Part shown: positions 1-64,000 of the stretch, one piece after another | Layout: each line of letters starts with the position of its first letter | How positions within the stretch are numbered: the first letter of the stretch is position 1 | Source: Gammaproteobacteria bacterium | GTDB lineage: Bacteria; Pseudomonadota; Gammaproteobacteria; S012-40 | Assembly (NCBI GenBank): GCA_029881255.1 | Contig: JAOUMY010000001.1 | Location: 434,001-498,000 of the forward strand | Reading direction: 5' to 3' | DNA length: 64,000 bases | Notes under the pieces: generated by a model | What the model was told of the DNA's origin: nothing | What the model saw: the letters and a program-made list of their open reading frames with translations, nothing else | Databases searched by the model: none | Made by a program: the position numbers and the translations under genes

Positions 1-2
1 GC

Positions 3-128
3 GCACCTGTAAAGCGCTTGATTCTCCCTAGTGAAATGGGGGAGTTATTTAAAGTTGTTTCCCTTACAAAAAATATACACATCCCATTGTTAGGTTTTCA
101 GGCCGATAACCGTCTGGATAGACTGTAA
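3..128 (+). CDS. C-terminus of MidA-type SAM-dependent methyltransferase (partial)
   Basis: An open frame enters from the left edge and stops at 126-128; 41 residues are visible. The tail contains LPSEMGELFKVVSL and then LLGFQADNRLDRL. I recognise this as the C-terminal signature of the MidA/NDUFAF7 family (COG1565): an EMGE-F-KV motif followed by a GF-x4-R-x-DRL end. Members are class I SAM-dependent methyltransferases; the eukaryotic one methylates an arginine of a complex I subunit. The catalytic part lies outside the window, so the call rests on the tail only. It points the same way as the next gene, which begins 124 bases later after an A/T-rich spacer. Confidence 0.6.
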   Translation, partial: APVKRLILPSEMGELFKVVSLTKNIHIPLLGFQADNRLDRL

Positions 129-252
129 TTCTCAGAAATACCAAATCGATACCATTTTTTTTGTCACTTTTTGTGTAAATTTAACACAATTTTTTCGATT
201 CACTGCCGACAAATATCTGAGAGAAATCCAGGCAAGAAACCACTAGAAAGCA

Positions 253-1452
253 ATGGAACCAAGCCAGTCATCAACAACAAAACTGTCTAGAACGTATCCA
301 AAATCGGTACGTCGAAAACTGGTCATGATCTCCAAATCGGTGATCAAACCTGATCAGCCGTTGTTGTATCCATTGTTTCGCCAAGATGGCAGCCTGTTGG
401 CAGACAAAGGCCTGATGTTGACTGAAAACCAACATGCGACCATCGTAGCCGATGATGTCTATACCCTGGATTTTGAACTGGTATCCGCCGTAGAAAACGT
501 CAAAACGGAAATCGTGACGAGTAGTGCGGAATTGAACGAGTACAAACTCCCTTCACCATTTGAGCGTTTGCGACAGGCTGAGGGAATTTTGAAAGAAGTT
601 TATTCCAACCCCCACTATCCAACCAATCAATCAAAGTTTCTAACCACCATCGGACGTGTTCAAGCGGTTTGTAAACAAGCGCCAGACGCGGCTATTGCCA
701 AGATTTTTCTCGACGACAAAAAAGACTATACGGTTCAGCATGCTGTGCACACCGCAATATTGTGCGAAATCGTGGGAGACTACCTGAATTGGGGCATAGA
801 CATAAGGAGATCATTATGTGGTGCCGCCCTGAGCATGAATTTTTCGCTGGGTTTTTTGCAGGATGAGCTTCAACACCAACCAGAACCTTTGACAGATGAA
901 CAACGCCAATCAATTGAGAACCATCCTTTAGAAAGCGCCCGGATGCTCAACAAAAATGGTATTACCGACACCAAGTGGCTGGATTTTGTGGCCAAGCACC
1001 ATGAACAGGTAGATGGCAGCGGTTATCCGAACCGGCTCTCAGGTAAGGATGTACCTGTACAGGTGTCGCTATTACGCCTGGCGGACGTCTACTGCGCCAA
1101 AGTAACCGGTAGATCATATCGAGAGCCAATCGTACCCAATATTGCTGCGCGGGATATCTATCTGGACAAAAACGAACATGAGAAAACCACTCTCATCGAA
1201 ATCTTTGTCAAATGTATAGGCTTGTTTCCACCTGGCACCCTGGTCAAACTTGTGACCGGCGAAACCGGCATGGTGTTAAAGCGCGGTATACGCGTGGATA
1301 CGCCTTTCGTCAAAATTATCCGCAGCGCGCAGGGAAAGGCATTATCAACACCTCTATTGCGAAACACCCAAACCAAAGGTTATGAAATAGTCGATGTCAT
1401 TTCGTTTGAGAATGAACGCAAGGATCTCGATTTCGAAGCGCTTTGGAATTGA
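253..1452 (+). CDS. HD-GYP-type protein with degenerate HD dyad
   Basis: A 399-residue cytoplasmic protein with no membrane segment. The second half matches the HD-GYP fold of cyclic-di-GMP phosphodiesterases: His-Pro at 224-225, His-His at 249-250, DGSGYP at 254-259 and LADVY with Asp278. The position that is normally HD (in a LLHDIGK context) reads Met195-Asn196, so the metal-binding dyad that names the family is lost while the GYP half is intact. It is therefore probably a catalytically impaired receptor or scaffold, although residual activity cannot be excluded. The first 100 residues resemble the N-terminal extension seen in many gammaproteobacterial HD-GYP proteins. No receiver or sensor domain is visible. 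It is monocistronic, with DUF2905 convergent downstream. Confidence 0.8.
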   Translation: MEPSQSSTTKLSRTYPKSVRRKLVMISKSVIKPDQPLLYPLFRQDGSLLADKGLMLTENQHATIVADDVYTLDFELVSAVENVKTEIVTSSAELNEYKLPSPFERLRQAEGILKEVYSNPHYPTNQSKFLTTIGRVQAVCKQAPDAAIAKIFLDDKKDYTVQHAVHTAILCEIVGDYLNWGIDIRRSLCGAALSMNFSLGFLQDELQHQPEPLTDEQRQSIENHPLESARMLNKNGITDTKWLDFVAKHHEQVDGSGYPNRLSGKDVPVQVSLLRLADVYCAKVTGRSYREPIVPNIAARDIYLDKNEHEKTTLIEIFVKCIGLFPPGTLVKLVTGETGMVLKRGIRVDTPFVKIIRSAQGKALSTPLLRNTQTKGYEIVDVISFENERKDLDFEALWN

Positions 1453-1468
1453 GTAGCAACCTTCACTA

Positions 1469-1669
1469 TCAACGTCGGAAAAGCCAAAACAATAGCGTCA
1501 GAATTAAACTCACGACGATAGAAGTCACCACTGGAAAATAGAAACGGACGTTTTCCTTCTCGATCGCAATATCACCGGGCAACCTGCCGAGACCGAGCTT
1601 TTGAACCAGGGGCCATAACAGCCCCAGAACGATAAAGATAAGACCAATAATGATAAGCGTTCGGGACAT
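1469..1669 (-). CDS. DUF2905 small membrane protein
   Basis: A 66-residue protein with two hydrophobic helices (about 5-24 and 45-63) separated by a short polar loop. The loop carries the LGRLPGDI motif typical of DUF2905 proteins, and the end is FWLFRR. Function is unknown across the family; members are small inner-membrane proteins, often next to housekeeping genes. It follows rpiA on the same strand with about a 20-base gap, so the two are probably cotranscribed. Confidence 0.85.
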   Translation of the reverse strand: MSRTLIIIGLIFIVLGLLWPLVQKLGLGRLPGDIAIEKENVRFYFPVVTSIVVSLILTLLFWLFRR

Positions 1670-1690
1670 ACTCCCTCCTCACCACCGGGT

Positions 1691-2347
1691 CTAATTCAGC
1701 TGTCGAACCCCCTTCGGTCCACCCAGAATCAGCACATCCGCACCGCGATGTGCGAACAACCCGTTGGTCACTACGCCAACGATCTGGTTGATCTGAGTTT
1801 CAAGTTTTGGTGCATCAACGATCTGCATGCCATGTACATCAAGAATGATATTGCCATTGTCCGTGACAAAGCCTTCGCGATATACCGGGTTTCCACCCAA
1901 CTTAACCAATTGACGCGCTACATAGCTGCGCGCCATGGGGATGACCTCGACGGGTAACGGAAACTTCCCTAACACGCCAACCAGCTTGGATTCATCAGCG
2001 ATACAGACAAATTTTTCGGATGCTGCTGCAATGATTTTTTCCCGAGTCAGCGCGCCGCCGCCACCTTTAATCAGGTGAAGACTCTCATTGGATTCGTCTG
2101 CACCATCGACGTAGACTTTGATATCGTCCACGCTATTTAAGTCATACACCTGAATGCCATGGCTTTTGAGACGGGCAGTAGAGGCTTTTGAGCTGGAAAC
2201 CGTTCCGTCGATCTTGTGCTTGATTCCCGCCAGGGCGTCTATGAAAAAATTGACCGTAGAACCTGTACCTACACCGACAATACCGCCAACTTCGATATAT
2301 TCGAGCGCCGCTTCCGCAGCCGCCTTTTTTTGCTCATCTTGTGACAT
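1691..2347 (-). CDS. rpiA: Ribose-5-phosphate isomerase A
   Basis: Interconverts ribose 5-phosphate and ribulose 5-phosphate in the non-oxidative pentose phosphate pathway. The 218-residue length is typical of RpiA. Visible family motifs are [12 protein letters not shown] (phosphate loop), [21 protein letters not shown] and the C-terminal [20 protein letters not shown]. The ATG at 2347 is preceded by GGGAG about eight bases upstream, which supports this start. It is probably the first gene of an rpiA-DUF2905 unit, divergent from ilvA. Confidence 0.97.
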
Positions 2348-2478
2348 TCATTTCTCCCGTTATAAAACGCTGCTCACTGCCTATTTGGGCTTCCCGCGAT
2401 TGTAAAGCGTATATTTCAGGCTTTCCAGGAAAATGCGGGCTTATATCAGCCTTTACCGCCATCATTAAAAGAACATGT

Positions 2479-2505
2479 GTTGGATTTCCGGCTTTTTAAT
2501 CCAAC
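2479..2505 (+). repeat. Stem-loop in the ilvA leader
   Basis: A perfect 8-bp inverted repeat (GTTGGATT / AATCCAAC) with an 11-base loop lies 44 bases before the ilvA start. No T-run follows, so it is not a standard terminator. It could be an operator or a leader structure. No leader peptide rich in branched-chain residues was found. Confidence 0.35.
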
Positions 2506-2548
2506 AAAGTGCTATCATCGCCATTTGTTCAGCGCGCGCAGGTTCTAC

Positions 2549-4069
2549 ATGTCCACGGATTATCTAAAACGTATACTCAGAGCCCAGGTATACGATGTCG
2601 CCATTGAGACACCACTCGATTATGCCAAGGGACTTTCTAGCAAGATAAAAAACCAGGTCTGGATCAAACGAGAAGATCTCCAGCCTGTGTTTTCATTTAA
2701 GATTCGTGGCGCATATAACAAAATCGTTCAACTCTCGGACGAAGCCAGACAAAAAGGTATCGTCGTCGCTTCTGCCGGGAATCACGCCCAAGGGGCGGCA
2801 CTGGCGTGTCAGCGCCTCGGAATACGAAATACCATCGTCATGCCAAAAACCACGCCTGCAATCAAGATTGACTCTGTTCGTAGCTACGGCAGCGAAGTCG
2901 TTCTCCACGGAAACACCTACGACGAGGCTTATTTACACGCACGAAAGCTAGAGGACGAACATGGATATACATTTGTGCATCCATATGATGACCCGGATGT
3001 CATCGCCGGTCAGGGCACTGTAGCAATGGAAATACTTCGCCAGCATTCGGCTGAGTTGGACGCGGTATTTGTTCCAGTAGGCGGCGGTGGATTGATCGCT
3101 GGCGTTTCTGCCTACATCAAACAGGTCAGACCTGAAATCAAGATAATTGGTGTCGAAGCGGAAGATTCCGCTTGTTTATACGCAGCACTCCAGGCCGGCG
3201 AACGAGTCATTCTCGACCAGGTTGGCATATTTGCCGACGGCGTGGCCGTTCGTCAGATTGGTGAAGAGACTTTCAAGCTTGCGAAACAGTATGTCGACGA
3301 GGTTATTACTGTAGACGTTGATGAAATTTGTGCTGCGATCAAAGATATATTCGACGATACCCGCTCGATTGCCGAACCGGCAGGTGCGCTTGCAATAGCG
3401 GGAATAAAAAAATATGTGCAGCGTGAGCGATACATGGATTTGCAGTTTGTTGCGATCGATAGTGGCGCCAATATGAATTTCGATCGACTACGATACGTTG
3501 CAGAGCGCTCAGAGCTGGGCGAGCAACGTGAAGCGTTACTAGCCGTTACGATTGATGAACAACCCGGCAGTTTCCATCGCTTTTGTCATCTTATTGGACA
3601 ACGCAATATCACCGAGTTTAATTATCGCTACGCCGACGCCAAGATCGCGCATATCTTTGTCGGAATTCAATTACGTGAAATTCCAGAAGAAAAAATTCAA
3701 CTGATGAAACGCCTTGAAGAACACGGCTACCAGGTACTGGACATGTCTCGCAATGAAATGGCGAAGCTGCATGTCAGGTATATGGTCGGAGGCCATGCAC
3801 CAGGCGTCGATAACGAAATCATTTATCGCTTTGAATTTCCTGAACGTCCAGGCGCACTATTGCTGTTTCTTACGAAAATGGGACAGCGCTGGAATATCAG
3901 CATGTTTCATTATCGCAACCATGGCGCAGCATACGGACGTGTATTAGCTGGAATTCAGGTTCCGAATAATGAACGAAATGACTTTCAGGATTTTCTAAAA
4001 GACCTGGGCTATCCCTATTGGGATGAGACTGACAATGAGTCCTACCGCCTTTTTCTTGGCAAACCCTAA
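2549..4069 (+). CDS. ilvA: Biosynthetic threonine dehydratase (threonine deaminase)
   Basis: A PLP enzyme that deaminates threonine to 2-oxobutanoate, the first committed step of isoleucine synthesis. The catalytic domain shows the PLP-lysine context VFSFKIRGAYNK, the substrate loop SAGNHAQGAAL and the phosphate-binding PVGGGGLIAG. The last ~180 residues form two ACT-like regulatory modules, the second beginning near FPERPGAL, as in isoleucine-inhibited IlvA. The start is placed at the ATG at 2549 (506 residues, beginning MSTDYLKRILRAQVYDVA), which matches the family's usual N-terminus; the 24 codons upstream look non-coding. It is a single gene and is convergent with the ParA gene. Confidence 0.96.
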   Translation: MSTDYLKRILRAQVYDVAIETPLDYAKGLSSKIKNQVWIKREDLQPVFSFKIRGAYNKIVQLSDEARQKGIVVASAGNHAQGAALACQRLGIRNTIVMPKTTPAIKIDSVRSYGSEVVLHGNTYDEAYLHARKLEDEHGYTFVHPYDDPDVIAGQGTVAMEILRQHSAELDAVFVPVGGGGLIAGVSAYIKQVRPEIKIIGVEAEDSACLYAALQAGERVILDQVGIFADGVAVRQIGEETFKLAKQYVDEVITVDVDEICAAIKDIFDDTRSIAEPAGALAIAGIKKYVQRERYMDLQFVAIDSGANMNFDRLRYVAERSELGEQREALLAVTIDEQPGSFHRFCHLIGQRNITEFNYRYADAKIAHIFVGIQLREIPEEKIQLMKRLEEHGYQVLDMSRNEMAKLHVRYMVGGHAPGVDNEIIYRFEFPERPGALLLFLTKMGQRWNISMFHYRNHGAAYGRVLAGIQVPNNERNDFQDFLKDLGYPYWDETDNESYRLFLGKP

Positions 4070-4095
4070 CAAAGGCGCCGGTTATACCCGCAAAA

Positions 4096-4797
4096 TCAGC
4101 GGACAGCGTACAGATTTGGTTTAGACGGTGATTGAGATGCTTGTGTGGTGCTCGCTTCTTCGACCCACTCTATCAAGGAACGCCATTCTTCCTTGTCCCG
4201 GTCGCTATTAGCACCATTCAGCTCTAAAACACTAACTCCGTGTTCTGCGGCCTGCATATATGTCTCATTCTGCGACAATACAGCGATAAAACTGATATCG
4301 AGATTAGAAAATATACGTTGCATCGCGTAATAAGCCGGGCTTTCTTTTTGAACACGATTTGCAATTATTCCTACTTTTGCACGACTGGGATACATACGGA
4401 AAAACGCATGTAAATCGCGTATAAAGATAGCCGTAGCACGAATATCAATTGGCGATGGGGAAACTGGAATCAGAATACGATCAACGTCTTTCAACGCAGA
4501 ATTGATCTTGTATAAATCGACACCTGCCGGTGTATCAATAATCAGGCGATCGGCATTGGTGGGTAATCTCATTTGCCATGCACGGGTAGCACGAGCGTTT
4601 TTAGCGTGAGCTTCGATACCGTGAATATGGGGTTTGGAGTAGGGGCGATGGCGCAGCCATTCACTACTCGATCCTTGTGGATCGTAGTCTTTAACTACGG
4701 TATTCAACTCCTTGGAGGCGTAATAACCGGCAAGATTGGTCGCCAGTGTCGTTTTACCACTACCACCTTTGGAGTTTAAAACCATCACCGTCAACAT
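4096..4797 (-). CDS. Orphan ParA-family ATPase
   Basis: A P-loop ATPase of the ParA/MinD superfamily, 233 residues. It has a deviant Walker A motif, LNSKGGSGKTTLATN, with the signature lysine, then DYDPQGSSSEW and IIDTPAGVD (Walker B region). The start at 4797 is chosen because AGGAG lies seven bases upstream; the ATG 33 bases earlier lacks this. ParA proteins position DNA or large cargo by dynamic binding to the nucleoid or membrane. There is no ParB, MinE or carboxysome gene nearby, so the cargo is unknown. An accessory partner encoded elsewhere is likely. Confidence 0.85.
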   Translation of the reverse strand: MLTVMVLNSKGGSGKTTLATNLAGYYASKELNTVVKDYDPQGSSSEWLRHRPYSKPHIHGIEAHAKNARATRAWQMRLPTNADRLIIDTPAGVDLYKINSALKDVDRILIPVSPSPIDIRATAIFIRDLHAFFRMYPSRAKVGIIANRVQKESPAYYAMQRIFSNLDISFIAVLSQNETYMQAAEHGVSVLELNGANSDRDKEEWRSLIEWVEEASTTQASQSPSKPNLYAVR

Positions 4798-4820
4798 AAC
4801 ACTTCTCCTATCCGCTTCCA

Positions 4821-4888
4821 TTCTGTACAACTTACTACGGGCCTTTATGGCTCAAAGGCTTTCGCCCATGTCATAATTTCGTACAGAA
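4821..4888. repeat. Inverted 8-mers between the parA-like gene and asnB
   Basis: TTCTGTAC at 4821-4828 and its exact reverse complement GTACAGAA at 4881-4888 flank a 52-base spacer in the divergent intergenic region. They could be paired regulator half-sites, but 8-mers at this spacing can also arise by chance. Confidence 0.25.
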
Positions 4889-4933
4889 ACTGAAAAAACT
4901 TTAAGCAAATATGTAACAAATTGATGAATTTAC

Positions 4934-6937
4934 ATGTGCGGCATTTCTACAATATTGCGCTTTGACAAGCAACCAATATCCGTGGACCTTTTGACTCAAA
5001 TGAACCGCGCGTTGAGTCACCGAGGGCCTGATGCCTATGGTATATTTCACCAGGCTCACCTGGGGCTAGGCCATACCCGCCTTAGCATCATCGACCGTGC
5101 TCATGGCCAACAGCCCATGTCCACTAGCGACCAACGCTTTACCATTACCTTCAATGGCGAGATCTATAATTACCAGGAATTGGCCTCTCAACTCCTCCGA
5201 CTGGGTCACAATTTCAAAACCCGCTCAGACACAGAAGTACTACTTTGTTTACACCAGGAATACGGTGATAGAGCAATCAGCATGTTACGAGGCATGTTTA
5301 GCTATGTGCTTTATGACAGAGAATCTGACAGGTTATTACTGGTGAGAGATCGTCTTGGAATCAAGCCACTCTATTATTTTCAGGATGATACCTATTTCCT
5401 CGCCGCTTCCGAGATCAAAGCCATATTTGCCTCAGGTGTGGTGACTCCAGAACTTGATCCGCAGACTATTTTTGACCATTTCTATTACCAGTTCTCTATT
5501 CCTGGTCATACCAGTTTTACAGGTATACACGAAGTACTGCCTGGACATTACTATTCCATCGACACACTTGGACGGACCGAAACTAAGCGCTATTGGAGCC
5601 TTATCTTCCCGGCTGATGGTGAATATGAGAATCAAAACGAAAACTATTGGAAACGACAGCTAGAGGATATGTTGGACGAAGTCAGCCAACAGCATACTGT
5701 CGGAGAGGTCCCCGTTGGGGCTTATCTTTCGGGCGGACTGGACTCATCAACGACCTGCCATTTTCTTCAGAAACACAGTCCTGGGCCCATTCAAACCTTT
5801 TCTATACATTTCGAGAATGCCGCCAGTGACGAATCATACGCCTACAAACCGGTAGCCGAGGCCCTTGGCGTCGCAAATCACGAGCTTACTATACCCGAAC
5901 CAGTGCCTAGCGACTTTTTGGCTAATCTACAACAAAGTGTCTACCATCTCGAGCAACCGCAGCGCATGGCAGTCGATATTCCCCATTTTTTATTATCTGA
6001 CTTTACCCGGAAATCCGGGATCAATGTCGTATACACAGGGGATGGGGCCGACGAGATATTTGGCGGCTATGACAGCTACCGCCAGGACGCGATGCGCCTA
6101 TGGGGAAACCAGGAATCTGATAGAGGCCGCAGGAAACAGCTGTATATGGAGGAATTCATTAAGGAGTTTCCACGAGAACATATTCAATTGCTTTGGTCGC
6201 TTCACCAACCTGAAAACCAGCGTAACGTCACCAAGCAGTTTGGCACCTATCCGGTCTGGTATGACTTTTGGCATATTCTCCAAAACTCAAGCAACAAGAT
6301 TTGGAATGCCGATTTCCTTGCCAGCATAAACACATCTACTCGCATACACGAACTGTCCGACAGAATTCGTCCAGAAGTATCGGGGCTAGCCCCTCTGAAT
6401 CAATCGCTCAACTACGAAATCAACAGCCGGCTATGTAACTGGATATTACTCAAAAGTGATCGGCTAAGCATGGCCCACGGCGTTGAAGCTCGTGTCCCCT
6501 TTCTTGATCATAAACTTGTGGAACTGACTGCTCGAATACCACCCCAGTTTAAATTACGCGGTATGGATGAAAAATACCTACTCAAGACGATAATGAACGA
6601 CCGGTTACCTCAGATACCGGGTGCATACAAAAAGAGAGGGTTTTACACACCCATTAGAGAATGGTTTTTTGCACCTGGACGTAACCATGGCGATTTTCTG
6701 GATTATGAGCCTATTTCTTCTGCCGGAATCTTCAATCACACAGAAGTACAGAAAATACTTTCAGACATACAAGAGGTTACGGAAGTGAACGACATGAACA
6801 CCTATTATCATGTAATGCGCATGGAATGGATGTTAATGCTAGTACTCACAACGCAGATACTTTACGACCAATTTGTGCTTAAGAAAGCTGCCGTATTTCA
6901 CGATATAGACTCAGGAGCCAGGGGGGGTCGCCCTTAG
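4934..6937 (+). CDS. asnB: Asparagine synthase (glutamine-hydrolysing) family protein
   Basis: A 667-residue two-domain enzyme. The N-terminal Ntn glutaminase domain begins MCGIS, so Cys2 is the nucleophile after Met removal; RLSIID and FNGEIYNY follow. The C-terminal synthetase domain carries the PP-loop SGGLDSS near residue 265 and GDGADEIFGGY. Family chemistry is the ATP-dependent transfer of glutamine ammonia to aspartate. It is longer than E. coli AsnB (554 residues), a size usual for AsnB-like enzymes found with surface polysaccharide or osmolyte genes. A role in amidating another substrate is therefore possible. The start follows an AT-rich stretch without a strong ribosome-binding site, but the N-terminal cysteine fixes it. 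Confidence 0.9.
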   Translation: MCGISTILRFDKQPISVDLLTQMNRALSHRGPDAYGIFHQAHLGLGHTRLSIIDRAHGQQPMSTSDQRFTITFNGEIYNYQELASQLLRLGHNFKTRSDTEVLLCLHQEYGDRAISMLRGMFSYVLYDRESDRLLLVRDRLGIKPLYYFQDDTYFLAASEIKAIFASGVVTPELDPQTIFDHFYYQFSIPGHTSFTGIHEVLPGHYYSIDTLGRTETKRYWSLIFPADGEYENQNENYWKRQLEDMLDEVSQQHTVGEVPVGAYLSGGLDSSTTCHFLQKHSPGPIQTFSIHFENAASDESYAYKPVAEALGVANHELTIPEPVPSDFLANLQQSVYHLEQPQRMAVDIPHFLLSDFTRKSGINVVYTGDGADEIFGGYDSYRQDAMRLWGNQESDRGRRKQLYMEEFIKEFPREHIQLLWSLHQPENQRNVTKQFGTYPVWYDFWHILQNSSNKIWNADFLASINTSTRIHELSDRIRPEVSGLAPLNQSLNYEINSRLCNWILLKSDRLSMAHGVEARVPFLDHKLVELTARIPPQFKLRGMDEKYLLKTIMNDRLPQIPGAYKKRGFYTPIREWFFAPGRNHGDFLDYEPISSAGIFNHTEVQKILSDIQEVTEVNDMNTYYHVMRMEWMLMLVLTTQILYDQFVLKKAAVFHDIDSGARGGRP

Positions 6938-6970
6938 CAAAATTCTATAATTCAATAAGTTGTACTAAAA

Positions 6971-8230
6971 GTGAAAATACCACTTAAAAGCTCATGGTTA
7001 ATATTTTTCCTGCCCCTACTCGTGCTTGGAGTAATTTCAGCGCTCATACCTTTTTTAAAAAATCTGCCTGATGCCATACAGACGCAACTAGCTGTCCTAC
7101 CGTATCTGGCCATAGTAGGCACAGGGGTATTAGGCTCTGTATTTCGCAAATATCGTTTCGTATATCTCGCAGTAGTGCTGGGTGTGGCCTATTGGAATTT
7201 GCAAATAACGCATGCCGAACAATCCCCAAACAGTTCATTGGTAGATGCTCTATATGGCGTTTATTTCGTAATCAATCTCGTAATAATTAACTATCTCCCC
7301 GAAAAACGATTTTTTACGATCGCAGGAGCTGGAATATTTTTGAGTTTCATAACCCAGTTGTTATTTGGGAAATGGCTAATTGTCGATTTTAGTGAAAAGG
7401 TTACCGGCCTGCTAAATTACGATCTCGATTTATTGATTGGCTTTGTCAATCGAACCAACTTGCCGACTGTAGTTTTACTCCTATACGTAGCAGCAAGTGT
7501 ATTTCTCTTTCTGCGATATGGAAAAACCCGCTCCGTTTTTGAAAGCGGATTCCTTGGCACTCTCGTGGCTACCGCTCTGATGCTCAATAGCGAAATGACT
7601 CCTCCAAGCGCGGGAATGTTTATGTTAGCAGCGGGATTAATTGCAATGAGTGCACTTGTCCAAAATTCGTACTTTATTGCGTATATAGATGAACTCACTG
7701 AACTGCCAGGTCGACGCGCTTTAAATGAAGAACTCGCTCGATTGCGCGGACAATATTGCATAGCCATGTTAGACGTAGATCACTTTAAGAAATTTAACGA
7801 CACACATGGTCATGATCTTGGTGATCAGGTTTTGCGCATGGTTGCTGCGAAACTTGGTCGCGTCAGCGGCGGTGGAAAGGCATTCCGTTACGGCGGCGAA
7901 GAGTTTTGCATCGTGTTCAGTAGCAAGGACATGAAAACGGCTTTTCCTCATTTATCTGCAGTGCGTCAGTCCATAGATGAAACACGAATGATACAACGCA
8001 GCAAGGATCGCCCCAAGAGTCGACCAGATATCATTCCTAAGAAAACCCGAAAATTTAAGGAAGTTCACGTTACCATTAGCATAGGCGTAGCGGAAAAAAT
8101 CCCGGAGCTCGAACAACCTGAAGATGTGTTGAAGGCGGCTGACAAAGCACTATATGTCGCGAAAGAAAAAGGTCGAAATCGTATTAGTCAGTATGGAATA
8201 AAATTGGTAGAGGTTCCTATTAACACTTGA
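6971..8230 (+). CDS. Membrane-anchored GGDEF diguanylate cyclase
   Basis: A 419-residue protein with a GTG start. The first ~235 residues carry about six or seven transmembrane helices with no recognisable sensor family. A GGDEF domain follows, starting at DELTELPGRRAL. The active site reads GGEEF at 308-312 and the metal-binding Asp lies in LDVDHFKKFND, so it should make cyclic di-GMP. No RxxD inhibitory site is present five residues before GGEEF. A basic ~20-residue insert (roughly 345-365) interrupts the domain before VTISIGVAE. It lies 33 bases after asnB and converges on the oxidase-associated operon. Confidence 0.9.
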   Translation: MKIPLKSSWLIFFLPLLVLGVISALIPFLKNLPDAIQTQLAVLPYLAIVGTGVLGSVFRKYRFVYLAVVLGVAYWNLQITHAEQSPNSSLVDALYGVYFVINLVIINYLPEKRFFTIAGAGIFLSFITQLLFGKWLIVDFSEKVTGLLNYDLDLLIGFVNRTNLPTVVLLLYVAASVFLFLRYGKTRSVFESGFLGTLVATALMLNSEMTPPSAGMFMLAAGLIAMSALVQNSYFIAYIDELTELPGRRALNEELARLRGQYCIAMLDVDHFKKFNDTHGHDLGDQVLRMVAAKLGRVSGGGKAFRYGGEEFCIVFSSKDMKTAFPHLSAVRQSIDETRMIQRSKDRPKSRPDIIPKKTRKFKEVHVTISIGVAEKIPELEQPEDVLKAADKALYVAKEKGRNRISQYGIKLVEVPINT

Positions 8231-8236
8231 GCCGTC

Positions 8237-8623
8237 TTAGCGAGCCCCATACGCCAATGGGAACGCTAAAATAGTCTCTTCACCTTTTATCTCTGCCTTA
8301 ACGTACAAGGTATCAGTTTTTGGGTCGCGAACGCGCATCGCACGACGGTACACACCAACGTTTCCATCCTCTATCGCCTGGACCCATTTCCCAGCTTGTT
8401 CTATACGTAGATTGACTAGAAGTCCGGATGCAGGTTTACGACGTGGTAGATTTACAATAATTAAGAATTCCATCATGCCTTTTTCAATAAATGGCGGACG
8501 CGTCTCTACCCTAAACGTCATATCCTTCCATTCAAGCACTGGGGATTTTGGTATCTCGCCAACGCAGGAAACCATTAGCGCCACGAAAAGCACAATAAAA
8601 TAAAATTTATTTCGCATGTTCAC
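8237..8623 (-). CDS. Small lipoprotein, possibly FixH/YtkA-like fold
   Basis: A 128-residue protein with a lipoprotein signal ending LMVSC. The mature part is beta-rich, with an EDGNVGVYRRAMRV segment reminiscent of the Ig-like YtkA/FixH-type domain in respiratory clusters. That resemblance is weak, and I do not recognise a family securely. It overlaps the upstream small cytochrome gene by 17 bases and is the last gene of the ccoG operon. It probably acts at the periplasmic face during assembly or function of the nearby oxidase. Confidence 0.6.
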   Translation of the reverse strand: MNMRNKFYFIVLFVALMVSCVGEIPKSPVLEWKDMTFRVETRPPFIEKGMMEFLIIVNLPRRKPASGLLVNLRIEQAGKWVQAIEDGNVGVYRRAMRVRDPKTDTLYVKAEIKGEETILAFPLAYGAR

Positions 8624-8915
8624 TCAAATAGGCAGTTAGCTGTTCCAAATCCTCTCGCTTGATTTCGCCAAGTGCTCGGATAATTCGTCGATTATTCATT
8701 CTCAATACAACATTTGGCCACTCCTTAGCCGTATGAGTATTAGGATGAGGAGCTCCATGGCAGGCACTGCAATATTGTTTTAGCAATTGCGCACCTGTTG
8801 ATTCAGGTTCAGGAAAAGTATTCATTACGACATCGTGTGAATTGACTGTCGGTTCCATTTTTGTACAAGCGCAAAAAACACCAACGACTAAAAGAAGACT
8901 AGATGTTTTTTTCAT
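8607..8915 (-). CDS. Small monoheme c-type cytochrome lipoprotein
   Basis: A 102-residue protein. The signal peptide ends in a lipobox-like FCAC, followed by one heme-attachment motif, CSACH, in LLKQYCSACHGAPHPNT. RMNNRRI is a likely source of the axial methionine, and the helical tail is LEQLTAYLSEHAK, typical of class I cytochrome c. It is likely anchored to a membrane facing the periplasm and involved in electron transfer. It overlaps the genes on both sides, indicating tight translational coupling in the ccoG operon. Confidence 0.85.
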   Translation of the reverse strand: MKKTSSLLLVVGVFCACTKMEPTVNSHDVVMNTFPEPESTGAQLLKQYCSACHGAPHPNTHTAKEWPNVVLRMNNRRIIRALGEIKREDLEQLTAYLSEHAK

Positions 8916-9315
8916 CGGTTTCTGATTCCGCTGCCTGCGACAATTTTCGCTGTTTACGTTCTTTCAATACATGGCGTAAATCGACGAAATAGTAAATCAG
9001 AAAACTCATCACAATTACCCACGCAGCACCCGCTGGAATTCCCCAGTCGAACCATGGTCGTTCAAAACCAGGACGATTACCCCAAAATGGGAATGTTAGA
9101 CCTATTGCAACCAGCAAAAGCACAACAAAGATAGCGATAAACCAATATGGTATCGACACATCCGAATCTTTCATGCTTTCGATCATTTCCCAGTCTTCCA
9201 GCCCACGCTTATCATGGCGCTCTTTATCGTCCTTATAGCCAAAATTATCCTCGGGTTTTTCTCCCCAGCCGACTTCTTTGGTTGGACTAGGATTTTTAGA
9301 TTTTTCATCTACCAT
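8899..9315 (-). CDS. Two-helix membrane protein with PFWGNRP motif
   Basis: A 138-residue protein with a long charged N-terminus, helices near 56-76 and 91-111, and a charged tail. The first helix ends with TFPFWGNRPG. The subunit-like protein at 17097-17732 has the counterpart TMPIWGQRPN at the same place, which suggests homology and links this operon to the oxidase. The start codon overlaps the ccoG stop by one base (TAATG). No known family was recognised; an accessory or assembly subunit is the best guess. Confidence 0.75.
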   Translation of the reverse strand: MVDEKSKNPSPTKEVGWGEKPEDNFGYKDDKERHDKRGLEDWEMIESMKDSDVSIPYWFIAIFVVLLLVAIGLTFPFWGNRPGFERPWFDWGIPAGAAWVIVMSFLIYYFVDLRHVLKERKQRKLSQAAESETDEKNI

Positions 9316-10625
9316 TACTTTTCTCTCATTACAAAGTGGTTCATACGAGAAAATCCTTCCCAGCCGGAATCAGACTTTGCTCGTACAATAAAATTATACA
9401 TTCCTGGCGGAAGACTATCGTTCAGACGAAGAAATACATCCTGTCTACCCACAGAACTGAAATTGAGGGATTGGCTGCTAATTGAATATTGATCTTGCTC
9501 CAGGCCCTCAACTTCGAGCGTGAGCGCTGCAGGACGAAAGAGCTTAGAAGCAAAGTTAATTCGATATTCCTTCACCTGTGAGCCTTGATGGTTTTCAGAT
9601 TTATACAATGCCATATGATAGGGTTGATACGAGAACAATCCCCATGAAAACATAGTTATTCCTATAAGCATTGGCGGCAAAACCCAAAGAAAACGTATCC
9701 GGAAATGTGCTAAACGATGCATCGCATTCGAATGAATTTTATTTCTTCTTTCACCGAATCGGAATGATAGTAAGCCTGGTTCATTTTTCTTAGCATGCAT
9801 GGCATTACAGGCGGAAATGCACGCACCACAGTTTGTACAACTGTCGAACATATTTGTATTTTTTGGATCAATACCGACCATGCATTGTGTTTGGCAATAG
9901 CTGCATTTTTCGCAGTCCTTCTTACGCGAAGCGTCGTAGTCGATGTGAAGTGTTTCTTTCGTCTTGAACAAATATTGCCACATTCGGTATATGCACATAT
10001 AACGACAAACATATTGTCGAACAACCGAATAGTTCACAAATGCAATGAACACAAACACCATGTATATCCATCGTATGGAATAAGCGGCTTCAGAGGAATC
10101 CTGAAAGGTAAAAAAACCAAATACCTGTTTCGGTGGCACAAAGTACAGCAGTGGAATAATTGATATAACCATCGATACAAGCAAAATCAATAATCCGAGA
10201 ACAATCCAGTTAATTAAGTTGTTTTTGTGCGCCGCTATTTTAACGGTTTTGGCTTTTTCCCAATCAATCACAGCGCGTTTACCCAACATCTTTGAAGTCA
10301 ATGCATCCGCTACCGTAGAAAACGAATTCTGGGGGCACGCCCAACCACAAAATGCCGTACCAACGAACGAATAGAGGAGAATGAAGGAACACGCGATTGA
10401 CAACCAGAAACCAAATACAATCGCAAAATCTGAGAACCAAATTTGTCTGTCTAGAACGACAAAACCTGCGGAAACGTCAATTCTGAAAATACCTAGTGTA
10501 GGAATCAGGATTAACGCTAATATAAAACCTGTTTGAAAGGCTTTGCGCTTCCAACGCAAATTATCGGTTGGCGCAGAACCCTGGGTAATAACTGGGATTT
10601 TTGACAAAGCATCATTAGCACTCAT
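9315..10625 (-). CDS. ccoG: Cytochrome c oxidase accessory protein CcoG (FixG/RdxA family)
   Basis: A membrane-bound 4Fe-4S protein needed for cbb3-type oxidase maturation; in studied species CcoG is implicated in copper reduction during active-site assembly. It has several TM helices. CGWACPQNSFS is the family CGxxCPQ motif. Two ferredoxin-type clusters are formed by CEKCSYCQTQC and CTNCGACISAC. The C-terminal Ig-like domain ends near FVMREK. The start is taken at the ATG at 10625 (MSANDALS); the upstream alternatives give an unlikely hydrophobic leader. It is the first gene of a four-gene operon. The classical ccoH-ccoI-ccoS neighbours are absent here. Confidence 0.93.
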   Translation of the reverse strand: MSANDALSKIPVITQGSAPTDNLRWKRKAFQTGFILALILIPTLGIFRIDVSAGFVVLDRQIWFSDFAIVFGFWLSIACSFILLYSFVGTAFCGWACPQNSFSTVADALTSKMLGKRAVIDWEKAKTVKIAAHKNNLINWIVLGLLILLVSMVISIIPLLYFVPPKQVFGFFTFQDSSEAAYSIRWIYMVFVFIAFVNYSVVRQYVCRYMCIYRMWQYLFKTKETLHIDYDASRKKDCEKCSYCQTQCMVGIDPKNTNMFDSCTNCGACISACNAMHAKKNEPGLLSFRFGERRNKIHSNAMHRLAHFRIRFLWVLPPMLIGITMFSWGLFSYQPYHMALYKSENHQGSQVKEYRINFASKLFRPAALTLEVEGLEQDQYSISSQSLNFSSVGRQDVFLRLNDSLPPGMYNFIVRAKSDSGWEGFSRMNHFVMREK

Positions 10626-10770
10626 AGTGACCAATAATATCACAGGCACGCAAAAAACCGGCACACGCTACCATTTTAGTATTATTTTGTTGAAACACTC
10701 GGTTTCTTTCGCTAATATCAACAGCTGCCTACCTACGTAGCAATGACAGTACAAATCTGGGGGATAGAAA

Positions 10771-10896
10771 ATGGTTACTGAAATTGGAATAAACATACTT
10801 GTACCTATCACTGTATTCGGCTTCCTCATCGTTGGCGCTTACATGATGTCGAGTGCAGCATTCAAAGACGTGTTAGAGCGTCGTAATAAGCAATAA
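10771..10896 (+). CDS. 41-residue single-span membrane microprotein
   Basis: An ORF of 41 codons with a strong GGGGGA ribosome-binding site seven bases before the ATG and a rho-independent terminator directly after the stop. The translation begins MVTEIGINILVPITVFGF and ends with a charged tail, VLERRNKQ, giving one transmembrane helix. It lies divergent from ccoG in the oxidase locus. A small oxidase subunit or stabiliser (CcoQ-like in size only) is plausible. No family was recognised. Confidence 0.75.
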   Translation: MVTEIGINILVPITVFGFLIVGAYMMSSAAFKDVLERRNKQ

Positions 10897-10903
10897 ACAA
10901 GTG

Positions 10904-10927
10904 AAAGCCCGGTAGCCCGGGCTTTTT
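10904..10927 (+). terminator. Rho-independent terminator after the 41-aa gene
   Basis: A perfect 8-bp stem (AAGCCCGG / CCGGGCTT) with a TAGC loop, followed by a run of T. It ends the plus-strand microprotein transcript. The A-run on the left side is short, so it is probably weaker for the opposing minus-strand operon ending at 10943. Confidence 0.85.
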
Positions 10928-10942
10928 ACTTTTAACGCCTGT

Positions 10943-13531
10943 CTAAAACACCCTGTAGGGCTCTAAGCTGCGGATTTTACTGGACAATTCCGCTCTTGCT
11001 GATTCGGTTTCAGCAACAGAGTAAATCTCTAGCAATGCATCCAAATGATCGGGTCTTATAGTTAGAACTTTTGCCAACACCTCTGATCTTTGCAGCCCAG
11101 CCGAATCACTTAAAAACAATGCATCCGCATATCGGAAGGAAACCCACCGATCACCAGGGTTTGCTTCATACGCAATTTTCAGCCACTCATAGGATTTCAT
11201 TGTGTCTCCCCTAATGTCGTAGAGGATTGAAGCTGCCAAAGCTCCAGTGGCATTATATCCCTGTTCAAAAAGGGCAACATCATAATCTGGAACATTCAAG
11301 GCTTGTATTGCTGACTCTAGATTTGGCCTTTCTTTCATTACCCACGATAGGGACGACAAAACGGGCGGAATCTTTGAAAAACGCAAATTTGGTAACTCAA
11401 ACTCAAGAACTGGCGACCATTCATTCTGTATAGGCTGGCTGTTTACCTTTGCTATTCCGACCCATCTACCAAGCCACGTAAACATCGTTTCGTTGCCAAG
11501 TACCTTCGCCCTTTGTTCCGCGTCCATTTCGATGAATTTTTTGTCTAATGTCGTTATCTCCACCGGTGACGTGGCAAAACCTACAAGCGCAAGTCGAAAT
11601 CCATCGAGAAACAGCCAATTGTTTTCGAAAACCTGAGCGAATGTGTTTAAGACAGTATTCAATCCTTTTTCATCGAATTGATTCAAAGCCAACCACTGAA
11701 CGAATACACCCTGATGAGTGAGCACATTCTTGGCTCGCATGAACTGTTGCATAGACAGCAAATTCCCACGACCAACAAGATCAGGGTGAAACAAATCACC
11801 AATAATTAAATCATACCGTTTTTCTGTCATTTTCAGGAAACGGCGCGCGTCATCTCTAATGATGTTAACCTTTTCGGCCGCGTTCAGATTAGCCAATGCG
11901 AAATAATTTGATGCCGCCTCTATGGCTCCCTGTGAAAGCTCTACTGCATCTATTTTTAAATTCCCTAAATCAACGAGAGGCGAAGTTGAAATTCCCGTAC
12001 CATAACCAAGAAACAAAACTGAATCGGGTTCAGGATGCAGAAGATAGGGTAGTCTCGATTGATTTCTTTGTGCGTGAATAGCGTCTTGTGAGGTAGATGC
12101 ATCCATACGCTGCAGATCATTCAATAGCAATCTTTCACCATCCGTTTTCTGCACAACATTTGTGGTCGTTATTGCATCTTCGTAAATGCTAAGTTCTTTA
12201 CTCTCACTATATACCCCTGGCATCATATTTTTCACTTCCGGAGGGAAGGACAGAAAAAGAATAAGCGGAATTAAGAAAGCACAAAGAAAAACATATGCAC
12301 GAGTACGCAACCATACGACATTAACCAAAAGAAAAATAACGGCAGCAAACCCTATGGTTTTCGCGACACCAAAAACCGGTATTAAAACAAACGCTGCAGC
12401 GAGCGCACCTAAGGCCGCCCCAAGCGAATTAACGCTGTACAAAATGACGGATTGATGAAGACGCAAATCCATGTGCTTAGCCAACAGAGGAAACCACAAA
12501 CCCAATAAGAATGTGACGGGTGCCGTAACAATGAAAAGCAGAATACCTTGACTGAATAATGCTTCAGCCATAGACGTATAATGCGCTGCGCCATTGAGTG
12601 CCGAAATTGGCTCAATCAGCCAAACAGATAACAACGCGAAAAATGCCACAAGAAAAGGAAAATACTTCAATATCGAGAGCTTGCTTATTCTTGGCGCAAG
12701 GAAACTCCCAAATGCAATACCTATTAGAAAGACAGCTATAAGCACCGCCAACACATATTCTGAACGTAGAAAAATCATTCCATAAAATCTAGTCCAGGCT
12801 ATCTGAAGAATTAATGACGCGAAACCAATCCCGGCATAGGCGAAAAGCGCGCCTTTAACAGATCCAAAATTGAGGCTTTTACTTTCAACCTCCGCTCTAG
12901 GGAATACAAATGAAATCAGAACAAAAGATGCACCGACTATAAATCCAAAAATGGCTATGAGTTTTAAAGAAACAATCCAGCCGAATGTAGGTAACAGGAT
13001 TAGCGGCAGCAGAACCCCAAGGACACCACCCAACGTATTACTTCCATAGATTATTCCCAGTGTAGAATTCGTTTTCTTCAGTGCCTGTAAGAATAGACTA
13101 AAACCACACCCAAGTAGCGTGGCCGGTACTGTCATAAGCAGCAGAACAGTGAAAATCTCTAGATTGATCCACGCCCCATAGGTCAGGTCACCGGTTGCGC
13201 TTTTACCGTCAATATAAAAAAGTAATTTGGGAAGAAGGAATGAGTAGATTGCTACAAAAATCTCAATCAAACCCAAATAAAAAAGCGGCCTCGCAATATT
13301 CGGTGCGAATTTTAATCCTAGCAATCCACCAAAACCGAGTCCAAACATAAATGAGGAAACCGTCAAGGGTATTCCTAAAATACTTACTCCAAAAAGAATA
13401 CCCGCAGATTTCGCCCAAAGTATTTCGTACGCGAGGGCGCTTGTGCCCGAAAGAAAATAGAGAATGAGAAGAACTGTAATTAACCAACCGGAGGTTCCCC
13501 CAGCAGATCTATGTACGTTTTTTGTAATCAC
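10943..13531 (-). CDS. Fused MFS-like membrane / spermidine-synthase-like protein with TPR tail
   Basis: About 860 residues. The N-terminal ~440 residues hold 12 or more hydrophobic helices in the arrangement of fused MFS/spermidine synthases. A Rossmann methyltransferase-like domain follows: LFLGYGTGIS (nucleotide loop), DAVELSQGAIEAA, RDDARRFL, GDLFHP and GVFVQWLALNQF. The usual aminopropyltransferase GGGDG loop and acidic catalytic pair are not well kept, so polyamine synthesis is doubtful. The last ~130 residues look like TPR helices. The start is unclear: GTG at 13531 is preferred over TTG at 13555, and neither has a good ribosome-binding site. It is the last gene of the eight-gene oxidase-associated operon. 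Confidence 0.8.
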   Translation of the reverse strand: MITKNVHRSAGGTSGWLITVLLILYFLSGTSALAYEILWAKSAGILFGVSILGIPLTVSSFMFGLGFGGLLGLKFAPNIARPLFYLGLIEIFVAIYSFLLPKLLFYIDGKSATGDLTYGAWINLEIFTVLLLMTVPATLLGCGFSLFLQALKKTNSTLGIIYGSNTLGGVLGVLLPLILLPTFGWIVSLKLIAIFGFIVGASFVLISFVFPRAEVESKSLNFGSVKGALFAYAGIGFASLILQIAWTRFYGMIFLRSEYVLAVLIAVFLIGIAFGSFLAPRISKLSILKYFPFLVAFFALLSVWLIEPISALNGAAHYTSMAEALFSQGILLFIVTAPVTFLLGLWFPLLAKHMDLRLHQSVILYSVNSLGAALGALAAAFVLIPVFGVAKTIGFAAVIFLLVNVVWLRTRAYVFLCAFLIPLILFLSFPPEVKNMMPGVYSESKELSIYEDAITTTNVVQKTDGERLLLNDLQRMDASTSQDAIHAQRNQSRLPYLLHPEPDSVLFLGYGTGISTSPLVDLGNLKIDAVELSQGAIEAASNYFALANLNAAEKVNIIRDDARRFLKMTEKRYDLIIGDLFHPDLVGRGNLLSMQQFMRAKNVLTHQGVFVQWLALNQFDEKGLNTVLNTFAQVFENNWLFLDGFRLALVGFATSPVEITTLDKKFIEMDAEQRAKVLGNETMFTWLGRWVGIAKVNSQPIQNEWSPVLEFELPNLRFSKIPPVLSSLSWVMKERPNLESAIQALNVPDYDVALFEQGYNATGALAASILYDIRGDTMKSYEWLKIAYEANPGDRWVSFRYADALFLSDSAGLQRSEVLAKVLTIRPDHLDALLEIYSVAETESARAELSSKIRSLEPYRVF

Positions 13532-13536
13532 TGATT

Positions 13537-13893
13537 TCAGTAAGGATAAAACCAAACAATAGAGGTAACGGCATGGGCAACCGCTAAAAATACCGTAGCC
13601 CCCGCAGATAACATATGACCCACGAATAATTCTTTGCCATGCAATGCCATCGCAAGCCCCAATCCCGCCGTCAAAAAAATTAAAATCAGTAGTATAACGC
13701 CCATGATGAAAAGAATTTTATGCTTTTTTCCATCTTCATTACTGACAATGACTGAAACGTTCTGATTCATCGTTTCTTTATTGAACGAATCCATTATGGC
13801 GCTCGCCCCATTTGAATCTGCAAATATGGGCACAGGAGTAACAAGAATTAATATAGAAAATAGTACGGAGAACAAATTAGCTTTCAGTTTCAT
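13537..13893 (-). CDS. Secreted two-helix membrane protein of unknown family
   Basis: A 118-residue protein: a signal peptide ending near IFADS, a ~40-residue periplasmic stretch, then two helices, ILFIMGVILLILIFLTAG and the segment up to the WFYPY end. Histidines in MALHGKE, VGHML and VAHAVTS lie at the ends of or inside the helices and could bind heme or metal, but this is inference. It is in the operon between the 73-residue protein and the fused MFS protein. I do not recognise a family. Confidence 0.65.
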   Translation of the reverse strand: MKLKANLFSVLFSILILVTPVPIFADSNGASAIMDSFNKETMNQNVSVIVSNEDGKKHKILFIMGVILLILIFLTAGLGLAMALHGKELFVGHMLSAGATVFLAVAHAVTSIVWFYPY

Positions 13894-13915
13894 CTAACAA
13901 ATCCAAATTATTTGT

Positions 13916-14137
13916 CTATTTGCTTTTTTCAGGCTTTTTGCGCCAGGAATATTTCCAATAAAGCACAACCATTAAAATAGCTGGAAATAACACCATGGGT
14001 AGAAGAAAAATAAAAATTCCCCATACGTCATCTATAGAGACGTGAAACCATCGATAGCTGTCAGCCGCAGCATAAGCATTTCGTGCAAGCAAACCTGAAA
14101 TTAACACGAAGAAAATATTTATAAAACGTACTATCAT
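13916..14137 (-). CDS. Small membrane protein with signal peptide
   Basis: A 73-residue protein. The signal peptide ends NAYAAADS, followed by a short tryptophan-containing periplasmic segment, one long helix (FIFLLPMVLFPAILMVVLYW) and a basic cytoplasmic tail. The gene lies 13 bases after the FGE-like gene. Its size and topology resemble small accessory subunits of heme-copper oxidases, but there is no sequence motif to confirm this. Confidence 0.65.
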   Translation of the reverse strand: MIVRFINIFFVLISGLLARNAYAAADSYRWFHVSIDDVWGIFIFLLPMVLFPAILMVVLYWKYSWRKKPEKSK

Positions 14138-14150
14138 TTAAAGCCTCAAC

Positions 14151-15209
14151 TCAATTAACATCTTTGGCAATTCGAAAGCCGTAGAAGTCAGATGTGAAAT
14201 TTGGCCAAGAAAAATTACGGTGGTAGGACGAGGTAGAAAAAGGATCACTTTTCCATGATCCGCCTCGCATTACTTTGTATCTTTCTTCCGTCTCGACAAA
14301 CTCAACCATACGCAAACTTCTTTCAGCCGCATCAACGGGAATTTGTGGCACCTTTGCTTTAAATAATGAATCGGATGCCTGGCTCCCTTCATAGGGAATT
14401 AAATCGTTAGCAACCCATTCCTGTACATTTCCCGCCATATCCATGACACCAAATGGACTTACACCTTGAGGATATTCAAATACTGACGATGTTGATCCCC
14501 TATTATAATAGGTATTAAGGTTCTTAGTATTCATTTGATCACCCCAAGGCCAGCGTCTTCCATCAGTTCCGCGCGCTGCTTTTTCCCATTCCGCTTCCGT
14601 AGGCAATCTACCACCTGCCCACGCAGCATACTTCGAAGCATCAAACCAAGTCACCATGGTTACCGGATGTGTTTCAACTCCTTCTGGAATTCTTCCATTT
14701 ACCCAATGAATCGGCGGTCTATGGCCAGTAGAAGCTACGAACTTGGCATATTGGGCGTTAGTAATGGGATATTTGGAAATTTGATATGCCTTAATCTCAG
14801 ACCTGAACGCAGGGCGATTTTGTTCATCCGATTTAGGATTATCCGTTCCCATCACGAATTCCCCGGACGGGATTGAAACAAGTTCCGCCAGAAGTGTCCA
14901 AACCTTATCTTCCACTAATTTATTTGCTTCATCGACAGAATAGGTTTCTTTGTGAGTCTCGCGTTTTTCGTGTCTATCGGAAATATATAGATCTTCACCA
15001 GCGGCGCGAATGTGGTTACTTTCTTTACTAAGGTCTATTCCCGCAAGGCTTCGCATTTGATTCATGCGGTTCGCACCCAATTCCAAAACGTGTATCGTAC
15101 CGGCTACTAGTGCAACTACAATACATGTAACGAAGGTAGCGCCAATAAATCTTTTACGAACTGCAATTTGCTCTGGCGATAACTTTCTATTTTTCACTAG
15201 CTCTGTCAA
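14151..15209 (-). CDS. Membrane-anchored FGE/SUMF1-fold protein lacking catalytic cysteines
   Basis: A 352-residue protein with one N-terminal TM helix (about 24-46) and a formylglycine-generating-enzyme-type domain facing the periplasm. Family motifs are GEFVMGTDNP, YPITNAQYAKFV, GGRLPTEAEWEKAARG, GVMDMAGNVQEWV and RVMRGGSW near the C-terminus. In true FGEs, RGGSW is followed by the two copper-binding cysteines. Here the segment reads KSDPFSTSSYHRN, and the only cysteine in the protein is inside the TM helix. Sulfatase activation is therefore very unlikely; a binding or structural role in the respiratory complex is more likely. It lies fifth in the eight-gene operon. Confidence 0.88.
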   Translation of the reverse strand: MTELVKNRKLSPEQIAVRKRFIGATFVTCIVVALVAGTIHVLELGANRMNQMRSLAGIDLSKESNHIRAAGEDLYISDRHEKRETHKETYSVDEANKLVEDKVWTLLAELVSIPSGEFVMGTDNPKSDEQNRPAFRSEIKAYQISKYPITNAQYAKFVASTGHRPPIHWVNGRIPEGVETHPVTMVTWFDASKYAAWAGGRLPTEAEWEKAARGTDGRRWPWGDQMNTKNLNTYYNRGSTSSVFEYPQGVSPFGVMDMAGNVQEWVANDLIPYEGSQASDSLFKAKVPQIPVDAAERSLRMVEFVETEERYKVMRGGSWKSDPFSTSSYHRNFSWPNFTSDFYGFRIAKDVN

Positions 15210-15212
15210 AGT

Positions 15213-15695
15213 TTACACCTCACTCTTATTGTTATTTTCAGGCGAAGACTCGTGTCGTTTATGCGTTTTTGATATGTGGCTTCGTCCGTACGTTCGCTTG
15301 ACGATCACTTCCCCAACGATACCGCCCACACCACAAGCTTCAACAGCCACTATGAGGATAAGAATCCAATATCCTATTGGAAGAACTGACACATCTGCAC
15401 CAAGTTGATTGGCTTCAGCATAGATATACTCAGGTATTCTAACAAGCAGAGGAGGAAAATACGCGATCATCTTCCCACCCAAACCGTATAACATTGAAAG
15501 GACTACACCAGCTATAAAGGGAACAAGAATGAGATCGATTATCCACAGTGGTGTGAATGTGCCGATAATTCCTTTAAACAACTCGAGTTCTATACCTGTT
15601 ACCTGGTCTCCAACGTAAATTATAATCGCGGCGACACATGTGACGATTGTTGCCACTAAAAAATCCAGCAATCTGGACTTCAGTTTATTTAACAT
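15213..15695 (-). CDS. Multi-helix membrane protein of the oxidase-associated operon
   Basis: A 160-residue protein with three or four hydrophobic segments, a periplasmic loop with EYIYAEANQLGADVS, and a basic, histidine-containing C-terminal tail. The ATG at 15695 is chosen; it overlaps the end of the cytochrome gene by 11 bases. The 29 codons upstream in this frame lie wholly inside that gene. The last helix region, VEACGVGGIVGEV, is glycine-rich. I do not recognise a family. Confidence 0.65.
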   Translation of the reverse strand: MLNKLKSRLLDFLVATIVTCVAAIIIYVGDQVTGIELELFKGIIGTFTPLWIIDLILVPFIAGVVLSMLYGLGGKMIAYFPPLLVRIPEYIYAEANQLGADVSVLPIGYWILILIVAVEACGVGGIVGEVIVKRTYGRSHISKTHKRHESSPENNNKSEV

Positions 15696-16182
15696 TTTCG
15701 TTGTAATCCAAACCAGTGAGCTTTTCGTATCTTCTTTTTTTTGTTTCTTCCAAATACCATTCTTCGACTTGTAAGCTAGCAATATATTTTGCTAGTGAGA
15801 TTCGATCTGTTTCTTGATAAGTTGCGAACGACGGATGGCGATACTCAGGCTTCAATCGACTCGGCAATATATCTTGTGGATTTTCTGCCGAAAAATACTC
15901 ATATAGCCATTTTTCATCTCGAAAATAGCCCATTCCATCTAATGGTGGCGCCGGAACTGCTTGAGTTAACTCTCTTGTCCCCCAAAGGCTATGGCAACTC
16001 TTACATTTACCATCCTTCATAATACGAGCCGCTTCTGAGGTAAGATTCTTGTCCGCTGTTGTATAAAAAGGTATACCAGGATCCGGCTCGGTCTCTTGTG
16101 ATTCCTTAGCGAATTTAATCGCTGCCAGAATTACAACGCTGACGAGCATTGCAATGAAAATACCTTTCTCACCTTTGCGCAT
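15685..16182 (-). CDS. Membrane-anchored monoheme cytochrome c
   Basis: A 165-residue protein. A short RKGEKG N-terminus is followed by one TM anchor (about 7-24) and a periplasmic domain with a single CKSCH motif, a PPLDGMGYFRDEKW segment and a class I-like helical tail, DRISLAKYIASL. It is paralogous to the 191-residue cytochrome at 22670-23245, with the same GEK-TM start, C-x-SCH, LDG-x-G and EW/KW order. It probably passes electrons to the oxidase core, perhaps in place of CcoP. Confidence 0.85.
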   Translation of the reverse strand: MRKGEKGIFIAMLVSVVILAAIKFAKESQETEPDPGIPFYTTADKNLTSEAARIMKDGKCKSCHSLWGTRELTQAVPAPPLDGMGYFRDEKWLYEYFSAENPQDILPSRLKPEYRHPSFATYQETDRISLAKYIASLQVEEWYLEETKKRRYEKLTGLDYNENVK

Positions 16183-16188
16183 GAAAAC

Positions 16189-16455
16189 TTACTTACTGCT
16201 CTTCTTTTTAGCTAAATATTCTTTACGTAATTTTTCCTGGGCTGCCTGAACCTCAACGGACTTTTGGAACTCCTCTGGATCCATCTTATCCTTGTCCTTT
16301 TCGTCGAAAACGACATATTTGATATCTTCATCAAATTGATCATTTTTAGCGGCCCAACGAAGCATAAATCCCGCGGCGATTAGAATACCAGCAGCAACAA
16401 CTAACCATACGTAAATTGTCCAACCGTCTGGTAAATTTTGAAAAAATTCGGCCAT
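16189..16455 (-). CDS. CcoS-like small membrane protein
   Basis: An 88-residue protein with one helix (about 14-34) followed by LRWAAKNDQFDEDIKYVVFDEKDKD. CcoS/FixS proteins, which help insert cofactors into cbb3 oxidases, have a very similar helix and then a W-A-x3-GQF-D-D pattern and an acidic strand. The tail here is longer (about 35 extra residues, lysine-rich and probably helical). Membership in CcoS is inferred from the motif and context. It would be the second classical cbb3 maturation factor here, besides CcoG. Confidence 0.6.
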   Translation of the reverse strand: MAEFFQNLPDGWTIYVWLVVAAGILIAAGFMLRWAAKNDQFDEDIKYVVFDEKDKDKMDPEEFQKSVEVQAAQEKLRKEYLAKKKSSK

Positions 16456-16467
16456 ACAAAACCTCTG

Positions 16468-16815
16468 CTAAATTAAATAGCCTTCTATTAGCTGAACCCA
16501 GCCAATAATAACCGCTAGCACAACGCCACCCATAATGGCACCAAACATAACCTTTTCACCTTTTTTCATTCCCGGTTTGCCTTTACGTGGCATATACAAC
16601 CAAATAATGAATGAAAAAAGAATCAGCGACAAAACTAAAAAAACAAAAATTCCGTAGCTAAATTTTTGAGACCGTAGCCCTTCGATGCTCATATCGATCC
16701 CAAAAACTAGATTTGGGTTCTCTTCGGCAACCATTTGGATGCCATTAATGAGGTAATGGGAAACATCAAAAATCAAAGAAAAGATGCTAATTATAAACTC
16801 TGCTAAATTACCCAT
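16468..16815 (-). CDS. Three-helix membrane protein with GEK motif
   Basis: A 115-residue protein from the ATG at 16815; a TTG 18 bases upstream is less likely. There are three hydrophobic segments, with the cytoplasmic linker RKGKPGMKKGEKVMFGAI before the third. The KxGEK-hydrophobic junction also occurs at the N-termini of the two anchored cytochromes of the locus. It is the first gene of the minus-strand eight-gene operon ending at 10943, and starts just beyond the bidirectional terminator. Function unknown. Confidence 0.65.
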   Translation of the reverse strand: MGNLAEFIISIFSLIFDVSHYLINGIQMVAEENPNLVFGIDMSIEGLRSQKFSYGIFVFLVLSLILFSFIIWLYMPRKGKPGMKKGEKVMFGAIMGGVVLAVIIGWVQLIEGYLI

Positions 16816-16891
16816 AGAACCCACAGATAACAAAAGAAATTACGCTGCTGAATTATACTATGAATAGCTACAATAGTCTGAGTTTTGAGCA

Positions 16892-16925
16892 CAAAAAAAA
16901 ACCGCCCTTTATAGGGCGGTTTTTC
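16892..16925 (-). terminator. Bidirectional rho-independent terminator ending the oxidase core operon
   Basis: A perfect 8-bp stem (ACCGCCCT / AGGGCGGT) with a TTAT loop, flanked by nine A on the left and T on the right, so it can act on both strands. On the minus strand it lies 13 bases after the stop of the 47-residue gene. It separates the six-gene core operon from the eight-gene operon that starts at 16815. Confidence 0.9.
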
Positions 16926-16937
16926 TTATACAACCGA

Positions 16938-17081
16938 CTAGTTGAAAACGTCGTTACCGCCTTCTTCCTGATGCTTTTTCCAGAAAGCATCTACGAACAA
17001 AAGACCGTACAACGCTGGAGCAGTAAACACGAACGCAATTACGCCCATGAATACACCTGGTCCAAAATCTATGTCTATCAT
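16938..17081 (-). CDS. 47-residue membrane microprotein, last gene of the core oxidase operon
   Basis: A 47-codon ORF with AGGAG seven bases before the ATG. The translation begins MIDIDFGPGVFMGVIAFVFT, has a single helix through APALYGLLFVDAFW, and ends KKHQEEGGNDVFN. It starts 15 bases after the 211-residue gene and is followed at once by a terminator. The placement and topology suggest a small structural subunit, like CcoQ or CtaC-associated small chains, though without sequence similarity that I can see. Confidence 0.8.
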   Translation of the reverse strand: MIDIDFGPGVFMGVIAFVFTAPALYGLLFVDAFWKKHQEEGGNDVFN

Positions 17082-17096
17082 GATAGAACTCCTATG

Positions 17097-17732
17097 TTAT
17101 TTCATGCTTGGCTTGCGAGAAAAATGGGGCAAGCGCTTAATCACGAGAACCATAGTCAACACGAAGTAGCTGACATAGAAAACGTCGATCGTGTAGCCCT
17201 GATCCCACCAAGGTTGAAGACGGGTACGAACGGTTTTACCACCTACATCGACCCAAGCGCCTTCGAAATTGGCAAGAACCAAGCGATCACCAAGAACCGT
17301 GTACCAGTTCAACGGGTATTGACCCCCGGCTTGAATTTCCTTGATACCCGGCGCGATATTCAAAAGATCATCCCAAGTTAAAGGATGACGCTCTAACGCA
17401 GCTTTGGTGCGGTCATCTGCCATGTCAAAAGCACGGTTTGAGACGTACTTGATTTTTTCGTCAGAAGTCGCAAGACGCTGCACTTCCGGAGAGTCCATCA
17501 AGGCAACAAAGTCCTTGTAGTTATCGGCGTTTGGACGTTGACCCCAGATAGGCATGGTCATCATGAACGCTGTCAAGATAATCAAAGCCATCAACAAAAC
17601 CATCGGCATAGGAAGGCGATTATTTGCTTCCCAAAGTCCGCCGTGCTTTTCATTGGCCCACAAGTCCAAAATTTCTTTCTGTTCCTGCTCGTCTGAGAGC
17701 GAAAACATCGGCTGATCAAATTTCCAACCCAT
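17097..17732 (-). CDS. Oxidase-cluster membrane subunit with WGQRP motif
   Basis: A 211-residue protein: cytoplasmic N-terminus (~43 residues), helix LPMPMVLLMALIILTAFM, the junction TMPIWGQRPN, a ~110-residue periplasmic domain with no cysteines, and a second helix near the end (FYVSYFVLTMVLVI) followed by a basic tail. GGGAGG precedes the ATG. It lies 14 bases after the ccoO-like gene. The two-helix plan and WG[QN]RP junction match the smaller protein at 8899-9315. No family was recognised; it is probably a structural subunit of the oxidase replacing CcoP in gene order, but it has no heme site. Confidence 0.75.
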   Translation of the reverse strand: MGWKFDQPMFSLSDEQEQKEILDLWANEKHGGLWEANNRLPMPMVLLMALIILTAFMMTMPIWGQRPNADNYKDFVALMDSPEVQRLATSDEKIKYVSNRAFDMADDRTKAALERHPLTWDDLLNIAPGIKEIQAGGQYPLNWYTVLGDRLVLANFEGAWVDVGGKTVRTRLQPWWDQGYTIDVFYVSYFVLTMVLVIKRLPHFSRKPSMK

Positions 17733-17746
17733 AGTCTCTTCCTCCC

Positions 17747-18703
17747 TTATTTCAATGCTGTCATGATCCAGTCGACCACAGCTCTGACTTCTGAGTTAGC
17801 AGCAGGCTCTGGTACTTCTGGAGCGTAGATACGCTTACCATGGAGGTAATCACTGTATTCAGCACGCCATTTGGCAAAATCAATCTTATTGCCATTTGCA
17901 TCGGTTTTACCCCAAAGGTAATCGAAACGTGGCATGATCGAATTTGGCTGAACAAGACGTGGATTGAAAAAGTGCATGTACATCCATTCTCTAGATGAGT
18001 TACGTGCTGCTACGTGCAGAAGGTCAGGAGCCTTACGGTCTGAACCAAAAGCGGTAGGCATTTCACCATTAAAGTCACCTAGATAAGGAGGCGCGCCGAA
18101 GTATTGCCAGTCCTGTGTCTGTTCTGGCAACAGCGTATGACACCACCAGCAACCCTCAGAGATGTAGATAGTTTTACCCTTACCTACATAACGTGAGTTA
18201 GCGTCACCACCAGTACGAAGTACCTGATCAGGCGTCCAACCGCGAGTAGCAGTTGCGTTTTCAACGTAGTCGATTTCTTCTCCGTTGAACTCACCTTTTG
18301 TGATCAGGAAAACTGCGCCTTGTGATGAATTGGCAGCTTTGATCTTACCAAGACTCAAGCTCAGCTCTTCAACGCCCTTACCCAATCCACCCGTGTGGTT
18401 AACACCGCTGGAAAAAGGGGTACCGGCTTGATAAACATAAGCTCTGACCGGTGGATCGATAGCCGCACCAGAAGCAGGATCCTTATTCAGAATCACTGTA
18501 ACGGGCTTACCTTCACCAGACACAGTCGGGTCTTCATAACTCCAACCTACAAGACGACCAACTGACAACTGCTTGTCCAGACCGACCCAGGTAGAAACAC
18601 CTGTACGGAAGTCATAGCCTGGAAACAGCAGCGTAATACACATTGAGAAACCAAGCATCAAACCAACGCCGGCTGCTCCAAGTTTGTGTTTTCTAAAAGC
18701 CAC
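17747..18703 (-). CDS. CcoO-like monoheme cytochrome c subunit with inserted domain
   Basis: A 318-residue protein with a GTG start preceded by GGGAGG. It has one N-terminal TM helix (about 9-28) and a heme domain from ~175 that follows CcoO: GKTIYISEGCWWCHTLLPEQ with CWWCH at 185-189, KAPDLLHVAARNSS, and NSIMPRFDYLW giving axial Met257. CcoO proteins are usually 200-240 residues. The extra length is a ~120-residue block between the helix and the heme domain (about 40-165), with no recognised motif. It would carry electrons into the CcoN-like subunit, and it is second of the two core genes, as in ccoNO. Confidence 0.88.
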   Translation of the reverse strand: MAFRKHKLGAAGVGLMLGFSMCITLLFPGYDFRTGVSTWVGLDKQLSVGRLVGWSYEDPTVSGEGKPVTVILNKDPASGAAIDPPVRAYVYQAGTPFSSGVNHTGGLGKGVEELSLSLGKIKAANSSQGAVFLITKGEFNGEEIDYVENATATRGWTPDQVLRTGGDANSRYVGKGKTIYISEGCWWCHTLLPEQTQDWQYFGAPPYLGDFNGEMPTAFGSDRKAPDLLHVAARNSSREWMYMHFFNPRLVQPNSIMPRFDYLWGKTDANGNKIDFAKWRAEYSDYLHGKRIYAPEVPEPAANSEVRAVVDWIMTALK

Positions 18704-18727
18704 TTTAATTCCTCCCTAGCTTTTTAA

Positions 18728-18748
18728 CACCCGGGATGAACCCGGGTG
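18728..18748 (-). repeat. Intercistronic hairpin between ccoN-like and ccoO-like genes
   Basis: A perfect 8-bp GC-rich stem (CACCCGGG / CCCGGGTG) with a 5-base loop in the 68-base gap. On the minus strand it is followed by TTAAAAA, not a T-run, so it should not terminate. It may protect the upstream ccoN-like transcript end or set subunit stoichiometry. Confidence 0.6.
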
Positions 18749-18771
18749 CTAATCACAAAGCCCAAATACTT

Positions 18772-20181
18772 TTAACGCTCGTATGCCATTTCGTGAGCAT
18801 AACGACCTTGTGGAACAACAGTACCTTCACGTGCAGTCATCCACATGTTGTACAACCAGACAACATTACCTGTGAATACCATGGTACCGCCAATCCAGCG
18901 AGCAATCATATATGGATGCTCTGCAACAACAACATCAATGTATGGCACTTCGTAGATCTTACCTGCGCCCTGAATCAAACCAGCGATGGTCATAGAGATC
19001 CAGTAGATACAGAAACCTACGATGAAGAACCAGTAGTGAAGGTTAGCAAGAGCCAGAGAGTACAGCTTACGACGCAGTACTGACTGTAGACCAAAGTAGA
19101 CCGCTGCTGTTTCCAGGAAGCTAGACATACCAAGTAGTGCCAAGTGAGCGTGAGCAACGATCCAACCAGTACCATGAACATACCAGTTAATTGCACGCGT
19201 TTGCTGGAAACCACCTTGCATGTTCAATGGAACAGCCAGAAGCACACCAGTGATGGCAAACTTGGTTTCCATATTTTCAACAAACAGTGTCCACTTACCT
19301 TTCATGGTCAACAAAATGTTGGCAACGAAAGCAACTGCTGGGATAAGAATCAATACACCTTCTACAGACGCGAAAGATTTCAACCACTCTGGCAGCGGAG
19401 CTGACATCAAGTGGTGAGAAGCTGGCGTAGAGTAGAACGCAATAATCGCCCAGAAGTGGAGATGCGCAATACGGTGAGAGTACAACGGATTACCAGTCAG
19501 CTTAGGCACAACGTAGTATGCAATCGCTGCAGCAACTGGCGTTATCCAAAGACCCAACACGTTATGCGCAAACCAGAACGTCAGATAGCCCTCAGTAAGA
19601 CCAGTCAGATTGAACAGCTCAGCTGATTGCCCAACCAGGAACACGATGATAACCATAAATACGCAAGCACCGAAGAACCAGTTGGTAATATAGATACCCT
19701 GGGTTTGGCGATGTGCAATAGTCATCCATACGTTAATTCCAAGTGGAACAAGCACGCCAAAGATAACAACCAAATCGATTGGCCAGATCAAGTCGTTATA
19801 TTCACGACCAGAAGTGAAGCCCAACCAAAGCAGGATCAAACCAAGGCTCAGACCGACATTCCAGAGGAATACAGTCCACAGTCCTAGCTTTTCAGACCAC
19901 AGCTTGGTGTTACCTAGTGCTGGCGTCATGTACATCATTGTCATACCGAACGCCATAGATATCCAGCCAACGATAACGGCAAGTACGTGTACCTGACGCA
20001 TGTGACCGAATGCAAACATTTCCGTACCGGTTACCCAGTCAGGGAAAGCCAGCTTGGCCGCATTGAACGAGCCCAGACCCGTACCAACAACAAACCAGAA
20101 AATAGATGAAAAGCCAAAGAATATAGTCGCAGATCCTGGTGGGATCTCGTCATTCCTGGCAAACAAATATTTCATCAGCAT
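18772..20181 (-). CDS. C-family heme-copper oxidase subunit I (CcoN-like, with NorB-like traits)
   Basis: A 469-residue protein with about 12 helices. Heme and copper ligands are all in place: His65 in RQVHVLAVIVGW (low-spin heme), His206 in FWFAHNVLG, His256-His257 in PASHHLMSAPLPEW, and His344/His346 in WIVAHAHLALLG. Tyr250, six residues before the His pair, matches the cross-linked active-site tyrosine of cbb3 oxidases and is absent in NO reductases. Helix VI lacks the NorB glutamate. Two points differ from standard CcoN: the segment NWYVHGTGWIVAHAH is closer to NorB, and Gln322 stands where CcoN has a conserved glutamate (FEGP becomes MQGG). GGGAGG precedes the start. Oxygen reduction is most likely; NO reduction cannot be excluded. 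Confidence 0.9.
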   Translation of the reverse strand: MLMKYLFARNDEIPPGSATIFFGFSSIFWFVVGTGLGSFNAAKLAFPDWVTGTEMFAFGHMRQVHVLAVIVGWISMAFGMTMMYMTPALGNTKLWSEKLGLWTVFLWNVGLSLGLILLWLGFTSGREYNDLIWPIDLVVIFGVLVPLGINVWMTIAHRQTQGIYITNWFFGACVFMVIIVFLVGQSAELFNLTGLTEGYLTFWFAHNVLGLWITPVAAAIAYYVVPKLTGNPLYSHRIAHLHFWAIIAFYSTPASHHLMSAPLPEWLKSFASVEGVLILIPAVAFVANILLTMKGKWTLFVENMETKFAITGVLLAVPLNMQGGFQQTRAINWYVHGTGWIVAHAHLALLGMSSFLETAAVYFGLQSVLRRKLYSLALANLHYWFFIVGFCIYWISMTIAGLIQGAGKIYEVPYIDVVVAEHPYMIARWIGGTMVFTGNVVWLYNMWMTAREGTVVPQGRYAHEMAYER

Positions 20182-20227
20182 TTAAAATTACCTCCCAAGT
20201 CAAGAAACTCCCAGAACAAACGCAAAA

Positions 20228-20317
20228 TTACTCTTGCATTTTATTCAATAGATACCAGGAGAACCACATACTCGAGAATGCGAGCAAAATACCGCAAGCA
20301 CCTGCAAATGTAGCCAT
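20228..20317 (-). CDS. 29-residue membrane microprotein upstream of the ccoN-like gene
   Basis: A 29-codon ORF with GGGGG five bases before the ATG. The sequence starts MATFAGACGILLAFSSMW and ends YLLNKMQE, forming one helix with a short polar tail. It lies 20 bases after the 96-residue gene and 46 bases before the ccoN-like gene, in the same transcript. In position and topology it resembles tiny oxidase subunits (CcoM, CydX type), but no homology is claimed. Confidence 0.75.
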   Translation of the reverse strand: MATFAGACGILLAFSSMWFSWYLLNKMQE

Positions 20318-20337
20318 GTTTACCCCCTTATCTTTTA

Positions 20338-20628
20338 TTACCAACCGGTGTTGTCGCGTTGTGTTTCGACTTCACCATGTTTCTTCATGGCAAGACCGAC
20401 GATAACTGAAAGTGCCAAACCGAACACAATCATTACGATATCGACGAAACCTGAGAATGTAGATGGAGAATATGCTTCCATTCCCCAACCACCCCAACTT
20501 TCATAAGGGCCTCGACCTACAGCGCACATAACTGCTGCGCCAAATACGCTTCCGTTACCCATTCCAGTCGTGAAGACTGCAACAAGGAGAACGAAAAACG
20601 TTTTTCCCAAAGTAAGTTTATTTTGCAT
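20338..20628 (-). CDS. 96-residue two-helix membrane protein, first gene of the core oxidase operon
   Basis: The start at 20628 is fixed by GGAGGGTGG just upstream; the earlier GTG has no ribosome-binding site. The N-terminal helix LGKTFFVLLVAVFTTGMG may be an uncleaved signal. A glycine/tryptophan-rich loop (YESWGGWGME) follows, then a second helix near residues 58-78 and a polar tail. No known family. It leads the operon that continues with the 29-residue protein and the CcoN- and CcoO-like subunits. Confidence 0.7.
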   Translation of the reverse strand: MQNKLTLGKTFFVLLVAVFTTGMGNGSVFGAAVMCAVGRGPYESWGGWGMEAYSPSTFSGFVDIVMIVFGLALSVIVGLAMKKHGEVETQRDNTGW

Positions 20629-20674
20629 TTCCACCCTCCATTTCGAGATGAACCCAGGCACGAACCCTTAAACA

Positions 20675-20703
20675 GGTTCTCACGAATTTACTTGTGAGAA
20701 ACC
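20675..20703 (-). promoter_or_regulatory. Stem-loop in the leader of the core oxidase operon
   Basis: TTCTCAC and GTGAGAA form a perfect 7-bp stem with a 10-base loop, extended imperfectly by GG/CC. It lies about 47 bases upstream of the first gene of the core operon. A TTGACC (minus strand) near 20775-20780 could be a -35 element, but no convincing -10 or FNR box was found. Confidence 0.35.
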
Positions 20704-20869
20704 ATTAAAAGGCTCACACAAAGCCCCTTTTAAGGAAACTAGAGAATCGTGACACATGACAAAATTCAGGTCAAGAAAATTCAAGAAAAATTACGCAGTA
20801 CAGATTGTGATTTATGCACGAAAAAACATTGGTATAGGAAAATAATTTCCGTTACATAACTGAGCAAAC

Positions 20870-21148
20870 GTGTCAGAAAAGTTTAATTTGGGCAAATTAG
20901 TTTTCGATTGTAGAATTGCGGTTTCGCATACAAAAGCTACGAATGAAATGAAAAAGACCGAAATCGCAATCTATTTATTTGTTGGCGCGAGCTCGCTGGT
21001 ATTAATTTCTTACACCGTACGCATGTTCACACAAGGGCTACTAGAGGAAGAGACAATAGTAAAAGCCCAAATTGTGGTCGCAATACTATGGGCATTGGGC
21101 TTAGCAGGACTAGGCTGGGACATTGCAAAGAAAAGACGCCAACAGTAG
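20870..21148 (+). CDS. Small two-helix membrane protein between the oxidase operons
   Basis: 92 residues from a GTG, or 66 residues from the ATG at 20948; neither start has a clear ribosome-binding site. Two helices, IAIYLFVGASSLVLISYTV and IVVAILWALGLAGLGW, are followed by a basic tail, AKKRRQQ. It is the only plus-strand gene between 11 and 24 kb and converges with the gene at 21164. No family recognised. Confidence 0.55.
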   Translation: MSEKFNLGKLVFDCRIAVSHTKATNEMKKTEIAIYLFVGASSLVLISYTVRMFTQGLLEEETIVKAQIVVAILWALGLAGLGWDIAKKRRQQ

Positions 21149-21163
21149 AAGCGCAGAATACTT

Positions 21164-21619
21164 TTACTTAAAAACTCTCAGACGAGATTTCAATTCATCA
21201 AAATCCGAGTCTTTAGCAAATTGCCCTTTATGAAAAACAAATTTTTGAATCTTACCTGTTAAATCATTTCCACTGATGCCTATGCTTTTTCCAGCAAAAT
21301 CCGCAAAAAACCTTATATCCTTCACAAGGTCTATGGTGTCCTGATTCTTCAACTCCAAGGTCACGCCCTTCTTTGAAACATTAAGAGCTGTCGGAGATGA
21401 AGGTAACATCATGAGCCGTGTCTTAAAGATTCGGTTAAACGCTATCAGAAAAATCAACGTGGAGGCAAAAAGCAATACATACGTAAAAGAGGAATTACCT
21501 GAGAACCATAATTTTGACGCATAGGCCATAAGAAAAATAAAGGTAGGAACGTACAATATGAGATCCCACATTACACCTTTTTGATCTTTCGAAAGCTCAA
21601 ATCTATAAGGTTCAGCCAT
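21164..21619 (-). CDS. Membrane protein with two helices and a soluble beta domain
   Basis: A 151-residue protein: a cytoplasmic start, two close helices (about 18-38 and 46-64) and a ~85-residue cytoplasmic domain with alternating strands (ALNVSKKGVTLELKN, DIRFFADFAGKSIGI). The layout resembles small membrane proteins with PH-like domains; this is a topology comparison only. It is the last gene of the four-gene operon 23245-21164, six bases after the thioredoxin-like gene. Confidence 0.65.
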   Translation of the reverse strand: MAEPYRFELSKDQKGVMWDLILYVPTFIFLMAYASKLWFSGNSSFTYVLLFASTLIFLIAFNRIFKTRLMMLPSSPTALNVSKKGVTLELKNQDTIDLVKDIRFFADFAGKSIGISGNDLTGKIQKFVFHKGQFAKDSDFDELKSRLRVFK

Positions 21620-21625
21620 TTCTAT

Positions 21626-22129
21626 CTAACCCTGAGCCTTCTCCACAACTTTACCAATCATGTAGTCCATTTCCTGATAAAGAACTCGGCCCGGTTGTTT
21701 TGAGCGAACGATACCGTTTTTATCTATGATAAAAGTCCATGGATCACCCTTCACTTGATAGGTGACAAATGCCTCGGGATTCATATACTGATCCATGTGA
21801 AGAAAAGCAACCTGGTCGCCATATTTATCCATCATGGATTTGAGCATTTGCAACTGCTTATCACACACAGTACAGTGACCTGGTGTCGCGAACTCTAAAA
21901 CAATGGGTTTTCCCAACGCCAAAGCCTCGTCCACTGACAATTTGTACATGCGCGCATCGGGATAACGATAACTAGTTAGCCTACTAAGATCACCACCAAC
22001 GTCATCAGATTTCTTTGTACGCAGTGACGGAGCTTGCTGACCAATATTCAAGGCACCATCTGGCCGCTCAAGAGAACAAGAAACAAAGAGAGGAAGCCAT
22101 AAAATGACCGCAAGTTTAGCGAGATTCAT
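21626..22129 (-). CDS. Thioredoxin-fold lipoprotein
   Basis: A 167-residue protein from the ATG at 22129. The signal ends FVSC (lipidation at Cys18). The thioredoxin-like domain has the redox pair Cys86/Cys89 in ATPGHCTVCDKQL, the cis-proline loop KGDPWTFIIDKNG, and a typical C-terminal helix. It probably reduces heme-binding cysteines or delivers copper to the periplasmic side of the oxidase, as TlpA and Sco proteins do. The gene overlaps the CcoN-like fragment gene by 14 bases. Confidence 0.82.
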   Translation of the reverse strand: MNLAKLAVILWLPLFVSCSLERPDGALNIGQQAPSLRTKKSDDVGGDLSRLTSYRYPDARMYKLSVDEALALGKPIVLEFATPGHCTVCDKQLQMLKSMMDKYGDQVAFLHMDQYMNPEAFVTYQVKGDPWTFIIDKNGIVRSKQPGRVLYQEMDYMIGKVVEKAQG

Positions 22130-22646
22130 AGCCTTTTTCCCACCCTGTGCAGGTTTTGAATAAATTATATGCCCAAATACAATTCGCAAGAAGCACCAGA
22201 GTGCCAAAAATCCCCATAGTAGCCAACAACGGCTTTACAATATGCTCCACTTCCGCTGGAGTTGAATTCACACTTGCGATACCACCCATAATTCCAGCAA
22301 TGACAAAAAATACAACCATGCCGATCACGCCAATATTGTGCACCCAAAAGTGGGCTTTAACCAAGGTCAAACTATAGATTGGTCGCTTTATCAACCTGGG
22401 AACCACATAGTATACCGCAGCGAATATCGCCATTTCGACCCAACCCAGAAGATTAATATGGGTATGGCCTCGCACAATTAGATTTCCATGTAGGCGGTGG
22501 TCAACAAAATGCCGAAGCTCCGACACCCCACCCATGATTGCGCCCCACGAAAACCCGATCAGACTATATATAATGCAGGCGTAGATAAACCACAGCGTGT
22601 ATTTCCGATACACTATTTCCTGTTGATGTTCCCAAGGTTTAGACAT
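22116..22646 (-). CDS. Stand-alone domain resembling the C-terminal part of CcoN
   Basis: A 176-residue protein from the ATG at 22646; a GTG at 22670 that overlaps the previous stop (TAGTG) is also possible. It has four or five helices. The stretch IVRGHTHINLLGWVEM (His61 and His63), AAVYYVVPRLIKRPIYSLTLV and then AHFWVHNIGVIG closely follows the CcoN region that carries the heme b/b3 histidines and the next helices, including GIMGG. The CuB helices are missing, so it cannot be an oxidase alone. It may bind heme and act in assembly or as a quinol/cytochrome-linked subunit. It is second in the four-gene operon. Confidence 0.8.
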   Translation of the reverse strand: MSKPWEHQQEIVYRKYTLWFIYACIIYSLIGFSWGAIMGGVSELRHFVDHRLHGNLIVRGHTHINLLGWVEMAIFAAVYYVVPRLIKRPIYSLTLVKAHFWVHNIGVIGMVVFFVIAGIMGGIASVNSTPAEVEHIVKPLLATMGIFGTLVLLANCIWAYNLFKTCTGWEKGYESR

Positions 22647-22669
22647 AATTTTTTCCGAAATTTTAAACA

Positions 22670-23245
22670 CTACTCTTTATCAGACGAGGGCTTATCTCTG
22701 ATATCTTCATATTTGCCTTGCCAATCTTCGGGCGCCCACATTTTGACCATATTATCGATAAATTCTGATCTTTCCGGTGGCGGAACTTTAGCAACAGATG
22801 AACCCGCGTCTGCGCGCAATTCCGAAAGAAATATCGCGATTACTTTTCTATCTTCGGCTGGTATATCACTTACGTAAGCAGCTTCTTTAGGCGGAAGGCC
22901 ATGATCCAGCGTCGGTGAACCATAGACTTCTTCAGGCTTCAAAAGAAAACTTTCTATCCATTCGACCGTTCGCTTTGAACCAATCCCATCAAGTGACAAA
23001 CCCATGCTTGTTCCTGTACGTAAAGCTCTATGACACGAATTACAACGATTCTTTCGATAGAGCTCAGAGCCCACTTTTCCAGCTTCAGAAAAGTCGAAAT
23101 GTGTTAGCTGTTGAAACATTGGTTTTTCGGAATTCATACGATAGGTTTCAAGACCTATGTATGCGATAACAGCCAATAGAAAGAAGATACCGAATATAAT
23201 AAAAAGAATTTTTTCGCCGGATTTTAACGGCTGCTTTTTACCCAT
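22670..23245 (-). CDS. Membrane-anchored monoheme cytochrome c
   Basis: A 191-residue protein: KSGEKILF, one anchor helix (about 13-30), then a periplasmic domain with CNSCH in YRKNRCNSCHRALRTGT, LSLDGIGSKRTVEW and a helical end, RKVIAIFLSEL. A charged ~50-residue tail follows. It is a paralogue of the cytochrome at 15685-16182, and it is the first gene of the four-gene operon. It is likely an electron carrier anchored beside the oxidase or beside the CcoN-like fragment encoded next. Confidence 0.87.
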   Translation of the reverse strand: MGKKQPLKSGEKILFIIFGIFFLLAVIAYIGLETYRMNSEKPMFQQLTHFDFSEAGKVGSELYRKNRCNSCHRALRTGTSMGLSLDGIGSKRTVEWIESFLLKPEEVYGSPTLDHGLPPKEAAYVSDIPAEDRKVIAIFLSELRADAGSSVAKVPPPERSEFIDNMVKMWAPEDWQGKYEDIRDKPSSDKE

Positions 23246-23326
23246 TTATCACCACACTTTATATTCGGGACACACAAAATTGGATGCATATAATACCGGG
23301 AAAATAAGCCACACGCTAACAATCAT

Positions 23327-23360
23327 TTAAAAAAAAAGGCGGGCCTCAGGCCCGCCTTTT
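23327..23360 (-). terminator. Rho-independent terminator after the cytochrome c4 gene
   Basis: A perfect 10-bp stem (AAGGCGGGCC / GGCCCGCCTT) with a TCA loop. The long A-run on the left gives a T-run on the minus strand, so it terminates the c4 transcript 16 bases after its stop. The right side has TTTT and could also act on the other strand. Confidence 0.92.
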
Positions 23361-23376
23361 CCTCACACAACACTGA

Positions 23377-24138
23377 TTAATGATCGTATGGTGTGAACAT
23401 ATTTCCATCAGAATAAAAAGATGCATTTGTCAGGTAAGTAGCTGCATTATGAATGTCTTCGTCAGTCATATTGCGTGCAACTTTCTGCATCTGGCTTAAT
23501 GGGTCGTTAGTACGACTTCCATCGCGCCACTTCTTCAACTGGTTTACCAGATATACATACTTCTGCTGGCCAATTTGTGGATATACCGGAGGCGCACCGC
23601 GTCCATTGTAGCCATGACAGGCTTTACAAGCTGGAACCGGTTTGGCTCTAGTACCCTGACCAAACTCAACAAGAGACTTGCCTTTGTGCGTCGCACCGAC
23701 CTCAATCCCTTGCTCTTTGAGAGCATTCATATCAGAGCCTTTCCACTCGTTGCCTTTCTTCTGTGTAGCCTTAAGACTTTCCAGATAAGTCGCAACATCG
23801 TCGCGGTCCTGAGGACTCAAACCTTTGGCATTCGCGTTCATAACAAACATGGTGGTATCCATACGCTTGTCTGTCGCGAAATCCTCAAGTTGCTTTCTCA
23901 GGAAAACGTGAAATTGTCCTGCAATGCGTGGCGTACCCATTGCGTCGTCTCCTGTACCATCCTGACCATGGCATGAAGAACAAGCAGGCACGTCGCCTTT
24001 ACCATTAAAAAATATACTTTTACCGTTAGCAATGTTGCCCGTACCTTTTGGATACTGGGCAGAAGACATCGCTACCGACGGCACTACAATGCTCGCAACA
24101 AATGCTGCCGCCGAAATAGCCGTTATAAAACGTCTCAT
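23377..24138 (-). CDS. Diheme cytochrome c4-type protein
   Basis: A 253-residue periplasmic protein with a signal peptide (MRRFITAISAAAFVASIVV...AMSS) and two class I cytochrome domains. The first has CSSCHGQDGTGDDAMGTPRIAGQ; the second has CKACHGYNGRGAPPVYPQIGQQ. Likely axial methionines lie in the AKGLSP-preceding MNANA region and in RNMTDEDI. Cytochromes c4 donate electrons to cbb3-type oxidases. It is strongly bounded by its own terminator and preceded by a microprotein gene, so it forms a separate transcript at the head of the locus. Confidence 0.93.
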   Translation of the reverse strand: MRRFITAISAAAFVASIVVPSVAMSSAQYPKGTGNIANGKSIFFNGKGDVPACSSCHGQDGTGDDAMGTPRIAGQFHVFLRKQLEDFATDKRMDTTMFVMNANAKGLSPQDRDDVATYLESLKATQKKGNEWKGSDMNALKEQGIEVGATHKGKSLVEFGQGTRAKPVPACKACHGYNGRGAPPVYPQIGQQKYVYLVNQLKKWRDGSRTNDPLSQMQKVARNMTDEDIHNAATYLTNASFYSDGNMFTPYDH

Positions 24139-24260
24139 AAACTGAAGTCCTCCCAGTTAAAGCCTCCCAGATGTAAACCCCACCTTATTTCTTCTCAGCA
24201 AACTTTAAAAACCTGCTCAGACATCTTTACGACAGCAGAAATAAGGACTCTCCAGAATTC

Positions 24261-24353
24261 TTACGAATTCATTTTGACCATAACCCAGGCCAGGAGAAAA
24301 GCGCCTACAAACCATAGAAGGTAGAGGATCGCGACTGACTGTGTATCAAGCAT
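24261..24353 (-). CDS. 30-residue membrane microprotein upstream of cytochrome c4
   Basis: A 30-codon ORF with a near-perfect GGGAGGT ribosome-binding site six bases before the ATG. The sequence starts MLDTQSVAILYLLWFVGAFL and ends VMVKMNS, a single helix. It is separated from the c4 gene by 122 bases on the same strand. It fits the locus pattern of tiny hydrophobic proteins. No family recognised. Confidence 0.75.
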   Translation of the reverse strand: MLDTQSVAILYLLWFVGAFLLAWVMVKMNS

Positions 24354-24654
24354 TAATCCACCTCCCTAACAAGTTCAAAAATGCAAGATCTCATAGAATC
24401 CGTGGCACATACCACGGCAGAGGACGCCATTCAAACACTAAAACAAAAAGGTGTCAACAGAATAAACAACAACATAATCAAGATTAGAGAAATACATTGG
24501 CGCAGCTGATCAAAAAATAAACAAAACTATTTTCCGATAAAAATTGTCGGGATGCATCGAACGAACTAGCACTCACATTATGATGACGGTCACGAACAAA
24601 TCCGTTATCCTTCCGCGCCTATCAACGCATTTCAGCAACGTATATAAGACGAAA
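24354..24654. other. Divergent intergenic region with hairpin
   Basis: About 300 bases between the c4 operon and the GT-C gene. CCGTGG and CCACGG form a 6-bp hairpin at 24400-24417 in the leader of the minus-strand transcript. No FNR-type TTGAT-N4-ATCAA box was seen. An in-frame TTG and ATGs upstream of 24655 mean that part of this region might be the N-terminus of the next protein. Confidence 0.4.
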
Positions 24655-26133
24655 ATGAATCATAAAGTCATTCCTGAAAAATATTTGGCACTTCTTTCAC
24701 TCATAGTGTGGGGCGCTCTCGTACTCGGGCTCGGACTAGTGCGATTCGACGCCTATGGACTTGATGAGGGAGCAGCCCGTGCATTAATGCTGAACTGGTC
24801 TGTTGCCGACAACATTGTAAATCCGATTTTTGTTTTGGGAGCGCCGGATTTTCGCGCGCTTATGTACTTACCCATAGGTTTGTATTGGACGGGAAGCATT
24901 TTAGCGACAAAAGTCTTTAGCATTATAATTGCGTTTATAGGTGCTTTTTTCCTGTATCGTTGGACGAAACGGTTAGACAACTCCGAGAGTGCGCTTGTCG
25001 CTACCGCACTATATCTGGTGTCACCGATTGTGCTCACGCAAATCGATTCTCTGGGCGCCGGATTGTACGTCATACTTGCATTCGCACTCGGTTCCTGGCT
25101 GGACAACGCTTATCGACAGACTGATCGTTATTTTGGCGCTTGGTATTTTTTACAGCTGGTGTGGATCGCAGTAGTAATCGGATTACACCCAATCGGGCTC
25201 GCTTATCCGCTTGCGTTGATCTACCGATGGTATAGTACGCCACACCCACAGAAAAAATCGCGTCATATTTTCGTCGGCATTGCTATCAGCTCATTTTTTT
25301 CACTCGCTATCACAATGGGTTGGCCTAGTGTTGACTGGTTTAACAATCCATTGACAAGTCTCAGCCTATCGCTTGATGGAAGCATCGTTCAGAGTACCGA
25401 ACACATAAACTGGGTGCCAGGAGTCATATTAGCTTTTCTTGCTTCAATTTTGTTGGTAACCGAGATTAACACCATTAAATCCGATGTCCTTTGCAGCATG
25501 TTAGCCATCGCCATGGTTATTGGGATTGTTACTGGAGATGCGACCTGGGCTACTTTGGTAGTCACATACGCGATTTACCGCGGCATACCAAGGCTAATAG
25601 CGTGGAATAGTCGTAAGGAAGCCGGGAGCTTTCTCGGCCAAAAAGGCGCCACTATCGTGGTTGCTTTTGTACTTTCAACATTCTTTATGCTTCAAGCAAA
25701 GGAACATTGGCGGGACATCAAACTTCAGGTGCTGACACCAGAAGACGAACTAATAGAAAATCTCAGCAGTATTGCATTGGACAAAGATTCGGCCTTTAGA
25801 GCGGCCAGTCAATGGCCCGGACGCACTATGATCGCAACACGTCGCGACGTTTTACCGCTACCGCCAGGATTTAATTCCGCTGAGGAGCTGTATGAGAACG
25901 CGGTAAAAGGCGTAACTCACATTCTTTTCGATCCATATGATAAAAACAATGTTGATCTAGCGCGCAATCTGGCGCAATTGGTGTCGGTGACCGAAACATT
26001 GGCACTTAATCGTGATGCAGCATTGGTACGAGTAAAGGAACACAACGTTCAACTACACATCCGACCAAACAACCTTGGTGAAACTTCCGACACATCGACA
26101 AAAGAAAGTGACGCAAGCATAGCCGACAAATGA
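24655..26133 (+). CDS. Polytopic membrane protein of GT-C glycosyltransferase type
   Basis: About 492 residues from the ATG at 24655; earlier starts are possible. It has around ten helices and, between helix 1 and 2, the acidic motif FDAYGLDEGAAR, as in lipid-linked sugar transferases of the PMT/ArnT group, where an Asp/Glu in the first periplasmic loop is catalytic. The last ~120 residues form a soluble domain containing ILFDPYDKNNVDLA. It sits 10 bases before the channel-like gene, so the three genes look like one operon. Family assignment is from topology and the one motif. Confidence 0.6.
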   Translation: MNHKVIPEKYLALLSLIVWGALVLGLGLVRFDAYGLDEGAARALMLNWSVADNIVNPIFVLGAPDFRALMYLPIGLYWTGSILATKVFSIIIAFIGAFFLYRWTKRLDNSESALVATALYLVSPIVLTQIDSLGAGLYVILAFALGSWLDNAYRQTDRYFGAWYFLQLVWIAVVIGLHPIGLAYPLALIYRWYSTPHPQKKSRHIFVGIAISSFFSLAITMGWPSVDWFNNPLTSLSLSLDGSIVQSTEHINWVPGVILAFLASILLVTEINTIKSDVLCSMLAIAMVIGIVTGDATWATLVVTYAIYRGIPRLIAWNSRKEAGSFLGQKGATIVVAFVLSTFFMLQAKEHWRDIKLQVLTPEDELIENLSSIALDKDSAFRAASQWPGRTMIATRRDVLPLPPGFNSAEELYENAVKGVTHILFDPYDKNNVDLARNLAQLVSVTETLALNRDAALVRVKEHNVQLHIRPNNLGETSDTSTKESDASIADK

Positions 26134-26143
26134 GGTTAATGAG

Positions 26144-27142
26144 ATGAACAAGGCATACAGGACTTTTATCCTGTGGTTAATCTGGGGCTCTGCTGCGATT
26201 ACCATTTATCTCGGACTTTATCTCGATACCGACATTCTTCAATTTCTACGTCAAGACGAAAGCAAAATCACTTGGATAATCACGCTACTCTTTCTGGTTG
26301 GGATAGTAGGGAGTTTTTTTCTCACTATTGCCATCACTAAAGAAGCTATCGAGGCCCAAATCCAAGATCAACTAGCAAAAAAAAGTGGGCTTGCCGGGCT
26401 GCAGCCAAGCGCCAGAAAGAAAAAAGCCGTTAATCGTTTTTACGACTCACTTAAAGTCACCGCTTTATCCAATGAGGCACCTAATGTTGAAGCGCTGATG
26501 GAAACTGAGTTTTCCTCGTATTCCCGCATGAGTCATGGCGTAGAGACCCTGGGCAATCTTCTCATAACGTTAGGTCTAATTGGCACTGTAATGGGTTTAA
26601 CGCTAACGCTTACCGGGTTAACAACATCTCTTGATGCATTGGGGCATGATCAAGAATTGCTATTACAAGGCCTACGTAAAGCAATGGGGGGCATGGGAAC
26701 AGCATTTTATACCACACTGCTTGGCGCTGTACTCGGAGGGGTGTTGTTACGAATATTTGCGTTAATTACGGAAAACGGGATTTCTAGTCTAAGCGAAACA
26801 TTAATCAGAACATGCATGGTTCATTGCGCACCTGATTTTAAACAGAGCATGGAAAAGGACATCCGCTTCCTTAATGCGGAACTGGAAATGCTTGGAGACA
26901 AAGTAATTGCCTTAAAGCAGGCGTTTAACGACTCAAAAGTATCAATGAATGAATTTCGGGAGTCTATAAAGGAACTTTACAAGCTTTCCGGGGATGACGA
27001 TGGAGTTTATACCCTAAAAGAAACGCTACGCATGCAAAAGTACTATCGCGCCTTGCTCAAGCAGGAGCTTCAGCTAATGAATAGGATGAATCGCTCCTGG
27101 TGGGGCAGATTCAAGGAATTTCTGATTTCAAGAAAAGATTAG
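26144..27142 (+). CDS. MotA/TolQ/ExbB-family proton channel protein
   Basis: A 332-residue protein. Two N-terminal helices (8-26, 43-64) are followed by a ~70-residue cytoplasmic segment, then the family core helices at 136-158 (GNLLITLGLIGTVMGLTLTL) and 186-208 (AFYTTLLGAVLGGVL). A ~120-residue cytoplasmic, probably helical tail ends the protein. This is the MotA-type four-helix plan. The partner is encoded 15 bases downstream. Known relatives use ion flow to drive rotation or force across the envelope (flagellar stator, Tol, Ton, Zorya). No flagellar, tol or ton genes are nearby. Confidence 0.88.
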   Translation: MNKAYRTFILWLIWGSAAITIYLGLYLDTDILQFLRQDESKITWIITLLFLVGIVGSFFLTIAITKEAIEAQIQDQLAKKSGLAGLQPSARKKKAVNRFYDSLKVTALSNEAPNVEALMETEFSSYSRMSHGVETLGNLLITLGLIGTVMGLTLTLTGLTTSLDALGHDQELLLQGLRKAMGGMGTAFYTTLLGAVLGGVLLRIFALITENGISSLSETLIRTCMVHCAPDFKQSMEKDIRFLNAELEMLGDKVIALKQAFNDSKVSMNEFRESIKELYKLSGDDDGVYTLKETLRMQKYYRALLKQELQLMNRMNRSWWGRFKEFLISRKD

Positions 27143-27157
27143 GATAGTCACACACAG

Positions 27158-27931
27158 ATGGCTAGAAGACGTCGTTTTACATACACCAACATATACGAAA
27201 GTTTTTCTGACGTTTCTCTATTAATGCTCGCCACTTTTATATTTTTGCTCGTAACAATACTACTCACCTCGCGCATGATGCAGGAATATGAGGTGCCCAA
27301 GTTGAAAGAAGAAATCACCGATCTAAAAAATAAATTGGCCGCTGCGCAAATCGATGTAAATCAGTACACCAGCACGCTTGAGCAAATGATTGTATCTGCA
27401 GAGGCCGGTAGCCCAATAGATAAATTGATCGAGACCGCAACCTTTGGACGAAAGGATTTTGATTTGTTCGTCGAGGGATTGAAAGACTTGCCTGGCGAGG
27501 ATCTGCACTTGGTTGTAGATGCGTCGGGATCGATGCATGGATTGACATCATTTTTGATTCCCGTGTTACGCGCAATAATTGTACGATCACAAAAACGACT
27601 TGGCGCTATTACGTGGTTTACTGACGGCGAGGCGGAAACATATACCGGCACCATGGGTGAAATGTTCGACAAACTAATGTCCGGCGCACCATTTGGCGGA
27701 AATCGCGAAACTATCGGAAAAGCCTTCCGTGTAGCGACCAGAAACGCCAGCGTTCCAGGCGCCTATTTACTCGTTGGAGATGAACCATCTGATGACGAGA
27801 TTTATTATTCAGATATTCCGAGCCCCGTATTCAGTCTTCCACTTGGTCGTTCTGACCCTGAGACCAACCGCGAATACAAGAAAATTGCCGATAAAACAAA
27901 TGGAAGGATGCTACACCTGGATTTTCGTTAA
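27158..27931 (+). CDS. MotB/ExbD-like membrane protein with periplasmic VWA domain
   Basis: A 257-residue protein. A basic start and FSDVSLLMLATFIFLLV form one helix (about 19-38), preceded by Asp18 at the site of the ion-binding aspartate of MotB/ExbD. A coiled-coil-like linker (46-80) follows, then a von Willebrand A domain: MIDAS motif DASGSMHG at 121-128 and ITWFTDGEAE with Asp156. MotB and ZorB carry an OmpA-like peptidoglycan-binding domain at this place; here it is replaced by a metal-dependent adhesion-type domain. Together with the channel gene upstream this forms a likely stator pair with an unusual output domain. Confidence 0.85.
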   Translation: MARRRRFTYTNIYESFSDVSLLMLATFIFLLVTILLTSRMMQEYEVPKLKEEITDLKNKLAAAQIDVNQYTSTLEQMIVSAEAGSPIDKLIETATFGRKDFDLFVEGLKDLPGEDLHLVVDASGSMHGLTSFLIPVLRAIIVRSQKRLGAITWFTDGEAETYTGTMGEMFDKLMSGAPFGGNRETIGKAFRVATRNASVPGAYLLVGDEPSDDEIYYSDIPSPVFSLPLGRSDPETNREYKKIADKTNGRMLHLDFR

Positions 27932-28028
27932 ATAATCCGAGCAAAATAGTGCGAAGGTTGTATGAATCTTGCCAATTCCCTGTGCTACACTCAATCAGAC
28001 ATAGTTATAAAAAGCAGAGAACATTGAA

Positions 28029-28433
28029 ATGATGACAACAATACCTGCAGAAACTACGCTGATTGGGGAGATCCGAAGCAAAGGCAAGATGCGCATAGAA
28101 GGACATGTGGAAGGCACCGGCGATATAGATGGAATGCTGCTGCTCACACGTCAATGCGTTTGGAAGGGAAAGATCATTGCCGATGTCGTAATCGTTGAGG
28201 GAACAATGGAAGGCGATATAATCGCCCGACAGAAGCTGGAGATCTATTCCAACGCGAAGATTAGCGGATCAATCATTTGCCCCAAGATTTCGATTATGGA
28301 AGGGGCCAGTGTCAACGGAACGTTGCGCATGAAGCAGCCCGAACCACCTATCGGCTTGCTTGAATCCAAGGCTCGTAAAGATAAGAAAGCGCAAGCCGAA
28401 GAAAAGCGCACAGCTAAAGCGGTGGGTGAATAA
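28029..28433 (+). CDS. Bactofilin
   Basis: A 134-residue protein with the bactofilin (DUF583) beta-helix core: TTLIGEIRSKGKMRIEGHVEG, then repeated G-x-I and V-x-G turns to GASVNGTLRM, with short unstructured ends. Bactofilins polymerise without nucleotide and scaffold cell-wall enzymes or envelope machines. It lies 97 bases after the VWA-domain gene on the same strand, so it may be cotranscribed or have its own promoter. Its stop is directly against the stop of dgkA. Confidence 0.93.
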   Translation: MMTTIPAETTLIGEIRSKGKMRIEGHVEGTGDIDGMLLLTRQCVWKGKIIADVVIVEGTMEGDIIARQKLEIYSNAKISGSIICPKISIMEGASVNGTLRMKQPEPPIGLLESKARKDKKAQAEEKRTAKAVGE

Positions 28434-28787
28434 TCACTTAACCCAATCAATTAGAAGTAATACGGCTATCAATAGCGAAGCTACGCTTAGAATTAATACG
28501 GCCCCAGCTGCAGCGTCTTTTGCAGTTTTGATCGCTGGCTGAAATTCAGGCGAGACGTGGTCGCATATTGCCTCAAGCGCGGTATTAAACAGTTCCGCAG
28601 CCAAAATGGTGCCGCAGAGTAAAACAATTAGCGCCCACCACCACAGGTCTGGATTAATAAAAATCAGCATAGCCACAGCGAGACAACTAAACAGCAGTTG
28701 GGTCTTGAAACTATTTTCCCGCCAACCTGCTCCTATCCCAGCCAGCGCATATCGTAGCCTGGCTGTAAATCTTTGATTCTTTTGCAC
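28434..28787 (-). CDS. dgkA: Diacylglycerol kinase (DgkA type)
   Basis: A small integral-membrane kinase, 117 residues with three helices. Motifs are ENSFKTQL, the catalytic ELFNTALEAICD and KDAAAGAVL. It phosphorylates diacylglycerol released by membrane-derived oligosaccharide or LPS modification, or undecaprenol in some bacteria. It is the second of two minus-strand genes after the DedA-PAP2 fusion, separated by a short gap. Confidence 0.95.
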   Translation of the reverse strand: MQKNQRFTARLRYALAGIGAGWRENSFKTQLLFSCLAVAMLIFINPDLWWWALIVLLCGTILAAELFNTALEAICDHVSPEFQPAIKTAKDAAAGAVLILSVASLLIAVLLLIDWVK

Positions 28788-28811
28788 GATGCGATTCCTA
28801 AAGCGGCATAT

Positions 28812-30830
28812 TCAATGTAATCCGAGCAAAATAACCGATCCATCCCAAGAATCTCTTGCTATAAATTCATTCTGCTCTCTTTGTACACGATTCATCATAT
28901 CTACGTGTTCTGTAAATGAATAGGATAGTGGATCGAGAAAAGCGCCAACTATCTTTCTTCTCGCAAAAAATCCCATAATTTGTTTTTCCACTTTCTCAAT
29001 CGTGCCGACAAAAATATGCTTTCCGTTATTTAGTTTATATTGAGTGGGCCATATTCTAATTAGCGTTTCACTATTCACATCCGAGTCTTTACCAAAGCGA
29101 AAAACACGTATTTCTTCTCGTCCTTGATACAGGTTTGGTATTACTGATTGTTCTTTCAGTGGAATCTGAGGCGCAAGAAAACGTAAAACATTTACAAAAT
29201 TGAAATCCAGCGTTTCTTCCCAGCCATTAGTGAGTAAAATCTTGTCAATTTCTTCAGTTGATCCTGCCCATTGGAAGGTCAAAGGCTGCTTAGCTCTTCC
29301 AAATAAGTCGAAACGATAGGCTGGAGAAATATTACGCCAAAAACGATGCGTCCAATCCGACTCACTGACAATAATATGCGACTCTTCATAGACAAATCTT
29401 CTTGCATCAGATTCATACTGAAAAAACAGATTCAATGTATAAATGCCGAAGAAAATACCTACAGTTACAATACCAGTCTTCTTTACATCTATTTTCTCAT
29501 GCGCTCTTCTACGCAAAACAAGAGCAACCACTAAAATCCACGCAATACCGAAACTGTACCCAACCATTACATCACTAAACCAAAAGCCCCCTAAAACAAG
29601 ACCAGACAAGGCAAGCATAAAAAGAAGGATGATATAAATAAAGTATAAAAATGCGCGAATTCTTGCACTAAGTCTTTCGCTGAAAATAATGACAACGAAA
29701 CCGTAAACTAGCACAGGCATTATCGCATGCCACGCTGGAAAATTTTCCTGAAAACCAGGACCATCCAAAACAAGGGGACGGCTAATCTCGAATACCGCGT
29801 CAAGAAACAGATAGGCGAAATATCCGAATCCGAGCAATAAACTCCAATACCTAAGCATTCGCCAGTCGGAATGTTTCCAGTGAATAAATACAAAGCCAAG
29901 GACGATTGCGGCTAGAACAACTCGATCTCCCAACTGATAGATACCAATTAAGAATTTATCGAGCCGTGGCCAACGTGCCTGTTGCAAGAAATTGAAAATC
30001 GATTGATCGAAAAACACACCTTCTTCGCTTACTGTTAAGGCGTGTATCCCCCAGATAAAAATAGAACTGAAAAACAAAAGACAGCACAGCCACCAGAATA
30101 ACGCGATACCGGGAGTATAATCAGGATCCAGAAGCTGTTTCGACATTTTACCGACACGCGGATGTCGAATACTCCATTGATATACTGAATCAATTTTTGA
30201 AGCTATCCACGGACTCATTGCGGTTGTGGTTTTTTTAGCCAGCCAGTAACTCACCCACAAGGACAAAACCATAATCACAATTATGAGCGCTAGTCTGCCT
30301 GTCACGTCCGACGCAATACCTATGGATGTGCCGAAAATAATTCCCGGCACTAAAACGACCGGCGCCCATACAATTGCCGACGCAACATTTACTGTCATGA
30401 AACGCATGCCCGGCATATTCATCATTCCGGCAACTGCTGGAATAATAGGCCTGACAGGTCCGACAAACCTACCAAACAAGATACTTTTTGCGCCATGGCG
30501 TAAAAAAAATTGCCTGGTATTTTCCAGCAACTCCGGCTTTTTTACGAAAGGCCATATTTTTTCAATTTTGCTTGAAAACAGGCGACCTATCCAAAAACTA
30601 ACGCCATCCCCTGCAATGGCTCCTAATGTCGTCCATAGAAATGCCGATGAAAATTCCATGACGCCGGTACCAATAAGCGCACCAATACCAAACATCGCTG
30701 CAACGCCGGGGACGATAAGTCCCACGACGAGTAACGATTCAGACATCGCAATTAGAAAAACAACGAGGCCGGCCCAGCCGGGGTGATCACGAATCCAGTC
30801 GAATATGGGTGTTAGACTATCCAGATCCAT
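28812..30830 (-). CDS. DedA-PAP2-LssY fusion membrane protein
   Basis: About 672 residues from the ATG at 30830. Residues ~1-200 form a DedA/SNARE-associated domain (ESLLVVGLIVPG, GDGVSFWIGR, FGRFVGPVRPIIPAVAG). The middle ~200 residues are a PAP2-like membrane domain with several helices. The last ~190 residues match the LssY C-terminal domain (RFWRNISPAYRFDLFGRAK, TLDFNFVNVLRFLAPQ). DedA proteins include polyprenyl-phosphate and phospholipid flippases; PAP2 domains dephosphorylate lipids. The canonical PAP2 histidine motifs are weak here. It probably handles lipid carriers, which suits the dgkA neighbour. Confidence 0.82.
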   Translation of the reverse strand: MDLDSLTPIFDWIRDHPGWAGLVVFLIAMSESLLVVGLIVPGVAAMFGIGALIGTGVMEFSSAFLWTTLGAIAGDGVSFWIGRLFSSKIEKIWPFVKKPELLENTRQFFLRHGAKSILFGRFVGPVRPIIPAVAGMMNMPGMRFMTVNVASAIVWAPVVLVPGIIFGTSIGIASDVTGRLALIIVIMVLSLWVSYWLAKKTTTAMSPWIASKIDSVYQWSIRHPRVGKMSKQLLDPDYTPGIALFWWLCCLLFFSSIFIWGIHALTVSEEGVFFDQSIFNFLQQARWPRLDKFLIGIYQLGDRVVLAAIVLGFVFIHWKHSDWRMLRYWSLLLGFGYFAYLFLDAVFEISRPLVLDGPGFQENFPAWHAIMPVLVYGFVVIIFSERLSARIRAFLYFIYIILLFMLALSGLVLGGFWFSDVMVGYSFGIAWILVVALVLRRRAHEKIDVKKTGIVTVGIFFGIYTLNLFFQYESDARRFVYEESHIIVSESDWTHRFWRNISPAYRFDLFGRAKQPLTFQWAGSTEEIDKILLTNGWEETLDFNFVNVLRFLAPQIPLKEQSVIPNLYQGREEIRVFRFGKDSDVNSETLIRIWPTQYKLNNGKHIFVGTIEKVEKQIMGFFARRKIVGAFLDPLSYSFTEHVDMMNRVQREQNEFIARDSWDGSVILLGLH

Positions 30831-30831
30831 G

Positions 30832-30845
30832 TTTCGTATACGAAA
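30832..30845. promoter_or_regulatory. Perfect 14-bp palindrome at the DedA-PAP2 start
   Basis: TTTCGTATACGAAA reads identically on both strands and lies immediately before the chosen ATG at 30830, covering the place of the ribosome-binding site. It could be an operator. It would be inside the coding region if an upstream start were used. Confidence 0.35.
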
Positions 30846-30888
30846 GTAAAAGAAATGATGCCGGGAGAAAAAGCTCCCGGCCAAATTA

Positions 30889-32169
30889 TTAAAGTGTAGA
30901 CATGACCTTAGCAGCCGACTCTATCGTTGCCTGAATATCGGCATCGGTATGCGCGCCCGATACAAATCCGGCTTCATATGCCGAAGGCGCAAGATAGACA
31001 CCTTCGTTCAACATCCCGTGATAAAAACGTTTGAAGCGGTCGATATCGCAGGCCGCAACTTGTTTAAACCGACTTACGCTGCGTTCTTTGCTGAAAAAGA
31101 ATCCGAACATTCCACCCACCTGATTGGTACAAAGCGGAATATTATTCTCCTTAGCAACCGTGCGCATTCCTTCACACAAGGCCTTAGCCATGGAATCCAG
31201 ACGCGCATGAAAGCCGCTGGCTTGCGCAAGCTTCAATGTCGCCATGCCCGCCGCCATAGAAGAAGGATTCCCTGATAAGGTACCCGCTTGATAAACCGGC
31301 CCCAAAGGCGCGATTCTTTCCATGATATCTTTACGTCCGCCAAAGGCACCCACGGGCAAACCGCCACCGATGACTTTACCCAGCGTCGTGAGATCAGGCT
31401 TCACGCCAAAGTGTTCCTGCGCACCTCCAAGACTGACACGGAATCCGGTCATGACCTCATCAAAAATCAATACTGCACCATGCTGATCGCAAACATCACG
31501 CAAGCCTTCCAGAAAACCCGGCTCTGGCGGGATGCAATTCATGTTTCCGGCAACAGGCTCAACGATGATACAAGCGACCTGATCACCAATTTCAGAGAAC
31601 ACTTTGCGCACTTCTTCGATATCGTTATATGTCAGAGTAATTGTATGTTCGGCCAATGACGCTGGAACGCCTGGCGACGTTGGAACGCCTAATGTAAGCG
31701 CACCAGACCCGGCCTTGACCAACAGCGAGTCTGAATGACCATGGTAACAGCCTTCGAATTTGACGATTTTATCCCGACCAGTAAATCCTCTGGCCAGACG
31801 AATCGCACTCATAGTAGCCTCAGTGCCAGAACTCACCATACGCACCATATCGATTGATGACATGATGTCGCAAACCAACTTCGCCATTTCCGTTTCGATC
31901 CGTGTAGGCGCGCCGAATCCGAGACCTTTGGCAACAGTCTCTTGAACCGCCTTGATCACTTCTGGATGAGAATGGCCCGCAATCATTGGGCCCCACGAAG
32001 CAACATAATCTATATATTTATTACCGTCTTCATCATAGAGATAGGCGCCTTCACCCTTTGCAAAATAGACAGGGTCCCCGCCAACACCGTTAAACGCACG
32101 CACCGGAGAATTCACGCCACCCGGTATGTAGTGTTTGGCTTCTTCAAATAATTCGTGAGAACGAGACAT
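30889..32169 (-). CDS. hemL: Glutamate-1-semialdehyde 2,1-aminomutase
   Basis: A PLP enzyme that makes 5-aminolevulinate from glutamate 1-semialdehyde in the C5 heme pathway; 426 residues, full length. Visible motifs are [27 protein letters not shown], the PLP-aspartate region [12 protein letters not shown] and the PLP-lysine in [19 protein letters not shown]. The heme-rich gene content of the window implies high demand for this pathway. It is the third gene of a thiD-thiE-hemL block, an order common in Gammaproteobacteria. Confidence 0.97.
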
Positions 32170-32191
32170 TCCAGTTTTCCTTCATTTTAAT

Positions 32192-32839
32192 TCACAACGC
32201 TAATTTTGAGTCTTGCACCATGACCGGACTGCTGAAAACAGCCGTATAGGCGCGAGCATTTTCTTCCGCATCACCAAAGCCGAACAAACCATGAATTGCC
32301 GCGACAGCATCAACGCCTTCATTGATCAAAGTGGCCGCATTTTTTGGCGTAATCCCACCTATGGCAACAACGGGAATTTTAAGTACACTCTTTGCTCGCC
32401 GTATAAGCCCAATATCGGCTTGAACCGCCTCAGGTTTGGTTTGTGACGGAAAAAACCGGCCGAATGCAACATAGTCAGCACCATTGGCCTGCGCCTCGAC
32501 CGCCCGTTCGAGACTGTTATAGCAAGATATTCCCATAATACGGTCACCGAGTCGCCTTCGTGCCACCGTGTAACTTCCATCGGAGTGACCCAAATGTACC
32601 CCATCGGCTTCAACTGCCAGCGCCAATTCCACATCATCATTGATTAAAAAAAGCGCGGAATACTGATGACACATACTACGTAAAGACATCGCCTGTTCGA
32701 CTCGCTGCTCAAAGGGCAAAGTCTTTTCGCGATATTGCAATACCCTGACGCCACCCGCAAGAGCACACTCGGCTTGTCGTAGGATGCCGGGTGACGACAT
32801 GGTAATGCCATACACGCCGGTAATTTTGGCTCTACTCAC
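32192..32839 (-). CDS. thiE: Thiamine-phosphate synthase
   Basis: Couples hydroxymethylpyrimidine diphosphate and thiazole phosphate to thiamine phosphate. Family motifs are VRVLQYREKTL, FLINDDVELALAVEADGVHLG, YVAFGRFFPSQTKP and VVAIGGITPKNA. The start is taken at the GTG at 32839 (215 residues), because GAGAGGAG lies just upstream. It overlaps the thiD end by eight bases, suggesting coupled translation. The TTG at 32854 is a less likely start. Confidence 0.95.
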   Translation of the reverse strand: MSRAKITGVYGITMSSPGILRQAECALAGGVRVLQYREKTLPFEQRVEQAMSLRSMCHQYSALFLINDDVELALAVEADGVHLGHSDGSYTVARRRLGDRIMGISCYNSLERAVEAQANGADYVAFGRFFPSQTKPEAVQADIGLIRRAKSVLKIPVVAIGGITPKNAATLINEGVDAVAAIHGLFGFGDAEENARAYTAVFSSPVMVQDSKLAL

Positions 32840-33638
32840 CTGACTCCTCTCCAACTGCCCAGAAAAATCGGTTTGGTATCCATTGGCCCATACCGAGACG
32901 AATTGCGGCCTTTAGACTTTGCCAGGTGAATTCCTGCGCTTCACGAGCTGTTGCCAAAGGATCCAGACCCTGGGCTAGCAAGGCCGCAACGGCAGAAGCC
33001 AGGATGCAACCTGATCCATGATAATCGTGAGGTAAGCGTTCCCATTCATAGCGGTCCATCATGCGGCTGTTACCGTAGAGAACATTAATTACTTTTTCGG
33101 TATTTTCATGGGTTCCCGTCAATAAAACATATTCTGCCCCCATGTCCATAAGCTCGTGAGCACAGGCATCAAGGTTGTCGGCTTCGTGGCATAACATGCG
33201 CGCTTCCCAGGAATTCGGCGTGATAAATGTACTTTCCGGGACCAGCAAACTTGCCATAGCATCCTGGATTTCCGGATCTGAAACCATTGCACCGCCGCCA
33301 GCACGTAACACGGGATCAAACACCACCGGAATATTGCGATAGTCCTGCAAAATAGAATGCACCGCTTCCACCGCGTCGACACTACCAAGCAAGCCTATTT
33401 TGAAGCCGTGCACAGGCATGTCTTCCAGAACCGCGCGGGCTTGTTCAACTATAGTGCCTACATCCAGGGGAATGAGACCTTTTACGTTCTGCGTGTCTTG
33501 CGAGGTAATTGTGGTGATCACAGGGGAGGCGTGGCAGCCCATGCTGGCAAGTGTCTCGATATCTGCCTGAATGCCCGCGCCGCCGGTCGGATCTAATCCC
33601 GAAAAACACATAACTACGGTTGATTCAGTGGTATCCAC
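32832..33638 (-). CDS. thiD: Hydroxymethylpyrimidine / phosphomethylpyrimidine kinase
   Basis: A 268-residue ribokinase-like enzyme that phosphorylates HMP twice for thiamine synthesis. Motifs are CFSGLDPTGGAGIQADIETL near the start, PVVFDPVLRAGGG, ITPNSWEA and the catalytic YHGSGCILASAVAA. The upstream region before the HAD gene is only about 70 bases, too short to hold a TPP riboswitch, so regulation is not visible here. Confidence 0.95.
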   Translation of the reverse strand: MDTTESTVVMCFSGLDPTGGAGIQADIETLASMGCHASPVITTITSQDTQNVKGLIPLDVGTIVEQARAVLEDMPVHGFKIGLLGSVDAVEAVHSILQDYRNIPVVFDPVLRAGGGAMVSDPEIQDAMASLLVPESTFITPNSWEARMLCHEADNLDACAHELMDMGAEYVLLTGTHENTEKVINVLYGNSRMMDRYEWERLPHDYHGSGCILASAVAALLAQGLDPLATAREAQEFTWQSLKAAIRLGMGQWIPNRFFWAVGEESGE

Positions 33639-33711
33639 GCCTTACCTCAGTCGTTTTGGCAATTAAGCTCGATTATACTACTTCTTCTCGGACTTGGCGG
33701 ACCCAATTAAG

Positions 33712-34380
33712 ATGAAACATGGACTAGACTGGCAGCAAATACATAGTGTTTTCCTGGATATGGATGGCACTTTGCTGGATTTACATTTTGATAACCACTT
33801 CTGGCAGGAATTCATTCCTCAGCGCTACGCAGAACAAAGAGGCCTCGCCAAGGAAGAGGCGAATCAAATACTTGTTCCCAAATTCAAGGCTCAAGAGGGC
33901 ACACTTAACTGGTATTGCCTGGACTACTGGAGTGAACAGCTGGAGATGGACGTTGCATCATTGAAGGAGGAAGTAGCGCATCTCATCAATATCCGTGAAG
34001 GAGTCAACGAATTTCTACATACTCTACAGAAAACCGACAAACGCGTAGTATTAATGACTAATGCCCACCGCGCTGTAGTGAAATTAAAGATGAAATACAC
34101 CGGGCTAGATTCCCACTTTGCGGCCATTGTAACTTCCCACGAAATTGGGTACCCAAAAGAGGATCCGAAGTTTTGGCGCGCGCTACAACCGATAGAACCC
34201 TACGACGCTGCACACACCTTGTTTATCGATGACAGCTATAACGTATTGCGCTCAGCTAAAAAAGCAGGTATTAAGTATTTACTCACTATCGCGCAGCCAT
34301 CAAGTCAGCTTGAGCCCAGGTACACCGATGAGTTCGAGGTGTTGAGTAATTTTAAAGACATCATGCCACCCTTGGCCTAA
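33712..34380 (+). CDS. HAD-family nucleotidase (YrfG / GMP-IMP nucleotidase type)
   Basis: A 222-residue haloacid dehalogenase-type phosphatase. Motif I is FLDMDGTLLDL, motif II LMTNAHRAV, the motif III lysine lies near GYPKEDPKFW, and motif IV is TLFIDDSYNVL. The layout and the HFDNHFWQEFIP segment match the YrfG group, which dephosphorylates purine nucleotides. The ATG at 33712 is preferred over TTG at 33694. It is divergent from thiD. Confidence 0.85.
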   Translation: MKHGLDWQQIHSVFLDMDGTLLDLHFDNHFWQEFIPQRYAEQRGLAKEEANQILVPKFKAQEGTLNWYCLDYWSEQLEMDVASLKEEVAHLINIREGVNEFLHTLQKTDKRVVLMTNAHRAVVKLKMKYTGLDSHFAAIVTSHEIGYPKEDPKFWRALQPIEPYDAAHTLFIDDSYNVLRSAKKAGIKYLLTIAQPSSQLEPRYTDEFEVLSNFKDIMPPLA

Positions 34381-34545
34381 CTAAGCGCCAATCAAACCAA
34401 AGAATCCTGCAAAAAACAGCAACATTAGCGTCGCCGACGCGGTATACAAGGCAAGCGATAGCACCGTGTTAAACTTTCTGGCGCGAAATCCCAGGTAAAT
34501 CAGCACAACCGTTAGCAGAAAGAGCAATAATAATCCGCGGTTCAT
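34381..34545 (-). CDS. 54-residue two-helix membrane protein
   Basis: An ORF of 54 codons, starting MNRGLLLLFLLTVVLIYLG and followed by RARKFNTVLS and a second helix to the end. Its stop abuts the stop of the HAD gene, and it follows the DUF4340 gene end on the same strand by 73 bases upstream. The ribosome-binding site is weak. Function unknown; no family was recognised. Confidence 0.55.
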   Translation of the reverse strand: MNRGLLLLFLLTVVLIYLGFRARKFNTVLSLALYTASATLMLLFFAGFFGLIGA

Positions 34546-34618
34546 TTCCAGCTTCTCTTATGATGCGTACAGGCAGATACTACACGACGGAGAGGCTGAA
34601 ATCTCAGTTATAGCCTGA

Positions 34619-35623
34619 CTACTTAACGATGTCCGATAGTTTCTTGCGTAAATTCGTCGCCTTAAAGGAAGGAATTTCATAAACCCAAGGTTTCCATCGT
34701 TTAGACAAATTATCTTTTTGCGCCTGTATATCTGTAGTCGCCATATCCGTAGCACTCGCGGCGACTATCAGATAGTCCTTCTCTTCCTGCTTGTAGACAG
34801 CCATATCAACCAGCAAGCCGTCGAAGGTTTCTACCTTGATTTCAGCTTTTTCCGCCTTCTTCAGGTCAACCTGACCATCCGCATATACGTTTGAGAATTC
34901 CAATTTGCGAAAATTGTTTGCTAGCGCATTGACTGCCGACGCAGATGCTGGGGTTTTGCCTTTCGGTGCATTAGCCAGGTTAAAGTCCTTATCTTCCGAT
35001 TTCGCTTTTTCGATTAGTATTTTTTCTTTCTTACTTACCTCAATTGCCACGCTTTTGATTTTCGCTGGATCGAGATCGAGTATTTGTTTATCAAGCCAGT
35101 TTGCTTCATCCCCAGGAGTTTCGATGCGGCCTTTGACCAGCCACGCTTGCTCTTCTCCCTGGCGACGTATATAAAGCGTGTCGCCTTTCACCGTCCCTAA
35201 AATAACTGCTGCGATTTTATTGCCCGAGCCATCGTTTAGCGTAATAAGCTTGTTCGCTGTACCTGCCACATGGTCCTGAACGCCTAGCTTCTCATAGTTT
35301 TCGGACTTCTTGGTTTTTGGCTCAACGGTTTTCAACTCCGATAAGCTAAGAATAAGATTCTTCACATGTGAGAAATCCACGGGGTGATCGTTCTTCTCCT
35401 TTAAAACCCAGCTATCGTCCTTTTTCAAAACGGTAGCATGCATATTACTAAAACTCACTTCCACGCCAGCGACATCATTTATTCGGCCTTTGAGCTCCGT
35501 CAGATATTGATCACCACTGACTTCATCTTCTAACGCCTTGTTCTGACTGGACGAAACAACAATCGCCAGAACAAACAACGTTGCGACTGCAAGACCTAAA
35601 TATAGATAAGATTTATTATTCAC
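34619..35623 (-). CDS. DUF4340 protein of the Gld-type ABC system
   Basis: A 334-residue protein with a GTG start behind a GAGGT ribosome-binding site. One N-terminal helix (about 5-24) is followed by a periplasmic beta-rich region made of DUF4340-type repeats, such as SWVLKEKNDHPVDFSHVKNLI and DTLYIRRQGEEQAWLV. DUF4340 proteins typically accompany GldG-like ABC components, as here, with 18 bases between the genes. Their function is unknown; they may be a periplasmic substrate-binding or scaffold part. Confidence 0.88.
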   Translation of the reverse strand: MNNKSYLYLGLAVATLFVLAIVVSSSQNKALEDEVSGDQYLTELKGRINDVAGVEVSFSNMHATVLKKDDSWVLKEKNDHPVDFSHVKNLILSLSELKTVEPKTKKSENYEKLGVQDHVAGTANKLITLNDGSGNKIAAVILGTVKGDTLYIRRQGEEQAWLVKGRIETPGDEANWLDKQILDLDPAKIKSVAIEVSKKEKILIEKAKSEDKDFNLANAPKGKTPASASAVNALANNFRKLEFSNVYADGQVDLKKAEKAEIKVETFDGLLVDMAVYKQEEKDYLIVAASATDMATTDIQAQKDNLSKRWKPWVYEIPSFKATNLRKKLSDIVK

Positions 35624-35641
35624 TTCATCTACCTCGCTTGC

Positions 35642-37537
35642 CTAAACAGCATTCACACTGGCACGTAAGCGCTTTTTACGCATCATTGTAAGAACCAATG
35701 CGACAATGATAATCAGAAAAGGCACGATAGTAATATTAAGAAACTTCAGCCACGAACCCAGACCCTCTATGCTTTGTGTAAGCTGGTGTTGAACATTTCT
35801 CAACTCTTTTCGCGTCTGTACCTGCTGTTCGCGAAATTTTTCAAGCTCCGTACGCTGCTCCGAACTCAAAATAACCGAACTACCACCTTCTTTCTGGCGT
35901 TGCAGCTCGGATAGTTTGCGCTCAGTTTCACGCAATTTGTCCTGCAATTGCTTTTCCTTGTCTCTGAAACGCGTCTCTGCTTCTCGCTTCAACTCTTGTA
36001 CCTTTTCGAATGGTCGTGCAGAACGCCCTCGACTGCGCAGACTGATTAAGTCATTGCTACCCGTCAGATTATCGAGCGCATTGATTACAAAAGTATCGTT
36101 ATTGGCCTGTGGAAATGCGATACGGTTTCCGAAGAAATTCTGCAACTGTACCCACATTTTGTCTTCAAGCATGTCGGTATCCGCAATAATAATCACATTC
36201 GAATCTTCTTTACTCTCCTTGGTTCCACTCTGTGTGGTATCACCATTTTTCAACCCATCAGGAAAGGCGCTTTTGAACTTTCCGCTTATGCGCGCAGCGA
36301 CGGTTAGCTTCTCACCGCCAGCACGATAATTTCTCAACAACTCCAGTGGGCGTGCCTGAAACTGAAAACTGCTTTGTGGTATGGTCATAGCCTGATCTGA
36401 CGTTTCCAGCAACGGACTGAATTCAAGCGTAGAACCCTCCTTTTTCTTCAGCCGTCCGGCGGTCCCCAACATAACTTTGCGTAATTCGCCGGTTACAAAA
36501 TCAGAAGAATTGAAATTGTCTTCGTCCAATGACAGCCAGGCAACGTATTCGACTGGCTGAACTCTCATTCCGGCACGGGCATTAACTCGGGTAGCTGATT
36601 TGATGTCGCCAACAACCTGCCCTTTTACAAGCTCAACGCCCCAAGCATCAAAAAGCTTCTCCATACTTGAATCACGCTTTGCCTGAAATGAAGCCATCGG
36701 ATTTTGAGGATCGGTAGGCGGCGTATCAACATCTGAGTGCGGGTCAACAAAAACCAGCACACGACCACCGCCCAGCACGAATTGGTCAATTGCGAACAGC
36801 GTTTGGTCAGAAAGCGTTTTGGGATGAACAATCATCAAGACGTCAATTTCTTGCGGAATTGATGTAACAGACGATTCAAATTTACGCACTTCGAATAGTT
36901 GTTTAATCTGCGAAAGAATATACCACTCGCCATCGCCTTGCTGTGGTCCAAAAGGGTTTGCCGGTGCGCCCCCTTCAAGGGGAAGCTCACTGATTAAACC
37001 GACAACTTTGCGTTTAGGATTCGCAAGTTTGTGCACCAACTTGGTCAAATCGTATTCAAGCGACTCTTCCTTGTCTGGCGCAAAAAACGGAACAATCTCT
37101 TCTTCATCAGTGGAACTGGTACCTACCAGGCCGAAATAGGCCTGTGTGCCCGCAGCATCGACGGGTACGCCTTGCAAACCCTTGCGCACCGCTTGATCTT
37201 CTTCGTCGGAAAAGGGCTCAGGATTCTCAACGATCAATCGAATTTTGCCGTCAGCGATATTGGCATATTCTTCTAACAACTCTTTCACTCGACGCCCATA
37301 GTTTTGTGCCACTGGAATCCCCGAAAAAAGGGCTTCAGAAAAGTAAAAGCGCAAGGTCACAGGCTCATCAATTTGTTCCAGGATTCGTTCGGTACCGTCC
37401 GACAGGGTATACAAACTGTTTTCAGTCATGTCCAGCCGCACACTTTTGAACAGCAGACCAGCGACCAAGTTAATCAATAACAACAATACACCGGCTATAA
37501 TCAGGCCGGATGACGAGAGCAATTTTTTCTTATCCAT
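35642..37537 (-). CDS. GldG-like ABC transporter auxiliary component
   Basis: A 631-residue protein. An N-terminal helix, a large periplasmic ABC-transporter-associated domain (DMTENSLYTLSDGTERIL, DVLMIVHPKTLSDQTLFAID, IIADTDMLEDKMW), a coiled coil of ~90 residues rich in Lys/Glu/Arg before the end, and a final helix. This is the GldG/COG3225 plan. In gliding Bacteroidetes GldG works with GldA and GldF; in other bacteria such systems have no established role. It is third of the four-gene ABC operon. Confidence 0.92.
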   Translation of the reverse strand: MDKKKLLSSSGLIIAGVLLLLINLVAGLLFKSVRLDMTENSLYTLSDGTERILEQIDEPVTLRFYFSEALFSGIPVAQNYGRRVKELLEEYANIADGKIRLIVENPEPFSDEEDQAVRKGLQGVPVDAAGTQAYFGLVGTSSTDEEEIVPFFAPDKEESLEYDLTKLVHKLANPKRKVVGLISELPLEGGAPANPFGPQQGDGEWYILSQIKQLFEVRKFESSVTSIPQEIDVLMIVHPKTLSDQTLFAIDQFVLGGGRVLVFVDPHSDVDTPPTDPQNPMASFQAKRDSSMEKLFDAWGVELVKGQVVGDIKSATRVNARAGMRVQPVEYVAWLSLDEDNFNSSDFVTGELRKVMLGTAGRLKKKEGSTLEFSPLLETSDQAMTIPQSSFQFQARPLELLRNYRAGGEKLTVAARISGKFKSAFPDGLKNGDTTQSGTKESKEDSNVIIIADTDMLEDKMWVQLQNFFGNRIAFPQANNDTFVINALDNLTGSNDLISLRSRGRSARPFEKVQELKREAETRFRDKEKQLQDKLRETERKLSELQRQKEGGSSVILSSEQRTELEKFREQQVQTRKELRNVQHQLTQSIEGLGSWLKFLNITIVPFLIIIVALVLTMMRKKRLRASVNAV

Positions 37538-37548
37538 GTAATACCCTC

Positions 37549-38283
37549 CTAGTTAGCCTTTTTCATATCGACAAAAATTACGTTGGCGAACAACCAACAG
37601 GCTATAAAAGAGACAAAAAAGATTAGGTCTCGAAAATCTATGACGCCTTTAGTGATAGAGCTGAAGTGCGTGAGGAAGCTCATGCCACTAATAGCCTCAA
37701 TCAAGATTTGCGGCGCCCAGTCACTGAAGAAGTCGAGCACCATGGGGAAACCTGCCAAAATAAACGTGAAGCAGATAACCACCGAGATCACAAACGCAAT
37801 TACTTGATTTCGCGTAATAGCGGATATGCATGACCCTATTGCCAGGAACGCACCTGCCATTAAGAAACTACCGACATAACTGGCAACGATTACCAGGTTG
37901 TCAGGGCTACCGAGATAGTTCACGGTTATCCAGGTAGGGAACGTCAGCAATAGTGCGATTCCGGTAAATGCCCAGGCAGCTAGAAACTTACCAATAACGG
38001 CATCACTGATGGAGATAGGCAATGTCATCAGCAATTCAATCGAACCGCTTTTTCGCTCTTCTGCCCACAGCCGCATCGATAAAGCAGGTATCAGAAAGAG
38101 ATAAAGCCAAGGATGGTAATTGAAGAAAGGCATCAGATCGGCCTGACCTCTTTCGAAAAATCCACCTAGATAGAAGGTAAAGACACCGGTCAGCATTAGG
38201 AAAATGACGAGAAAAACGTATGCCACAGGCGTAGCAAAATAGTTCGCAAATTCACGTTTGAATATGGCGCGGATATTGTTCAC
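37549..38283 (-). CDS. ABC-2 type permease (GldF-like)
   Basis: A 244-residue protein with six helices, starting with IFKREFANYFATPVAYVF, typical of ABC-2 permeases related to GldF and NosY. LWAEERKSGSIELLMTLPIS contains the coupling-helix EERKSGT-like motif. The GTG start overlaps the ATPase stop by four bases. It forms the membrane channel of the ABC system with the ATPase upstream. Confidence 0.93.
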   Translation of the reverse strand: MNNIRAIFKREFANYFATPVAYVFLVIFLMLTGVFTFYLGGFFERGQADLMPFFNYHPWLYLFLIPALSMRLWAEERKSGSIELLMTLPISISDAVIGKFLAAWAFTGIALLLTFPTWITVNYLGSPDNLVIVASYVGSFLMAGAFLAIGSCISAITRNQVIAFVISVVICFTFILAGFPMVLDFFSDWAPQILIEAISGMSFLTHFSSITKGVIDFRDLIFFVSFIACWLFANVIFVDMKKAN

Positions 38284-39233
38284 GACAAGGCCTCCTCTTT
38301 CGCAGCGCCAGCATCTATAGTGACGCGTCGGAAAACTTCATCCAGAAAACCTTTTTGTACATGGAAGTCTTTTAGGTGCCATGATTGCTCACGAGCTAGG
38401 TCGTTTAGACCTTCAACAATCGATATCCCCTTTTCAGGGATTAGAATAACTCCCTCGGCCTGCAATTCGACATCTGCCACACCAGGTATCGCCTTGCATT
38501 TGGTCTCGACATCTGCCGGTACAGCACTGGAGAAACGCAAGACAACGGAGTTATGGTAACGAGATTTTGATTCCAGTTCCCCAGGGGTTCCATCAAACAC
38601 CACACGCCCCTTCGCAATGATAATCACGCGACTACAGATCGCATGCACTTCCTCAAGAATATGCGTTGAAACGATAATCGCTTTCTCTTTGGACATTTCA
38701 GCGATCAGTTCTCGCACTTCGTGCTTCTGGTTAGGATCCAGACCATCTGTCGGTTCGTCCATTACCAAGACAGGAGGATCATGCAAAATTGCCTGTGCAA
38801 GCCCAACGCGCCGCTTAAATCCTTTGGACAGGTTTTCAATTGGTTTATGTACTACGCTCTGAAGATTCGTTCTCTTGACAGCGGCGTCGACTTTTCGCTG
38901 GCGCTCCTCACCGTGAAAACCACGAATTTCCGCAATAAATGACAAAAATGTCATCGGCGTCATATCGGAGTAGGCTGGCGCACCCTCAGGCAGATAACCA
39001 ATGGATTTTTTGATTTGTACCGGATTGGACTCTACATCGTCGCCGCACACTTCAACGCGACCCGATGAAGGAGAGAGAAACCCTGTTATCATTTTCATCG
39101 TTGTCGATTTTCCAGCCCCGTTCGGACCAAGAAAACCCAGAACTTCCCCCTTATTTACACTAAAGGAAATTCCATCCACGACTATTTGTTGATCGAACTT
39201 TTTTACAAGATTATCGACTTTGATCATGCTCAT
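38280..39233 (-). CDS. ABC transporter ATPase (GldA-like)
   Basis: A 317-residue protein. Walker A GPNGAGKSTTMKMITG, signature LSKGFKRRVGLAQAIL, Walker B VLVMDEPTDGLDP, and an H-loop in IVSTHILEEV. The C-terminal ~90 residues form a regulatory domain as in GldA/CcmA-type ATPases. It is the first gene of the four-gene operon (ATPase, permease, GldG-like, DUF4340). The substrate is unknown. Confidence 0.95.
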   Translation of the reverse strand: MSMIKVDNLVKKFDQQIVVDGISFSVNKGEVLGFLGPNGAGKSTTMKMITGFLSPSSGRVEVCGDDVESNPVQIKKSIGYLPEGAPAYSDMTPMTFLSFIAEIRGFHGEERQRKVDAAVKRTNLQSVVHKPIENLSKGFKRRVGLAQAILHDPPVLVMDEPTDGLDPNQKHEVRELIAEMSKEKAIIVSTHILEEVHAICSRVIIIAKGRVVFDGTPGELESKSRYHNSVVLRFSSAVPADVETKCKAIPGVADVELQAEGVILIPEKGISIVEGLNDLAREQSWHLKDFHVQKGFLDEVFRRVTIDAGAAKEEALS

Positions 39234-39331
39234 ATTGGCAAAACCCTTGTTTGATTTATTCGTCAGTTAAGCAATCATGGCGAATTATTCGAAAATTTTT
39301 CCCGCTGTCAAGACCTCATGTTTGGGTGTCT

Positions 39332-39961
39332 TTAACGACAGCGCTCAGCCAGCCAACTCATAGCTAGGCGCCCGGCTTCGACCATTTGCTCTGCTGAAAG
39401 TTCCTTTCCGACGCGCTCTCGATGACGCACCGCCTGGACATCGCCCAATTCTGCAGCGATATTAAACCACTTATAGGCTTCCATATCGTCGCGTGGCACG
39501 CCTTCGCCCATGGCGTACCGGATTCCAAGATTATTTGCTGCCTGCATATGCAAATGTTCGACCGCCACGCGATACCACTGCACCGCGATCTCGAAATTTC
39601 TTGTGACGCCATCTCCTTCAGCATACATTTGGGCAAGATTAAACTGGGCATCAGCCATGCCCTGGTTGCCCGCCGACGCGTACCAATATGCGGCTTGAGA
39701 CTTATCTACCGCGCCGCCCTGTCCGTAGTAAAACATCATGGCCAGATTGAATTGCGCAGGGGCGTAACCTTGGTCAGCCGACTTTTGATACCATATTCGA
39801 GCTTCCCAAGGGTTAGCACTGAGATGCTCACCATTTTCGAGCATCACAGCAATATTGAATTGTGCAAGCCGGTCGCCGTTTTCCGCGGCTTGTTGCCATA
39901 GCTGTATGGCCTGCCGTACATCGCCAGACTTATATGCCTTTAATCCCTCTTCAAAACTCAC
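39332..39961 (-). CDS. Sel1-repeat (TPR-like) protein
   Basis: A 209-residue soluble protein made of about five Sel1 repeats of ~36 residues, each with the A-x2-W/YY-x2-A...A-x2-NL pattern (for example EARIWYQKSADQGYAPAQF). No signal peptide is visible. Sel1 proteins are protein-interaction scaffolds. It is the last gene of the five-gene operon and overlaps the PLP enzyme gene by four bases. Confidence 0.9.
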   Translation of the reverse strand: MSFEEGLKAYKSGDVRQAIQLWQQAAENGDRLAQFNIAVMLENGEHLSANPWEARIWYQKSADQGYAPAQFNLAMMFYYGQGGAVDKSQAAYWYASAGNQGMADAQFNLAQMYAEGDGVTRNFEIAVQWYRVAVEHLHMQAANNLGIRYAMGEGVPRDDMEAYKWFNIAAELGDVQAVRHRERVGKELSAEQMVEAGRLAMSWLAERCR

Positions 39962-40917
39962 GATTCCACCCTGTTTCGTTTCAACACAGTGTCCAGACCA
40001 GCATTACCTTGTAAGCCCCCGCTATGTAGCATAGTGACGACACTACCACGAGGGAAAAAGCCTTTGTTCAGAAGATCAAAAACACCATAGACCATTTTCG
40101 CCGTATAGATAGGGTCGAGTGGAACTGCTGTACGCGTTTCGAAATCGGACTTAAACGACAAAAGATCTCTATTTAACTTCGCGTAACCACCAAAGTGGTA
40201 ATCACTAACTAATTGCCAGCTCTTGTTCACATTTGGTGCTAGATATGCAGAAATCTCTCGCTCAAAAAATCCTTCTGCCTTTAGTACCGGAAATCCTATA
40301 ACGCTTCCTCTCTCGAGTTCGGCGGCTGCCACACTCATCCCAGCGATCGTTGCGCCTGTGCCGCACGCTGCACAGATATAATTTGTTTCACTGCACTGGC
40401 TATATATTTCTTCCGCAAGTTCTTGGCAACCACGTAAGGCATATTCGTTGCTACCTCCTTCGGGGATTATATAGAATTCACCAAATCGGTCTCGCAACTT
40501 TGTGACAAATTGCTCTGTCTCTTTTTGCCTGTATTCTTCACGATTTACAAAACAAAGGCGCATACCTTGTCCCGCTGCAAAGCTCAGCGTTGGATTTTCG
40601 GCATAACTCTCCTCACCGCGAATAATACCGATGGTATTTATGCCGAGAATTTTGCCCACTGCCGAAAGAGCGTGAATATGATTCGAGAAAGATCCGCCGA
40701 AACTCAGCAAAGTACCAAAGTTCTGTTGAAGTGCAGAAAAGACATTATATTTTAGCTTGCGATATTTATTGCCTGACACAATTGGGTGTGTCATATCGTC
40801 ACGTTTAATCTGTAGTCGTACGCCTTGTTTGCGCGCTTCGGGGATATCCAATACCTGTAGCGGCGTTACGGCGTCGAGACAAAAAAATGATTCAGCGGCC
40901 GCAAGTGTAGCGTTCAT
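39958..40917 (-). CDS. PLP-dependent ACC-deaminase / D-cysteine-desulfhydrase family enzyme
   Basis: A 319-residue fold-type II PLP enzyme. The PLP-lysine lies in [12 protein letters not shown], the substrate loop is [12 protein letters not shown], and the phosphate loop is CGTGATIAG. Family members break down D-cysteine to sulfide, pyruvate and ammonia, or deaminate ACC. The start at 40917 is chosen because ATGA overlaps the msrB stop. Company with msrB and a peroxiredoxin suggests sulfur amino-acid or redox metabolism. The substrate cannot be told from sequence alone. Confidence 0.85.
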
Positions 40918-41294
40918 TCCTTTTCGTATCTTAGAGAAATTGAATTCACGCAATAACGAAGACCCGTGGGCGCGGGACCGTCGGTAAAAACATGCCCTAA
41001 ATGCGCATCACATTCAGAACATGTAATTTCAACGCGGCGCATTCCGTGACTCAAATCTACGGTTTCCTGGATACAAGAATCACTGATTGGCGCCCAAAAA
41101 CTAGGCCAACCCGATCCCGAATCATATTTGGATGCTGTTTCGAACAATGGTGTTCCACAGCAAACGCAATGAAACACACCACTCCCTTCCACAGAATTAT
41201 AATCCCCGGAAAACGGTGCTTCCGTGCCTTTTTCCCTACAGATTTGGAATTGCTCTGGCGTAAGTTTTGAACGCCAGTCGTCTTCAGTACTCAT
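40914..41294 (-). CDS. msrB: Methionine-R-sulfoxide reductase B
   Basis: A 126-residue single-domain MsrB. Zinc is held by the two CxxC pairs in [10 protein letters not shown] and [20 protein letters not shown] forms the substrate pocket, and the catalytic cysteine is in RYCVNSISL. It repairs oxidised methionine in cytoplasmic proteins using thioredoxin. It overlaps both neighbours by four bases (ATGA), implying coupled translation with the peroxiredoxin. Confidence 0.96.
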
Positions 41295-41773
41295 ATCGCA
41301 TCCAGAATTTTTTCCGCTTTACTAACATCAAAAGCGCCGCCATTTTCCATATTCAATATCGTTACGATTCCATCTTCGATAAGCATGGAATAACGCATGG
41401 AACGCTCGCCTAATCCAAAACGTGTCATGTCCATATTAACGCCTATTGCCCTGGCAAAATCTCCGTTTCCATCGGCGATGAATCGAACTTCATCCACAAT
41501 ATTATTGTCTTTTGCCCAGGCATTCATAACGAATGCGTCATTTACCGCAATACAGACAATATCATCTATGCCTTTTTGCCTAAGATCATATGAGTGTGAA
41601 ACATATCCCGGCAAGTGTTGCTCAGAACATGCTGGCGTAAAGGCGCCAGGAACAGCGAATAAAACAACCCGTCCTTTGGAAAATAGCTCCCCAGAACTGA
41701 TGTCTTTAACACGTTTCCCATCCATATATTGAAGAGAAATGTTGTCTGGAACGCGATCACCTACTTTAATCAT
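41291..41773 (-). CDS. Peroxiredoxin (Prx5 subfamily)
   Basis: A 160-residue thiol peroxidase. The peroxidatic cysteine is in [18 protein letters not shown], the Prx5-type signature. The FAVPGAFTP strand and the [11 protein letters not shown] segment agree with the family. It reduces peroxides, probably with glutathione or thioredoxin. There is no fused glutaredoxin domain. It starts four bases after the methyltransferase stop and overlaps msrB. Confidence 0.93.
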
Positions 41774-41777
41774 TCAG

Positions 41778-42638
41778 CTATTTCTCCGCCACGATATAAG
41801 CTAACCAGGATTCCTGCTGATCAACTTCTGTTACCTTCCGAAAGTTTCCCGTTCCCACAAGATAGTCATTGTCAGGGTCATCATCGTCTTCCTCAAATTC
41901 TTCCCAATAAACGTTAACTTTGCTAAAACCTGCATCAAGCAGAATTTCATGAATTTCGGGAATAGACCACAGACGCCAATCATATTCGAATGCTCTCTCC
42001 ATGCGCGAACCGTCTTCGAAATCGAAATGTATGTAACACATTAAATGGTTAGTGATAGGATTAAATTCTGCCTGTTCCCAGACATAGGTAGCGTCTTCAT
42101 CCTCTATTTCCCGCTCTTCTTCAACCGTATCGATGGTTGCTGTTCCACCGAGTAAGTCCAGAAAAAACAGACCGTCTTCTTTCAGGCCACGACGGGCATT
42201 TTTGAAATAGTTTAACAAGGCCTGGCGCGTTTTGAATATGCAATAGCTGAAGTTCATCGCGCAAATAAGATCGACCTCTTCAGTTTCCACATCGACGACA
42301 TTTTCGTTTAACAGTGTAATTCTCGACGCTACATCCTCACCAGCAGGTTTGAGGTTGTGCCGGATTCCCCAATCTAGAGTCTCCTGACAGATATCCACAC
42401 CGATCGCGCGTCGTTTATTGTCTCGGGCCACCCAGGTCATACTTAACGCCGCCGTTCCACAGAAATCTTCACGCATTGTCCTAGGTGTGCGTCCGCGCAA
42501 TTCCTTGAAGCTATCTTCGAAAAACTCGACTTCAGTCTCGGGAGCTTGAACAGATTTCTGGTAAAGCACATGGCGATCAGCTTGATCAGCCATGGTTTTA
42601 CCACTCTTGTTGCCTTTACGAGCTTTTGCGTTAGTCAT
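41778..42638 (-). CDS. Class I SAM-dependent methyltransferase
   Basis: A 286-residue protein. The SAM-binding region is MREDFCGTAALSMTWV and GVDICQETLDWG, and DLICAMNFSYCIF is the post-II motif. A very acidic stretch (EEFEEDDDDPDNDY) lies near the C-terminus. The lysine-rich first 15 residues may be a loose tail, or a later start may be used. The substrate is unknown. It is the first gene of the five-gene operon that continues into the peroxiredoxin. Confidence 0.85.
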   Translation of the reverse strand: MTNAKARKGNKSGKTMADQADRHVLYQKSVQAPETEVEFFEDSFKELRGRTPRTMREDFCGTAALSMTWVARDNKRRAIGVDICQETLDWGIRHNLKPAGEDVASRITLLNENVVDVETEEVDLICAMNFSYCIFKTRQALLNYFKNARRGLKEDGLFFLDLLGGTATIDTVEEEREIEDEDATYVWEQAEFNPITNHLMCYIHFDFEDGSRMERAFEYDWRLWSIPEIHEILLDAGFSKVNVYWEEFEEDDDDPDNDYLVGTGNFRKVTEVDQQESWLAYIVAEK

Positions 42639-42762
42639 TTAGTCTACCTGTGCCAAGTCAGTCCAGCATTGTAGCGTTTTCATGTTGGAGGCGAAACCCA
42701 CCTGACTATTCGCCCAGAACATGTTTCTTCACGTATAATCCGGCCCTTTGGCACATACTCTC

Positions 42763-43245
42763 ATGATCTATTGCGATACCAAATTCAACACACATCTCGC
42801 TGAATTACTTGCTCTTTACGGCATGGAGCTTGTTATTGTTGACGATACCTCAGATATCCCCGGTACTTTTTGGGGAGCGCCGGAGGCAGGATTGATTGGT
42901 AACACGCTGTACGTAAGACACGATACGCCTTTACATTCGGCCTTGCACGAGTCCTGTCACTATATCTGCATGGAACAGACACGCCGATCAGATCTGCACA
43001 CAAATGCCGGTGGTGATTACGCGGAGGAAAATAGTGTTTGTTATTTGCAGATTTTATTGGCTGATACTATTCGAGGGTTTGGTAAAACACGCATGTTCCA
43101 AGATATGGACGCCTGGGGTTACAGCTTTCGCCTTGGATCGGCACGCGCCTGGTTTGAGCAAGACGCCGATGACGCATACATCTGGTTGCGTAAAAATGGC
43201 ATCCTGGACGAAGCGGGCAATATCACCTATCAAATCAGGATCTAA
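42763..43245 (+). CDS. Small HExxH putative metalloprotease
   Basis: A 160-residue soluble protein from the ATG at 42763; a TATAAT at 42734-42739 may be its -10 element. The helix PLHSALHESCHYICM carries an HExxH zinc motif, and GGDYAEENSVCYLQI 30 residues later offers a third ligand glutamate in the D/E-AEEN pattern typical of minigluzincins. No signal peptide. It is five bases before the ElyC/SanA-like gene. I do not recognise a named family. The motif is suggestive but not proof of peptidase activity. Confidence 0.7.
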   Translation: MIYCDTKFNTHLAELLALYGMELVIVDDTSDIPGTFWGAPEAGLIGNTLYVRHDTPLHSALHESCHYICMEQTRRSDLHTNAGGDYAEENSVCYLQILLADTIRGFGKTRMFQDMDAWGYSFRLGSARAWFEQDADDAYIWLRKNGILDEAGNITYQIRI

Positions 43246-43249
43246 ATTC

Positions 43250-44011
43250 GTGGGATTTTATATAAGCAAGTTCATTTCTGAATGGATACTTCCGCCGGGT
43301 GGACTGATATTGTTGCTAGTAGCAGGAATTTGGCTGAACCGAAGGAAGAATGCTTGGGGAACACGCCTCATCTACTTTGCGACTTTTGCATTGTTTATAC
43401 TCACGCTGCCGATTGCATCCATGAGTTTGATGTCCATAATAGAGCCTTACCCTGCAATCGCACCCGATAGACTAACTGGCCAAAGTGCGCAAGCCATCGT
43501 CATTCTCGGAGGTGGCCGTAGTTACGACGCGGCGGAATACCAAGGCGATACTGTTTCCGAGGTGACACTGGAACGACTACGTTATGGCGTTTTTATCCAG
43601 CACAAAACTGGATTGCCGATTTTAGTAACAGGTGGAAGCCCACTGGAAGACCGGCAACCAGAAGGTTGGCTGATGAGTGAAACACTTAAACAAAGTTTTC
43701 AGATTTCGCCCCAGTGGGTGGAAGATGAAAGCGTAAATACAGCCGAAAACGCGATCTTCAGCAATAAGATATTAAAAAAACAAGGAATACGCCGGATTCT
43801 ACTAGTCACTAATGCCTGGCATATGCCTCGCGCGGTAACAATATTTGAGGCGCAAGGCCTGGAGGTAGTAGCCGCACCAACGGCGTTTGAAGGGTTTAGT
43901 AAAAAGCCTCTGACATTTTTTGATTTTATTCCTAACGCGAAGGCGTTTCTCAAAAGCTACTATGCCATACACGAATTGCTTGGAAGTTTCTGGTATGCGA
44001 TACGCTACTAA
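43250..44011 (+). CDS. ElyC/SanA/YdcF-family (DUF218) membrane protein
   Basis: A 253-residue protein from the GTG at 43250, four bases after the previous stop. Two N-terminal helices (about 13-30 and 42-62) are followed by the DUF218 domain: AIVILGGGRSYDAAEY, LERLRYGVFI, ILVTGGSP, VNTAENAIFS and RILLVTNAWHMPRAV. ElyC takes part in envelope integrity and lipid carrier use in E. coli. The frame extends upstream inside the HExxH gene, but that part has no plausible protein character. Confidence 0.9.
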   Translation: MGFYISKFISEWILPPGGLILLLVAGIWLNRRKNAWGTRLIYFATFALFILTLPIASMSLMSIIEPYPAIAPDRLTGQSAQAIVILGGGRSYDAAEYQGDTVSEVTLERLRYGVFIQHKTGLPILVTGGSPLEDRQPEGWLMSETLKQSFQISPQWVEDESVNTAENAIFSNKILKKQGIRRILLVTNAWHMPRAVTIFEAQGLEVVAAPTAFEGFSKKPLTFFDFIPNAKAFLKSYYAIHELLGSFWYAIRY

Positions 44012-44549
44012 ACAATTTTACGTGCGCTATCTACTAATTTTGTTTGCCATACACCTACTGGTAAACACGGCCCATGCTGAGTATACAGCCATCGAACTCG
44101 GCGGTGATATAGGTCAAGTAGCCTTACCTGTCACCGCGTTACTGTTAACACTTCACGACAACGAATACGACGATACCAAGCAATTTTTAGCCGCCTACAC
44201 CACAACAATAGCGATTACACACATCGGAAAATTTGCAATTAATGAGACACGTCCTAACGGTGGGGATCATTCTTTTCCTTCAGGCCATACAGCGTCCGCT
44301 TTCGCAGGGGCAGCGTACATTCATAGCCAATATGGCTGGCGCGCAGGCATTCCGGCATATTTGGCGGCAAGTTTCGTCGGATGGAGTCGCGTCTACGCAA
44401 AGAAGCACTGGCCGCATGATGTAGTCGCCGGCGCAACGTTAGCTGTCGGGGTGAATTATTTTTATCGCTATCTATTCAGACACGAGTTAGCCGTCGGTCC
44501 CAGCTATAACGGAAAATACAGCGGAGTACAGTTTCGAGCGGCATTCTAG
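43995..44549 (+). CDS. PAP2-family membrane or periplasmic phosphatase
   Basis: A 184-residue protein from the ATG at 43995, overlapping the ElyC-like gene by 17 bases. The signal peptide ends NTAHA. The phosphatase motifs are complete: KFAINETRPNG (KxxxxxxRP), SFPSGHTASAF (PSGH) and SRVYAKKHWPHDV (SR-x5-H-x3-D). It probably dephosphorylates lipid pyrophosphates such as undecaprenyl pyrophosphate, which suits the ElyC-like neighbour. Confidence 0.92.
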   Translation: MRYATKQFYVRYLLILFAIHLLVNTAHAEYTAIELGGDIGQVALPVTALLLTLHDNEYDDTKQFLAAYTTTIAITHIGKFAINETRPNGGDHSFPSGHTASAFAGAAYIHSQYGWRAGIPAYLAASFVGWSRVYAKKHWPHDVVAGATLAVGVNYFYRYLFRHELAVGPSYNGKYSGVQFRAAF

Positions 44550-44648
44550 AAAAAATTATTGCCTTTAGAGTGGGATTGTTGAGGGGGAAAGACCTAAAAT
44601 AGTATCAGGTCGTGGCTTTACAGCGTTTCGCATAAAACCCAAAAGGGG

Positions 44649-45029
44649 TTAACTATACTCAGGGGGCAAATCTATTTTCAGTGCATTGGCAATATTCTTA
44701 ACGACTACATTTGCGTTAAACGGCTTAACGATGAAACCACTTGCGCCTTTATCCACAGCTTCCTTGACTTTCTCTTGTGTAGCATTACCGCTAATCATCA
44801 ATATTTTTGCGTTGGGCAAAGCTTTTCTGGCTGGCTCAATCAAATCCAGGCCGCTACCATCCGGCAACATAATGTCCAGGAACACGACATCCGCTTGATG
44901 ACTTTTTATCGAAATGTCGGCATCCTTAACTGAAAAGGACTCGTGTACGACCTCTATCGAGAGTTCTGACAGAATCATTCGTAGTACCTGCCGGATAAAG
45001 CTATCATCGTCTACAATAAGCGCTTTCAC
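44649..45029 (-). CDS. CheY-like response regulator
   Basis: A 126-residue stand-alone receiver domain. The acidic pair is in LIVDDDSFIRQ, the phosphoacceptor aspartate in VVFLDIMLPDGSG, the switch threonine/serine in MISGNATQ, and the lysine in GFIVKPFNA. There is no output domain, so it acts through protein contact. It lies downstream of the LysM and hybrid kinase genes on the same strand and could be a target of that kinase. Confidence 0.92.
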   Translation of the reverse strand: MKALIVDDDSFIRQVLRMILSELSIEVVHESFSVKDADISIKSHQADVVFLDIMLPDGSGLDLIEPARKALPNAKILMISGNATQEKVKEAVDKGASGFIVKPFNANVVVKNIANALKIDLPPEYS

Positions 45030-45132
45030 TATATTCGTCCTAATCTTACTGCCCTAACTCTGTTATCGGTATCAATCCAAAAGATTTTATATTTGATGGA
45101 AATTGAAACAATTTGTGACAAAAAACTACCGG

Positions 45133-45618
45133 TTATTGCATGTTCTGCAAGAAAGCCAGGTCAGACTTTTCTGTCTTTCCAAGTTTCCAGACACCACGTT
45201 TTTTTGCATGCTTTATAGCAAGTTCAGCCATATTACCGCTATGGTTATGTTGAATAGTCAACACCATACCCGGCTTAATCAAATCTGGATCCTTTACTCT
45301 GGCAACATTACTCTGAAAAATTAGTGGCCATTTCAAGGCGTCGCCATAGACATCAAGTTTTGCAGCGATCTTCCATAATGAATCGCCTTTTTTTACCAGA
45401 TACCGACTGGTTTTAGGCTCCGACTCAATTTCAATTTTAGTCTCCACGACTTCAATCGCTGGCTCGACGATTTCCTCAAGCTTTTTAATGGGGGCCTGTT
45501 CAGGCGGCTCGGCTGCAGCAATTGCTTGTTCAGGCTGTGTGGGCGTTGTAGCCTTCGTGCAGGCCATCAATATTACTCCAACCACAAGGATCGCGCAGAT
45601 AAGCATCCTGTCAGACAT
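45133..45618 (-). CDS. LysM-domain lipoprotein
   Basis: A 161-residue protein from the ATG at 45618, with GGAGAAG upstream. The lipobox is LMAC, followed by a Pro/Glu-rich linker (about 25-75). A LysM peptidoglycan-binding domain spans SRYLVKKGDSLWKIAAKLDVYGDALKWPLIFQ to KPGMVLTIQ. The WPLIFQSN and DPDLIKPG segments are typical of outer-membrane LysM proteins. It lies between the hybrid kinase and the CheY-like genes. Confidence 0.9.
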   Translation of the reverse strand: MSDRMLICAILVVGVILMACTKATTPTQPEQAIAAAEPPEQAPIKKLEEIVEPAIEVVETKIEIESEPKTSRYLVKKGDSLWKIAAKLDVYGDALKWPLIFQSNVARVKDPDLIKPGMVLTIQHNHSGNMAELAIKHAKKRGVWKLGKTEKSDLAFLQNMQ

Positions 45619-45710
45619 CAGTCTTCTCCAGATTTCCGGTATCACCAATATAGCGGTTTACCACTTTCAAAATTTATCTCCAATAAAGCATGGCTTTTAT
45701 TTTGACTACA

Positions 45711-48317
45711 CTATCCAACCATTTCTGTTTGCCCAAACACGTCCGCTTCGATTAAATCCCATTTGCACAGTAAATTGGCGAGTCGATCAATATTAATTGG
45801 CTTAGACAAAATGTCGTCTGTTCCTGCCCTCATACAAGCTTCAGTATCTCGCTCGCTAAGTTGGGTACTTAGGAGCACAACAGGAGTTCCCAACGCACGT
45901 TCATCCTGATTTTCTTTTTTCGAACTAGACAGGCGTGCCTCGTAGCCTTTTACGCGCTGAACAAACTCAAGTACTGGCACGTCTGGCAACTGATAGTCCA
46001 CCAGTAACAGACCATAGCTACGGGACTTAATCGCCTCAAACGCCTCTTTTTCGTTTTCAGCCAAATCTGCCACTACGCCAAGACGAGCCAACATACCTAC
46101 AATCAACTTTTGATAAGTACGATTATTTTCGACAACCAATGCGACCGGCGTGTTTTCGTCCTGTTCGCGCAAACTATGTCTTGTTACAAGCTCATTGCTA
46201 TATGAATCCGGCAACTCTCTACGCAGTTCCAGAAGTGCTTTTTTCAGATCGCTTCGATTAATTGGCTTTGTCAGATAGGCGCGGATACCTAAGTCCTTCG
46301 CAACCATGCTGTCACCGGGTATCCCATGCGACGTCAAGAGAAGCACTTGGATATTTTGTATGTTGACGTCTTCCCTCATATGTCTCACTAGTTCAAAAGC
46401 TTTGTCCGTAGCAGAGCTAATTGAAATATCGAGAATGAGAATGTCATATGGTCTATTACTTTGTTTCGATCGACTCAGAATGGAAAGTGCGCTTTCAAAA
46501 TTGCCGCTCGTGTCACAACTCACACCCCAATTACTAAGAGCCGACGCAATACTCTTTCGATTGCTCGCATTTTCTCCAAGCATGAAGGCCGTTAGCCCAT
46601 TTAACTTGCCTTTAGCCAAAACGTGTTCTATAGAATTTGCAACTTTCAAAGGCAGGGTTAGCCAGAATGTGCTTCCACCTAGCGAGTTTTCACGAAATCC
46701 AATCTTACCCCCCATCATCTCCACCAGTTGTTTGGTTATGCTAAGACCCAGACCAACGCCGGTGTTTTCTCCTTCGGGAATGATTTCTGTTTTTTCAAAT
46801 TCGGTAAATACGGTGTGCGCTATCTCCGCGTCGATTCCTACACCGGTGTCGGTTACTTCTATTCTAACCGTTGCCTTGCCATCTTTGAGTTTTTCGAGCG
46901 TAACATTGACAGAGATGTCGCCGTGTTCAGTAAATTTCACGCCATTTCCGATTAGGTTAACCAGAATCTGGCGCAATCTTGTGGGATCACCAATTACTCT
47001 TTCTGGAACCTCTGCATTCACCAGACTTACAATATCCAGTCCTTTTTTGTATGCTTCTACCGAAAGAATTTCTGTTACATCTTTTATAGTTTGACGTATA
47101 TTGAATTCGATTTTGTCGAGTTTGAGCTTTCCTTTTTTCAAAGCTGAGAAGTCAGTAATCTCGTTCAGTAGCTCTAGTATCCATTCACTGTAACGAGTCG
47201 CCAGATCAAGATACTCTTTCTGCTTGTTGTCCAGACGAGATATCCGCAACAATGACAACATTCCAAGAACATTATTCAGCGGGGTACGAATTTCGTGACT
47301 GATATTTGCCAAATCTTTCAGCCTTACACTTGCGTCATTTCCGGTATTCTTTCCACTACCACCTTTACGCATATTGACATCTGGGACTACCAGCGAACCT
47401 TTTCGCACATATCGTTTCCGCTTATTACGAAACACTATCAGAAAGATTGCTGCAACTAGGAATAGGGAGCCGGCCGGAATAAACTTATCCAGAACACGTT
47501 GCATAAGCAAATCATTTTCCATTTCCAGGAGAAACGAAAATTTGAATGCGTCACTGTTTAGATAGGCCCAAATAGCGCCATCCGACTCTAACACTGGCAC
47601 ATCTGTCGCTTCGTTCACAAAGCTAAGATAGACCTTCTTCGCCGTTTTTTCAGGACGACTTTCTTCGCGTACCTCGAATGCTTTTTGGAAAATAATATTG
47701 GCTTGTTCATCTATGACGTACACATGATTAAATTTGAAGCTTTCACCAAAAGAGGTAAAGTAGTCGGCAATCGCTGATATATCCAATCCAAGACTGATAA
47801 CGCCAACGGAAAATCCGTCTGCCATCAGCGGAATGGTGAATTCAAAATTCGTTTTTTCGCCGTCAAATACCAACGTACCTACGGATTCAAAAGGCCGTTG
47901 TGCCATCCCGCGCTGAAAGAAGGCATCTTTCTCCACATTCATGAAATGTCTGGAGGGGCCATTTTCATCAACAACTATCCGTTCACGGCCGTACCGGTCG
48001 ACCAGACGAACGCTTTTGACGAATTGTTTGCGCAATTTGAGGAATTGACGGAAATAGTCTTCCACATTACGTGCGTTACGCGTTACCTGGCTTCGAGGCA
48101 CGGTACGCGCGGCAATGCGTATTGCGGATTCATGACGCGCCAGAAATTGCAGATCTGACTGCCACTCAACAACCTTGCGCTTAAAGCCATCCTCGGCAAT
48201 CCGCATGGTTTGCGAGGTGCTGGCTTTAATATTCTCAATCACCACTTGCCGCATAAGCAGAAAAATACCTGCCAAAGAGACAACCAGGATCAATGTGAGT
48301 AATGCTAATCTTTTCAA
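45711..48317 (-). CDS. Hybrid sensor histidine kinase with two receiver domains
   Basis: An 868-residue protein. TM1 (5-25), a periplasmic Cache-like sensor (about 30-270) and TM2 near 275-295. The dimerisation domain has LANISHEIRTPLNNVLGML. The ATPase domain has LIGNGVKFTEHGDI, EVTDTGVGIDAEIA and GVGLGLSITKQLVEMMGG. Two receiver domains follow: the first has ILILDISISS, and the second LLLVDYQLPDVPV ending with DDILSKPINI. No Hpt domain is present, so it may signal through a separate phosphotransfer protein. Confidence 0.95.
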   Translation of the reverse strand: MKRLALLTLILVVSLAGIFLLMRQVVIENIKASTSQTMRIAEDGFKRKVVEWQSDLQFLARHESAIRIAARTVPRSQVTRNARNVEDYFRQFLKLRKQFVKSVRLVDRYGRERIVVDENGPSRHFMNVEKDAFFQRGMAQRPFESVGTLVFDGEKTNFEFTIPLMADGFSVGVISLGLDISAIADYFTSFGESFKFNHVYVIDEQANIIFQKAFEVREESRPEKTAKKVYLSFVNEATDVPVLESDGAIWAYLNSDAFKFSFLLEMENDLLMQRVLDKFIPAGSLFLVAAIFLIVFRNKRKRYVRKGSLVVPDVNMRKGGSGKNTGNDASVRLKDLANISHEIRTPLNNVLGMLSLLRISRLDNKQKEYLDLATRYSEWILELLNEITDFSALKKGKLKLDKIEFNIRQTIKDVTEILSVEAYKKGLDIVSLVNAEVPERVIGDPTRLRQILVNLIGNGVKFTEHGDISVNVTLEKLKDGKATVRIEVTDTGVGIDAEIAHTVFTEFEKTEIIPEGENTGVGLGLSITKQLVEMMGGKIGFRENSLGGSTFWLTLPLKVANSIEHVLAKGKLNGLTAFMLGENASNRKSIASALSNWGVSCDTSGNFESALSILSRSKQSNRPYDILILDISISSATDKAFELVRHMREDVNIQNIQVLLLTSHGIPGDSMVAKDLGIRAYLTKPINRSDLKKALLELRRELPDSYSNELVTRHSLREQDENTPVALVVENNRTYQKLIVGMLARLGVVADLAENEKEAFEAIKSRSYGLLLVDYQLPDVPVLEFVQRVKGYEARLSSSKKENQDERALGTPVVLLSTQLSERDTEACMRAGTDDILSKPINIDRLANLLCKWDLIEADVFGQTEMVG

Positions 48318-48456
48318 GACGTTCCCAGGACACTGAATTTATAGTCGTGATACCTGGAATATATCGACAGCAAGCGACCTAAAATTCAGTGCCCATGGGA
48401 AATTTACTGATACATCCTGGCAAATTGCATAACGATGAAAAACAATAAGTTAGGAT

Positions 48457-49638
48457 CTAGACGATAGAACTCGCGGGTTTCAAAGCCTGTCCAAGCTTAA
48501 TGCCCGCCTGAATTCCAGGCTTATATAAGCCTTCTAAAGATCGCGCTGCGATGTTTGCAGGAGTCATCTTGATAATCCCGTTACGTATTGCTCTAACCAT
48601 CCCGTTTTGCGCGTGTGCCAAGCGCCCAAAAGAGTAGGAACGCTCACGAAACAAGTTCACTCGCTTTGTTCGGCAGCGGGATATACCGTTAATCAATTGT
48701 CCTTTTCCACTAACACGATAGGATTCAACCAGGGCTGCAACATCTTCAAACGCCATTGCCGCGCCTTGCCCCATATTTGGTGTCATTGCGTGTGCAGCAT
48801 CACCAATCAGAATGACATTTTGGCTCCCCCATTCCAAGGGTAAATCTCCGAGCGCATTAAAAAGTATTTTTTGTTCTGTTTGTACTGCATATTTCAAGAG
48901 ATCTTCGGTGTGTAACGAAAAATTTGCAAATTCTTCAGGACGCAGTGGTAATTCCTGGCGAAGGGTAAAGTCAAATTGCGGATCGCTTTTCACTAAAAAC
49001 ATATACAGTAGATTATCAGCCAAAGGAATTAAACCGACTCTTTTTTCAACGCCCCACATTTCCAGCGCGTTTTGTTGCTTATATATGTTAGGCACGACTA
49101 AGCGCCAGCACACCTGGTCAGAATAACGGAATTGCTTAGTCGATTCCTTACCGAGGATAAAGTCACGTATTTGCGAATGTAGACCATCTGCTCCAAGAAC
49201 GAGATCATAATCACATGTGAAACCATCTTTAAATGCGACTGTTACATAGTCGTTTTCTTGCGTTTCCAGCGATTGTATTTGAACGCCAAGCTTAAGCGTT
49301 ACGCCAGCACAGGAATTCAACAAAACTTGGTGCAGTTTTCCTCGGTGAATCGACACGATTTCGCCCAATTTTGAACTCGCTGCGCCCAGTAGTATGCGAC
49401 CTTTTTGATCGCGTAATTCCACACCGGGTAACACACAACCTGACGACCGAATAGCGTCTCCTAAACCCAGTGCATCGAGAATCGCCAACGCATTTGACTG
49501 GAGCATAATTCCCGCGCCATCGAGATTCCATTCCGTTCTTTTTTCAACAACAGTGACCTCAGCACCCATACGACTCAGCGCAATAGCGGATGTGAGCCCT
49601 GCAATACCGCCACCAACGATGAGTATGTTTGAACGCAT
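48457..49638 (-). CDS. FAD-dependent monooxygenase (UbiH/salicylate-hydroxylase type)
   Basis: A 393-residue flavoprotein. The dinucleotide fold is ILIVGGGIAGLTSAIALSRMG. A GADGLHSQIR motif (DG-type) and the FAD-ribityl motif LIGDAAHAMTPNMGQGAAMAFED show a class A hydroxylase. The substrate is unknown; members hydroxylate aromatic rings using NAD(P)H. A single gene, divergent from the DnaJ-related gene 40 bases away. Confidence 0.92.
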   Translation of the reverse strand: MRSNILIVGGGIAGLTSAIALSRMGAEVTVVEKRTEWNLDGAGIMLQSNALAILDALGLGDAIRSSGCVLPGVELRDQKGRILLGAASSKLGEIVSIHRGKLHQVLLNSCAGVTLKLGVQIQSLETQENDYVTVAFKDGFTCDYDLVLGADGLHSQIRDFILGKESTKQFRYSDQVCWRLVVPNIYKQQNALEMWGVEKRVGLIPLADNLLYMFLVKSDPQFDFTLRQELPLRPEEFANFSLHTEDLLKYAVQTEQKILFNALGDLPLEWGSQNVILIGDAAHAMTPNMGQGAAMAFEDVAALVESYRVSGKGQLINGISRCRTKRVNLFRERSYSFGRLAHAQNGMVRAIRNGIIKMTPANIAARSLEGLYKPGIQAGIKLGQALKPASSIV

Positions 49639-49678
49639 AGAACCTCCAGTTCAAGAATTGATACAGTGAAAAAATATA

Positions 49679-50299
49679 ATGTGTATATACGGCATAGATG
49701 TTGATTATAGACATGTCATGCACTCAGTCGTAAAGCCCCTATGCCGCAACTTAGAAATCATTCTACGTGAAAACCCACGAGGGATTAGCGAATATGAATT
49801 GATCTCCAAGTTGAAAGCGCAAGGTTTATTTTCCCATGAACCTGAAGTTGGTGGGCATCTCCAATTATTTCGCGTTCACTTTCTACTTTTTCATTGTCTT
49901 TACTTGCTAGACCAGGAGCTTACTTGTCAAAAAAAGGGCCGACTGGAAATCAGCGTTCTGAAAATTCGACTAGATGACACGATGGCACAGTCTACCGATT
50001 TGGGATTTCACGATCCGTTGCGGGATTACTATCTCGACATTTCCAATCTACACGATACGAGTGCAGAGGAGGTCGAGTCTCTATTAGGTAAATTCTGGGA
50101 TACATTCTCGCGCCTGGAAGGCAGACAAGCGGCGCTCGAAGTCCTCGGCCTGGTTGACCCTGTAGACAACGTGGAGATTACTGAATGTTATCGCCGTCTA
50201 GCAGCCACCCATCATCCAGATCGTGGTGGCAACAAAAGTCGACTACAAGAAATCAATTTTGCCTATCGACAACTCATTCAAAAAAGCACGTCCTCGTAA
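49679..50299 (+). CDS. DnaJ-related protein with C-terminal J domain
   Basis: A 206-residue protein. The first ~130 residues match the N-terminal domain of the gammaproteobacterial DNAJ_related family (NPRGISEYELISKLKAQGLF, LFRVHFLLFHCLYLLDQ). The last ~55 residues are a J domain with the HPD tripeptide in AATHHPDRGGNKS. It probably stimulates DnaK for specific clients. No zinc-finger or substrate-binding DnaJ domains are present. Confidence 0.9.
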   Translation: MCIYGIDVDYRHVMHSVVKPLCRNLEIILRENPRGISEYELISKLKAQGLFSHEPEVGGHLQLFRVHFLLFHCLYLLDQELTCQKKGRLEISVLKIRLDDTMAQSTDLGFHDPLRDYYLDISNLHDTSAEEVESLLGKFWDTFSRLEGRQAALEVLGLVDPVDNVEITECYRRLAATHHPDRGGNKSRLQEINFAYRQLIQKSTSS

Positions 50300-50898
50300 C
50301 CACCTTCAGGCCAAGAATCTTTCAGGGTTCCACAGCGCCAGTCGCAAGTTGCTGAAATTAACCGGCAAAACATTCCCCAATCCTTCCAATATTTAGCCAG
50401 CAAGAAACAACTACTTAAATAGAAATCTTAACTTCTGTTTTCACAACAGAACCGGCAATTAAACCTCGCCGCTGAGAATAGAAATCTTGCTGGTTGACCA
50501 TGCAATAAGTCTAGATAAAGGAGGGCCATTTAAGGTTACAAGCGCAATTATTCGGACAATTGGCTAGAAGCAGTCTGATTTTGACATCTGGACATAAAAT
50601 TCACCTCTATTTCAAGAAGGCGAACATAAAATTCTAGTGTTTTAGTGCGGTTTGGTTGACAGAGCTGGTCATATAGACAAGACTCAATATAAGACAAAAT
50701 AAAAATCACAATAAATCAATAACAAGAGACGTGGGGAATATAATGGGAAATTCACAAACTACGGCTGCAATCGGCGGCTACATCTGACGAGCCCGATAAA
50801 ATTTATAACAGGGCCGGAAACGAAATAACACTTTCAAAATACTTTTCGATTCCCAAAGCCCCAGATCAACAATCAGGCAAAAGTCGTCAGGTGTGTCT
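50300..50898. other. ~600-bp non-coding region before the 26-heme cytochrome gene
   Basis: No gene of normal length is visible. Features seen: a 7-bp hairpin (TTCTGTT / AACAGAA) at 50433-50451; the 11-mer ATAGAAATCTT at 50419-50429 and 50478-50488; the 11-mer ACATAAAATTC at 50592-50602 and 50624-50634; a TTGACA at about 50659-50664 as a possible -35 element without a clear -10; and a 14-codon mini-ORF at 50743-50787 (MGNSQTTAAIGGYI) with GGGG upstream. These suggest a long regulated leader for the cytochrome gene. Confidence 0.4.
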
Positions 50899-52842
50899 AT
50901 GGTGGGAGCGCAATTCAAGGATATAACAATCCTTCGAAGCAAGGTGTTTTTAGCGCAACTTGTTCTCGTTGGCGCTGTGCTATTGGCCTCATCATTTGCC
51001 CACGCCAATACCACCTCTTACGTAAATACAAATAATTTGCCTCTCAGTCACGGCGTATTCAACTATGCTTGCGAAAGCTGTCACCAGGCAGATGACTCCC
51101 CCATACTAAACATCCAGCATGAGCAATTTCAAAAAACATGTCACGAGTGTCACAATACTTTCGTTGCAACAGGTCCGTCACCGCAACACATACCTGTTAC
51201 AAGTAGCTGTGAGAACTGCCATCAAACAGATCGCTGGGAGATTAGCTATTTCGCACACAATGTAGACGAGGTTGGATGCAATAACTGTCACAATGGCCGG
51301 ATTGCAATGGCGCCTGGGATAGAACACACCGGTCACGGACAATGCGACGAATGTCATAGCACCGATGACTGGTCTGTTACCCTTGCCCAACTAGCGCCTA
51401 AGGGACGCACGACATCGATCGGCATGCTCGCCGTCGGCCAAGGTCCAAATCATATACCTTCTAGTACGAACTGCCCGGCTTGTCATACGACAACAGCATG
51501 GGTACCTGTTTTTACAGTAGATCATGCAGAAGTTATTGGCACATGTCAGTCCTGCCACAATGGCTCCACCGCACCGGGGAAAACCACCAATCACGCAGCC
51601 ACCACCGACGATTGCGGCGCATGTCATACAACTCAGGGGTGGCGCATTGGTGTAGTAATGGATCATACACAGGCATTAGGCGAATGCGCTGCTTGTCACA
51701 ATGGGCGAAGCGCCTCCGGCAAGTCGACATTACACATTCCTGTTTCCGATAATTGTGGTGCATGCCACAGCATAACGGCCTGGTCACCGGTCTTGATAGT
51801 TGATCATGCCGAAGTCATTGGTGATTGTGTTTCATGCCACAATGACCGTCGTGCAATGGGCAAACCTGCCGGACACATACAAAGCACAAGGGTCTGCAGC
51901 GCATGTCACACAACCGGATCTTGGCTAGAGATACTGGCGGTAGATCATAATGAAGTCATAGGAACATGTAACAGCTGCCATAATAGACCCGCCGGCCATA
52001 TAGCAACAACGAATGAATGTGGCGCGTGTCATAGCACCACTGGCTGGCTGAACGTCGTCGCCGTTGCTCACACCGAAGTCCTTGGAGGATGTTTCGACTG
52101 CCATAACGGCAATATTGCTGCTGCAAAATCCACGAGCCACGTTAACACCAGCAACTTCTGTGGAAACTGCCATTCCACTGCAGCCTGGGTACCGGTACTT
52201 GCCGTCGATCATAACCAAACCACTGGCGCATGTATCAGCTGTCATGATGGTTTCAGTGCAACCGGAAAGAGACGTATACATATTGCCAGTAGTGATCGTT
52301 GCGAAAGCTGTCATAGTACTAGCAGTTGGACGCCAGCGACGGTAGTAGATCACCAGGAAGTGATGGGGAGCTGCAGAAGTTGCCACAATAACAGTGTTGC
52401 TCCAGGCAAATCAGCACGCCACATCGCAACTTCAGATGTTTGTGATGCCTGCCACACGACTACTAGCTGGTTCCCAGTTGTACTCGTCGATCATAACGAA
52501 GTTGTTGGATTCTGTAGCGACTGTCACCGTCGCCCTGCAGGTCACATACGCACAACCGATTTCTGTGAATCTTGTCATGACAGCAATGGCTGGGTTCCTG
52601 TATTTACCGTAGATCATAACGAAGTATTAGGGCAATGCAGCAATTGCCACACCTTGCCAGCAGCGCATGGTGTAACCACCAATCTTTGTAGCGCATGTCA
52701 TACCAACACCGTGAGTTGGGCTCCTGTGCTAGCCGTAGATCACACTCAGGTAATCCAGTGCGCATTCTGCCACCCACTACCAGCGGGACATGACCCAGTA
52801 ACACAAGACTGTAGTGCGTGTCATACGCCCGGTGCTTGGTAA
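50899..52842 (+). CDS. Secreted 26-heme c-type cytochrome
   Basis: A 647-residue protein from the ATG at 50899; a GTG six bases upstream is an alternative. The signal peptide ends SFAHA. I count 26 CxxCH motifs, evenly spread to nine residues from the C-terminus (last: CSACHTPGAW). From about residue 190 the protein is built of ~44-residue units, each with two hemes, of the pattern C-x2-CH-NG...GK...HI...C-x-ACH-TT-x-W-x-PV...VDH-x-EV-x-G. The VDH histidine in each unit may be a distal ligand. Such chains conduct electrons across the periplasm or to outside acceptors. No lipobox, porin or outer-membrane motif is present. Confidence 0.95.
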   Translation: MVGAQFKDITILRSKVFLAQLVLVGAVLLASSFAHANTTSYVNTNNLPLSHGVFNYACESCHQADDSPILNIQHEQFQKTCHECHNTFVATGPSPQHIPVTSSCENCHQTDRWEISYFAHNVDEVGCNNCHNGRIAMAPGIEHTGHGQCDECHSTDDWSVTLAQLAPKGRTTSIGMLAVGQGPNHIPSSTNCPACHTTTAWVPVFTVDHAEVIGTCQSCHNGSTAPGKTTNHAATTDDCGACHTTQGWRIGVVMDHTQALGECAACHNGRSASGKSTLHIPVSDNCGACHSITAWSPVLIVDHAEVIGDCVSCHNDRRAMGKPAGHIQSTRVCSACHTTGSWLEILAVDHNEVIGTCNSCHNRPAGHIATTNECGACHSTTGWLNVVAVAHTEVLGGCFDCHNGNIAAAKSTSHVNTSNFCGNCHSTAAWVPVLAVDHNQTTGACISCHDGFSATGKRRIHIASSDRCESCHSTSSWTPATVVDHQEVMGSCRSCHNNSVAPGKSARHIATSDVCDACHTTTSWFPVVLVDHNEVVGFCSDCHRRPAGHIRTTDFCESCHDSNGWVPVFTVDHNEVLGQCSNCHTLPAAHGVTTNLCSACHTNTVSWAPVLAVDHTQVIQCAFCHPLPAGHDPVTQDCSACHTPGAW

Positions 52843-52936
52843 GAAACTTTTTAGCGTTCTTTGTAAGCGCGTCTACTTGATCAAAGGAAGCGAATTCCGG
52901 CATGCAAGTCGTTCTTTGCCTACCGATCAAGGTGCG

Positions 52937-54676
52937 CTAAAGCCGCTGACTTTCGTCCAAAGTTAAAACTGGCGAAAAGTGGGTCACGGCATGGCATGCA
53001 TGACATAGTTCAGTCGTTTGAATATGTGAATCCGGTTTTCCGGGGACGAAATTCCCACTGTGGCAAACGGAACAATCGTTGGCGTATTGAGTGTGATCTA
53101 TGAATACCGATAGCCAATCCAGCTTGGAATGACACCGTTCACATAGATCACTGGTTCCATTGTGGACGGTATTTTCCAGATAATGATTTGTGTCTATGTG
53201 ACAATCGAAACACAAGGTATCGTAAGTTGTTTCGTGCGCGCTTGACCCATACAGGCTTGTCCAGTCTGTTTTCACATGACAAAACTGACAGTCCTTTTCC
53301 GTTGGCACATGACCATGTACCGCTAAATAGTCATGACAATTCCGACACGTTCCTAGCGCCTTTGTATGCTCAAGACGCAACGAGGTTTTCCAACTAAATT
53401 TCGTATGACACGCCTGGCAGCGACTCGATGTTACAGGATGCCTGGCAAAGATTTTCTGCGGAAATTTTCCGTGGCACTTTGCACACCCGCTGACAACACC
53501 ATCATGCTTGTAGCGTTGTGCGGCCTGGTCCATAACCAGTGAATATACTGAACCGGGAAGTTGGCTACCCATATACCAGAAACGCGCACTATGACATCGC
53601 CCACAGTCAGAGTAGGTAAACTGTTCGGATGGATGCGCTTCATCACCTACCCCATTTGTACCATTATGACAATCGGCACAAAATAATCCGCCATGTTTGG
53701 TTGTTACCACTACCGTGTCAGAATGCGACAGTCCCAAGGTGTCCCTAACCACAAGCTGCACAACATAGTCGCCACGGATATCCACGCTCAGTTGCGATTT
53801 TGAACTTTGGCCGTTCATAACATGGGCCTGGCTTGTCGGCGGTTTAGCAATGAGCTCCCACTTGTAAAATAGGCCATCATTATTCGGATCGTAAGAGGCG
53901 CTTCCGTCCAGGGCATATACACCCGGATTATGTATTAGGATATCTTTCCCTGCCTCCGCCACCGGGGGCAAATTGACTGTTGGCTGCGGGTTAGGTGAGG
54001 CTTGGTCGGAAACGTCGATGACAATAATTGCCGGTTCACTTGTTTCGAATCCGTCGGTTACCAAAAGATGTAAAACATAAACGCCTGTCGCGTCCAATCG
54101 TAATTCAGTCTTTACTGCCAATTGATTAGCAATGTCACTTTGGCTTCCGTCGGGCTTGGAGATTATCTGCCAGTGAAAAGTCAACTCGTGTCCATCACCA
54201 TCTGAAGAACGACTGCCATCCAGGGAAACACTGCGCCCTACCTCCGGTATACCGAAGAAAACCGGCTTCGCAAACGGCCGTTGATTCAGCGCTGTAACGA
54301 TGACTTGATCGGGCGCACTATTTAGTTGTCCATCATTCACATGAAGCTGAAAAATAAAAAGACCAGGACGGTCTGGGACAAATTCAAACCCTTGTTGATC
54401 GGCTTCGATCAAGATTAAGTTAGAACCCGATGGTTTACGAACTATCTCCCAATGATAAGTAAGACGTGCGCCCTCCAGATCGCTAGAGCCAGCGCCATTT
54501 AGTGCAATACGGGTCCCAACGATTATTTCCCTGTCAGCACCCGCATCAGCAACAGGCGTCGCATTGGCTTTTTCCACATCTGCCACTCTCGGCAAACCCG
54601 GTTCCTCACAAGCCCAACCACACAACGCAAAGACTGCTACACAACAGAACGGCCAAAACCTGCGCGTATATCGCAC
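52937..54676 (-). CDS. PKD-domain lipoprotein with 10 heme c motifs
   Basis: About 579 residues from the GTG at 54676, which has GGGG upstream; a TTG at 54700 is possible. The signal ends with lipobox LCGWAC. Three PKD/REJ-type Ig domains follow (for example ADAGADREIIVGTRIALNGAGS, TFHWQIISKPDGS, FYKWELIAKPPTS). The C-terminal ~230 residues carry 10 CxxCH motifs, from CADCHNGTNG to CHACHAVTHF. The heme part uses the same repeat pattern as the 26-heme protein. It is likely surface- or periplasm-exposed, with the PKD part as binding stalk. It converges on the 26-heme gene. Confidence 0.92.
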   Translation of the reverse strand: MRYTRRFWPFCCVAVFALCGWACEEPGLPRVADVEKANATPVADAGADREIIVGTRIALNGAGSSDLEGARLTYHWEIVRKPSGSNLILIEADQQGFEFVPDRPGLFIFQLHVNDGQLNSAPDQVIVTALNQRPFAKPVFFGIPEVGRSVSLDGSRSSDGDGHELTFHWQIISKPDGSQSDIANQLAVKTELRLDATGVYVLHLLVTDGFETSEPAIIVIDVSDQASPNPQPTVNLPPVAEAGKDILIHNPGVYALDGSASYDPNNDGLFYKWELIAKPPTSQAHVMNGQSSKSQLSVDIRGDYVVQLVVRDTLGLSHSDTVVVTTKHGGLFCADCHNGTNGVGDEAHPSEQFTYSDCGRCHSARFWYMGSQLPGSVYSLVMDQAAQRYKHDGVVSGCAKCHGKFPQKIFARHPVTSSRCQACHTKFSWKTSLRLEHTKALGTCRNCHDYLAVHGHVPTEKDCQFCHVKTDWTSLYGSSAHETTYDTLCFDCHIDTNHYLENTVHNGTSDLCERCHSKLDWLSVFIDHTQYANDCSVCHSGNFVPGKPDSHIQTTELCHACHAVTHFSPVLTLDESQRL

Positions 54677-54754
54677 ATCCTTTCCCCACTGAAATATCAA
54701 ACATGACTTGTTTTTTTATTTACAGCATAGGGAATATCTAACGACTGATCAAAC

Positions 54755-55120
54755 TTAAACCGGATTCTTTCTGGCAGACATCAACGCATCAAATCCTCCG
54801 CCATTATGTACATTGCTGAAACCGGCAGCGCGCAAAATACTTTGCGCTTTACCTGAACGACTTCCACTACGGCAATACACAACTATTGGCCGATTCTTAT
54901 CGGCACCAAATTCACTCAAGCGTTGACTCAATTGATTGACCGGTATCAGTTTGGCACCCGGCACGTGGCCAGACCTGAATTCGCCAGGTGTCCGAACATC
55001 CACCAGCAAGGCGCCTTCGTTAATCATTTGCCAAGCCTTTAGTTGGCTCTCATTACTACAAGCGCTGAGAAGACTAAAGCCTAACAGCATGACAACAAAT
55101 GTAACTACCTGTTTTTTCAT
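54755..55120 (-). CDS. Rhodanese-domain lipoprotein
   Basis: A 121-residue protein with lipobox LLSAC and a single rhodanese domain: LVDVRTPGEFRSGHVPGA and the active-site loop VVYCRSGSRSGKAQ with the catalytic cysteine. Rhodaneses move sulfane sulfur, for example from thiosulfate or persulfides. Export to the envelope is notable and may link to sulfur oxidation. It lies 78 bases upstream of the PKD decaheme gene on the same strand, so they may be cotranscribed. Confidence 0.93.
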   Translation of the reverse strand: MKKQVVTFVVMLLGFSLLSACSNESQLKAWQMINEGALLVDVRTPGEFRSGHVPGAKLIPVNQLSQRLSEFGADKNRPIVVYCRSGSRSGKAQSILRAAGFSNVHNGGGFDALMSARKNPV

Positions 55121-55321
55121 TCAATACCTCCAGATAAAACAAAGACACTGTATTAGCATAATCTAATATAGACTGGGTATCGGCCGGCTTCTGGGAAATT
55201 CAATAGGAAGATTCTTAACAAATAGACATGTCGGGAAAAAACAAGCGTAACTTCAACTTTTCCTTCTAATTCGCGTAAAATGACGGCCTCTATTGATTGA
55301 CACACCAGAGGACTTCAGCAC

Positions 55322-55816
55322 ATGCAAACATTGGTTGGCATCATCATGGGTTCGACCTCAGACTGGGAGACCATGCAACATGCGGCACAAGTGCTGGAAC
55401 AGCTCGGTGTTCCACATGAGGTAAAGGTCGTTTCAGCCCACCGTACACCGGATTTGCTTTTCCAATATGCGAGTGAAGCAGAGCAAAGAGGGTTAGAGAT
55501 CATAATTGCCGGCGCCGGTGGCGCAGCCCATCTTCCCGGCATGGTTGCCTCCAAGACGGCACTCCCTGTACTCGGCGTCCCTGTACAGTCCAAAGCCCTC
55601 AATGGCATGGACTCTTTGCTGTCGATAGTACAAATGCCTGCGGGCATCCCTGTTGGCACTCTCGCCATCGGCAATGCTGGGGCTACTAATGCCGCGCTTT
55701 TGGCAGCAAGTATGCTAGGAAACCACTATCCCGCGATCCGCCAGGCAGTAAATGATTTTCGCAACGCACAAACACAAAAAGTTCTGTCGGTGCCAGATCC
55801 GCGGGACATGCCATGA
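55322..55816 (+). CDS. purE: N5-carboxyaminoimidazole ribonucleotide mutase
   Basis: Class I PurE, 164 residues; moves the carboxyl group of N5-CAIR to give CAIR in purine synthesis. Family motifs are [37 protein letters not shown] and [16 protein letters not shown]. The stop overlaps the purK start by four bases. A PurR-like operator was not found upstream. Confidence 0.97.
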
Positions 55817-56898
55817 AACTCGGGATACTCGGTGCTGGTCAGTTAGCTAGAATGATGGCCCTCGCTGCCTATCCTCTAAACATCAAATGCCGATTTCTGG
55901 ACCCTTCCGCTGACGCCTGCGCTGCACCTCTTGGGACCTTAGTCCAGGCGGCATATAACGATGAGTCGGGCTTACAACAGCTCGCGCAGGAGCAGGACTG
56001 CGTCACTTTCGAATTTGAAAACGTACCTGCAGATGCCCTGCAATCACTGGCAAACCAAGTTCCCGTATATCCGCCTCCACGTGCGCTTCTGGTGTCGCAA
56101 GACAGGCTCACGGAGAAGTCATTATTTCAATCGTTGGGAATAGGGACCGCGCCTTTTGTAGAGATCAATTCTGTTGAAGATTTACGCGAAGGCGTAAAAC
56201 AACTCGGGCTGCCATGTATATTGAAGACTCGCAGACTGGGCTATGATGGCAAGGGCCAGGCAGTGATACGAGACATCTCGAAACTGGATTCCGCATGGGA
56301 ACAGGTTGGTCGAGTACCGTGCACCTTAGAAGGTTTTGTCACTTTTAGTCGCGAAGTATCGATTATTTCCGTGCGCAGCCGCAGTGGCGAGATACGCTTT
56401 TATCCTTTGGTAGAGAACGTACATCACAATGGCATACTTTACCTGTCCACTGTGTTGATTTCTGATCCCATACAGGCTCAAGCTGAGGGTATGGTACGTA
56501 AGCTACTTAATGAATTAGATTATGTAGGTGTGCTGGTGTTGGAATTATTCCAGGTCGGTGATGAGCTGCTGGCAAATGAGTTTGCGCCGAGAGTGCATAA
56601 TTCGGGTCATTGGACTATTGAAGGTGCGCAAACCTCGCAGTTCGAAAACCACATCCGTGCTGTCTGTGGTCTGCCATTGGGCAGCACGGAATCGCGTTGT
56701 TCCGCCGCCATGGTCAATATAGTGGGTGCATTACCAGACACCGAAGCGATTCTGGAAGTTTCAGGGGCAAGCCTCCACTTGTACGATAAACAACCGAGAA
56801 GCGGCCGAAAAATCGGGCATATTACCATCTGTGCGTCTGGCCCAGATCTGCTCGCAGAACGGATCAAGAGTATTACCTCTCTCGTTCCGAAGAATTAG
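55813..56898 (+). CDS. purK: N5-carboxyaminoimidazole ribonucleotide synthase
   Basis: A 361-residue ATP-grasp enzyme making N5-CAIR from AIR, bicarbonate and ATP. It starts [18 protein letters not shown], with [23 protein letters not shown] (ATP-grasp lysine) and [18 protein letters not shown] (metal-binding motif). It is translationally coupled to purE, the usual bacterial purEK order. Confidence 0.97.
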
Positions 56899-57048
56899 AA
56901 AAACAGGTGTCTCGCCCACACGACGCCGAACAGTAACCAAACCTTAAAAGAACAGCTGTATACTGCGTAACTACTTGAAAATAATATTATTAGCAAGAAG
57001 GGCCTCAGGTTTGCAAATAGGCCTGGGCAATAATGAGGGGAGATTAAA

Positions 57049-57522
57049 ATGAAATCCGGAATAGAGAAACTCGATTCAGTAACAACGAATGAAGGAACAT
57101 TAAGTAGCTCAAGGCGTGCGCAGCTAGAAAATTACATGTACGGGCTCTATTTGACCGACGATTTTCCAAAGCATGCGGGTAACGACGTCGAGCAATCGAA
57201 AAATGGTTTGGCCCTGCCAGAAACCTGCTCGCCAACTTTGCTAGCAGCCATCAGTTTATTCTTGGTCGTCGACGCCATACTAAGTGTTGTCTTGCTAAAC
57301 ATGGGAAACACCCAACACCTGTCCTTACTACAGATACTTGCCAAGGCCGATTTCGCATTTTTCTTTATGATAAAGAGTGTAGTTACTGCCGGTTTTATCG
57401 GTGTAGTGGCGATCTACAGACACTATACCTCGCTTGCGAAGATTACCGGGAGACGTCTGCTTTCTCTTGCCTTTCTCGCTTATTCGCTTTTACTAATCTA
57501 TGAACTTAGACTGGTCTGGTAA
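57049..57522 (+). CDS. Small membrane protein (possibly DUF5658-like)
   Basis: A 157-residue protein with a GGGGAG ribosome-binding site. A polar N-terminal ~60 residues is followed by three helices, the first with FLVVDAILSVVLLNMGN, then the lysine-containing FAFFFMIKSVVTAGFIG, then a final helix ending RLVW. The D-x2-L...K pattern recalls DUF5658 proteins, a loose comparison. The 150-base upstream region has an imperfect GGCCTCAGG...GGCCTGGGC inverted repeat. Function unknown. Confidence 0.65.
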   Translation: MKSGIEKLDSVTTNEGTLSSSRRAQLENYMYGLYLTDDFPKHAGNDVEQSKNGLALPETCSPTLLAAISLFLVVDAILSVVLLNMGNTQHLSLLQILAKADFAFFFMIKSVVTAGFIGVVAIYRHYTSLAKITGRRLLSLAFLAYSLLLIYELRLVW

Positions 57523-57527
57523 CCAGG

Positions 57528-58034
57528 CTATGGTTTCAGCGAATTCGCGTTTTTCTCCGACGAAGGCCTGAAAGTAATCTCGATATCGCTGAAGTTTTGA
57601 GTGTACAAGGGCTCATCTGCTGGAATAGGAAATGGCTGAGCACGATAGATTGAGTGATTGATGCTCATATTGTATGCGTGACTTGGGCTAGATTCTAAAA
57701 ATTCACTTTTTAGTACATTCCCCTTTTGATCGAGATATATCTTAACGCGCGCAAATGCCATATCTGGCGGCGTGTCTCTCGGATAAAACCAGTAGCGCTC
57801 AATGTGCTGGCGAATTTCACGTTCAAAACATTGTATCCTTGCCTGACTGGTCGACATTGCGTTACATAATTCGCGTATTTGTGCGTTGTACTTATCTACT
57901 GAATCAACACCAGGCATCTCATCCATATCACCTTCACAAGTCAACGCCAGTATCGCGAACCAAGTAAATATTGCCAACCTGAGCATAATCGAAATGATGT
58001 TATTAAACATTGACCTTGAAAAGTGGAATACCAT
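57528..58034 (-). CDS. Exported protein with TolA/TonB C-terminal-like domain
   Basis: A 168-residue protein. The N-terminal hydrophobic segment ends LALTCEGD, so it is a signal peptide, perhaps with lipidation at that Cys. The C-terminal ~100 residues follow the TolA-III/TonB pattern: IRQHIERYWFYPRDTPPDMAF, VKIYLDQKGNV, FLESSPSHAYNMSINHSIYRAQPFP and DIEITFRPS. It lacks the long TolA helix, so it is a short stand-alone version of unknown partner. Start alternatives at 58010 and 57986 exist. Confidence 0.75.
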   Translation of the reverse strand: MVFHFSRSMFNNIISIMLRLAIFTWFAILALTCEGDMDEMPGVDSVDKYNAQIRELCNAMSTSQARIQCFEREIRQHIERYWFYPRDTPPDMAFARVKIYLDQKGNVLKSEFLESSPSHAYNMSINHSIYRAQPFPIPADEPLYTQNFSDIEITFRPSSEKNANSLKP

Positions 58035-58264
58035 TTTAGGTGCCTGAAAAAAGTCTTATGGGTAAAAATGATTTTTAAAATGTAATATTTTGTAAGATGT
58101 TTTTACCACATTAACAACAATTTCAAGAAAATAGAAATGTCGCGCTCAAACAACGGCTTAACAATACCATATCATTCAAGAAGTCTTTGCCAAGCATTTA
58201 ATTAAAAACAGCTTTCTGCCGAACTTTACTGAACATCAAAAAACAAGCTTCTATGGAGCGCTGT

Positions 58265-59848
58265 ATGAAGATCAGCAAGAAACTAGGCATATCAAATTCA
58301 ATACTTATTGTCATGCTGTTTATCAGCAGCGCTAACGGTTATATAGCAACATCATCCTTGTCTCACAAACTTGATTTCCTAATTGAAAATGCCTGGTCAG
58401 CTGCAGACGGAGCCATGGAAGGCGTAATCTCCATACAGGAGGAAATTATCGTACTTCGCGACTTGTTATCGCGTGGTGGCAACATTAATAAACTGGAGGC
58501 AATCACCTCAAATGCAAAGGATGCTTTTGCAAGAATGATTTCATCCGGACTTTTTAATAAGACTCAGATTGATGGACTAAACGAACAACTTGCAATATAT
58601 ACAAAACATAGAGATAAGATCGTCAATGACTTTCGTCGTGATGCGTTGACAGACGAAAATTATCAACGTTACTTAAAAACAGCTGACTCACTCTTAGCTT
58701 TCTTGAGCGAATTGGAGGAAATCGGCGATTCCAAGGTAGAAGGTCAAGTCGATGAAATCAACTCTATTGAAACCCGCTCTTCCTATTCAATTACCGTTGT
58801 TATACTTCTCGGTATAGCAACGGCGGTATTGAGTTGGTGGTTTTCAGTAAAGACTATTGCACAACCGATTCAAAACCTATCACTTAAACTCCAGGATATC
58901 TCTGAAGGAAGCGGAGACCTCACTACGCGACTAAAAGTCAGTGGTAAAGATGAGGTCGCAATTGCTTCTTCAGCGTTCAACAAGTTCGTTGAGAAACTTC
59001 AGGCAATGGTCACACAACTACGTGATAGCGTTGAACAGATCGATGAACGATCTCATTCCTTTCGCGGAATCACTAATGACTTACGTGGAAATGTTGTACA
59101 ACAGACAAGCGAAACACATCAAGTTGCTACAGCAATAAATGAAATGGCGGCCAGCGTTCAGGAGGTTGCTCAAAACGCGGCCGGCGCCTCTCGCGCGGCA
59201 GACGAAGCCGATAAAATGATAGAGCAGGGCAACAGTGTCGTGAAAGCCGCAGCAAGCGCTGTGAAATCGCTGGCACAGGAGGTGGAACGATCTGCTAATG
59301 TATTAGGGCACCTGGATGAACAAAGCCAAGCCATAGAATCCGTGCTCGACGTCATAAAGGCCATCGCAGAACAAACGAATCTACTTGCATTAAATGCCGC
59401 TATTGAAGCCGCTCGTGCCGGTGAACAGGGAAGAGGATTCGCGGTGGTTGCCGATGAAGTCCGCACTCTGGCCAGTCGCACACAAGAGTCAACAAATGAA
59501 ATACAGACAATGATAGGCGCCCTGCAAGAGGCTTCTAAACAAGCGGTGCACGCTATGGAAGGAGGACGCTCCCAGGCAGAACAAGCGGTTGATGAAACCG
59601 ACAGAGCGGCATCTTCACTTTCTGCGATTAGACAAGGGATTACGCGTATCGTAGACAGAAATGCTCAAATTGCCAGCGCAGCAGAACAACAAAGCTCTGT
59701 GGCAGAGGAAGTCAACAGAAATATCGACAGCATCAACAACCTCGCATCAGAGTCAAACTCTTACGCAGACAAGACTTCAAATGCAAGCCAGGAATTGAGC
59801 CAACTGGCTAGCGAGATGCGCGACGTAGTCAGTCAGTTTAAGATTTAG
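58265..59848 (+). CDS. Methyl-accepting chemotaxis protein
   Basis: A 527-residue protein from the ATG at 58265, with GGAG six bases upstream. TM1 (about 8-28), a ~150-residue helical periplasmic sensor, TM2 (about 178-200), a HAMP domain ([25 protein letters not shown]) and a signalling domain whose tip reads [40 protein letters not shown] (hairpin contacts to CheA/CheW). No che or flagellar gene is in the window. The ligand is unknown. Confidence 0.95.
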
Positions 59849-59856
59849 AGGTCACA

Positions 59857-60291
59857 CTAAAACGTAGTACCCTTGTCGATTCTTCTTCGTTGAGACTTGA
59901 GTTGACTTCTCTTACCCTTTTCATCCAGCCGGCGCTGCTTAGTTGCTTTGCCAACTTTCGTTGGGATACGTTTCTTCTGTGTTCTTAGCGCTTTCGAAAT
60001 GATATCGCGTAAACGCATTAGCGCATCTTCTTTGTTCTTTTCCTGACTTCTGTAGTTTTGTGCTTTGAGAATAATAATGCCTTCTTGTGAGATACGACTG
60101 TCGTTCATGCAGAGCAGCCGTTTCTTCACCAGATCGGGCAATGTTGATTGACGAATGTCAAAGAATAAATGAATCGCAGAGGAGACTTTATTGACATTTT
60201 GCCCACCTGAACCTTGTGCACGTACGGCACTAAGCCGTATCTCACTTTCCGGCACAAAAATATTGGCAGATACATATATACCTGCGCTCAT
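59857..60291 (-). CDS. arfB: Alternative ribosome-rescue factor ArfB (YaeJ)
   Basis: A 144-residue release-factor-like protein from the ATG at 60291. The catalytic GGQ motif is in GSGGQNVNKVSSAIHL, and the long basic C-terminal tail (KRIPTKVGKATKQRRLDEK...) reaches the empty mRNA channel of stalled ribosomes in the known family. It hydrolyses peptidyl-tRNA on ribosomes lacking a stop codon. The start overlaps the M42 peptidase stop by one base (TGATG). Confidence 0.95.
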   Translation of the reverse strand: MSAGIYVSANIFVPESEIRLSAVRAQGSGGQNVNKVSSAIHLFFDIRQSTLPDLVKKRLLCMNDSRISQEGIIILKAQNYRSQEKNKEDALMRLRDIISKALRTQKKRIPTKVGKATKQRRLDEKGKRSQLKSQRRRIDKGTTF

Positions 60292-61349
60292 CAAACTCCG
60301 GCCGTACGCAACAATAATTTCAAAAACGCCTTGCAGGAGTCGAGTGAAGCTGACTCCTCCATGGTATGGTATCCTGTGGTGGGAATCTGTAAGGTCGTAC
60401 CGTGAACGAACTCTTTAGAAGCAGCAGTGATACGTCCCATTTCTGTGCTACCGAGTGAACGTGGACTTTGCCCCTGAGCAATCAGCTGTTTATTTATCTC
60501 ATCCAAATATTTGTCTTTATAGGCATAACTTATATTTTCTTCTTCGCAAAGACGCTGTAACTTTAAAGTGGTTTCTTGATTAAATACAGCGTTCGCATCC
60601 CGGGTACGCAACACCACCTGTTGTTTATCCGCTGCCTCAACGTCGTTATAAGGACTGGTGTCGACGACAATGAGTTGATTTGTAGAGCTGCCAAAACGCC
60701 GAAACCATTCAAGCAAATAACGCCAGCTTTTACCCGCCTCCTCTTGCGCGGTAAAAAATGCCGTTCCTTGGTAACCAAGATCAAACAAATGAACCAGCAT
60801 TGCGGTCGTTAAAACGTTATCCAACTGCCCATAAAAACGACCATCTCGCATACTAAGCCTGTCAGAAAATGCGACTGGTGTGCCTGCAACCAGATGCTCC
60901 AAACCCTTTACTTCGAATATCAAGTTATTTCGAAAATTACAGACATATGACCGTACGATACTGCCTGCGCCGCGATATGCTCCCGACCAAGGTTCATAAG
61001 CCATTACCGGAACTGCAGGAAATCGATCAGCCACTTTGGCCATTAGTTCTTCAGATACCGAATTTCCGAGCAAGTCAGAGCGACTACCGGCAACAAATGC
61101 GGCATATTGAAATTCGTTCGGTCCGGTACAAATCAACCCATGTCGATCAATATGTGCCGAAAACATTGACGAATCAGGCGCGTTGCCTTGTGCCACCAAC
61201 AGGCCTTCGTACCAGGTAACTTTGGCATTTCGTTCTTCGAGCATGCGCTGTAGCACACGAAAGAAAGAGTGTTCCGCACCCACTACGCATGGATGGCGAA
61301 TCAATTCTTTAAGGATGTCTACAAACATGTCCAATTTTAATTCTGACAT
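60291..61349 (-). CDS. M42-family aminopeptidase
   Basis: A 352-residue metallopeptidase from the ATG at 61349, with AAGGT upstream. Likely metal ligands appear in FSAHIDRHG, YGQLDNVLTTAM, FFTAQEEAGKSW, VVDTSPYND and TGYHTMEES, in the family order. It is closest to the M42 enzymes that accompany N-acetylglutaminylglutamine amide osmolyte genes, which is recalled from family knowledge; the synthetase genes are not adjacent here. It is the middle gene of a HerA-like ATPase - M42 - arfB unit. Confidence 0.88.
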   Translation of the reverse strand: MSELKLDMFVDILKELIRHPCVVGAEHSFFRVLQRMLEERNAKVTWYEGLLVAQGNAPDSSMFSAHIDRHGLICTGPNEFQYAAFVAGSRSDLLGNSVSEELMAKVADRFPAVPVMAYEPWSGAYRGAGSIVRSYVCNFRNNLIFEVKGLEHLVAGTPVAFSDRLSMRDGRFYGQLDNVLTTAMLVHLFDLGYQGTAFFTAQEEAGKSWRYLLEWFRRFGSSTNQLIVVDTSPYNDVEAADKQQVVLRTRDANAVFNQETTLKLQRLCEEENISYAYKDKYLDEINKQLIAQGQSPRSLGSTEMGRITAASKEFVHGTTLQIPTTGYHTMEESASLDSCKAFLKLLLRTAGV

Positions 61350-61364
61350 ACAATACCTTATCAA

Positions 61365-62828
61365 TTAGCGGCGGCGACCACCCAATAGCGAACCAAGTAG
61401 ACCACGAGCCAATTGCCTACCCAGTTGAGACCCAATCGAACGCATGGCGCTTCGGGCCATAGTCCCCAATAATTCTTCGGCCTGTGAAGTTTCACCTTTT
61501 ACCGGTTTCTTTTGCTTATACGGCTCAGAGTTTTCTAGTGCAAATTGTTTTTTGCCACGCTCTGCCAATATTTCGTGAGCGGATATCCGGTCAATCTGTG
61601 TGTCGTATTTGCCACGTAGCGGCGAACGCGTCAGATGCTCTGTTCTTTCCGCCCCGCTCAAGGGACCAATACGTGATTTGGGAGGATGTATAAGCAAACG
61701 TTCGACAGGCGTCGGCTGGCCCAAATCATCCAATACAGACACCAACGCTTCCCCAACTCCCAAAGTGGTTATCACCGCTTCGGTATTCATGGAAGAATTA
61801 GGCCGTAAGGTTTGGGCGGCGGCTCTTACGGCTTGTTGGTCACGTGGCGTAAAAGCACGTAATGCATGCTGAATACGGTTTCCTAGTTGACCCGCGATAT
61901 TAGCCGGAATATCCGCTGGAGACTGGGTAATAAAATATATACCCACGCCTTTAGAACGTATTAGGCGAACAACCTGCTCCACTTGTTCAAGCAAGACCTG
62001 CGGGGCATTCTTAAATAGAAGGTGCGCCTCATCAAAAAATATCGCCAGGCAAGGTTTGTCCTGGTCACCACGTTCAGGTAGCTGTTCAAACAACTCCGCC
62101 AGTAACCACAATAGAAAACTCGCGTATAACCGAGGTCTTGGTAGTAGCGGCGTAGCGTCCAGCATACTGATTACGCCATTGCCAGAGAAATCGACCTGCA
62201 TAAAATCTTTTAGCTGTAGTGCCGGTTCACCAAAAAACCTATCGGCACCCTGCTGCTCTAGTACCAGTAGGCCTCGTTGTATTGCTGCAATGCTGGCACT
62301 GGAAATATTTCCATAAAGACTCTTTAGATCACGCGCATTGTCACCCACCCACGATAACATGCTGCGGAGATCCTTCAGATCCAGTAACAGCAAACCCTCA
62401 TCATCGGCTATTTTGAAACAGGCGTATAACACAGCTGTTTGAGTGTCATTCAGTTCCAAGAGGTTGGCTAGCAGCAAAGGACCCAGTTCCGAGATAGTCG
62501 TACGAACAGGATGTCCTGATTCTCCCATCAAGTCCCACAACACAACTGGCCAGGCCTGATTAGCGTACTCACTAAGCTTCAACTGTTCGAGCCGCTGTTT
62601 AATACGCTCGCTGACCGAACCTGGACGCGCCAAACCAGACAAATCACCTTTGATATCGGTAACAAATACCGGCACGCCGTTTGAGCTAAACCCCTCGACC
62701 AGGGTTTGTAAGGTAACCGTTTTACCCGTACCAGTTGCGCCCGTTATGAGTCCGTGACGATTGGCCATAGACAGACGCAGCCCTGATTCCGGATGTCTTT
62801 CCCCTGCAAAATAAAGCTTTTCACTCAT
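61365..62828 (-). CDS. HerA-like ATPase (DUF853/YjgR family)
   Basis: A 487-residue cytoplasmic protein. Walker A is LITGATGTGKTVTLQTL, Walker B region CLAIFFDEAHLLF, and the arginine finger is probably in RAFTPRDQQAVRAAA. IRSKGVGIYFITQSPADIP is a family signature. The C-terminus ends in a glycine/arginine-rich GRQLARGLLGSLLGGRRR. DUF853 proteins are HerA/FtsK-like ATPases of unknown role. The start at 62828 gives MSEKLYFAGE. Confidence 0.92.
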   Translation of the reverse strand: MSEKLYFAGERHPESGLRLSMANRHGLITGATGTGKTVTLQTLVEGFSSNGVPVFVTDIKGDLSGLARPGSVSERIKQRLEQLKLSEYANQAWPVVLWDLMGESGHPVRTTISELGPLLLANLLELNDTQTAVLYACFKIADDEGLLLLDLKDLRSMLSWVGDNARDLKSLYGNISSASIAAIQRGLLVLEQQGADRFFGEPALQLKDFMQVDFSGNGVISMLDATPLLPRPRLYASFLLWLLAELFEQLPERGDQDKPCLAIFFDEAHLLFKNAPQVLLEQVEQVVRLIRSKGVGIYFITQSPADIPANIAGQLGNRIQHALRAFTPRDQQAVRAAAQTLRPNSSMNTEAVITTLGVGEALVSVLDDLGQPTPVERLLIHPPKSRIGPLSGAERTEHLTRSPLRGKYDTQIDRISAHEILAERGKKQFALENSEPYKQKKPVKGETSQAEELLGTMARSAMRSIGSQLGRQLARGLLGSLLGGRRR

Positions 62829-63111
62829 TGTTGTATACACCCCAAATATGGCGAGAATCTATAGCCACAATGTCGCGGAATATAGTGCCTTCCCCCCCTC
62901 AATAACAAGTTTTTTCGATTTTGAAGAGGGTACGCCAGTAAAACAATAGGCAAGTTGTTTGCGGCTCCAATCACTCTAAGGACGCCTTCAATAACAATTA
63001 CTAAGCATGTTGTTTTTACAGCACTTATTCAAGATTTCACCGGAAATTCCGACACATATATACCTGGGTGACAATTCACTTTATACGCGCCAGTTATATA
63101 GATTCTGCACA

Positions 63112-64000
63112 ATGTCTGAAAGCAACCTGCTAACTCAAAGTTACTATTACTTATTGGTATTTCTTTCGATAGTTATTGCCTTTGTCACTGCATTCACCTG
63201 TTTTTTGATGGTGCACAACTTTAACCCCCGGAATAAAATCTGGCATATCATTGGTGGCACTGTGCTGGCTCTTGGCATATGGGCAACACACTATCTTGTT
63301 GTTGCCGCGCTTATCCTGCCAAATCCCATAAATTTTGAGCTCAATACCGTCTACTCGTCAGTGGTAGCTGTCGTTTTTGGTAGCGTCGCCTCATTCCTAT
63401 ACGCATTGTCAACCGGTGCAGAGATTTCAAGAACAGGTTATGCAGGTATTTCTCTGGGTACAGGCGTAGCACTTTCTCACTATCTGTTACTCGAAGCCAT
63501 GACCATCGAAGTACCCGTTGAATACGACCCGATTTGGCTGGCGATATCATTTTTCACCTCGGCATTCGCTGCGACATTTATTCTTAGCAAAAGTCGATCT
63601 GTTGTATTCGACCAATTTTCGCTGTCTGGGGACCAACTTCTTAAAGCATCTCTCGCCGTAACAGCCGGTATTGTCATCGTTCATTTTAGCGGTATGGGGG
63701 CGGTGGAAATCGCCGCACCGATCAAAAGCGGTACAAGCGAAAATTTGGCACACACTGCCACAACCGAGATGGATGATGCATCAAATACCATCTTTGGTGT
63801 TGTGGTTATGGTTCTGATGATTGTAATTGCGCTGCTATTACTGTACGCACTCAAAGCCAAAAACATAGCCACGAACGAACAAGAAGAAGAACAAGAAGCG
63901 CTCGAAAACATAGCTGCAAGCGTACCTACAGACAACGATTCCGACACAGAGGACAGTGACAACACAGAAACCCCTCAGTTAACGCAACTCAACAAGATGT
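63112..64000 (+). CDS. MHYT-domain membrane sensor (partial, 3' end beyond window)
   Basis: An open frame from the ATG at 63112 to the window end, 296 residues so far. It has about seven helices with the MHYT-type motifs in GIWATHYLVVAAL, ALSHYLLLEAM and VHFSGMGAVEI; in known MHYT sensors these residues are proposed to bind copper and sense gases such as oxygen, CO or NO. A charged, Glu-rich cytoplasmic linker begins near residue 248. The output domain (often GGDEF/EAL or kinase) lies outside the window. It is preceded by a ~270-base spacer with no visible gene. Confidence 0.85.
   Translation, partial: MSESNLLTQSYYYLLVFLSIVIAFVTAFTCFLMVHNFNPRNKIWHIIGGTVLALGIWATHYLVVAALILPNPINFELNTVYSSVVAVVFGSVASFLYALSTGAEISRTGYAGISLGTGVALSHYLLLEAMTIEVPVEYDPIWLAISFFTSAFAATFILSKSRSVVFDQFSLSGDQLLKASLAVTAGIVIVHFSGMGAVEIAAPIKSGTSENLAHTATTEMDDASNTIFGVVVMVLMIVIALLLLYALKAKNIATNEQEEEQEALENIAASVPTDNDSDTEDSDNTETPQLTQLNKM

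Follow-up and report, generated by a model that had tools for sequence, protein, structure and literature searches.

A separate branch of cbb3-like (C-family) heme-copper oxidases in a conserved gene block shared by several lithotrophic lineages

Introduction

The best described relatives of the oxidase presented here are the classic cbb3 oxidases (CcoNOQP; Pseudomonas stutzeri, 3MK7) and the cNOR nitric oxide reductases (NorB; 3O0R and 4XYD). C-type oxidases have an alternative K-channel in which Tyr-II is combined with a Tyr in the position of Ser-291 and a Ser in that of Thr-351, and the NO reductases are recognized by the motifs H-X-Arom-X-E and HH-X-Arom-Arom-X17-E (Sousa et al. 2011, PMC3084760); this classifier was the only source found in a literature search on the numbering of C-family channel residues. 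Two forms of cbb3 oxidase, “proximal” and “distal,” have been described in Zetaproteobacteria and Gallionellaceae (PMC7029218, PMC10734462), and the two subtrees (Ducluzeau et al. 2008) are also reported for Sideroxydans ES-1. The latter has two cbb3 clusters of differing subunit composition, one of them with a Cyc1 homologue (PMC8788666), “Ferrovum” JA12 has subunits I and II only, with cytochromes c nearby (PMC4725956), and a cbb3 oxidase is reported for “Ca. Nitrotoga fabula” (PMC6050957). “Ca. Tenderia electrophaga” expresses a non-canonical complex IV at some of the highest levels of any of its genes, and its region of synteny with Mariprofundus contains a c4 Cyc1 and a polyferredoxin (PMC5371394).

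Here, we describe a block of genes in a stretch of 64,000 nucleotides of gammaproteobacterial DNA (the window). Its CcoN-like subunit I is, with a probability that we put at roughly 0.76, the catalytic core of a distinct C-family (cbb3-like) branch, which would serve as the O2-reducing terminal oxidase of high-potential lithoautotrophs. The system shares with classic cbb3 oxidases the six His ligands, the helix VII Tyr, the 12-transmembrane-helix (TM) fold, a mono-heme subunit of the CcoO type, and a weakly CcoS-like protein, but it differs in sequence (ca. 30% identity), in many otherwise conserved residues, in the lack of CcoP, in an extra domain of the CcoO-like subunit, and in its accessory genes. 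It bears on the question of how high-potential electrons are turned into proton-motive force by neutrophilic iron oxidizers, Nitrotoga, and cathode-growing bacteria; the block, which several unrelated lithotrophic lineages share, may serve as a marker of this step and may encode the enzyme responsible.

Conserved gene block

Up to 16 genes kept the same neighbours in nearly the same order across 83 loci. Many of the cases missing from these synteny counts correspond to contig ends, and a few counts are inflated by weak cross-hits, of the half-size query to full-length subunit I and of the two mono-heme cytochromes to each other. In the window, the block consists of the following genes:

10943..13555, minus strand: multi-TM protein with a spermine/spermidine-synthase-like domain, 870 aa (61/83 loci)
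13537..13893, minus strand: small membrane protein, 118 aa (63/83 loci)
14151..15209, minus strand: 352-aa protein with a hydrophobic N terminus followed by an FGE-sulfatase (SUMF1-like) domain (68/83 loci)
15213..15782, minus strand: membrane protein, 189 aa (67/83 loci)
15685..16182, minus strand: membrane-anchored mono-heme cytochrome c (CKSCH), 165 aa (76/83 loci)
16189..16455, minus strand: FixS/CcoS-like small protein, 88 aa, a weak match that falls slightly short of the Pfam cut-off (75/83 loci)
16468..16833, minus strand: small membrane protein of no known family, 121 aa (73/83 loci)
17097..17732, minus strand: putative membrane subunit, 211 aa, apparently with two TM stretches and without a heme motif or a Pfam match (79/83 loci)
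17747..18703, minus strand: CcoO-like subunit II, 318 aa, with an N-terminal TM helix, an extra domain at about 60-172, and a mono-heme c domain (CWWCH) (83/83 loci)
18772..20181, minus strand: CcoN-like subunit I, 469 aa from ATG to stop, with 12 predicted TM helices; the gene under study
20338..20661, minus strand: small membrane protein directly upstream of subunit I, 107 aa (81/83 loci)
21164..21619, minus strand: membrane protein, 151 aa (60/83 loci)
21626..22207, minus strand: thioredoxin-fold protein with a CTVC motif, 193 aa (59/83 loci)
22116..22670, minus strand: half-size subunit I homologue, 184 aa, matching the C-terminal part of COX1 only (separate genes in 59 aligned sequences)
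22670..23245, minus strand: membrane-anchored mono-heme cytochrome c (CNSCH), 191 aa (79/83 loci, some of them weak matches to the 165-aa cytochrome)
23377..24138, minus strand: periplasmic diheme cytochrome c4-like protein with two CXXCH motifs, 253 aa (54/83 loci)

The heme domain of the CcoO-like protein matches CcoO/FixO (61.5 bits against FixO, for a cut-off of 29.6), and the complete protein scores below the NCBIfam ccoO cut-off. It has some 100 additional residues between the TM helix and the heme domain; a fold search with this extra domain, the model of which is confident only at about 70-170, gave no significant PDB match. No diheme CcoP was found near subunit I in the clusters inspected, where the only cytochromes were the mono-heme ones and the c4-like protein, apart from a distant ORF with five CXXCH motifs in one of them. 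The 165-aa cytochrome is a candidate functional substitute for CcoP, and the c4-like protein is a candidate electron donor of the Cyc1 type. Another contig of the same genome carries an ordinary ccoN, followed by ORFs with the sizes of a mono-heme CcoO (237 aa) and a diheme CcoP (284 aa), with a 477-aa ORF behind them. Since this canonical ccoNOP cluster coexists with the block, the oxidase of the latter constitutes a second, different system.

As for the remaining genes, the thioredoxin-fold protein is possibly a metal or redox assembly factor, and the FGE-sulfatase-domain protein, strictly syntenic with the oxidase, may modify one of its subunits; we know of no such modification in any oxidase. 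The half-size subunit I homologue keeps two invariant His equivalent to H344 and H346 of helix X, and its count of 83/83 loci partly reflects matches to the CcoN-like gene itself. Two further half-size COX1 matches lie elsewhere in the genome (C4:275749 and C1:1022477).

Subunit I and its active site

The ORF at 18772-20181 is a real gene, matching Pfam COX1 with 245 bits and the NCBIfam ccoN equivalog with 216.5 bits, below the curated cut-off of 583. Its closest relatives of known structure are CcoN chains of cbb3 oxidases, such as 3MK7. As the sequence-only reading had pointed out, the six ligand His and the active-site Tyr align with those of CcoN: H65, H206, H256, H257, H344, and H346 correspond to H60, H207, H257, H258, H345, and H347 of P. 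stutzeri, and Y250 corresponds to Y251. The replacement of the CcoN glutamate noted there was likewise confirmed by alignment, with Q322 at the place of E323. In helix X, residues 332-346 read NWYVHGTGWIVAHAH, that is, HGT...AHAH. All six His, Tyr250, Gln322, His336, and Thr338 were invariant in 118 of 118 distinct family members, and Gly337, which stands for Tyr338 of the classic enzyme, was present in 116, with Ala in the other two. Because of this invariance, the residues observed cannot be attributed to chance or sequencing error. The active-site Tyr is the one in helix VII (Tyr-II), and the helix VI position is occupied by Gly.

The structure was also modelled, as that reading had proposed. 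An AlphaFold2 model of subunit I built from 42 sequences (pLDDT 87, pTM 0.90) had 12 long helices, and a Foldseek search against the PDB retrieved first CcoN (TM score 0.87-0.89), then NorB (0.79-0.82), and then A/B-type oxidases. The predicted 12-TM fold is therefore closest to that of CcoN; since CcoN sequences were part of the input alignment, the model supports the fold and is not an independent test of membership.

Phylogenetic position

A homologue search covering 95 related genomes and GTDB contigs recovered a compact set of subunit I sequences, most of them 70 to 93% identical and the most distant sampled member at ca. 55%. The next matches were canonical CcoN at about 30 to 33% identity, and nothing sampled fell between 33 and ca. 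54%. In trees for which CcoN was sampled from Pseudomonadota only, the branch members were monophyletic (support of 100/99 with outgroups), and the branch and CcoN were joined apart from cNOR plus qNOR and from the A/B oxidases (99/91 with outgroups, 95/89 in a second tree). A sister relation of the branch to NOR is disfavoured rather than formally rejected, a clade of the two being 4.2 log units worse (p-AU of 0.09, thinned set).

Within the C family, the sampled Gammaproteobacteria and a Paraburkholderia plasmid also provided another deep CcoN branch of “long” proteins (ca. 550 aa; L138 and L143 to L146), of which the plasmid copy lies in a less complex cluster that includes a P-type ATPase. 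Like the branch described here, long CcoN has Gln at 322, AHAH in helix X, the helix VII Tyr, a lost Ser283, and a deep position of its own, but it keeps Ser240 and Tyr317, reads HFT and not HGT, has a longer N terminus, and is only ca. 32% identical. When outgroups and the longest branches were removed, classic and long CcoN made up one side of a split supported at 94/79. Neither a grouping of the branch with long CcoN (p-AU of 0.42) nor one with classic CcoN (p-AU of 0.34) was rejected, and these two orders and the one with the branch deepest were not separable (p-AU of 0.34 to 0.42). The best tree places the branch outside the sampled CcoN, which come from Pseudomonadota only, with a sister position to classic or long CcoN not rejected; a firm placing as the deepest C-family branch was dropped for this reason.

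The sequence-only reading had proposed a deep branch between cbb3 oxidases and cNOR. That the branch is its own and is not nested in the sampled classic CcoN has held, but the tree joins it to CcoN and not to NOR. The two outcomes named there as arguing against it did not appear among the sampled sequences: besides the absence of nesting, Gln322 occurred in 0/25 classic CcoN, and HGT occurred in 0/31 CcoN of any kind. Altogether, sequence comparisons support the view that subunit I belongs to a deep, separate, and monophyletic lineage of C-family heme-copper oxidases and is not an ordinary CcoN. It could be argued that subunit I is no more than a divergent member of the ordinary CcoN, working and assembled as in any cbb3 oxidase, with its oddities due to drift; it has the same ligands and Tyr, its closest database and structure matches are CcoN, published genomes of iron oxidizers and Nitrotoga call their oxidases simply cbb3, and a position as sister to long or classic CcoN was not rejected. 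We consider this unlikely given the NCBIfam score, far under the ccoN cut-off, the identity of only ca. 30 to 33%, the strongly supported branch, the lack of CcoP, and the canonical ccoNOP cluster kept by the same genome, while the many strictly conserved replacements argue against drift.

Comparison with nitric oxide reductases

Subunit I had been read from its sequence as a mixture of cbb3 and cNOR traits. We compared 23 branch members with 31 CcoN, 29 cNOR, 4 qNOR, and 3 outgroup sequences in a joint alignment, which did not support the mixture. cNOR is similar to the branch in fold, His ligands, and the Gly of the HGT motif, but differs in its two glutamate motifs, in the Tyr position, in having Trp at 322, and in its NorC partner and NorQD. 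In subunit I, both motifs are absent: residues 206-210 are HNVLG, where H-X-Arom-X-E would be expected, and residues 256-260 are HHLMS in place of HH-X-Arom-Arom-X17-E. The branch keeps Tyr250 where cNOR has S or T. The absence of the NOR motifs together with the presence of the oxidase Tyr indicates an active site of the oxygen-reductase type.

Gln322 was ruled out as a NOR trait, position 322 being Trp in 28/29 cNOR and Gln being absent from NOR in the alignment; outside the branch, Gln was found in all five long CcoN and in one further divergent CcoN. The NorB-like helix X stood up only in part. HGT is indeed present, and Gly337 coincides with the Gly of 29/29 cNOR, at a position with Y or F (one L) in CcoN. 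However, H-x-T-x5-H-x-H is common to the whole superfamily, and one of the three A/B-type outgroups (L140) also has Gly there, so that HGT is ruled out as a motif exclusive to NOR. Gly337 is thus the sole cNOR-like residue of the branch.

A hybrid with nitric oxide reductase is therefore not supported by the sequence. That the enzyme reduces NO, or both O2 and NO as a genuine transitional form linking cbb3 and cNOR, seems to us very improbable; we reject it because of the motifs and, less firmly, because of the phylogeny. Gly337 speaks for such an enzyme, as do the p-AU value of 0.09 for a grouping with NOR and the fact that no cNOR was found by similarity in the window genome, against which stand the missing glutamate motifs, Tyr250, a Gln322 foreign to NOR, and the scanned genes of the block, among which neither NorC nor NorQ was seen. 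In addition, several genomes of family f117 carry both this oxidase and a cNOR. The genomes of this family (L174 to L180) have a divergent NorB branch, ca. 37 to 41% identical to plasmid cNOR and in some cases found alongside the oxidase.

Proton-path residues

Several residues that are invariant in classic CcoN (P. stutzeri numbering, followed in parentheses by the numbering of the window protein) are replaced in the branch: Tyr237 by His (His236), Ser240 by Gly (position 239, Ala in the window), Ser283 by Ala (Ala282), and Tyr317 by Ala (Ala316). A second His, His240 in window numbering, has been gained, and like His236 it is invariant in the branch. Tyr223, His243, Asn289, and Tyr251 (P. 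stutzeri numbering) are kept. Alignment with an A-type sequence identified the C-type K-channel Ser as Ser283 and the Tyr as Tyr223. The latter is retained (Y222), and the Ser is Ala282 in 23/23 aligned members, which leaves the K-channel signature incomplete. This Ser is also lost in long CcoN (Val), where Ser240 and Tyr317 are kept.

With several of the invariant polar residues of classic CcoN missing, protons may enter the branch enzymes by a modified route, and the loss of S240, S283, and Y317 could mean that delivery through the known route is impaired or absent. Because classic invariants are invariantly replaced, the branch provides a natural test of which residues are needed for cbb3 proton uptake. 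As tested here, it would work like a cbb3 oxidase but is not to be filed as canonical cbb3/CcoN, given that the K-channel Ser and CcoP are missing and the NCBIfam score is too low.

The same losses could be taken to indicate a complex of the same fold with another main role, either a non-pumping, O2-scavenging oxidase or a composite enzyme with the half-size subunit I, which is syntenic, has two invariant His, and is accompanied in the block by many uncharacterised conserved membrane proteins. We give this little credence: the invariant catalytic residues fit a main terminal oxidase, as do published findings that iron oxidizers and Tenderia express cbb3-type oxidase genes at high levels, if these concern the same oxidase, and nothing in the block is direct evidence of a composite. 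A more specific version of the preferred reading is plausible, though less likely than not: a separate C-family subtype for high-potential lithotrophy with a proton path unlike the cbb3 K-channel and new subunits replacing CcoP, in which a dedicated half-size subunit I would form a second heme-binding unit.

Carriers and proposed electron path

Named carriers of the branch include Gallionella, Sideroxydans, “Ca. Nitrotoga,” and Ferrovaceae, as well as many gammaproteobacterial MAGs with labels such as Ectothiorhodospiraceae or Chromatiaceae; Biocath_Gamma_008 is one of these MAGs. The branch is already present in published genomes under the label cbb3, and two cbb3 subtypes have already been reported for iron oxidizers. 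Judging from gene content rather than sequence, the operon in the papers cited above is likely the block described here. In the proximal/distal pair, as here, organisms of similar kinds contain two cbb3 clusters that differ in their subunits, and one cluster is accompanied by a Cyc1 homologue; by description rather than sequence the branch is probably one of these two subtrees. The residue changes, the half-size subunit, and the conserved block are not discussed in the reports cited here on proximal and distal cbb3 oxidases.

RuBisCO was found in 18/20 relatives with the branch versus 31/75 without it (p = 1e-4, a statistic that ignores phylogeny). Outside the window's own family, the figures were 7/8 carriers versus 30/74 non-carriers (p = 0.02, again ignoring phylogeny). 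Nitrotoga oxidizes nitrite, and therefore no single electron donor is implied for the branch.

A literature search returned no enzymology of the branch. In the mechanism that we propose, electrons at high potential, from Fe(II), nitrite, or cathodes, would arrive in the periplasm and pass from the c4-type diheme cytochrome to the membrane mono-heme cytochromes, namely, the CcoO-like subunit and, taking the role of the diheme CcoP, the 165-aa cytochrome. From there they would reach the low-spin heme b and the heme b3/CuB site, at which O2 would be reduced to water, with Tyr250 as the presumed cross-linked active-site tyrosine and protons entering subunit I by the putative modified route. The c4-like protein and the two mono-heme membrane cytochromes within a conserved block, together with the identity of the carriers and the frequency of RuBisCO among them, fit this electron path and a lithotrophic role.

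Regarding the surroundings and arrangement of the block, a polyferredoxin-like gene with Fer4 (Fe-S) domains adjoins it in the window (9315-10664, minus strand); a polyferredoxin is likewise reported from the region syntenic between Tenderia and Mariprofundus (PMC5371394). In two MAG loci (L087 and L089), the block is rearranged, with the genes of the FixS-like protein and the 165-aa cytochrome inverted upstream and the c4 and half-size subunit genes following the oxidase.

Follow-up and report, generated by a model that had tools for sequence, protein, structure and literature searches.

A MotA/TolQ-type ring gene paired with the gene of a rotor with a VWA-like head: a predicted single-vWA branch of ion-driven motors

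Introduction

Ion-driven 5:2 motors supply the power for flagella and gliding, for upkeep of the outer membrane and import of nutrients, and for defence against phages. In MotAB, TolQR, ExbBD and ZorAB, a ring protein of family PF01618 and a one-helix, Asp-bearing partner together make up such a motor. A stretch of 64,000 nucleotides of a gammaproteobacterial genome (the whole of which we call the window) contains two adjacent genes that resemble this combination, and an earlier note made from the sequence alone proposed that the partner protein ends in a periplasmic von Willebrand A (VWA) domain. The locus thereby raises three questions: whether the two genes could encode a motor, whether the head of the partner is VWA-like, and on what such a head might act.

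Results

Architecture of the ring and rotor subunits

The two open reading frames were confirmed at the positions and with the spacing given in the earlier note, i.e. on the same (forward) strand at 26144-27142 and 27158-27931, with 15 nt between them. The first encodes a ring (A) subunit of 332 residues, which matches Pfam MotA_ExbB (PF01618) with E = 1.3e-7 and 31.9 bits (cut-off 22.9) and the PADLOC ZorA models with E = 5e-7. Its four hydrophobic regions, at approximately residues 9-27, 45-63, 139-157 and 184-213, agree with its earlier description as a four-helix protein of the MotA/TolQ/ExbB type, and TM4 is followed by ~120 residues that form a cytoplasmic C-terminal tail of strong heptad periodicity (contrast 0.54, versus 0.20 for shuffled sequence).

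Two motifs of the ring subunit stand out by their conservation: GLIGTVMGL in TM3 (residues 144-152; 26573-26599, forward strand), which includes T148, and MGTAFYTTLL in TM4 (residues 184-193; 26693-26722, forward strand), which includes T191. T148 is present in all 34 gammaproteobacterial ring subunits, and the GLIGTV motif also in 14/14 ring subunits from a second class; T191, within the FYTT motif, is kept in 34/34 and 14/14, respectively. T186 was considered as the second pore threonine of TM4 and rejected because V, I or L replaces it in the second class, which leaves T191 as the conserved one. The TM4 motif lies in register with the LIATAIG segment of TolQ, a register for the threonine that depends on a weak alignment of E. 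coli TolQ to the ring subunit.

The second gene encodes a rotor (B) subunit of 257 residues, made up of a Lys/Arg-rich N-terminus, a pore helix, a linker of helical type and a head that is VWA-like and probably periplasmic; D18, D121, S125 and D208 are invariant in its alignment of 35 rows. There is a single hydrophobic segment, residues 19-37, directly after Asp18 (codon 27209-27211, forward strand), which is proposed to bind the ion where the pore helix starts. Asp18 is found in 35/36 gammaproteobacterial homologues and at 16/16 loci of the second class. The sole homologue with a replaced Asp is that of locus L029 (pore-Asp codon at ~10046), where it is Ala and where the near-identical sister locus L075 keeps the Asp; L029 comes from a metagenome-assembled genome (MAG), and the change may reflect either a genuine inactive allele or a fault in the assembly.

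The linker (27278-27442, forward strand) comprises about 50 residues and is of near-constant length across homologues, and the distance from Asp18 to D121 of the head is 102-108 residues in 49/51 homologues and 122 in the other two. The linker had been called a coiled coil; its coiled-coil character is weak. The N-terminal helix of the rotor aligned with the solved ZorB chains 8vvi_A and 8qyd_F at E = 0.05-0.09, which is suggestive and not significant, and neither TolR nor the MotB/ZorB helices of known structure showed significant sequence similarity to the rotor; weak MotB_plug matches were obtained for 6/35 rotors and weak ExbD matches for 5/35.

The mean net charge of the rotor is +2.1 before the helix and +0.7 over the 20 residues that follow. 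Cysteine is absent from all 35 gammaproteobacterial rotors, which makes a periplasmic head very likely, and is also absent from 15/16 rotors of the second class. Together, hydropathy, charge and the lack of cysteine point to the periplasm, as had been claimed, rather than to the cytoplasmic head that the earlier note had named as evidence against its reading; the other such observation, loss of Asp18 and of the channel residues among orthologues, is contradicted by the counts given above. The earlier description of a MotB/ExbD-like single-helix protein with an Asp before its helix is accurate.

Distribution, pairing and selection

A protein search of 95 relatives detected the rotor gene in 13/13 sampled genomes of the window's family and in 8/82 others of the class. 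In a wider sample of the class, 34/369 genomes (~9%) matched the rotor, one of them (G123) only marginally, and a profile search retrieved it from 21/229 gammaproteobacterial genomes. A phylum-wide sample gave 44 rotor matches, of which 43 were in genomes outside Gammaproteobacteria, in families f200, f220 and f233 with genomes of 1.4-3.1 Mb; this second class may be Zetaproteobacteria.

The pairing is obligate: the ring gene adjoins the rotor gene at the sampled loci, including two second-class loci at contig edges that carry a fragment of the ring gene, and there is one vWA gene per ring gene. No tolR/exbD-type gene recurs beside the pair at these loci, nor did the survey of neighbours suggested earlier, which showed ring and rotor kept together, find any other constant neighbour. 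Close pairs with estimable dS gave dN/dS values of 0.01-0.17, and the gene pair is thus under purifying selection. Relatives of the rotor were absent from 50,697 phage records, 72,556 plasmids and viral contigs, on which ground a mobile element was rejected as an explanation; the ring subunit also had no match on plasmids. One nearly complete genome (G252) holds two diverged motor pairs (L068 and L069), whose rotors are 57% and 45% identical to that of the window, and two copies of the pair also occur in several second-class genomes.

Relation to predicted vWA motors

The idea that an ion-driven motor with a vWA head would be new has to be given up, since the principle has been published as a prediction. 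Proteins of TolQ-like and vWA type, with a pore helix and a proton-binding Asp and without TolR/ExbD, are described in PMC12204202 (Mol Biol Evol 2025, msaf138), where AF3 models are presented and the gene order MotA + vWA1 + vWA2 is modelled as a 5:2 motor; two different vWA genes per ring gene are the predominant arrangement there, and are not stated to be required. For 5:2 ion-driven motors of the PF01618 type, PMC9389320 and PMC11890865 are cited alongside.

Among our loci, L116 (genome G037; 2457-8472) has a MotA-like gene followed by two vWA genes with a Pfam VWA signal, one of them above the cut-off, and was placed in the published type by gene order only. When compared by hhalign, the full rotor profile aligned with the L116 vWA rotor at E = 4e-10 over residues 4-133, and the ring profile with the L116 ring at E = 8e-18 and 38% identity. 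Judged by these profiles, the L116 operon is a distant homologue of the window's pair. The L116-type rotor, used as query, matched in 1/229 gammaproteobacterial genomes. The L116 operon is preceded by genes for three short coiled-coil/lipoprotein-like proteins and a proline-rich protein, which may belong to the L116 machine.

The window's pair shares with these TPH-vWA motors a MotA/TolQ-like ring gene beside the gene of an Asp-bearing pore-helix protein with a vWA head, and the lack of TolR/ExbD. It differs from them in several respects: the published loci have predominantly two vWA genes per ring gene, whereas the window has one, of ~257 codons; the L116 rotors have ~340 residues and a Pfam VWA signal, whereas the head in the window is diverged, with invariant GSMHG-type and GDEP motifs; and the window's ring subunit has a long tail. 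On these comparisons, the pair is placed as a separate, single-vWA branch of a predicted, experimentally untested vWA motor type. A search of open-licence PMC papers found none that deals with the single-vWA form or with what it does.

A GT-C-like neighbour as a possible partner

A third gene could belong to the machine. It is an open reading frame for a GT-C-like polytopic membrane protein (24544-26133, forward strand; likely start ATG at 24655), located 10 bp upstream of the ring gene, and 1/15 members of this protein group matched PMT_2 (E = 3e-5). The gene is co-directional with the pair and beside it in several families: in nine genomes of the window's family it lies upstream, at loci of three other families downstream. 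Among 90 relatives it is present in 20/20 that have the motor and in 0/70 that do not (Fisher p ~2e-20, uncorrected for ancestry); among 229 gammaproteobacterial genomes the figures are 20/21 and 1/208. In the second class, 12/14 tested genomes have it, and in about half of those it lies within ~10 kb of the pair.

Such a pattern would be expected of a three-part envelope machine, in which the motor acts together with the adjacent GT-C-like glycosyltransferase and the head handles its periplasmic glycan or glycosylated product. Several results weaken this reading. A control gene from the respiratory cluster nearby, whose product is a small hypothetical protein, has almost the same profile (19/20 motor-positive and 1/70 motor-negative relatives), so shared ancestry or linkage to that cluster explains much of the GT-C signal. 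A single-gene rpoB tree requires five changes for the motor, of which its well-supported branches force one, and the tree is compatible with a single origin. Where motor and GT-C-like gene lie apart, the latter stays by the cytochrome cluster. In four genomes (G170, G315, G405 and G470) the motor occurs but no GT-C match was obtained, and G124 shows the reverse; many of the sampled loci come from MAGs, in which contamination or gaps can yield single discordant genomes such as G170, G315 and G124.

After the control gene and the rpoB tree, the GT-C-like protein was downgraded from a proven partner. It is a lead to a partner and not an established component, because the control gene co-occurs with the motor nearly as well. 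We regard the three-part machine as unlikely. Its most specific version is also unlikely; here a GT-C-type glycosyltransferase would join a single-vWA 5:2 motor tipped with a MIDAS to form a dedicated envelope machine of three components, whose shared target in the periplasm would be a glycan or a glycosylated partner.

Other genes around the pair were noted. In the window's family a bactofilin gene (28029-28433, forward strand) follows the rotor gene by ~100 bp, and in some relatives whose pair lies elsewhere (L175, L176) it follows the GT-C-like gene. On the reverse strand, 22116-22670 encodes a stand-alone protein of 184 residues that matches COX1 positions 305-431 only (E = 9e-18) and is retained at many loci in the same cluster, which also encodes cytochromes c and a thioredoxin-like protein; it is a conserved partial heme-copper-oxidase-like subunit. 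Also on the reverse strand, 28812-30884 encodes a single protein with DedA/VTT, PAP2 phosphatase and LssY C-terminal domains. Its gene adjoins that of a diacylglycerol kinase and, in the window's family, keeps its place downstream of the pair.

The head domain

The head (residues 96-257; 27443-27928, forward strand) begins with a conserved GRKDFDLF segment, followed by DASGSMHG at residues 121-128. The motifs expected of a MIDAS (DxSxS, Thr and Asp) occur in order, as D121-x-S/T123-x-S125, T185 and D208. In 36 gammaproteobacterial homologues, D121, S/T123, S125 and D208 are each present 36 times and T185 is present in 33, with Asn in the other three; D121 and D208 are 86-87 residues apart in each of the 49 sequences in which the two could be located.

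No Pfam VWA model matched the window's rotor above its cut-off (best, VWA_CoxE at E = 0.18), two of 35 rotors matched at E < 0.1 (best 8e-4), and none of 18 isolated head domains matched. A profile search of the PDB with the rotor head returned no VWA chain, and a search of plasmids for a vWA reference set found nothing. Among reference vWA proteins, E. coli YfbK and YegL aligned weakly with the head, mainly around the first MIDAS motif, and the isolated head gave a weak alignment with the L116 vWA proteins that takes in the DASGSM as well as the GDEP positions.

Since Pfam misses the head above cut-off, its assignment is based on the motifs and on the L116 relative. The Pfam and PDB results would suit a different alpha/beta fold in which the DxSGS motif is a look-alike, but the motif residues are invariant, their order is fixed, the D121-D208 spacing hardly varies, and the first and last motifs align with those of a Pfam-recognised vWA relative, so we consider a non-VWA fold improbable. 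The head is best described, as a motif-level inference from motif order, spacing and this profile similarity, as VWA-like with a MIDAS. Of the claim of a VWA domain with an intact MIDAS, the conserved and ordered motif set is upheld, whereas the VWA label itself finds no Pfam match above cut-off.

Comparison with other ion-driven motors

With TolQR and ExbBD the pair has in common the PF01618 ring, the Asp of the rotor helix and paired pore threonines; the TolR/ExbD head is small, periplasmic and works with TolA/TonB, whereas that of the window's rotor is VWA-like and set on a helical linker. With the MotAB stator it shares the PF01618 ring and the weak rotor matches to MotB_plug and ExbD, and differs in having no OmpA-type domain and in a host genome without a FliG match.

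That last difference bears on whether the pair could be an extra flagellar or gliding stator with its head anchored to the wall or to an adhesin. FliG was detected in 17/20 motor-positive relatives versus 31/70 motor-negative ones, an enrichment that is confounded by ancestry. However, FliG (PF14842) had no match in the window's own genome (G000), which is 99.45% complete, nor in two other motor-positive genomes (G002 and G087); a flagellar-stator role in this host is therefore unlikely. The rotor has no OmpA-like peptidoglycan domain, and no motility gene recurs beside the pair. The flagellar stator was rejected in view of the host genome, and we consider the stator reading as a whole improbable.

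Zorya ZorAB (8QYD, 8VVI) resembles the pair in the ZorA match of the ring, the N-terminus with an Asp before the helix and the extended cytoplasmic tail of the A subunit, but ZorB has a domain for peptidoglycan binding and acts together with ZorCD or ZorE, and neither these partners nor a peptidoglycan-binding ZorB head was found at the window locus or the sampled loci. A Zorya-related defence, in which the motor senses phage cell-wall damage and signals via the ring's cytoplasmic tail, could draw on the PADLOC ZorA match and on the heptad-rich tail but is very improbable, and a defence-island or Zorya assignment was rejected: no recurring partner gene of any kind lies beside the pair, the B subunit has neither a PADLOC match nor an OmpA-type head, the system is present in all 13 sampled genomes of the family and lies in stable housekeeping neighbourhoods, the distribution is stable, and no plasmid, phage or viral contig carries the system.

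Discussion

A probable VWA-headed motor

We think it likely that the pair forms a 5:2 inner-membrane motor driven by the proton- or sodium-motive force, with a dimeric VWA-headed axle. Five copies of the MotA-like protein would form the ring, and two copies of the VWA protein would place their N-terminal helices in its pore. Asp18 would be transiently protonated, or bound to Na+, against T148 and T191 of the ring, and the resulting ion flow would make the axle turn or step against the ring. A metal bound at the MIDAS face could grip an acidic side chain of a partner, to which torque or pull would be delivered via the head. The ZorA tail, which is longer than that of the window's ring, forms a bundle; the heptad-rich tail of the window's ring subunit, likewise cytoplasmic, probably does so too and could serve as a control input.

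The linker, ~7-8 nm if fully helical, would hold the paired heads near the peptidoglycan but short of the outer membrane. With the heads in this position, the partner is probably a wall-bound protein, a soluble protein or an outer-membrane protein that reaches inwards. As to the physiological output, envelope maintenance or the handling of surface polymers is our guess, for which the GT-C-like neighbour offers the best available lead.

With a rotor that ends in a head for metal-dependent binding, and with a linker of near-constant length, this widely inherited branch would represent a new kind of motor work. Because it is simple, with one ring gene and one rotor gene, the single-vWA form is also convenient for testing whether a rotor can pull directly on a partner, without TolA/TonB.

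Further motor-like loci

Motor genes of other arrangements were met in the sample. At L117, L119, L121 and L125 a recurring type consists of a PF01618-like gene and the gene of a one-helix protein with DPFTDLLFNALLGFTFLF and a further C-terminal domain; the gene of a conserved membrane protein of ~170 residues follows, and FHA proteins are encoded nearby in some cases. At L123 (4077-6700), a MotA-like gene lies between genes for FHA-domain-like proteins and a PP2C-like phosphatase, which suggests that this motor is phospho-controlled.

Follow-up and report, generated by a model that had tools for sequence, protein, structure and literature searches.

The 64,000-nucleotide stretch of gammaproteobacterial DNA analysed here (the window) contains a gene for a cytochrome with 26 heme-binding motifs, which raises the question of where such a protein would work in the cell and with what it would exchange electrons. 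The open reading frame reads through 647 codons with zero internal stops, and translation could alternatively begin at a GTG at 50893. The count of 26 CxxCH motifs in 647 residues, first given in an earlier note made from the sequence, was borne out by translation and a motif count, while 1000 composition-preserving shuffles gave a mean of 0.3 motifs and a maximum of three. Since the protein has 52 cysteines in total, each of them sits inside a CxxCH. The locations of the gene, its parts and its surroundings are given in Table 1.

The spacing of the motifs divides the protein into an irregular five-heme block, a heme-free linker and a regular 21-heme array, a substructure absent from the earlier note. 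Steps of 23, 23, 23, 22 and 43 residues are followed by an alternation of 24 and 23 that includes four contracted steps of 17 residues. This gives a two-heme unit of 47 residues (24 + 23), or of 41 when contracted, so that the tandem two-heme array described before is present as the regular array, with a unit other than the ~44 residues reported. In the linker a type-A heme unit appears to have been lost or never to have been present. Within the regular array, H-x6-CxxCH-(T/S)xxxW units alternate with VDH-x6-CxxCH-NG-x-x-A-x-GK units. The VDH histidine attributed to the repeat was found in eight units, with MDH or VAH in two more. A histidine stands exactly seven residues before the first cysteine in 24 of the 26 motifs and some upstream histidine precedes every one, and thus each heme has a candidate distal ligand of its own. 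The chain ends, as had been noticed, right after the last heme, with only the five residues TPGAW remaining.

Table 1. Positions of the 26-heme cytochrome gene and its parts, of its neighbours in the window, and of the two PCC3 clusters found elsewhere in the genome.
Feature	Position	Strand	Remarks
DnaJ-related protein gene	49679..50299	+	600 bp upstream of the 26-heme gene
CDS, 26-heme cytochrome, 647 aa	50899..52842	+	ATG start; Pfam Cytochrome_C7
Predicted Sec signal peptide, 36 aa	50899..51006	+	...SFAHA/NTTSY; hydropathy, cleavage site placed by eye
Irregular N-terminal block, hemes 1-5	51070..51357	+	spacing 23,23,23,22; motif spacing
Heme-free linker, residues 154-184	51358..51450	+	43-residue gap, hemes 5 to 6
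Regular array, hemes 6-26 (21 hemes)	51451..52824	+	motif spacing, His positions
PKD-domain protein, ten C-terminal CxxCH, probable surface lipoprotein (weak lipobox)	52937..54700	-	convergent to the 26-heme gene
PCC3 cluster, complete, 63+21 hemes	L023:5962-16666		contig 8
PCC3 cluster, complete, 47+21 hemes	L025:701-9816		contig 10

Hydropathy reaches its maximum at residues 11-34, with no second comparable hydrophobic segment. The Sec-type signal peptide thus agrees with the earlier description of the protein as secreted as far as export from the cytoplasm is concerned, and this agreement does not extend to the crossing of the outer membrane. The mature peptide has a mass of 65.0 kDa, or 2.50 kDa per heme, and a predicted net charge of about -22 at pH 7; there are 24.9 residues per heme, and the composition is rich in Ser, Thr, Ala and Gly. 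Proteins with less than 5 kDa per heme form the "peptide minimized" class, all members of which are electron-transfer proteins (Edwards et al. 2020, PMC7096707), and by this criterion the 26-heme cytochrome belongs to that class. The same study reports that length rises linearly with heme number, at ~27 hemes per ~200 Å, approximately the width of the periplasm, from which the length of the 26-heme cytochrome would be about 19-20 nm. AlphaFold2, run with an alignment of the window sequence and one relative, reached a mean pLDDT of 36 for an 8-heme fragment and 52 for a 4-heme fragment, values too low for a structural claim, so that the shape and heme ligation of the protein are inferred.

We compared the protein with known families and structures. 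The Pfam profile PF14522 (Cytochrome_C7) matches it with 100.5 bits, above the curated cut-off of 24.8. Among named NCBIfam models, that of the DmsE/MtrA decaheme family (TIGR03508) scores best, with 101 bits, which is below its cut-off of 192, and the NCBIfam model TIGR04257 ("nanowire_3heme") gave no match at E 0.001. The PDB matches are MtrC/MtrF, MtrA (6r2q chain A), the ActA-type 8k9e and a small tetraheme cytochrome (STC-type); phmmer and hmmsearch, which unrelated filaments could escape, placed no solved filament cytochrome among them. The paired spacing is common to MtrA/DmsE and the 26-heme cytochrome, the H-x6-CxxCH pattern is partly so, and 6r2q chain A is among the best PDB matches, but those proteins have 10 hemes rather than 26 and the TIGR03508 cut-off was missed. 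A profile search showed that MtrB_PioB is absent from the genome, and an MtrCAB-type conduit was rejected on this basis. Cytochrome c7 concatemers (PF14522), for which the Geobacter dodecaheme c7 polymer is a comparator, have in common with the 26-heme cytochrome the c7-type minimal packing, but the repeat here is a two-heme and not a three-heme one. A very high heme number per chain also characterises the giant MHC of ANME and Methanoperedens, which have S-layer domains and up to 113 hemes (PMC7082337). Unlike these, the 26-heme cytochrome has neither an S-layer domain nor a transmembrane helix, belongs to a bacterial outer-membrane setting and has an unrelated architecture.

The closest likeness is to the extracellular cytochromes of the PCC3 porin-cytochrome cluster, a genome-based proposal with a putative function (He et al. 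2017, PMC5566968). These cytochromes contain 10-85 hemes, are predicted to have a wire-like shape and have been assigned a molecular-wire role (PMC5566968, PMC10734462); their extracellular MHC have 22-39 residues per heme, with a median of 26 (PMC5566968), and a survey of Gallionellaceae suggested a storage role as well (PMC10734462). The 26-heme cytochrome, with many hemes in tandem repeats and a residue-to-heme ratio within this range, has the features by which PCC3 extracellular cytochromes are recognised, and it resembles them also in repeat type, in its Ser/Thr/Ala/Gly-rich composition and in the variable heme number. Its identity is 43-45% with the most similar giant (PCC3 extracellular-type) cytochromes, including those of the genome's own PCC3 clusters, and 22-24% with the periplasmic cytochromes of 21 hemes, indicating that it is built like a PCC3 extracellular cytochrome.

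Two complete PCC3 clusters are encoded in the same genome (4.97 Mb in 44 contigs), at the loci L025 and L023. Besides an inner-membrane protein (IMP) of ~300 aa, each encodes a periplasmic cytochrome with 21 hemes, a barrel protein, of 759 or 675 aa, and a giant extracellular cytochrome, of 47 or 63 hemes. A motif scan recovered the published IMP motifs in both, namely SGxxG and two HX13H, of which at least one has the form WX3HX13H. A 4Fe-4S/FAD oxidoreductase-like or ferredoxin-type gene lies beside the IMP gene at both loci. The same scan, which also found the IMP (HX13H and SGxxG) in relatives, detected none in the 64-kb window. There is no porin gene near the 26-heme cytochrome among the window open reading frames from 40 to 64 kb, and no 17-25-heme gene of the MPGK type (21-heme periplasmic) in the 64-kb window. 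In contrast to the PCC3 extracellular MHC, the 26-heme gene thus stands alone, without an IMP, a porin or a 21-heme partner, and its product has neither the CSGxCHxY nor the Gly-rich C-terminal tail of the cluster-linked copies. Gly-rich tails (GGGGM/GGGHM) end many giant cytochromes (L020, L025, L034-L037, L049, L050 and L058).

Heme proteins of this size had been called rare, a view supported neither by the published range of PCC3 cytochromes nor by the genome itself. The genome has at least 16 such genes: this many, each with ten or more CxxCH (10-66 hemes per protein, 422 motifs in total), were counted in ten 20-kb regions picked by similarity to the 26-heme cytochrome. The large cytochromes in those regions have 66, 63, 47, 42, 32, 27, 26, 21 and 21 hemes. 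The other seven carry 10-14 hemes on non-heme N-terminal parts, with PKD domains in two and no named domain in five, and a lipobox, judged partly by eye, is present in several of them. At L024:7672-14932 (contig 5), three genes in tandem encode predicted lipoproteins that are 744-824 aa long and carry 10-14 hemes at the C-terminus; their N-terminal ~500-600 residues have no Pfam match.

The gene neighborhood offers one candidate partner. The hemes of the convergently encoded PKD-domain protein are of the same c7 type as those of the 26-heme cytochrome, and on gene position it is a possible partner. Its paralogue at L025:16382-18196 is 38% identical and lies ~6.5 kb past the L025 PCC3 giant-cytochrome gene; such proteins, with PKD and 10-11 c7-type hemes, may be surface-anchored contacts for giant cytochromes. 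For the DnaJ-related gene there is no evidence of membership in the cytochrome system. Scans for sigma-70 promoters and terminators around the 26-heme gene performed no better than on shuffled sequences.

The giant cytochromes differ at their N-termini in a feature defined in this analysis. We use the term cap for a single N-terminal module, FDHxxTGFxLxGxH..CxxCH, that has the repeat type of the 21-heme periplasmic cytochrome. One copy is present in nine of nine giant cytochromes adjoining PCC3 genes (nine loci, partly from related genomes) and none in the 26-heme cytochrome, in which the periplasmic repeat motif has zero occurrences. Also capless are its 50-heme relative, a 42-heme protein and three proteins with 66, 66 and 67 hemes (L019, L030, L031); some of the capless loci are on short contigs, where neighbouring genes may be missing. 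Some capped giants have no visible PCC3 genes close by, and several of these are on short contigs; in our sample, therefore, linkage implies a cap and the reverse does not hold. We interpret the cap as a docking piece that may join an extracellular cytochrome to the trans-envelope chain, of which the 26-heme protein would be the undocked version. One capped protein with a Gly-rich tail, encoded at L049:983-10807 (genome G112, contig 131), has 3274 aa and 129 CxxCH in one intact frame; unless the repeats are misassembled, this exceeds 113, the highest number recorded as of 2020 (PMC7082337), and later records may be higher.

The nearest relative of the 26-heme cytochrome is a 50-heme protein (L029) from another genus of the same family. 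Over their last hemes the two proteins arrange regular and contracted steps in almost the same way, the relative having one additional contracted pair; both end in QDCSACHTPxxW, and a 37-residue gap in the relative is at a similar place to the 43-residue gap here. The matching pattern suggests that the C-terminal parts are probably orthologous. The N-terminal parts differ by some two dozen hemes, a two-fold difference in heme count. No gene neighborhood conserved between the two was found, and the case for orthology therefore rests on the C-terminal pattern and the sequence. Recent duplication of repeats within the 26-heme gene was rejected, as the units mostly resemble those of other proteins more than their own neighbours: the nearest unit belongs to the same protein for two of 11 units here, as against 25 of 28 in the 63-heme PCC3 protein. 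The repeats of the latter (L023:7989-12644) have been recently amplified or homogenised, unlike those of the other giants of the genome. Two other origins were rejected, a viral one because no relative occurs among viral contigs, and a horizontally acquired island because the GC3 of the gene, 0.45, is inside the range of its neighbours (0.42-0.53).

The genome also encodes a T2SS secretin, RuBisCO, heme-copper oxidases, SoxB and DsrA, the last four of which suggest that the organism is probably a sulfur-oxidising, CO2-fixing autotroph. At ~18880-24156 the window contains heme-copper oxidase genes and a two-CxxCH open reading frame (23380-24156), possibly a cbb3-type oxidase region.

The reading that we favour, and consider slightly better supported than not, is that the 26-heme protein is an orphan, undocked extracellular wire or reservoir of the PCC3 type that would trade electrons with the PCC3 surface cytochromes, the heme lipoproteins and an external donor or acceptor. 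After Sec export, up to 26 c-type hemes would be attached in the periplasm, the protein would fold as a thin chain of bis-His hemes of roughly 19-20 nm, and it would cross the outer membrane, perhaps via the type II secretion system. Outside the cell, electrons may pass to or from the heme lipoproteins and the surface cytochromes of both PCC3 conduits, and the protein could link the cell surface to a mineral, an electrode or a neighbouring cell, as an extension wire or an electron reservoir. For a sulfur-oxidising autotroph, such a protein could serve to take up electrons as well as to discharge them. The long-range electron transfer proposed in the earlier note is in line with the low mass per heme, the PCC3 repeat and the two conduits in the genome; the extracellular part of that proposal comes down to the signal peptide and the resemblance to relatives whose own extracellular location is predicted.

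A different placement of the same wire, bridging the inner and outer membranes within the periplasm, the role put forward for PCC3 periplasmic cytochromes with 21-24 hemes, seems to us rather unlikely. In its favour, 26 hemes would correspond to ~200 Å, almost exactly the published width of the periplasm (PMC7096707), and the protein has a Sec signal with no lipobox and no further recognisable export signal. The repeats, however, are closer to those of the extracellular than of the periplasmic PCC3 cytochromes, the periplasmic motif is missing, and the 50-heme and the capless 66-67-heme relatives would exceed an upright periplasmic span. By the published relation (PMC7096707) the 50-heme relative would measure ~37 nm, more than an upright molecule could occupy in a periplasm ~20 nm wide. 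The repeat type and this relative thus make a periplasm-spanning wire less likely. We give somewhat less weight still to an electron store or capacitor, in which exposed bis-His hemes in the matrix or the periplasm would buffer electrons without directed long-range conduction. The very low peptide-to-heme ratio, which is expected to go with exposed hemes and transient contacts (PMC7096707), the many parallel paralogues of variable length and the storage role proposed for PCC3 cytochromes (PMC10734462) are all consistent with it, but the conserved 23/24-residue spacing and the strictly kept ligands fit an ordered chain, and storage alone would have no need of such regularity. Storage and wire roles are not mutually exclusive.

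Polymerisation into a nanowire resembling the OmcS, OmcE and OmcZ filaments, a possibility raised in the earlier note, is in our estimation very unlikely. Extracellular multiheme cytochromes can polymerise (PMC9473688), and capped array ends could permit head-to-tail contacts. Nothing that we tested indicates polymerisation, however: by phmmer and hmmsearch these filaments have no sequence match to the protein and none is among its PDB matches, OmcS has 7.5 kDa per heme (PMC7096707) rather than 2.5, the single upstream histidine per heme leaves no obvious ligand for a neighbouring subunit to supply, and a two-fold length difference among relatives is unlike a fixed polymer subunit. Least probable of all is that repeat duplication left behind a gene that is not expressed or is decaying, with a non-functional or unhemylated product. 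The apparent loss of one heme unit between hemes 5 and 6 and the lack of a recognisable upstream sigma-70 promoter would agree with such decay. The reading frame is nevertheless intact, a relative in another genus has the matching C-terminal pattern, and the repeat units are only ~47% identical to one another while all 26 motifs and their histidines have been kept, indicating constraint on the heme sites.

Giant repeat cytochromes of the PCC3 type with 10-85 hemes were already known (PMC5566968, PMC10734462); the present analysis adds to them the cap, a class of orphan members that lack it, close relatives of unequal length, and a measure of how far these genes have expanded within one genome. 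We tentatively suggest, as a possibility short of an even chance, that the capless giants with 26, 50, 66, 66 and 67 hemes form a distinct class of free, undocked extracellular wires of evolvable length, which would be loaded at the cell surface by PCC3 conduits carrying a capped cytochrome and would give a matrix of differing reach. The proposal provides a simple and testable part list, in which capped cytochromes would be docked and capless ones free wires. The 26-heme member, with an apo mass of ~65 kDa, is of a size suited to expression and structure solution, and a comparison with its 50-heme relative would show directly how wire length affects conduction.
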